Shown piece by piece: positions 1-16,591 of a stretch of 16,591 nucleotides of DNA. Source of the stretch: DAOVGU01 sp030637775 [NCBI: bacterium]. Lineage in GTDB: Bacteria; Ratteibacteria; UBA8468. The stretch lies in NCBI GenBank assembly GCA_030637775.1, contig DAOWFY010000148.1:1-16591 (forward strand), in the 5' to 3' direction. Made by a program: the position numbers and the translations under genes. Below the pieces are notes generated by a model that was given only the letters and a program-made list of their open reading frames with translations, searched no databases and was not told the DNA's origin. How positions within the stretch are numbered: the stretch's first letter is position 1; every line of letters starts with the position of its first letter.

Positions 1-425
1 AGATCGGAGACGTTTATGGGATAGGGCTGCGCAGCACCAAAATCCTTTCCTTTGACAATACCCTTCTTGTTATACCCAATGCCGAAATTGCCAAGAGTAA
101 GATAATCAATTATAGTTATCCCGATCCAAAGTTAAAGATCAGACAAAAGGTTTCTGTCGCCTATGGGACCGATTTAGAGAAGGTAAAAAGAATTTTAAAG
201 GGAGTTTGTTCTTGCCATCCAGAAGTTAAAAAGGAGCCAAGGCCAATAGTGTATTTTACTGAATTTGGCGAGTCTTCGCTTGACCTTCTCTTGATTTGTT
301 GGATTGACAGTTTTCAGGATAAGTTCAGAATTAACGATGAAATTAATATGGAAATTAAAAAGCAATTTGAAAAGGAAAAGGTTGAAGTTCCCTTCCCGCA
401 ACAGGATATCCATATTAAGGAGTGA
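1..425 (+). CDS. MscS-family mechanosensitive channel, C-terminal part (5' truncated by window edge)
   Basis: An open frame enters from the left edge (first full codon at 3) and stops with TGA at 423-425, giving about 140 residues. The visible protein begins with IGDVYGIGLRSTKI and continues with a DNTLLVIPNAEI segment. This matches the beta domain of MscS-type small-conductance mechanosensitive channels, where an 'IGLRTT.I...DG..V.IPN' pattern is typical. The rest resembles the mixed alpha/beta cytoplasmic C-terminal domain. Such channels sit in the inner membrane and release solutes on hypo-osmotic shock. The pore helices lie outside the window, so the subfamily cannot be assigned. No convincing terminator follows the stop codon. 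Confidence 0.85.
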   Translation, partial: IGDVYGIGLRSTKILSFDNTLLVIPNAEIAKSKIINYSYPDPKLKIRQKVSVAYGTDLEKVKRILKGVCSCHPEVKKEPRPIVYFTEFGESSLDLLLICWIDSFQDKFRINDEINMEIKKQFEKEKVEVPFPQQDIHIKE

Positions 426-502
426 AAATTTGGGAGTGTGTCAAATGTAGGCTTGGACTCTCCAGATTCCTACTAAAGATAGTATGATTAGAAAGTTAGA
501 AT

Positions 503-531
503 TTGACAATTTGAAAAAAATAGTTTAAAGT
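503..531 (+). promoter_or_regulatory. Candidate sigma-70-type promoter for the 78-aa membrane protein
   Basis: A perfect -35 hexamer TTGACA (503-508) is followed by a 17-base spacer and a weaker -10 box TAAAGT (526-531, 4 of 6 matches). The spacing is ideal. Transcription would begin near 538, just before the palindromic repeat at 541-589, so that repeat would be in the 5' UTR. This is read from sequence only. Confidence 0.5.
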
Positions 532-540
532 GTAGAAATA

Positions 541-589
541 CCCTCACTTAAATCCTTCCCCCACGAGTGGGGAGGGAAAAGGGGAGGGG
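541..589. repeat. Palindromic repeat element, copy A
   Basis: A C-rich half followed by a G-rich half. The core hairpin pairs CCCCAC (559-564) with GTGGGG (567-572), and the ends pair CCCTC (541-545) with GAGGG (584-588). The left end (CCCTCACTTAAATCC) resembles the reverse complement of the right end of the larger palindrome inside ribD (6044-6060, ending TTAATCC on that strand). The two therefore look like members of one dispersed repeat family. Here it lies in the 5' UTR just before the ribosome-binding site of the next gene. Confidence 0.6.
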
Positions 590-611
590 CAAAAAGAAAG
601 GAGGAAAGAAT

Positions 612-848
612 ATGTGGGCTTTAATCGGTGGAATGGTTGCAGTGGTTCTGGGCATCTGGGGGCTCATTGGCTGGTGGGGTTACTTCATTAAGGCTCTAAT
701 GGCTCTTGTTCCCATCCTTGCTCTCATTGGAGGAGCAGTAGCAATTGCTTCCGGGCTGAGCGACATCAAAGATAAGATTGCCGAGAAGAAAGAAAAAGCC
801 AAGGAACCAGAAAAGAAAGAAGAAGAGAAAAAAGAGGAAAGTACATAA
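612..848 (+). CDS. Small two-helix membrane protein with charged tail, unknown function
   Basis: The product is 78 residues from ATG 612. This start is chosen because an AGGAGG Shine-Dalgarno (599-604) lies 7 bases upstream. An in-frame ATG at 567 would have to be translated from inside the palindromic repeat and has no ribosome-binding site. The protein has two hydrophobic segments (about residues 2-22 and 26-48), rich in Gly, Ala and Trp. A short linker (SDIKDKIAEKK) leads to a Lys/Glu-only tail (about 53-76), likely a helix or coiled coil. I recognise no family. It appears to be monocistronic, with its own promoter and a strong ribosome-binding site, and it faces the convergent leuS operon. 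That suggests a well-expressed membrane microprotein. Confidence 0.7.
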   Translation: MWALIGGMVAVVLGIWGLIGWWGYFIKALMALVPILALIGGAVAIASGLSDIKDKIAEKKEKAKEPEKKEEEKKEEST

Positions 849-858
849 AACTGATAAA

Positions 859-899
859 GTCGTTCTGAGGCGTAGCCAAAGAATCCCAGAGACTCTTCG
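859..899. repeat. Probable dispersed repeat between convergent genes
   Basis: This 41-base stretch fills the gap between the small membrane protein gene and the end of leuS. Read on the minus strand it contains GATTCTTTGG, GCTACGCC and CAGAACGAC in order. That is close to a short intergenic repeat I know from many bacterial genomes (of the form GATTCTTCG-GC-CAGAATGAC). It holds an imperfect inverted repeat (AAGAATC/GACTCTT). No U-tract follows on either strand, so a terminator role is only possible. There is no second copy in this window to confirm it. Confidence 0.4.
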
Positions 900-3491
900 T
901 TAGCACTCAGGGGGACACTTGGTAACCAGATTAATTAACCGGTTGGCAAGAAAAATAGTTTTTTTGATTTCTTTTCCTGAGAGGAACTTTTGGATTTTTT
1001 CTTCAGCAAAAGCTTTCTCCTTTACCTCCTCTTCGGTAAGATCAAGAGATAACTTCAATCTTGCTCTCAGTTTCCCATCTATTTGGACTACCACCGTAAC
1101 CTTTTCTTCTCTGGTGAGTTTCTCATCATATTCGGGGTAAGGATGGGAAAATATTGACGGTGAATTGCCAATCCCTGCCCATAACTCTTCTGCGATATGG
1201 GGAGCAAAAGGAGCCAACAATATTAACATTCTCTCGATTACATCTCTACCAATCTCTTTTTTATTTCTTAAGGCAAAATTAACAAACTCCATCAAGGCCG
1301 CAATCGGAGTATTAAATTTTACTTTTTCTAAATCCTCGTTGATTTTTTTATTAAGTTTATGAATAGCTCTGATAGTTTCTGAGCTACTCTTCTTATTTTT
1401 GCTACAGCCTAAAACCAATTCCCAAACTCGCTGGAGAAACCTGAACACCCCTTTCACTCCTTGACTGTTCCAGGCAATAGTTTGATCGAAAGGTCCGATA
1501 AACATTTCATAAATTCGCAGGGTATCCGCTCCATAACTCTCTATAATATCGCCAGGATTAATCACATTTTCAAAAGATTTCGACATTTTTCGACCATCTT
1601 CAGCTAAAACCATACCGTGAGAAGTTCTTCTTTGATAAGGTTCCATTGTTGGGGCAATTCCAATATCATAAAGGAATTTATAGCAAAAACGAGAATACAA
1701 AAGATGTAAAGTAGTATGTTCCATGCCCCCATTATACCAATCAACCGGCATCCAGTATTCTAATTTCTTTTTATCGGCTAAAGATTTCTCGTTTTCGGGA
1801 TCGGTATAACGCATAAAATACCAATTGGAACCTGCCCAATTGGGCATTGTATCTGTCTCTCTTTTAGCCGGTCCTCCACATTTCGGACACTTCACATTAA
1901 CCCATCCTTTAATACTTGCCAGAGGAGATTCACCAGTTCCAGTTGGTTGATATTTTTCAACATAAGGAAGTTTAACCGGCAAATCTTTTTCAGGTACGGC
2001 AATAACCATATGCTCTTTACCGTCAATAATCGTATAGTCGTAGTTTAATCCTAACTTTGTCCCTGATTTAATCAGGGATTGATTCTCCCAGCATTTCCTA
2101 CAGTAAATGATGGGTATTGGTTCTCCCCAATAATGCTGGCGAGAGAATACCCAATCCCGAAGTTTGTATTGAACTTTTTCCTTGCCTGTACCCTTTTTCT
2201 CCAACCAATCAGTAATTTTTTTTATTGCCTCTTCGGAAGATAATCCATTAAACTGCCCGGAGTTAATTAGAACACCGTAATTAACGAAAGCTTCTTTTGA
2301 AACATCTCCACCGGAGACAACCTCCCGAATTTTTAAACCATATTTCTTAGCAAAATCATAATCTCGATAATCGTGAGCGGGAACAACCATTACCGCTCCC
2401 CCACCATAGGTGCCTACTACATAGTCCCCTACCCAAATAGGAATTTTTTCAGAATTGATTGGATTTATTGCCATCACGCCTTTTAACTTGACTCCTGTTT
2501 TTTCCTTGGTTAATTGCGTTCTCTCAAACTCACTCTTTTCTTTTGATCGTTTAATATAATCTTTAACCTCTTCGTAATTTTCGATTTTTGCTTGTTGCTG
2601 TGAGCAATTTCCGGGAAGATACCCCTCCCGCATATTCCTACTGAAGACAGTTTGATTAGTGAGTGGCGGAATTTGGTTTTTGAGAAGTTCAGCAACAGTA
2701 GCATGCTCGGGAGCTAATACAACGGCTGTCACGCCAAAAATAGTATCGGCTCTGGTGGTGAAAACTCTAATTAAACTTTTAGAGTTCTCTATCTTAAAAT
2801 TAATTTCTGTACCCTCGCTTTTGCCGATCCAGTTAATTTGCTGAACTTTTATTTTTTCTAAATAATCGACCTTGTCTAAGTCTTCAATTAACCGGTCAGC
2901 ATATTTCGTGATTTTTAACATCCATTGCTTACGTTCCTTTCTCTTTACTTCTGCCCTACATCTTTCGCATTTGCCTTCAACTACCTCTTCATTAGCTAAA
3001 CCAATCTTACAGGAAGGACACCAATTAATGGGAATTTTTGCTTGATAGGCCAAGCCCTTCTTAAAAAGTTGCAAAAAAATCCATTGGGTCCATTTATAAT
3101 ATTTTGGGTCGGCAGTATTAATCTCCCGATTCCAATCAAAAGAAATACCTAAACGCTTAAGACCCCTTTTGAAGTTAGTAATATTTTTCCTCGTTGCAAC
3201 TTCAGGATGCACACCTGTTCTGATAGCATAATTCTCGGTTGGTAGACCAAAAGCATCCCAGCCGATAGGATATAAAACATTGAAACCCTCCATTCTTTTT
3301 TTACGAGCGATAGCATCCAAAGCAGAGTAACTCCGACAATGACCAACATGTAATCCCTCTCCGGAAGGATAAGGAAATTCGATTAAAATATACATCTTTG
3401 GTTTTTCCTTACCCGACTCGGCAGAAAAAAGATTTTTTTCCTCCCAATATTTCTGCCATTTCTTCTCTATCTTCGCAAAATCATATTCCAT
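900..3491 (-). CDS. leuS: Leucyl-tRNA synthetase
   Basis: The enzyme is a class Ia aminoacyl-tRNA synthetase that charges tRNA-Leu with leucine in the cytoplasm. At 863 residues it has the usual bacterial length. Visible landmarks are the HIGH signature as HVGH (residues 48-51) in the FPYPSGEGLHVGH context and a Cys zinc knuckle (CPSC...CERC). The CP1 editing domain shows TTRADTIFGVT and VVPAHDYRDYDFA, carrying the conserved Asp of the editing pocket. A second zinc pair (CPKC) follows, and KMSKS lies near residue 635. The gene is last in a four-gene minus-strand operon. Its ATG is one base from the nfo stop codon, with a purine-rich AGAGAAGAAG upstream, so translation is probably coupled. The family call is secure. 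Confidence 0.97.
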   Translation of the reverse strand: MEYDFAKIEKKWQKYWEEKNLFSAESGKEKPKMYILIEFPYPSGEGLHVGHCRSYSALDAIARKKRMEGFNVLYPIGWDAFGLPTENYAIRTGVHPEVATRKNITNFKRGLKRLGISFDWNREINTADPKYYKWTQWIFLQLFKKGLAYQAKIPINWCPSCKIGLANEEVVEGKCERCRAEVKRKERKQWMLKITKYADRLIEDLDKVDYLEKIKVQQINWIGKSEGTEINFKIENSKSLIRVFTTRADTIFGVTAVVLAPEHATVAELLKNQIPPLTNQTVFSRNMREGYLPGNCSQQQAKIENYEEVKDYIKRSKEKSEFERTQLTKEKTGVKLKGVMAINPINSEKIPIWVGDYVVGTYGGGAVMVVPAHDYRDYDFAKKYGLKIREVVSGGDVSKEAFVNYGVLINSGQFNGLSSEEAIKKITDWLEKKGTGKEKVQYKLRDWVFSRQHYWGEPIPIIYCRKCWENQSLIKSGTKLGLNYDYTIIDGKEHMVIAVPEKDLPVKLPYVEKYQPTGTGESPLASIKGWVNVKCPKCGGPAKRETDTMPNWAGSNWYFMRYTDPENEKSLADKKKLEYWMPVDWYNGGMEHTTLHLLYSRFCYKFLYDIGIAPTMEPYQRRTSHGMVLAEDGRKMSKSFENVINPGDIIESYGADTLRIYEMFIGPFDQTIAWNSQGVKGVFRFLQRVWELVLGCSKNKKSSSETIRAIHKLNKKINEDLEKVKFNTPIAALMEFVNFALRNKKEIGRDVIERMLILLAPFAPHIAEELWAGIGNSPSIFSHPYPEYDEKLTREEKVTVVVQIDGKLRARLKLSLDLTEEEVKEKAFAEEKIQKFLSGKEIKKTIFLANRLINLVTKCPPEC

Positions 3492-3492
3492 T

Positions 3493-4335
3493 TTACTTCT
3501 TCTCTAAAGCTCTGATTGCTTTTAGATTTTCAATATCCTCATTCGGTCTTTTCTTTGGTGTCTCTAAAATAAAGGGGAGTTTGCGGAGAGCGGGGTGGTT
3601 GACAATAAGAGCAAAACCTTCTTTGCCAATTTCCCCCTTTCCAATATCTTCATGCCGGTCAACGTGGGAACCCAATGGCGCTTTGCAATCATTAGCGTGA
3701 ATAAGAAAGAGCCGGTTAATCCCAACAAGTTCATCAATCTTTTTTAAGGTTTTATCCAATCCTCTCTTCGTGGCAATATCGTATCCCGCACCATAGGCAT
3801 GGGCGGTGTCAAGACAAAGTCCAAAATATTTATTCTCTTTTGCTCCTTTAATGATTGTGGCAATCTGCTCAAAATTATAACCCAAAACTGTCCCTCCTCC
3901 CGCCGTATTCTCTAAAAGAATTTTTAAGTGTGGTTTTGTCCGGCTGATAATTTGATTTAATGCTCTTGTGATGCGGGAGATACCATAATTTTCTCCCTTT
4001 CCTTTGTGGTTTCCAATGTGGGTGACGAAGTATTCAGCAGAGAGCATCTCCGCTCTTTTGATATCCTCAATATAGGCTGAAATTGACCTTCGATAGAGAG
4101 TTTCCAGGGGAGAGGCGAGATTGATCAAATAGGGAATATGGACAATAACCGGACCGATTTTTGCGGCTTTCCTCCTTTTGCAAAATTCTTCCGCTTCCGA
4201 TTTCTCCAATTTTTTTGTCCTCCAGCTCCGAGGACTACGGGAGAAAATCTGGAAGGTATCACACCCGAGCTCCTTTGCCCGATCCACCGCCTGATGAATT
4301 TTGCCAGCAATAGAAACGTGGACTCCCACTTTCAT
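3493..4335 (-). CDS. nfo: Endonuclease IV (AP endonuclease, base excision repair)
   Basis: The protein is 280 residues, the usual length for Nfo, which cleaves DNA 5' of abasic sites and acts on some oxidised bases. It starts MKVGVHVSIAGK, the family N-terminus. The trinuclear zinc ligands are all in place: His66 (HIPYL), His106 (VTHIGNH), Glu142 (LENTAG), Asp176 and His179 (LDTAHAYG), His213 (HAND), Asp226 and His228 (VDRHEDIG), and Glu258 (LETP). It should therefore be active. Its ATG overlaps the stop codon of the upstream pilin-like gene (ATGA), and its stop codon is one base before leuS, so the three are translated from one message. The pairing with a pseudopilin is unusual and has no obvious functional logic. 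Confidence 0.96.
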   Translation of the reverse strand: MKVGVHVSIAGKIHQAVDRAKELGCDTFQIFSRSPRSWRTKKLEKSEAEEFCKRRKAAKIGPVIVHIPYLINLASPLETLYRRSISAYIEDIKRAEMLSAEYFVTHIGNHKGKGENYGISRITRALNQIISRTKPHLKILLENTAGGGTVLGYNFEQIATIIKGAKENKYFGLCLDTAHAYGAGYDIATKRGLDKTLKKIDELVGINRLFLIHANDCKAPLGSHVDRHEDIGKGEIGKEGFALIVNHPALRKLPFILETPKKRPNEDIENLKAIRALEKK

Positions 4336-4859
4336 TTCACTTCTCTTCTCAGGTCCGGGGGTCTTGGTTTCGTCTCGATGTGACCATCGAGATAAAGGAT
4401 GTTATAGCCTTTTGAATGGGGTGGAGGAATTTTTTCACTGACCGCGGTCATCTCCATCATTAACCACTTCTTATCCCTATTGGGAATGTGGTCTGGGTTC
4501 TGATTGTTGAATTGATCATTCCAGATATAGGTAATCCCTTTTTTCCTTAATTGACCCGGAAGGGAAGGGCAAATAAAGACCTTTCTTGTCCTAAGATAGG
4601 GATAAAGGATATTGGCAATGCTCTTGGGATCGGAAGAATCTTCTGGATAGAAACAGGCGGAGGGAAGTCGGTCATTGTTCTCGATCATAAAGATGGTTAA
4701 AGCCTGGCGGATTTGGTTAAGATTATTACGACAGAAAACCTGCTTTGCCCTTCTTACGGCCTTATAGGCTCCTAAAGGTAAAGAGGTAACAATCGTAGTT
4801 ACCGTCATCAGTTCTACCAGGGTAAAGCCGGCTTTGGTCTTGAAGAATTTTATTTTCAT
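4332..4859 (-). CDS. Type IV pilin-like / pseudopilin protein with N-terminal methylation motif
   Basis: The product is 175 residues. A short basic leader (KIKFFKTKAG) precedes the prepilin peptidase site G11/F12 in GFTLVELM, with the conserved Glu at mature position +5 (residue 16). The following helix is less hydrophobic than usual: it contains several Thr, Ser and a Pro, then AYKAVRRAKQ. The C-terminal domain carries a YLDGHIE stretch near the end, typical of the 'H-X9-DG' group of prepilin-like proteins, and two Cys (CRNN, CPSLPG). It would be an inner-membrane pseudopilin of a type II secretion or pilus-like machine, but no other secretion gene is nearby. It overlaps its neighbours by 4 bases on both sides (ATGA), so it sits firmly in this operon. 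Confidence 0.8.
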   Translation of the reverse strand: MKIKFFKTKAGFTLVELMTVTTIVTSLPLGAYKAVRRAKQVFCRNNLNQIRQALTIFMIENNDRLPSACFYPEDSSDPKSIANILYPYLRTRKVFICPSLPGQLRKKGITYIWNDQFNNQNPDHIPNRDKKWLMMEMTAVSEKIPPPHSKGYNILYLDGHIETKPRPPDLRREVK

Positions 4860-5110
4860 CTGTTGTTTTCCAGACTCTTTTTTAGACTCTCTTTAGGTTT
4901 TTGTAATTCTTTCTTCCTTCCGCTGAAAAGATTTTTCATTTTCCCCTGCCACCATTCAAGAATCTTGTTCCACTCCAGGACAATCGTTGTCGTTCCCATT
5001 CTCTTGTCTTTCTCAGGTTCTGTCGTCCTTACCTTCAAACCACCAATATTACACATAAAGGAGAAAAAGATAATGATTATTAACAATAGGAAAATAATAA
5101 TTTTTTTCAT
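4856..5110 (-). CDS. Small membrane-anchored protein, unknown function
   Basis: The product is 84 residues. The N-terminus (KKIIIFLLLIIIIFFSFMC) is a basic start plus one long hydrophobic stretch, either a signal anchor or a lipoprotein-like signal with Cys20. The lipobox is poor (S-F-M-C). The rest is soluble and basic, with a Trp-rich centre (LEWNKILEWWQ) and a Lys-rich end. I recognise no family. It is the first gene of the operon and overlaps the pseudopilin gene by 4 bases, so it may be a partner of that protein. The -10 box ends about 12 bases before this ATG, so the message would have almost no leader and no Shine-Dalgarno. Confidence 0.65.
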   Translation of the reverse strand: MKKIIIFLLLIIIIFFSFMCNIGGLKVRTTEPEKDKRMGTTTIVLEWNKILEWWQGKMKNLFSGRKKELQKPKESLKKSLENNR

Positions 5111-5122
5111 TTTTGTTCAGTT

Positions 5123-5151
5123 ATTATAGCACAAAGAGTAACAATTCTCAA
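5123..5151 (-). promoter_or_regulatory. Near-consensus promoter of the small protein-pilin-nfo-leuS operon
   Basis: Read on the minus strand: -35 TTGAGA (5151-5146), a 17-base spacer, and a perfect -10 TATAAT (5128-5123). The predicted start is near 5116, only about 5-6 bases before the ATG at 5110. It lies back to back with the riboflavin promoter, whose -35 begins at 5159. Confidence 0.7.
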
Positions 5152-5158
5152 AAAAGAT

Positions 5159-5187
5159 TTGACAAAAATTTTATTTCGTGGTTTACT
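5159..5187 (+). promoter_or_regulatory. Candidate promoter of the riboflavin operon
   Basis: A perfect -35 TTGACA (5159-5164) is followed, after 17 bases, by TTTACT (5182-5187), 4 of 6 matches to the -10 consensus. The alternative TACTAT (5184-5189) would need a 19-base spacer. Either way transcription starts at about 5194, exactly where the riboswitch P1 stem begins, which supports the assignment. Confidence 0.6.
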
Positions 5188-5193
5188 ATAACA

Positions 5194-5318
5194 TCCTTTT
5201 CGGGGCAGGGTGCAATTCCCAATCGGTGGTAAAAGCCCACCAGCCCTTGACACAAGTGTCAAGGGCAGATCTGGTGTGACTCCAGGGCCGACAGTAAAGT
5301 CTGGACGAAAGAAAAGGA
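5194..5318 (+). promoter_or_regulatory. FMN riboswitch (RFN element) controlling the rib operon
   Basis: All hallmark blocks of the FMN aptamer occur in order: GGGGCAGGGTGCAATTCCC, a CGGTGG/AAAGCCCACC arm, CAGATCTGGTGTGACTCCAG, GGGCCGACAGTAAAGTCTGG. The closing P1 stem pairs TCCTTTTC (5194-5201) with GAAAAGGA (5311-5318). FMN binding stabilises P1. With the intrinsic terminator directly downstream, this should be a transcriptional OFF switch. The variable hairpin is an unusually perfect palindrome (5243-5266, arms GCCCTTGACAC/GTGTCAAGGGC). Confidence 0.96.
5243..5266 (+). repeat. Perfect palindrome forming the variable arm of the FMN riboswitch
   Basis: Arm GCCCTTGACAC (5243-5253) is followed by two bases and its exact complement (5256-5266). 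In RNA about nine to ten pairs can form, with a small loop. This position is known to vary among RFN elements. The perfect symmetry, and the two further palindromes in the adjacent ribD gene, suggest an inserted repeat rather than a drifted stem. No second copy is seen here. Confidence 0.6.
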
Positions 5319-5326
5319 GAAGTTAT

Positions 5327-5356
5327 AATCCCGGGAAGGACCCGGGATTTTTCTTT
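5327..5356 (+). terminator. Intrinsic terminator (attenuator) of the FMN riboswitch
   Basis: A GC-rich stem pairs AATCCCGGG (5327-5335) with CCCGGGATT (5341-5349), with loop AAGGA and then a T-rich tail (5350-5356). It lies 9 bases after the aptamer and 19 bases before the ribD start codon. An 8-base stretch at the aptamer's 3' end (AAAGAAAA, 5308-5315) is exactly complementary to 5349-5356. It might take part in the alternative, FMN-free fold. I could not identify a clear strand that pairs with the terminator's 5' arm. Confidence 0.88.
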
Positions 5357-5374
5357 ATAGAGAGTCCCCATCCA

Positions 5375-6535
5375 GTGAATGAGAGAGAAAAATACCTAAA
5401 ATTAGCGATCAAATTAGCAAAGAAAGGGTTAGGCTATACCAATCCCAATCCTTTAGTGGGGGCGGTAATTGTTAAAAATGGAAATATCGTGGGAAAAGGA
5501 TATCATCAAGGATATGGTCTTCCACATGCAGAAATAAATGCTCTCAGAAAAGCAAAGGAAAGAGCAAAAGGAGCAACACTTTATCTGAACCTGGAGCCTT
5601 GCTGCTTTTTTGGTAAAACTCCCCCCTGCACCACCTCAATCATTTCTGCAGGAATCAAGGAGGTCGTTACTTCCTTAAAGGACCCCAATCCAAAAGTCTC
5701 CGGAAGAGGGATTAGCCAGTTAAAAAAAGCTGGCATCAGGGTAGAAATAGGAATTTTAAAGAAGGAGGCAAGAAAACTTAATGAAGCCTATCTTAAGTAT
5801 ATTACAACCAAAAAACCCTTTGTCACCTTGAAAGCAGCAATGAGCCTTGATGGAAAGATTGCAACTAAAACCGGAGAATCAAAATGGATAACCTCAAAAG
5901 TAGCAAGAAATTTCAGCCATCAATTAAGACTTCTCTATGATGGGATTCTGGTAGGAATAGGGACGGTGCTTAAGGATAATCCCTATTTAAATTACACCCC
6001 CACCTACCGGGGGTTCCACTCCCCTCGAGGGAGTGTATCCCCCGGATTAAGGAGAGGGGGAAAGAGATTTACCAAGGTTATTGTCGATAGTTCTGCCAAG
6101 ATTCCCCTTGACGCCAACCTCCTTAAAAAATCGAAGACCTGCCTGCCGGACAGGCAGGTGATTTTAGCTACGACAAAAATGGCTTCAATAGATAAATTAA
6201 AAAAACTAAATGAAAAAGGCATAGAGATCCTAATTTTAGGAGAAAATAGAAAGGTTGATCTTCTCAGGTTAATGGAGGAATTGGGGAAACGGGAACTTGC
6301 AAATCTTCTCATTGAAGGAGGAGGAGAGATCAATGAGGCTGCTTTGAGACTGAGAATCGTGGATAAGGTTTGCTTCTTTGTTTCTCCCAAAATTATTGGA
6401 GGAAGATATGCAAAGACGCCGGTGGAAGGAGAGGGGATCGAGCATTTAAATGAGGCGATTTTACTGAAAGAACTTACGTGCGAACCGATTGGTGAAGATT
6501 TTTTAGTGGAGGGATATGTTTACAGGACTGATTGA
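5375..6535 (+). CDS. ribD: Bifunctional riboflavin deaminase/reductase RibD
   Basis: The product is 386 residues from GTG 5375, the first plausible in-frame start after the terminator. A longer open frame from 5210 only reads through the riboswitch. The ribosome-binding site is weak (AGAGAG, 5359-5364). The N-terminal deaminase domain has the zinc site HAE (51-53) and PCC...PPC (Cys76, Cys85). The C-terminal reductase domain has SLDGKIAT, DNPYL, KVIVDSS and LLIEGGGE. It converts the GTP cyclohydrolase product to the ribitylamino-uracil phosphate intermediate using NADPH. Oddities: residues about 207-230 and 255-261 are encoded by palindromic DNA and look like insertions. Without them the length falls to about 355, normal for the family. 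The usual His after EPC(S/C) is Phe (EPCCFFGKTPPC). The gene overlaps ribE by 20 bases. Confidence 0.95.
   Translation: MNEREKYLKLAIKLAKKGLGYTNPNPLVGAVIVKNGNIVGKGYHQGYGLPHAEINALRKAKERAKGATLYLNLEPCCFFGKTPPCTTSIISAGIKEVVTSLKDPNPKVSGRGISQLKKAGIRVEIGILKKEARKLNEAYLKYITTKKPFVTLKAAMSLDGKIATKTGESKWITSKVARNFSHQLRLLYDGILVGIGTVLKDNPYLNYTPTYRGFHSPRGSVSPGLRRGGKRFTKVIVDSSAKIPLDANLLKKSKTCLPDRQVILATTKMASIDKLKKLNEKGIEILILGENRKVDLLRLMEELGKRELANLLIEGGGEINEAALRLRIVDKVCFFVSPKIIGGRYAKTPVEGEGIEHLNEAILLKELTCEPIGEDFLVEGYVYRTD
5995..6061 (+). repeat. Palindromic repeat element, copy B, inserted in frame in ribD
   Basis: A near-perfect nested palindrome. CACTCCC (6017-6023) pairs with GGGAGTG (6029-6035). CCGGGGG (6007-6013) pairs with CCCCCGG (6039-6045). 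The outer CCCCC (5997-6001) pairs with GGGGG (6056-6060). It encodes a Pro/Arg/Gly/Ser-rich stretch of RibD between DNPYLN and KVIVDSS, where other RibD proteins have a short loop. Its right end, reverse-complemented, resembles the left end of the 541-589 element. Confidence 0.75.
6137..6159 (+). repeat. 23-base palindrome encoding CLPDRQ inside ribD
   Basis: Perfect 9-base arms ACCTGCCTG (6137-6145) and CAGGCAGGT (6151-6159) flank CCGGA. It encodes TCLPDRQV between LLKKSK and ILATTK, adding about seven residues to RibD. From memory, this CCTGCCTGCCGG...CAGG motif recurs across genomes of uncultivated bacteria, often within genes. There is one copy in this window. Confidence 0.7.
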
Positions 6536-7139
6536 AGAACTGGGAGAGGTGAAACTTCGCAAGCAAAAGAATAACATCTTGATTTTGGGGATTCAAGGGA
6601 AAAAGGTGCTGGAAAATAGCAAGATTGGGGATAGTATTTCGGTAGATGGCGTCTGCCTGACAGTGAGTGATATTAAAAATAAGATTCTTCACTTTGATGT
6701 AATGGCTGAGACTTTAAAGATAAGTACCCTGAGAGACCTAAGGATTGGAAATCGGGTAAATTTAGAACGCGCGCTAAAGGTAGAGGACAGATTCGGTGGC
6801 CATTTCGTGACCGGCCATATCGACGGAAAAGGGGAGATTATGGCGGACTCACAACGACTTCGTCGGATTGCCATCCCTTCCGAGCTTACTTATTACATTG
6901 TACCCAAAGGTTCAATTGCGGTTGATGGCATTAGCCTTACCGTAGTAGAGGTAGAGAAAAATTACTTTACCATTTCTCTCATTCCCTATACCCTCGGGCA
7001 TACAACTTTAGGAATGAAAAGAGGGGGGGACAGGGTTAATATTGAACTCGATATTCTTGCCAAATATGTGGCAAAATTAAAGGTAGAGAAAGAGAAGCAA
7101 GGGGATTATCTCAAGGAGCTGTTGAGGGATGAAATTTAA
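6516..7139 (+). CDS. ribE: Riboflavin synthase, alpha subunit
   Basis: The product is 207 residues starting with the family N-terminus MFTGLIEE. It catalyses dismutation of two 6,7-dimethyl-8-ribityllumazine molecules to riboflavin plus the pyrimidinedione, acting as a trimer. Both lumazine-binding repeats are clear: [13 protein letters not shown] (about 38-50) with [13 protein letters not shown], and [13 protein letters not shown] in the second half with the PYTLGHTT segment. The ATG lies inside the ribD end (20-base overlap), and GGAGGG sits only 2 bases upstream. Translation is therefore probably coupled to ribD. It overlaps ribBA by 11 bases. The gene is also called ribC in some organisms. 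Confidence 0.96.
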
Positions 7140-8337
7140 TTCTATTGAGGAGATTATTGCCGATTTTAAAAAAGGAAAGTTCATCATTGTTGTTGATGAT
7201 GAAAGCAGAGAAAACGAAGGAGACCTGATCCTGGCGGCAAAAAAGGTCACTCCCGAAGGCATTAACTTTATGGCTAAGGAGGGAAGGGGTCTTGTCTGTT
7301 TGGCTATCGTTGGCAGTCGTCTTGAGGAATTAAAGATTAGCCCTATGGTTTCCGAAAACACTGCTCATCAGCGAACATCCTTTAGCGTCTCGGTCGATGC
7401 TAAAGATGGCGTTTCTACCGGAATTTCTGCGGCAGACCGGGCGAGAACAATTAAAACAATTCTTGATAAAAAAACGAAACCAACCGACCTCCTCCAGCCG
7501 GGCCATATCTTTCCCATCCGTGCCAAGGAAGGTGGAGTATTGGTGCGGGCAGGACACACCGAAGCGGCGGTTGATCTGGCAAGATTGGCAGGAGTTTATC
7601 CCGCAGGGGTAATTTGTGAAATTATGAATGATGATGGAACAATGGCCAGAACTCCCGAGCTTTTGAAATTTGCTCGCCTCCGGCAGATTAAAATCTGCAC
7701 TATTGCCCAGCTCATCGGCTACCGCCAGAAGAAGGAAAAATTGATAAAGAGAATTTTGACCACCTCCCTTCCCACTAAATATGGGGATTTTAAACTTATT
7801 CTTTATGAAAGTTTTGTTGATAAAAATTACCATCTTGCTTTAAAGCTGGGGGATCTCAAACTAAGGAGTAAAAAGGACAGTATTTTAGTGAGGGTTCACT
7901 CCCAGTGTCTTACGGGTGATATCTTCTCCTCCCTGCGTTGCGACTGTGGGGAGCAACTTCACCAAAGTATGAGGCTGATTGCTGAGGAGAAAAGAGGGGT
8001 TCTCCTTTATATGAGGCAGGAGGGCAGGGGAATTGGTTTAGTGAATAAACTGAAGGCTTATTGTCTTCAAGAGAAGGGTCTGGATACGGTGGAGGCAAAT
8101 CGGAAATTAGGATTCAAGGATGATCTTAGAGATTATGGAATTGGGGCACAAATCCTGGTTGATCTGGGGCTTTCCCGCATCAGAATCCTGACGAATAATC
8201 CTAAAAAGATTGTGGGGCTACAGGGCTATGGGCTGGAGGTAGTAGAGCGAGTCCCGATCGAAACTGAGCCAACGAGATACAATAAGAGTTATCTGAGAAC
8301 AAAGAAGGAAAGGATGCATCATTTACTTAATGTATAA
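7129..8337 (+). CDS. ribBA: Bifunctional DHBP synthase / GTP cyclohydrolase II (RibBA)
   Basis: The product is 402 residues, the usual fused length. The N-terminal half (about 1-205) is 3,4-dihydroxy-2-butanone 4-phosphate synthase, with RENEGD (27-32), HQRTSFSVS, and RAGHTEA (His143) plus CEIMNDDG (Glu164), the metal and acid-base residues. The C-terminal half is GTP cyclohydrolase II, with zinc cysteines 260, 271 and 273 (SQCLTGD...LRCDCGEQL), [10 protein letters not shown] (295-304) and TNNPKK. It supplies both branches of riboflavin synthesis, from ribulose 5-phosphate and from GTP. AAGGAG and GAGGG precede the ATG. The stop codon lies 10 bases before the favoured ribH start. Both active sites look intact. 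Confidence 0.97.
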
Positions 8338-8347
8338 GGGGGTAAAT

Positions 8348-8815
8348 ATGAAAGTGATAGAGGGGGAATTGAATGCGGCGGGTAAAAGATTTGCGCTGGT
8401 TGTCAGCCGGTTTAATGAATTTATCAGCAAAAGATTATTGGAAGGAGCTTTGGATTGCTTAAGGCGGCATGGAGCAAAGGAGGAGGATTTAGCGGCCATC
8501 TGGGTACCAGGGGCTTTTGAACTTCCTTATCTTGCCGACCTTTTGGCAAAAAGAAAAAAGTATGATAGTATAATCTGTTTAGGAACAATCATCAGGGGAG
8601 AGACACCTCATTTTGATTATATTGCCACTCAGGTTGCCAAATCTATCAACCAGATTTCTCTCTCAAGTGGTATTCCCGTCATCTTTGGGGTTATTACTAC
8701 CGACAATTTAGAGCAGGCAATTGAGCGGGCGGGCACAAAGAAAGGGAACCGGGGCTGGAGTGCCGCGATGTCGGCCATTGAGATGGTCAACCTGTTTGAT
8801 AAAACACAGAAGTGA
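8348..8815 (+). CDS. ribH: 6,7-dimethyl-8-ribityllumazine synthase
   Basis: The product is 155 residues from ATG 8348. This start is preferred over an in-frame ATG at 8330 because AAGGGGG (8336-8342) is well spaced before it and the product then has the canonical length. It condenses 5-amino-6-ribitylaminouracil with DHBP to lumazine, typically in a 60-mer or pentamer. Motifs are RFNEF (21-25), PGAFELP (54-60), and GTIIRGETPHFDYI with His88 at the position of the catalytic His of the B. subtilis enzyme. TTDNLEQA and a GNRGWSAA segment (phosphate binding, Arg135) follow. It is the last gene of the riboflavin set. Adjacency to nusB, as here, is common in bacteria. Confidence 0.96.
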   Translation: MKVIEGELNAAGKRFALVVSRFNEFISKRLLEGALDCLRRHGAKEEDLAAIWVPGAFELPYLADLLAKRKKYDSIICLGTIIRGETPHFDYIATQVAKSINQISLSSGIPVIFGVITTDNLEQAIERAGTKKGNRGWSAAMSAIEMVNLFDKTQK

Positions 8816-8840
8816 GGGAGTTTCTTAAACACTAATGTGA

Positions 8841-8912
8841 GGTGGTTTTCGTAGAGGGCATTGGACCCCGTATGAATGCCCAGGCAGAGGAGAACCCTCG
8901 AGAAAACGCACC
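8841..8912 (+). other. Imperfect inverted repeat / possible structured leader upstream of nusB
   Basis: It fills most of the only sizeable gap in the plus-strand gene run (8816-8921). Outer arms GGTG+GTTTTC (8841-8850) pair with GAAAAC+G+CACC (8902-8912), ten pairs with one bulge. Inside, GAGGG (8854-8858) can pair with CCCTC (8895-8899). Alternatively, GGGCATT (8856-8862) pairs perfectly with AATGCCC (8875-8881). The two inner stems share GGG, so they exclude each other. No U-tract follows, so it is not a simple terminator. AGAGGAG (8886-8892), the only Shine-Dalgarno-like stretch, lies about 30 bases from the nusB ATG and in the unpaired part. I match it to no known RNA family. Confidence 0.5.
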
Positions 8913-8921
8913 GAACATATT

Positions 8922-9353
8922 ATGGGAAAGAGACGGAGAGCAAGAGAATTTGCTCTTCAGGTTCTTTATCAATTGGACATAAGAAAGGAGAAATCAGAGG
9001 AAGTTCTGCTTGAATTCTGGAAGGAGAATGATGCTGAGAAAGAGGTGCAGAACTTTACTAATATCCTGGTGAAAGGGGTTGAAGAAAAAAGATCAGAGAT
9101 TGATAAACTGCTTGCTGAATACGCTCTCAATTGGGATCTTTCCCGGATGTCAGTGATTGACCGGAATATTTTAAGGTTAGGGAGTTTTGAAATCCTCTTT
9201 TTAAAGGAGATTCCTTTTGCGGTTTCAATCAATGAGGCAATAGAATTAGCCAAGACCTTTGGGACCGACGATTCCTTCAAATTCGTTAACGGAATCTTAA
9301 ATAGGGTTAAGAATGAAAAAAAGAGTCTTTCTTCTTTTAAGGATAGCTGTTAG
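8922..9353 (+). CDS. nusB: Transcription antitermination factor NusB
   Basis: The product is 143 residues, all helical, beginning with the family pattern KRRRAREFALQVLYQLD. DRNILRLGSFEILF and SINEAIELAKTFGTDDSFKFVNGILN follow, the conserved C-terminal helices. NusB binds boxA RNA with S10/NusE and supports rRNA transcription. No Shine-Dalgarno is visible close to the ATG, and the structured leader ends about 9 bases before it. The last 13 residues overlap the next gene by 41 bases, the largest overlap in the window. Confidence 0.95.
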   Translation: MGKRRRAREFALQVLYQLDIRKEKSEEVLLEFWKENDAEKEVQNFTNILVKGVEEKRSEIDKLLAEYALNWDLSRMSVIDRNILRLGSFEILFLKEIPFAVSINEAIELAKTFGTDDSFKFVNGILNRVKNEKKSLSSFKDSC

Positions 9354-10263
9354 TTTTCTTCTTCTCTTCATTCTCCTTAAGTTTGTAAATTTAAGCCAAT
9401 TTATTCATATTTTGAAAGAAGCGAATAAAGAAATTATCCTCCTTGCTATTTTGCTTAATCTGATTATTGTCCCGATTATTTCCTATCGCTGGCAGATTAT
9501 TCTTTCCTCCCAGAAACTTTTTGTCAGACTTTCCGGGCTTATTCGCTTAACATTTATCGGAATGTTCTTCAATAACTTTCTTCCCACTTCGGCGGGAGGT
9601 GACCTAGTAAAAGGTTACTATCTTGTTAAGGATAGTGATCGGAAGATTGATTTAGGCGCCTCCGTTCTATTTGATCGGATTATTGGAACAATTTCTGTGA
9701 TCATTATGGCCCTGATTGCTACGCTTTTATTATATAAGAGATTGCCGCCACAGGCTATTCTTTTTATTCTTTTGTTGTCTATTTTTACTCTTTTTTTAGT
9801 TCTTTTCCTCAGAAACCAGAAATTGGCAAAGGCTTTCTCCCGATTCTTTCGCCTGCATAAGTATAAAACCCTGGATATGCAGAGCAAAAGAGTCTACGAG
9901 AAGTTCCACCGCTACATCCATTCTCAAAGGATGTTGGGGAAGTCCATCGGAGTCTCCTTCGTTACCCAGATTTTCTCTATCCTGATGAACTACCTTATCA
10001 TCATCAGTTTAGGCGGCAGGATTTCTCTCTTTCTTCTTTTTGTCTATATTCCTCTTATCTGGGTATTTTCTCTTTTTCCTTCTATTAATGGTTTAGGGAT
10101 TCGGGAGGGTTTCTATGTCTATTTTTTTAAGGGAATCATCGGCAAGGAGACCGCTTTTGCCCTCTCTATGCTCATCCTGGGTCTTCTCCTTCTCAATGGG
10201 ATTATTGGCGGTCTCATCTATTTAGCAATGGGGGGAAAGGTAAAAATAAAGGAGAAAATTTAA
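9313..10263 (+). CDS. Flippase-like integral membrane protein (lysylphosphatidylglycerol synthase TM / UPF0104 family)
   Basis: The product is 316 residues with about eight hydrophobic segments spread along the protein, starting at 6-24 and 41-57. The signature NNFLPTSAGGD (87-97) and a later FPSINGLGIREGF match the LPG_synthase_TM (TIGR00374-type) family, which includes AglD-like and other polyprenyl- or lipid-linked transport proteins. The catalytic soluble domain of MprF is absent, so a lipid transport or flippase-type role is inferred rather than aminoacyl-lipid synthesis. The substrate cannot be told. The start overlaps nusB, and the stop codon directly abuts the next ATG. Membership in the unit with the downstream oxidoreductase could hint at envelope sugar metabolism, but this is weak. 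Confidence 0.8.
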   Translation: MKKRVFLLLRIAVSFLLLFILLKFVNLSQFIHILKEANKEIILLAILLNLIIVPIISYRWQIILSSQKLFVRLSGLIRLTFIGMFFNNFLPTSAGGDLVKGYYLVKDSDRKIDLGASVLFDRIIGTISVIIMALIATLLLYKRLPPQAILFILLLSIFTLFLVLFLRNQKLAKAFSRFFRLHKYKTLDMQSKRVYEKFHRYIHSQRMLGKSIGVSFVTQIFSILMNYLIIISLGGRISLFLLFVYIPLIWVFSLFPSINGLGIREGFYVYFFKGIIGKETAFALSMLILGLLLLNGIIGGLIYLAMGGKVKIKEKI

Positions 10264-11406
10264 ATGGAAAAGGTAAGATTTGGCGTTATTGGAGTTGGCG
10301 GTATGGGAAGTGCCCATGCCAAAATTATCAAGGAGCTTGAGGAGACTGAGCTAACTGCTGTTTCTGATATGGATAAGGAAACCGTAGATAAGGTTTCTAA
10401 AGAAGATGCTGTTGCCGGCTTTACAGACTATAAAAAACTCATCGCGAGCGGTCTGGTTGACGCGGTCATTGTTGCCACTCCCCATTACTTTCATCCTTCA
10501 ATTGGGGTGGCGACAATGGAGGCAGAAATTCACTGTCTCTGCGAAAAGCCGATAGCGGTGAGTGTAAAAGGAGCGGATCTCCTCCTGGAAGCGGCAAAAC
10601 GAACGGGAAAGGTCTTCGGAGTGATGTACCAGAGTCGCAGTCTTCCAGCAATCAGGGTAGCAAGGGAGATTATCGAGAGCGGACGCCTTGGGAAGGTCAG
10701 GCGAACCTGTATGATTAATCCCGACTATCGATGCCAGGCCTACTATGATAGCGGCACCTGGCGCGCCACCTGGGCGGGAGAGGGTGGAGGAGTGCTGATA
10801 AATCAGGCACCTCACGGAATGGACCTTTTTATGCTTCTCGGCGGAATGCCATCCCGGGTAACGGCCCGGGTCCGAACAAGACTTCACGATATCGAAGTGG
10901 AAGATGAAGCCGATGCCCTCTTGGAATATTCCAATGGAGCCTGGGGCTATTACTATGTCTCCACTACTGAGGCTCCGGTAAAAAGAATGATTGAAATCTC
11001 CGGGGATAACGGAAAGCTTATTTTAGAGAATGAAACTCTCAAATTCTACTCCTTGAAAACCTCCATCCCGGAATTTACGGTTAAGAATGCGGCGATGTGG
11101 GGAACGCCTGAAACCGTTGAGGAAAAATTGGAACTTCCCAAATGCGAAACAGGTCATGGCGCCATTACCGGAAATTTTGCCCGCTGTATCCTTCGGGGAG
11201 AAAAACTTCTTTCTCCGGGAGAGGATGGCATTAAAAGTGTGGAGTTTATCAACGCCCTTATTCTTTCCGGAAAAAAGAATAAACCGGTTGACATCCCCGT
11301 AGATCGGGAGGAGTACGAGGAATTACTGGAAGGTTTGAAGAAAAGTTCGAAAGAGAAAAAGGTCGTTAAGGTTCAGCGGGTTACCGACCCCCGCCTTACC
11401 AAATAG
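10264..11406 (+). CDS. Gfo/Idh/MocA-family NAD(P)-dependent oxidoreductase
   Basis: The product is 380 residues. The N-terminal Rossmann fold has GVIGVGGMGSAHA (8-20) and an acidic residue after the second strand (VSDMD). The family EKPIA motif (94-98) carries the nicotinamide-contacting Lys95. The C-terminal Gfo/Idh/MocA domain has EGGGVLINQAPHGMDL with the conserved catalytic-region His. Members oxidise or reduce sugars, inositols and related polyols. The substrate cannot be assigned from sequence. It starts on the base after the upstream stop codon and ends 8 bases before the aminopeptidase gene, so it is co-transcribed. No truncation is seen. Confidence 0.9.
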   Translation: MEKVRFGVIGVGGMGSAHAKIIKELEETELTAVSDMDKETVDKVSKEDAVAGFTDYKKLIASGLVDAVIVATPHYFHPSIGVATMEAEIHCLCEKPIAVSVKGADLLLEAAKRTGKVFGVMYQSRSLPAIRVAREIIESGRLGKVRRTCMINPDYRCQAYYDSGTWRATWAGEGGGVLINQAPHGMDLFMLLGGMPSRVTARVRTRLHDIEVEDEADALLEYSNGAWGYYYVSTTEAPVKRMIEISGDNGKLILENETLKFYSLKTSIPEFTVKNAAMWGTPETVEEKLELPKCETGHGAITGNFARCILRGEKLLSPGEDGIKSVEFINALILSGKKNKPVDIPVDREEYEELLEGLKKSSKEKKVVKVQRVTDPRLTK

Positions 11407-11414
11407 GAGATACA

Positions 11415-12821
11415 ATGAAAAAGGAAAGTCCTTTAGAGAAAAAGTTACTCTATCAGAGAAAATTGGTCTGGGATGAGCTTGACCAGGAATCAAGAAAGAA
11501 AGCATTAAGCTTTGCTAAAAGTTATCAGGAATTTTTAACCCGGGGGAAGACGGAATGGGAGGCAGTAATTGAAGGTACGAAAATAGCGAAGGAAGCGGGC
11601 TTTGTTCCTTTGGGGAAATTAAAGAAGGGTTTTAACGAAAAGAAAGTTTATGCTACCAACCGTGAGAAAAATCTGGTACTGGCAGTTTTAGGGAAAAGAC
11701 CGATTTTGGAAGGAGTGAGAATCATCATTTCTCATATTGACTCTCCTCGCCTTGATTTAAAAGCGCATCCTCTTTATGAGGAGGAAAATCTTGCTTTTCT
11801 TAAGACCCATTATTACGGAGGAATTAAGAAGTATCAATGGGTGACCATTCCCCTGGCCCTGCACGGAGTTGTTGTTTTAAAAAATGGCAAAAAGATAAAT
11901 CTGACCATTGGCGAAAGAAAGGAGGAGCCTGTCTTTACCATTACCGACCTTCTTCCTCATCTTGCCGCCGAGCAGATGAAGAAAAGTCTGGAGAAGGGCA
12001 TCGAAGGGGAAGCACTGAATATTTTAGCCGGGAGTATTCCCCATAAGGATAGAGACGTGAAGGAAAGAATAAAATTGGCAATTTTAGAATACCTGAACCA
12101 GAAGTATCAGATAACGGAGGAGGATTTGGTCAGCAGTGAGATTGAAGCGGTCCCGGCCGGAGAAGCAAGGGACCTTGGCCTTGACCAGAGTTTAATCGCT
12201 GGCTATGGTCAGGATGATCGTGTCTGCGCTTACAGCGCCTTAAGAGCAATTTGTGAATTGGAAAATCCCCAAATTACCTCCATCTGCATCTTTGTTGATA
12301 AGGAGGAAATTGGCAGTGAAGGAGTAAGTGGCGCTCAATCAACGTTCCTTATCTCCTTTCTTTCCGAAATATTGAATCTCTCTGTCCCCGGTGCAACTGA
12401 GCTTCAACTCCGTAAGCTTCTCAGCTCTTCTAAAGCTATATCCGCCGATGTTAATGCCGGGGTTGACCCCACCTATAAAGATGTCAGTGAACTAAGAAAT
12501 AGTCCCCGAATTGGCTGTGGGGTCGTGATTACCAAGTCTACGGGAAAAGGAGGAAAATCCGGAAGCAGCGAAGCAAGTTCCGGATTCGTAGCCTATCTTC
12601 GGAACCTATTTGAAAAGCGAAAGGTCACCTGGCAGACAGGAGAATTGGGGAAGGTTGATCAGGGTGGGGGAGGAACGGCTGCAAAATATTTAGCCCGACA
12701 TAATTGCGAAGTAATTGACTGCGGAACACCCCTTCTTTCTATGCATTCACCGCTGGAGGTTGCTCATAAAGCGGATATCTACTCTACCTATCAAGCCTAC
12801 CTGGCCTTCTACAATGGCTGA
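11415..12821 (+). CDS. M18-family metalloaminopeptidase (aspartyl aminopeptidase-like)
   Basis: The product is 468 residues and matches the M18 family. Metal and catalytic landmarks are all present: SHIDS with His107 and Asp109, the bridging Asp in GQDDR (266-269), DKEEIGSEG with the Glu pair 297-298, DVNAGVDPTY with Asp345, and MHSPLEVAHKAD with His444. It removes N-terminal residues, often acidic ones, from peptides in the cytoplasm, usually as a dodecamer with two zinc ions. The ribosome-binding site AGGAG overlaps the upstream TAG stop, and the ATG follows at 11415. The exact specificity is not readable; some M18 enzymes (ApeA type) prefer neutral residues. Confidence 0.92.
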   Translation: MKKESPLEKKLLYQRKLVWDELDQESRKKALSFAKSYQEFLTRGKTEWEAVIEGTKIAKEAGFVPLGKLKKGFNEKKVYATNREKNLVLAVLGKRPILEGVRIIISHIDSPRLDLKAHPLYEEENLAFLKTHYYGGIKKYQWVTIPLALHGVVVLKNGKKINLTIGERKEEPVFTITDLLPHLAAEQMKKSLEKGIEGEALNILAGSIPHKDRDVKERIKLAILEYLNQKYQITEEDLVSSEIEAVPAGEARDLGLDQSLIAGYGQDDRVCAYSALRAICELENPQITSICIFVDKEEIGSEGVSGAQSTFLISFLSEILNLSVPGATELQLRKLLSSSKAISADVNAGVDPTYKDVSELRNSPRIGCGVVITKSTGKGGKSGSSEASSGFVAYLRNLFEKRKVTWQTGELGKVDQGGGGTAAKYLARHNCEVIDCGTPLLSMHSPLEVAHKADIYSTYQAYLAFYNG

Positions 12822-12832
12822 AATGAGGTCAA

Positions 12833-13834
12833 ATGAAAACTAATAAGCCAGTATTGTTAAGCGGTATATCTCCCAGTGGAAACCTTACTATAGGGAATTA
12901 CATCGGCGCATTAAAAAACTGGGTAGAGATGCAGGAAAAATATGACTGTCTATTTATCGTAGTAGATATGCACGCCATTACTGTGAGACAAGAGCCGGGA
13001 TTGCTTCGTTCTCGTTGTCTATCTTTTATTGCTCAATATCTTGCCTGTGGTATAGATCCAGAAAAAAGCACTCTCTTTGTCCAATCACATGTCAACGCCC
13101 ATACAGAGTTAGCCTGGATTCTCGGATGTTATACTTATATGGGTGAATTGAATAGAATGACTCAATTTAAAGATAAATCAAAAAAACATCCCACCAATAT
13201 CAATGCTGGACTCTATGTGTATCCACTATTGATGGCAGCCGATATATTACTGTATCAAACCGATATCGTACCTATCGGAGATGATCAAAAGCAACACTTA
13301 GAGATAACCAGAGATATCGCTGTCCGTTTTAATAATCTGCATGGAAAGGTATTTAAAATTCCGGAACCCTGCTTTCCTAAAATTGGAGCCAGGATAATGA
13401 GCTTACTTGAACCTGCCCATAAGATGGATAAGTCGGATACAAATAGCAACAATTACGTTGCTTTATTGGATGAACCTTCAATCATTACCAACAAGATAAA
13501 AACAGCGGTAACCGACTCCGGGACCCAGATAAAGACAAGCGAGACAAAACCGGGCATAAGTAATCTGATCGCTATCTACTCTGTTCTTTCGGGAATTACC
13601 CCCAAAGAGGTAGAGAACAATTATATCGGAAAAAACTATATGACATTCAAAAAAGATTTGGCAGAAATGATTGTGGAGAAGTTACGTCCCCTACAGAATG
13701 AGTACAAAAAGCTTATGAAGAACAAAGATTATATCTATGAGATTCTCAAAAAAGGAGCTCAAGAAGCAACAAGGCGTGCTGAAGAAACCTTGAAAAAGGT
13801 CTATGAAAAGGTTGGTTTTATCCTTCCTGCTTAA
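12833..13834 (+). CDS. trpS: Tryptophanyl-tRNA synthetase
   Basis: The product is 333 residues, the usual size for this class Ic enzyme, which charges tRNA-Trp. The N-terminus SGISPSGNLTIGNYIGAL holds the HIGH-equivalent TIGN (19-22). The second signature is KMDKS (197-201) in place of the more common KMSKS, followed by DTNSNNY. AVTDSG and the C-terminal anticodon-side helices are present. A TGAGGT element precedes the ATG. Compared with neighbours, the DNA looks richer in ATA, TAT and GTA codons and poorer in CTT/CTC, a visual impression that might reflect a different origin. It is followed two bases later by hisC. Confidence 0.96.
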   Translation: MKTNKPVLLSGISPSGNLTIGNYIGALKNWVEMQEKYDCLFIVVDMHAITVRQEPGLLRSRCLSFIAQYLACGIDPEKSTLFVQSHVNAHTELAWILGCYTYMGELNRMTQFKDKSKKHPTNINAGLYVYPLLMAADILLYQTDIVPIGDDQKQHLEITRDIAVRFNNLHGKVFKIPEPCFPKIGARIMSLLEPAHKMDKSDTNSNNYVALLDEPSIITNKIKTAVTDSGTQIKTSETKPGISNLIAIYSVLSGITPKEVENNYIGKNYMTFKKDLAEMIVEKLRPLQNEYKKLMKNKDYIYEILKKGAQEATRRAEETLKKVYEKVGFILPA

Positions 13835-13836
13835 TA

Positions 13837-14937
13837 ATGATTGAAAAATTGGTAAGAAAGGTTGTCCTCGGTTTAAAACCATACCAGGCGGGCAAGCCTA
13901 TCTCTCAACTGAAAAGGGAAAGAAAGATTTCTCAGGTTATCAAACTTGCCTCTAATGAAAACCCCCTTCCTCCTTCAGAAAGAGTAATCAAGGTCTTAAA
14001 AGATTCCCTGACAAAAGTTAACCTTTATCCTGACAGCAACGGTTATTATTTAAGAAATGGACTGGCCAAAAAATTAAAATTAAAAAGGGGAAATATCATT
14101 TTAGGTAATGGCTCAAGTGAAATCATCGCGATGGCTCTGGAGACATTTGTCAATCCGGCTGAGGAGATAATTATTGCGGACCCTTCCTTTATTATCTATA
14201 AAGGTCTCATTAAACTAAGAGACGCTGTTCCCGTTTTGATTCCGCTAAAGGATTTCTCCCTTGATCTCTCCGCGATGCTTAAAGCAATCAATAAAAGAAC
14301 GAAAATGATTATCCTCTGTAATCCCAACAATCCTACCGGCACAATTATTAAAAAAGAGGAATTAAAAAAATTTATGAAAAAAGTGCCGGAAAATGTCATC
14401 ATTCTTTCTGATGAGGCTTACCTGGAATATGTGGAAGATAAGGAGTTTAGCTCGGCTTTCCCTTATTTGAAAAGCAAAAAGCCTCTCATTATCACCCGCA
14501 CCTTCGCCAAATCCGCCAGTTTAGCCGGTTTGCGCATTGGCTACGGAATAGCTAAAGGAGAAATCATCGAACAGATGAATAAGGTTCGGCCGCCCTTCAA
14601 TACCTCCTCCTTAGCCCAGGTAGCCGCTCTTGCCGCTTTAAACGATAAAGAGCATCTTGAAAAGACCAGAAAAAATAATCGCGAAGAAAAAAGATATCTC
14701 TACCAGAATTTAAAAAACTTGAGGCTCTCTTACATTCCTACCCAGACCAACTTTATCTGCTTTGACCTGAAAAGGAATGCCAAACTGCTCTGCCGGAGGT
14801 TAGAAGAAGAAGGAGTAATTATTCGGAATATGTCTGCCTTCAATCTCCCGAATTCCTTTGCCCGGGTTACCATCGGGACGCATCAAGAAAATATGCTCTT
14901 TATTAAGAAGTTAAAAAAGGTCCTCATTAAAAAATGA
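13837..14937 (+). CDS. hisC: Histidinol-phosphate aminotransferase-like PLP enzyme
   Basis: The product is 366 residues, an aspartate-aminotransferase fold (class I/II). It has the HisC-type opening KPYQAGKP, then LASNENPLPPS, GNGSSEII, CNPNNPTG, SDEAYLEY with Asp192 (pairs with the PLP ring nitrogen), the Schiff-base Lys225 in TRTFAKSASLAGLRIGYG, and the conserved Arg233. It should transfer an amino group from glutamate to imidazole acetol phosphate in histidine synthesis. HisC paralogues also act on aromatic amino acids, and no other his gene is nearby, so the substrate is likely but not certain. It overlaps pdxJ by 4 bases (ATGA), and pdxJ makes the precursor of its cofactor. Confidence 0.88.
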   Translation: MIEKLVRKVVLGLKPYQAGKPISQLKRERKISQVIKLASNENPLPPSERVIKVLKDSLTKVNLYPDSNGYYLRNGLAKKLKLKRGNIILGNGSSEIIAMALETFVNPAEEIIIADPSFIIYKGLIKLRDAVPVLIPLKDFSLDLSAMLKAINKRTKMIILCNPNNPTGTIIKKEELKKFMKKVPENVIILSDEAYLEYVEDKEFSSAFPYLKSKKPLIITRTFAKSASLAGLRIGYGIAKGEIIEQMNKVRPPFNTSSLAQVAALAALNDKEHLEKTRKNNREEKRYLYQNLKNLRLSYIPTQTNFICFDLKRNAKLLCRRLEEEGVIIRNMSAFNLPNSFARVTIGTHQENMLFIKKLKKVLIKK

Positions 14938-15659
14938 AATTAGGGGTTAATATTGACCATATTGCCACATTGCGACAGGCCAGAAAAGGCGAGAAACCGG
15001 ATCCAATAGAGGGTGCTCTCGTCTGTGAAAAGGCAGGGGCTGATTCCATCGTCTGCCATCTTCGTGAGGACAGACGCCATATCCAGGATAAGGACCTTTC
15101 TCTTTTAAAGAAAGTAATAAAAATTCCTCTGAATCTGGAGATGGCAGCTACCGATGAGATAATTAAAATTGCTCTAAAGGAGCAGCCGTCTCAAGTAACC
15201 CTTGTCCCCGAGAAAAGAGAGGAACTAACAACGGAAGGGGGGCTTGATGTAAAGGGAAATCTCGAGCATCTTAAAAAGGTGATTGCAAGATTTAAGAAAG
15301 CCGGTATTTCAGTAAGTCTCTTTGTTGATCCCGAAATCCCTCAGATAAAGGCCTCTAAAGAAGTAGATAGCCAATCTGTAGAACTGCATACCGGAAGCTA
15401 TGCCGAAACCGAAGGGGAGGGCAGAGCCGAAGAACTTAAAAAACTCAGAGAGGCTACGGAATTTGCTATTTCCCTGGGGCTAAAGGTTGATGCCGGTCAC
15501 GGGCTAAATTATGAAAATGTAGTTCCTATCTGCCAGATACCCGGGATTGAAAGATTAAATATCGGTCATTCTATTATTGCTCGCGCTGTCTTTGCAGGAT
15601 TAGAGGAAGCGGTAAAGGAGATGTTAAATCTTTTAGGGGGTGAAAATGCTAACCGATAG
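14934..15659 (+). CDS. pdxJ: Pyridoxine 5'-phosphate synthase
   Basis: The product is 241 residues, a TIM-barrel enzyme of the DXP-dependent vitamin B6 route. It condenses 1-deoxyxylulose 5-phosphate with 3-amino-2-oxopropyl phosphate to pyridoxine 5'-phosphate. The start MKLGVNIDHIATLRQAR is diagnostic. LREDRRHIQD with His42 upstream, LNLEMAAT with Glu69, VPEKREELTTEGGLDV, HTGSYAE, and VDAGHGLNYENV complete the active site. No pdxA is visible. It overlaps hisC by 4 bases. Its last 14 bases hold the start of the next gene. Confidence 0.97.
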   Translation: MKLGVNIDHIATLRQARKGEKPDPIEGALVCEKAGADSIVCHLREDRRHIQDKDLSLLKKVIKIPLNLEMAATDEIIKIALKEQPSQVTLVPEKREELTTEGGLDVKGNLEHLKKVIARFKKAGISVSLFVDPEIPQIKASKEVDSQSVELHTGSYAETEGEGRAEELKKLREATEFAISLGLKVDAGHGLNYENVVPICQIPGIERLNIGHSIIARAVFAGLEEAVKEMLNLLGGENANR

Positions 15660-15975
15660 TAAAGTTAGATTAATTTGTCGCCGGATGTTTAAGGATGCGC
15701 CGATACAGATTATTCGCGGTACTGTGGTAGAGGAAACCAACAATTATTTGAAGATTGAAGGAAAACTCTATCAGCAGGTGATTGATGAGGATACAGGGAA
15801 GAAGACCGAGAAACCCATTGATAAAGAGAATAAGACTATCTTTGTCCCTTTCCATTCAATAAGGTTTGGGGAGGTAATTGAAGAGGGAACAGAATCCGAA
15901 ATCCTTGACAGAGAAGCAAAGAGAGAAAAACCCCTCACCAGGACCGAAATTAAGGAAGAGGAGGGGATTCTCTAA
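15646..15975 (+). CDS. Small soluble protein, unknown, possibly a Sm-like beta-barrel
   Basis: The product is 109 residues from ATG 15646, chosen because AGGGGG (15635-15640) lies 5 bases upstream. A GTG at 15640 is inside that ribosome-binding site. The first 45 residues and the segment TIFVPFHSIRFGEVIEEG alternate hydrophobic and polar residues. IIRGTVVEETNNYLKIEGKLY followed by an acidic/basic linker and FVPFHSIRF looks like the strands of a small Sm/LSm-type barrel, but this is fold impression only. The C-terminus is highly charged (EREKPLTRTEIKEEE type). I recognise no family. It overlaps pdxJ by 14 bases and shares one base with the HIT gene. Confidence 0.7.
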   Translation: MLTDSKVRLICRRMFKDAPIQIIRGTVVEETNNYLKIEGKLYQQVIDEDTGKKTEKPIDKENKTIFVPFHSIRFGEVIEEGTESEILDREAKREKPLTRTEIKEEEGIL

Positions 15976-16394
15976 TGGACAAATGTATTTTCTGTCAGAT
16001 TGCCAGCCATCACATACCGGCCGATGTAATTTCAGAGAGTGATGATGTTATGGCATTTGCGGACATCAATCCTGCAACAAAGGGACATATCCTTGTGATT
16101 CCCAAGAGCCACACCACAAACCTGTTCGACATAGATGAGGCTTTATTTATCAAGGTTCTTCAGTTAGCGAAGCGAATTGTCAGGATAATGCCGGAGGCAC
16201 TTGGTTGCTCGGGCGTAAATCTATTTCATTCTGCTGGAGAGTCCGCCTGGCAGGAGGTAATGCATTTCCACCTGCACATTGTTCCTCGCTACAACAAAGA
16301 GGAACTGCGTAGACCCTTTGTTTCCACTCCCGCCAACAAGGCAGAACTAAAAGAGATAGCCTCAGCCCTCAGCCAGAAACTCGGCAATAAATAA
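15975..16394 (+). CDS. HIT-family nucleotide-binding protein
   Basis: The product is 139 residues of the histidine triad superfamily. CIFCQIA (4-10) holds the two Cys of the common N-terminal zinc site. NPATKGHILVIPKSH (32-46) is the typical central block. The triad is HFHLH (His97, His99, His101), with His99 as the expected nucleophile. These enzymes hydrolyse phosphoramidate or diadenosine-type nucleotide bonds, such as AMP-lysine or AMP-NH2. The likely subtype is HinT-like, but the physiological substrate is unknown. Its ATG shares one base with the stop codon of the upstream gene. It is the last plus-strand gene before a convergent gene. Confidence 0.94.
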   Translation: MDKCIFCQIASHHIPADVISESDDVMAFADINPATKGHILVIPKSHTTNLFDIDEALFIKVLQLAKRIVRIMPEALGCSGVNLFHSAGESAWQEVMHFHLHIVPRYNKEELRRPFVSTPANKAELKEIASALSQKLGNK

Positions 16395-16424
16395 AGAATT
16401 GCCTAATAAAGGAAATCTTTATTT
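16389..16424. terminator. Weak A/T-rich inverted repeat between convergent genes
   Basis: AAATAAAGA (16389-16397) and TCTTTATTT (16416-16424) are exact complements. A nested alternative pairs AATAAAG with CTTTATT around GAAAT. A third pairs GGCAAT (16383-16388) with ATTGCC (16398-16403). The stems are A/T-rich and no clear U-tract follows on either strand, so a bidirectional terminator is only a possibility. Confidence 0.3.
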
Positions 16425-16591
16425 CATCAGCAATCCTATTCCCGTTAAGAAGGTAATGCCATAGACAATGTAACTGAATACCTTTCCTGAAATTTTTTTA
16501 TTCAGCCAGGCTCCTAATAAGGTTCCTCCTATTACCCAGGGTATCAGGCGAACGCTTTCTAAAATTGTCTTTTGGGTAATGATATTACCGG
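16419..16591 (-). CDS. Probable TauE/SafE-type membrane permease, C-terminal fragment
   Basis: An open minus-strand frame runs in from the right edge and stops with TAA (16421-16419), giving 57 codons. It reads TILESVRLIPWVIGGTLLGAWLNKKISGKV, then a hydrophobic helix ending GIGLLMK. Two membrane segments separated by a short loop with Gly-rich 'GGxLLGAxL' followed by a KKISGKV stretch resemble the end of TauE/SafE (DUF81) sulfite or organic anion exporters. The N-terminal part is outside the window, so the assignment is tentative. Confidence 0.55.
   Translation of the reverse strand, partial: GNIITQKTILESVRLIPWVIGGTLLGAWLNKKISGKVFSYIVYGITFLTGIGLLMK

Follow-up and report, generated by a model that had tools for sequence, protein, structure and literature searches.

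An in-frame palindrome in ribD is a copy of a dispersed Ratteibacteria repeat with variable cores

Palindromic repeats lying in frame in many unrelated genes have been described in Rickettsia, where the Rickettsia palindromic elements (RPEs) are about 150 bp long and contain an ORF encoding a conserved peptide (available part of PMC10969869). The REPs that end in GTAG or CGTC are shorter (20-40 bp) and mostly intergenic, and are also found within ORFs in Opitutus terrae, R. conorii and others, including DNA replication and repair genes, sometimes with two per gene (available part of PMC3733652). Inverted repeats embedded in coding sequence are reported from the mitochondria of Nematomorpha (excerpts of PMC6649704), and quasipalindrome template switching is described as a process that makes the arms of inverted repeats alike, also in coding sequence (excerpts of PMC8604942, PMC8794818 and PMC7202029).

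The stretch of DNA analysed here (the window, 16,591 nt) carries a palindrome within ribD that we found to be one copy of a repeat which is dispersed in a Ratteibacteria family and is apparently non-autonomous. An earlier note on this DNA had likened the palindrome to the RPEs, and as far as the available text on RPEs goes the likeness holds, with a palindromic repeat in frame in unrelated genes in both cases (here 66 of 117 copies in ORFs of at least 120 aa). Unlike the RPEs as described there, the Ratteibacteria repeat is 54-78 nt long, uses all six frames, has a variable core and occurs in another phylum. By likeness of description it works like an RPE, but it lacks the single conserved peptide given for that family. 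With the intragenic GTAG/CGTC REPs, in the excerpts available, it shares the location of palindromes inside ORFs, also of replication and repair genes, sometimes two per gene, but the repeat (F1 hereafter) is longer and is without the GTAG/CGTC tag and a flanking Y1 (RAYT) transposase. The likeness to the Nematomorpha repeats is again one of description, from a source available in part, and those inverted repeats in coding sequence are mitochondrial. In the literature searched, which covered few subscription journals, we found no report of palindromic inserts in Ratteibacteria and none of cores that differ at one and the same site, the latter being the least familiar feature of the repeat.

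The host gene occupies positions 5378..6535 of the forward strand, matches Pfam RibD_C and dCMP_cyt_deam_1, and most of its product can be aligned with B. subtilis RibG; judging by alignment, its start is probably the GTG at 5378. The deaminase His-Ala-Glu and Cys residues are invariant columns of a 19-sequence alignment, and the closest named relatives of the protein are from 'Candidatus Ratteibacteria'. An FMN riboswitch (RF00050) lies ahead of the gene at 5192-5320 and is followed by a terminator-like hairpin at 5327-5349; the start at 5210 that the mechanical ORF list gives falls within the riboswitch. The ORFs downstream, read by eye, are other riboflavin genes. No second full-length RibD match was found in the genome of the window (G000; 1.40 Mb in 177 contigs, 83.5% complete), and the two other matches of that search were translations of the repeat itself.

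The ribD copy is of the long-left/long-right form of F1 and lies at 5992..6060 on the forward strand, as indicated by a covariance-model match, the alignment of copies and the blastn copies in the genome. These are model boundaries (1503-1571 of locus L001), close to the 5995-6061 of the earlier note, which had rightly seen that the palindrome is in frame: a 447-aa stop-to-stop frame is open across it. Its palindromic core (CCGGGGG ... CCCCCGG) is at 6007..6045 on the same strand, and ribD of G001, a genome of the same genus, has an element at the same place that shares the left arm but not the core. The RNA fold of 5985-6070 has an energy of -41.1 kcal/mol (z -3.71), equalled by none of 200 shuffles, while the DNA fold of the palindrome (z -2.99) is equalled by one of 200. 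A plain hairpin scan of the window gave three hairpins against none to three in ten shuffles and did not include the ribD element, so that the remarkable feature is the repeat family and not the hairpin taken by itself. With the self-match included, blastn found 27 matches to the ribD copy in G000, and 38 to a short-core copy.

In the protein, the insert sits between DNPYLNY and KVIVDSS, where it had been placed before, but the proposed addition of about 24 residues was an overestimate: the loop has 26 residues against 14 in the two nearest element-free relatives, a net gain of only about 12 because part of the older loop is gone. In G002 and G003, genomes of the same family, the loop is short (NYYPPGNFKKKIKR in G002) where the RibD of the window has NYTPTYRGFHSPRGSVSPGLRRGGKR, and it is short at the same place in the more distant RibDs of the alignment. 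The alignment with relatives thus contains element-free RibDs that lack these residues, and no homologue carrying the residues without the palindrome was seen. An AlphaFold2 model built with the 19 sequences has a mean pLDDT of 85.8 and compares with B. subtilis RibG (4g3m_A) at TM 0.85/0.90; its core is of high confidence, in agreement with the enzyme core having been preserved. The pLDDT falls below 50 at residues 210-226, within the insert, and averages 59 in the block holding a second insert (see below), but since low pLDDT also reflects the missing homologues there, it is at most a weak hint of disorder. Both inserts are predicted by the model to be loops between secondary-structure elements. 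The extended surface loop claimed earlier is therefore retained as a predicted loop, with its surface position suggested solely by the low model confidence at that place. The effect of the insert on RibD is probably close to neutral.

Two further palindromes are present in the window. The smaller (ACCTGCCTGCCGGACAGGCAGGT; 6137..6159, forward strand) is a clean 21-nt in-frame insertion in ribD that is missing at the same place in G001 and adds TCLPDRQ to the protein, residues found in none of the 17 other RibD rows (14 distinct genomes, three rows being duplicates). It had no match in 200 shuffles of the window, and similar sites with up to three mismatches occur in the genome: three more sites in G000 match it with 1 to 3 mismatches, and all three are crossed by long open frames on one strand or the other, judged by the frames alone. 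A looser copy with three mismatches (L052; G000:C47:806-826) immediately precedes what looks by eye like an IF-2 motif. The other palindrome is a hairpin at 541..590 on the forward strand, in the leader of a small gene (~609-848), recognised by its sequence and fold and by a core type that recurs in other copies. It has an F2 core without the F1 left end, and its core (TTCCCCCACGAGTGGGGAGGG) is close to those within other copies of the genome, so the related element that the earlier note had placed at 541-589 is upheld.

The search for further copies that the earlier note had suggested revealed a genome-wide family. A covariance model built from ten short copies gave, with both strands counted, 51 matches in G000, 83 in G001, 18 in G002 and at least 94 in G003; many copies are present in all four genomes of the family, and 24 of 61 genomes have a match at E 0.01. 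We examined 117 copies (32 in G000, 40 in G001, 7 in G002 and 38 in G003), those from G001-G003 being the best-scoring among the matches listed; the total may be 116, because L227 and L228 are identical sequences at contig ends and possibly one copy, which would also suggest that the two contigs join there. Contigs also begin or end at or near L048, L153 and L195. Some copies within one genome are identical or nearly so (L213-L217 and L219 in G003; L315-L318 in G013), as if spread recently. In the distant genomes G013, G052 and G034, six of the 23 related copies, again the best-scoring listed, are in an ORF of at least 120 aa, and none, when read by hand, has 50 aa on both sides.

The repeat combines conserved ends (TTACACCCCCACCTATCTCC ... 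GGATTGAGGAGAGGGGG) with a palindromic core that varies. The F1 consensus of 54 nt starts with TTACACCCCC and ends with GAGAGGGGG, and its arms pair imperfectly (CCCCC with GGGGG), giving terminal inverted repeats like those of a MITE. Long and short left halves are combined with long and short right halves in a mosaic fashion, all four combinations (LL, LS, SL and SS) being found, and the forms of 54, 63, 72 and 78 nt are all multiples of three. The 78-nt forms are produced by the cores CTGCTTCG..., TCCCGCC... and CCCATCCACCGGATGGG..., and one core type occurs in several copies across a genome. Nine matches to the core CTGCTTCG were found, of which the seven with 0-1 mismatch are all central in an F1-type element and the two with three mismatches sit in a different palindrome; a free-standing core was not seen among them. 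Two copies, L010 and L048 (G000:C29 and G000:C65), hold a longer nested insert inside the element, and the one in C29 keeps the frame of an ORF with a GcvT domain.

The 66 in-ORF copies were counted with 45 nt to spare on each side of the copy, and in 52 of the 117 the frame extends for 50 aa or more to either side; L017 belongs to the 66 and not to the 52, its insert preceding the likely protein start. Pfam-matched ORFs (E 1e-5 in some scans, 1e-8 in others) host 44 of the 52, a match marking the ORF as a real gene without implying domains on both sides of the insert. The hosts of L175 and L185, which fell outside the Pfam scan, are orthologues of Pfam-matched genes, and six copies have no match (L157, two copies in L167, L170, L189, and L229, scanned as L040). 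The hosts, among them ribD, recJ, polA, priA, topA, alaS, pheT, carB, ispG and lon, are often essential. In G000 they include RibD, OEP, RecJ (two copies), a glycosyltransferase, EtfA, GcvT, DNA polymerase I, PriA, alanyl-tRNA synthetase, an aminotransferase, a type II/IV secretion ATPase and topoisomerase I; in G001, DNA polymerase I (at two other sites), carbamoyl-phosphate synthase, a Mur ligase, a class I tRNA synthetase, PheT and MoeA; and in G003, GcpE (IspG), Lon, a class I tRNA synthetase with a valyl-type C-terminus and BtuR/CobO. For 18 G000 genes the orthologous sequences can be aligned across the site or next to it, and element-free orthologues were found for ribD (G002, G003), polA (G002), priA and the pyrK-like gene (G001-G003), the secretion ATPase (G002, G003) and recJ (G001), which means that insertion has taken place at several sites.

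By frame, the in-ORF copies number 31, 13 and 6 on one strand and 5, 8 and 3 on the other. Their length is a multiple of three in 52 of 66 cases against 27 of the 51 other copies (Fisher p 0.005, with approximate model boundaries). Among the copies outside ORFs, 21 have same-strand ORFs on both sides, and in eight of these pairs both ORFs are Pfam-matched, the other 13 being unclassified; none of the eight pairs represents the halves of one gene, and retention within genes therefore appears to be limited to in-frame copies. The possibility that the element is built stop-free was rejected, the short and the long consensus each being open in three of six frames, which is no more than in Markov-random sequence of the same composition.

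At fourteen G000 sites an orthologue from G001 can be aligned across the site. Elements of F1/F2 type (types assigned by eye) are present in both genomes at seven of them, namely ribD, OEP, the glycosyltransferase, the M28-like gene, the LLQPL protein, topA and the spermine-synthase-like gene; the aminotransferase loop has a more divergent palindrome in G001, AlaRS and Wzy have an unrelated one, and four sites (recJ twice, priA and pyrK-like) have no element there. The Wzy-loop palindrome of the sister species begins with GTAG, and a similar Pro-rich insert was observed in the polA loop of G004 (loci of these loop palindromes and the polA insert: L251, L295, L296 and L264). Of the seven shared sites, only the M28-like gene has the same core type in both genomes and five have different types, while topA has one hairpin more in G000 than in G001. 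Since core or hairpin number differs at six of the seven, the cores seem to be exchanged in place. Some loops hold unrelated palindromes in sister species, as AlaRS and Wzy do; a few of the shared sites could thus reflect repeated hits of one loop, and independent insertion into the same tolerant loop is an alternative to which we give some weight while considering it unlikely. Against it, both OEP junctions are identical to the base between G000 and G001. In the spermine-synthase-like gene, too, the difference is confined to the core, and the hairpin next to it, the spacer and the junction downstream all match. These two patterns are the marks expected of template switching or of short-homology conversion, the mechanism that we infer. 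In the OEP copy of G001 (L175) the right arm is the reverse complement of the left, which fits quasipalindrome template switching as the available excerpts describe it and is the single clear case of arm copying within a gene; only three of the 117 copies pass a strict cut for arm homogenisation, two of them identical, at contig ends and perhaps one. Unlike that local mutation process, the repeat places one core type in several copies of a genome. The 12-nt left arm is identical between species in eight of the nine comparable pairs (of ten), against agreement of 0.40 to 0.91 at fourfold sites of the same genes, a likeness that pure neutral decay would not predict and for which we propose conversion from other copies.

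The remaining alternatives concern function and artefact. The very stable fold of the transcribed strand speaks for a hairpin that acts at the RNA level in ribD mRNA, affecting its stability or its elongation, for instance. We regard such a role as quite improbable, since copies occur in both orientations in many unrelated genes, covariation over 49 copies is slight (any double change in three of 14 pairs; covariation term -0.27 kcal/mol), an FMN riboswitch for riboflavin control is already present upstream, and relatives manage without the hairpin. The term domesticated, used earlier in the sense of a gained function, is not upheld, as neutral tolerance explains the data equally well. True domestication, with the inserted peptides co-opted and now serving their proteins, could draw on the persistence of sites and arms between genera, but all six frames are used, so that the peptides differ; one site can hold different cores, and with them different residues, in sister species; and relatives exist without the insert. 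We consider it improbable. That the inserts are assembly errors might be suspected from fragmented bins and the contigs ending at copies, but the same sites recur in separately assembled genomes (ribD, OEP, topA and others), and this explanation is hardly credible.

The ribD segment is thus a copy of a dispersed repeat, and we consider it likely that this repeat is retained in frame in genes and has its core rewritten in place, with a nearly neutral effect on RibD. The repeat is most likely selfish or neutral DNA, which persists inside genes only where it keeps the frame and falls in a loop that tolerates changes of length. Copies lie within and between genes; the surviving genic ones keep the frame, presumably through selection, in loops whose length varies among relatives as well, and they would be translated as a loose Pro/Arg/Gly-rich insert. 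Once placed, an element persists on the time scale of genera to families and its core is meanwhile rewritten, for which polymerase template switching or short-homology gene conversion between copies would be the simplest mechanism. An origin from RAYT genes or REPtrons was rejected, since Y1_Tnp genes are present with no element beside them: none of the 11 Y1_Tnp loci in four genomes (G003 excluded, the genomes being incomplete) is flanked by a copy. No target-site duplication was seen in the filled and empty pairs, in which the host loops have diverged or lost bases. More tentatively, and with somewhat less than even confidence, we suggest a system of two levels, in which the conserved outer repeat is a long-lived frame and small cores are moved or copied between such frames genome-wide, giving the forms of 54 to 78 nt and rewriting loops of essential enzymes over family-level time.

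With the Ratteibacteria repeat, the Rickettsia case has an independent counterpart in another phylum, among uncultured bacteria. Sister species offer filled, empty and core-swapped states of the same sites, with which one can test by what route palindromic mini-elements come into coding DNA and change there, and whether the insert peptides are neutral loops or raw material for proteins. Annotators of these genomes should be aware that inserts rich in Pro, Arg and Gly, such as HPHLSPPPLRGR, derive from the repeat.
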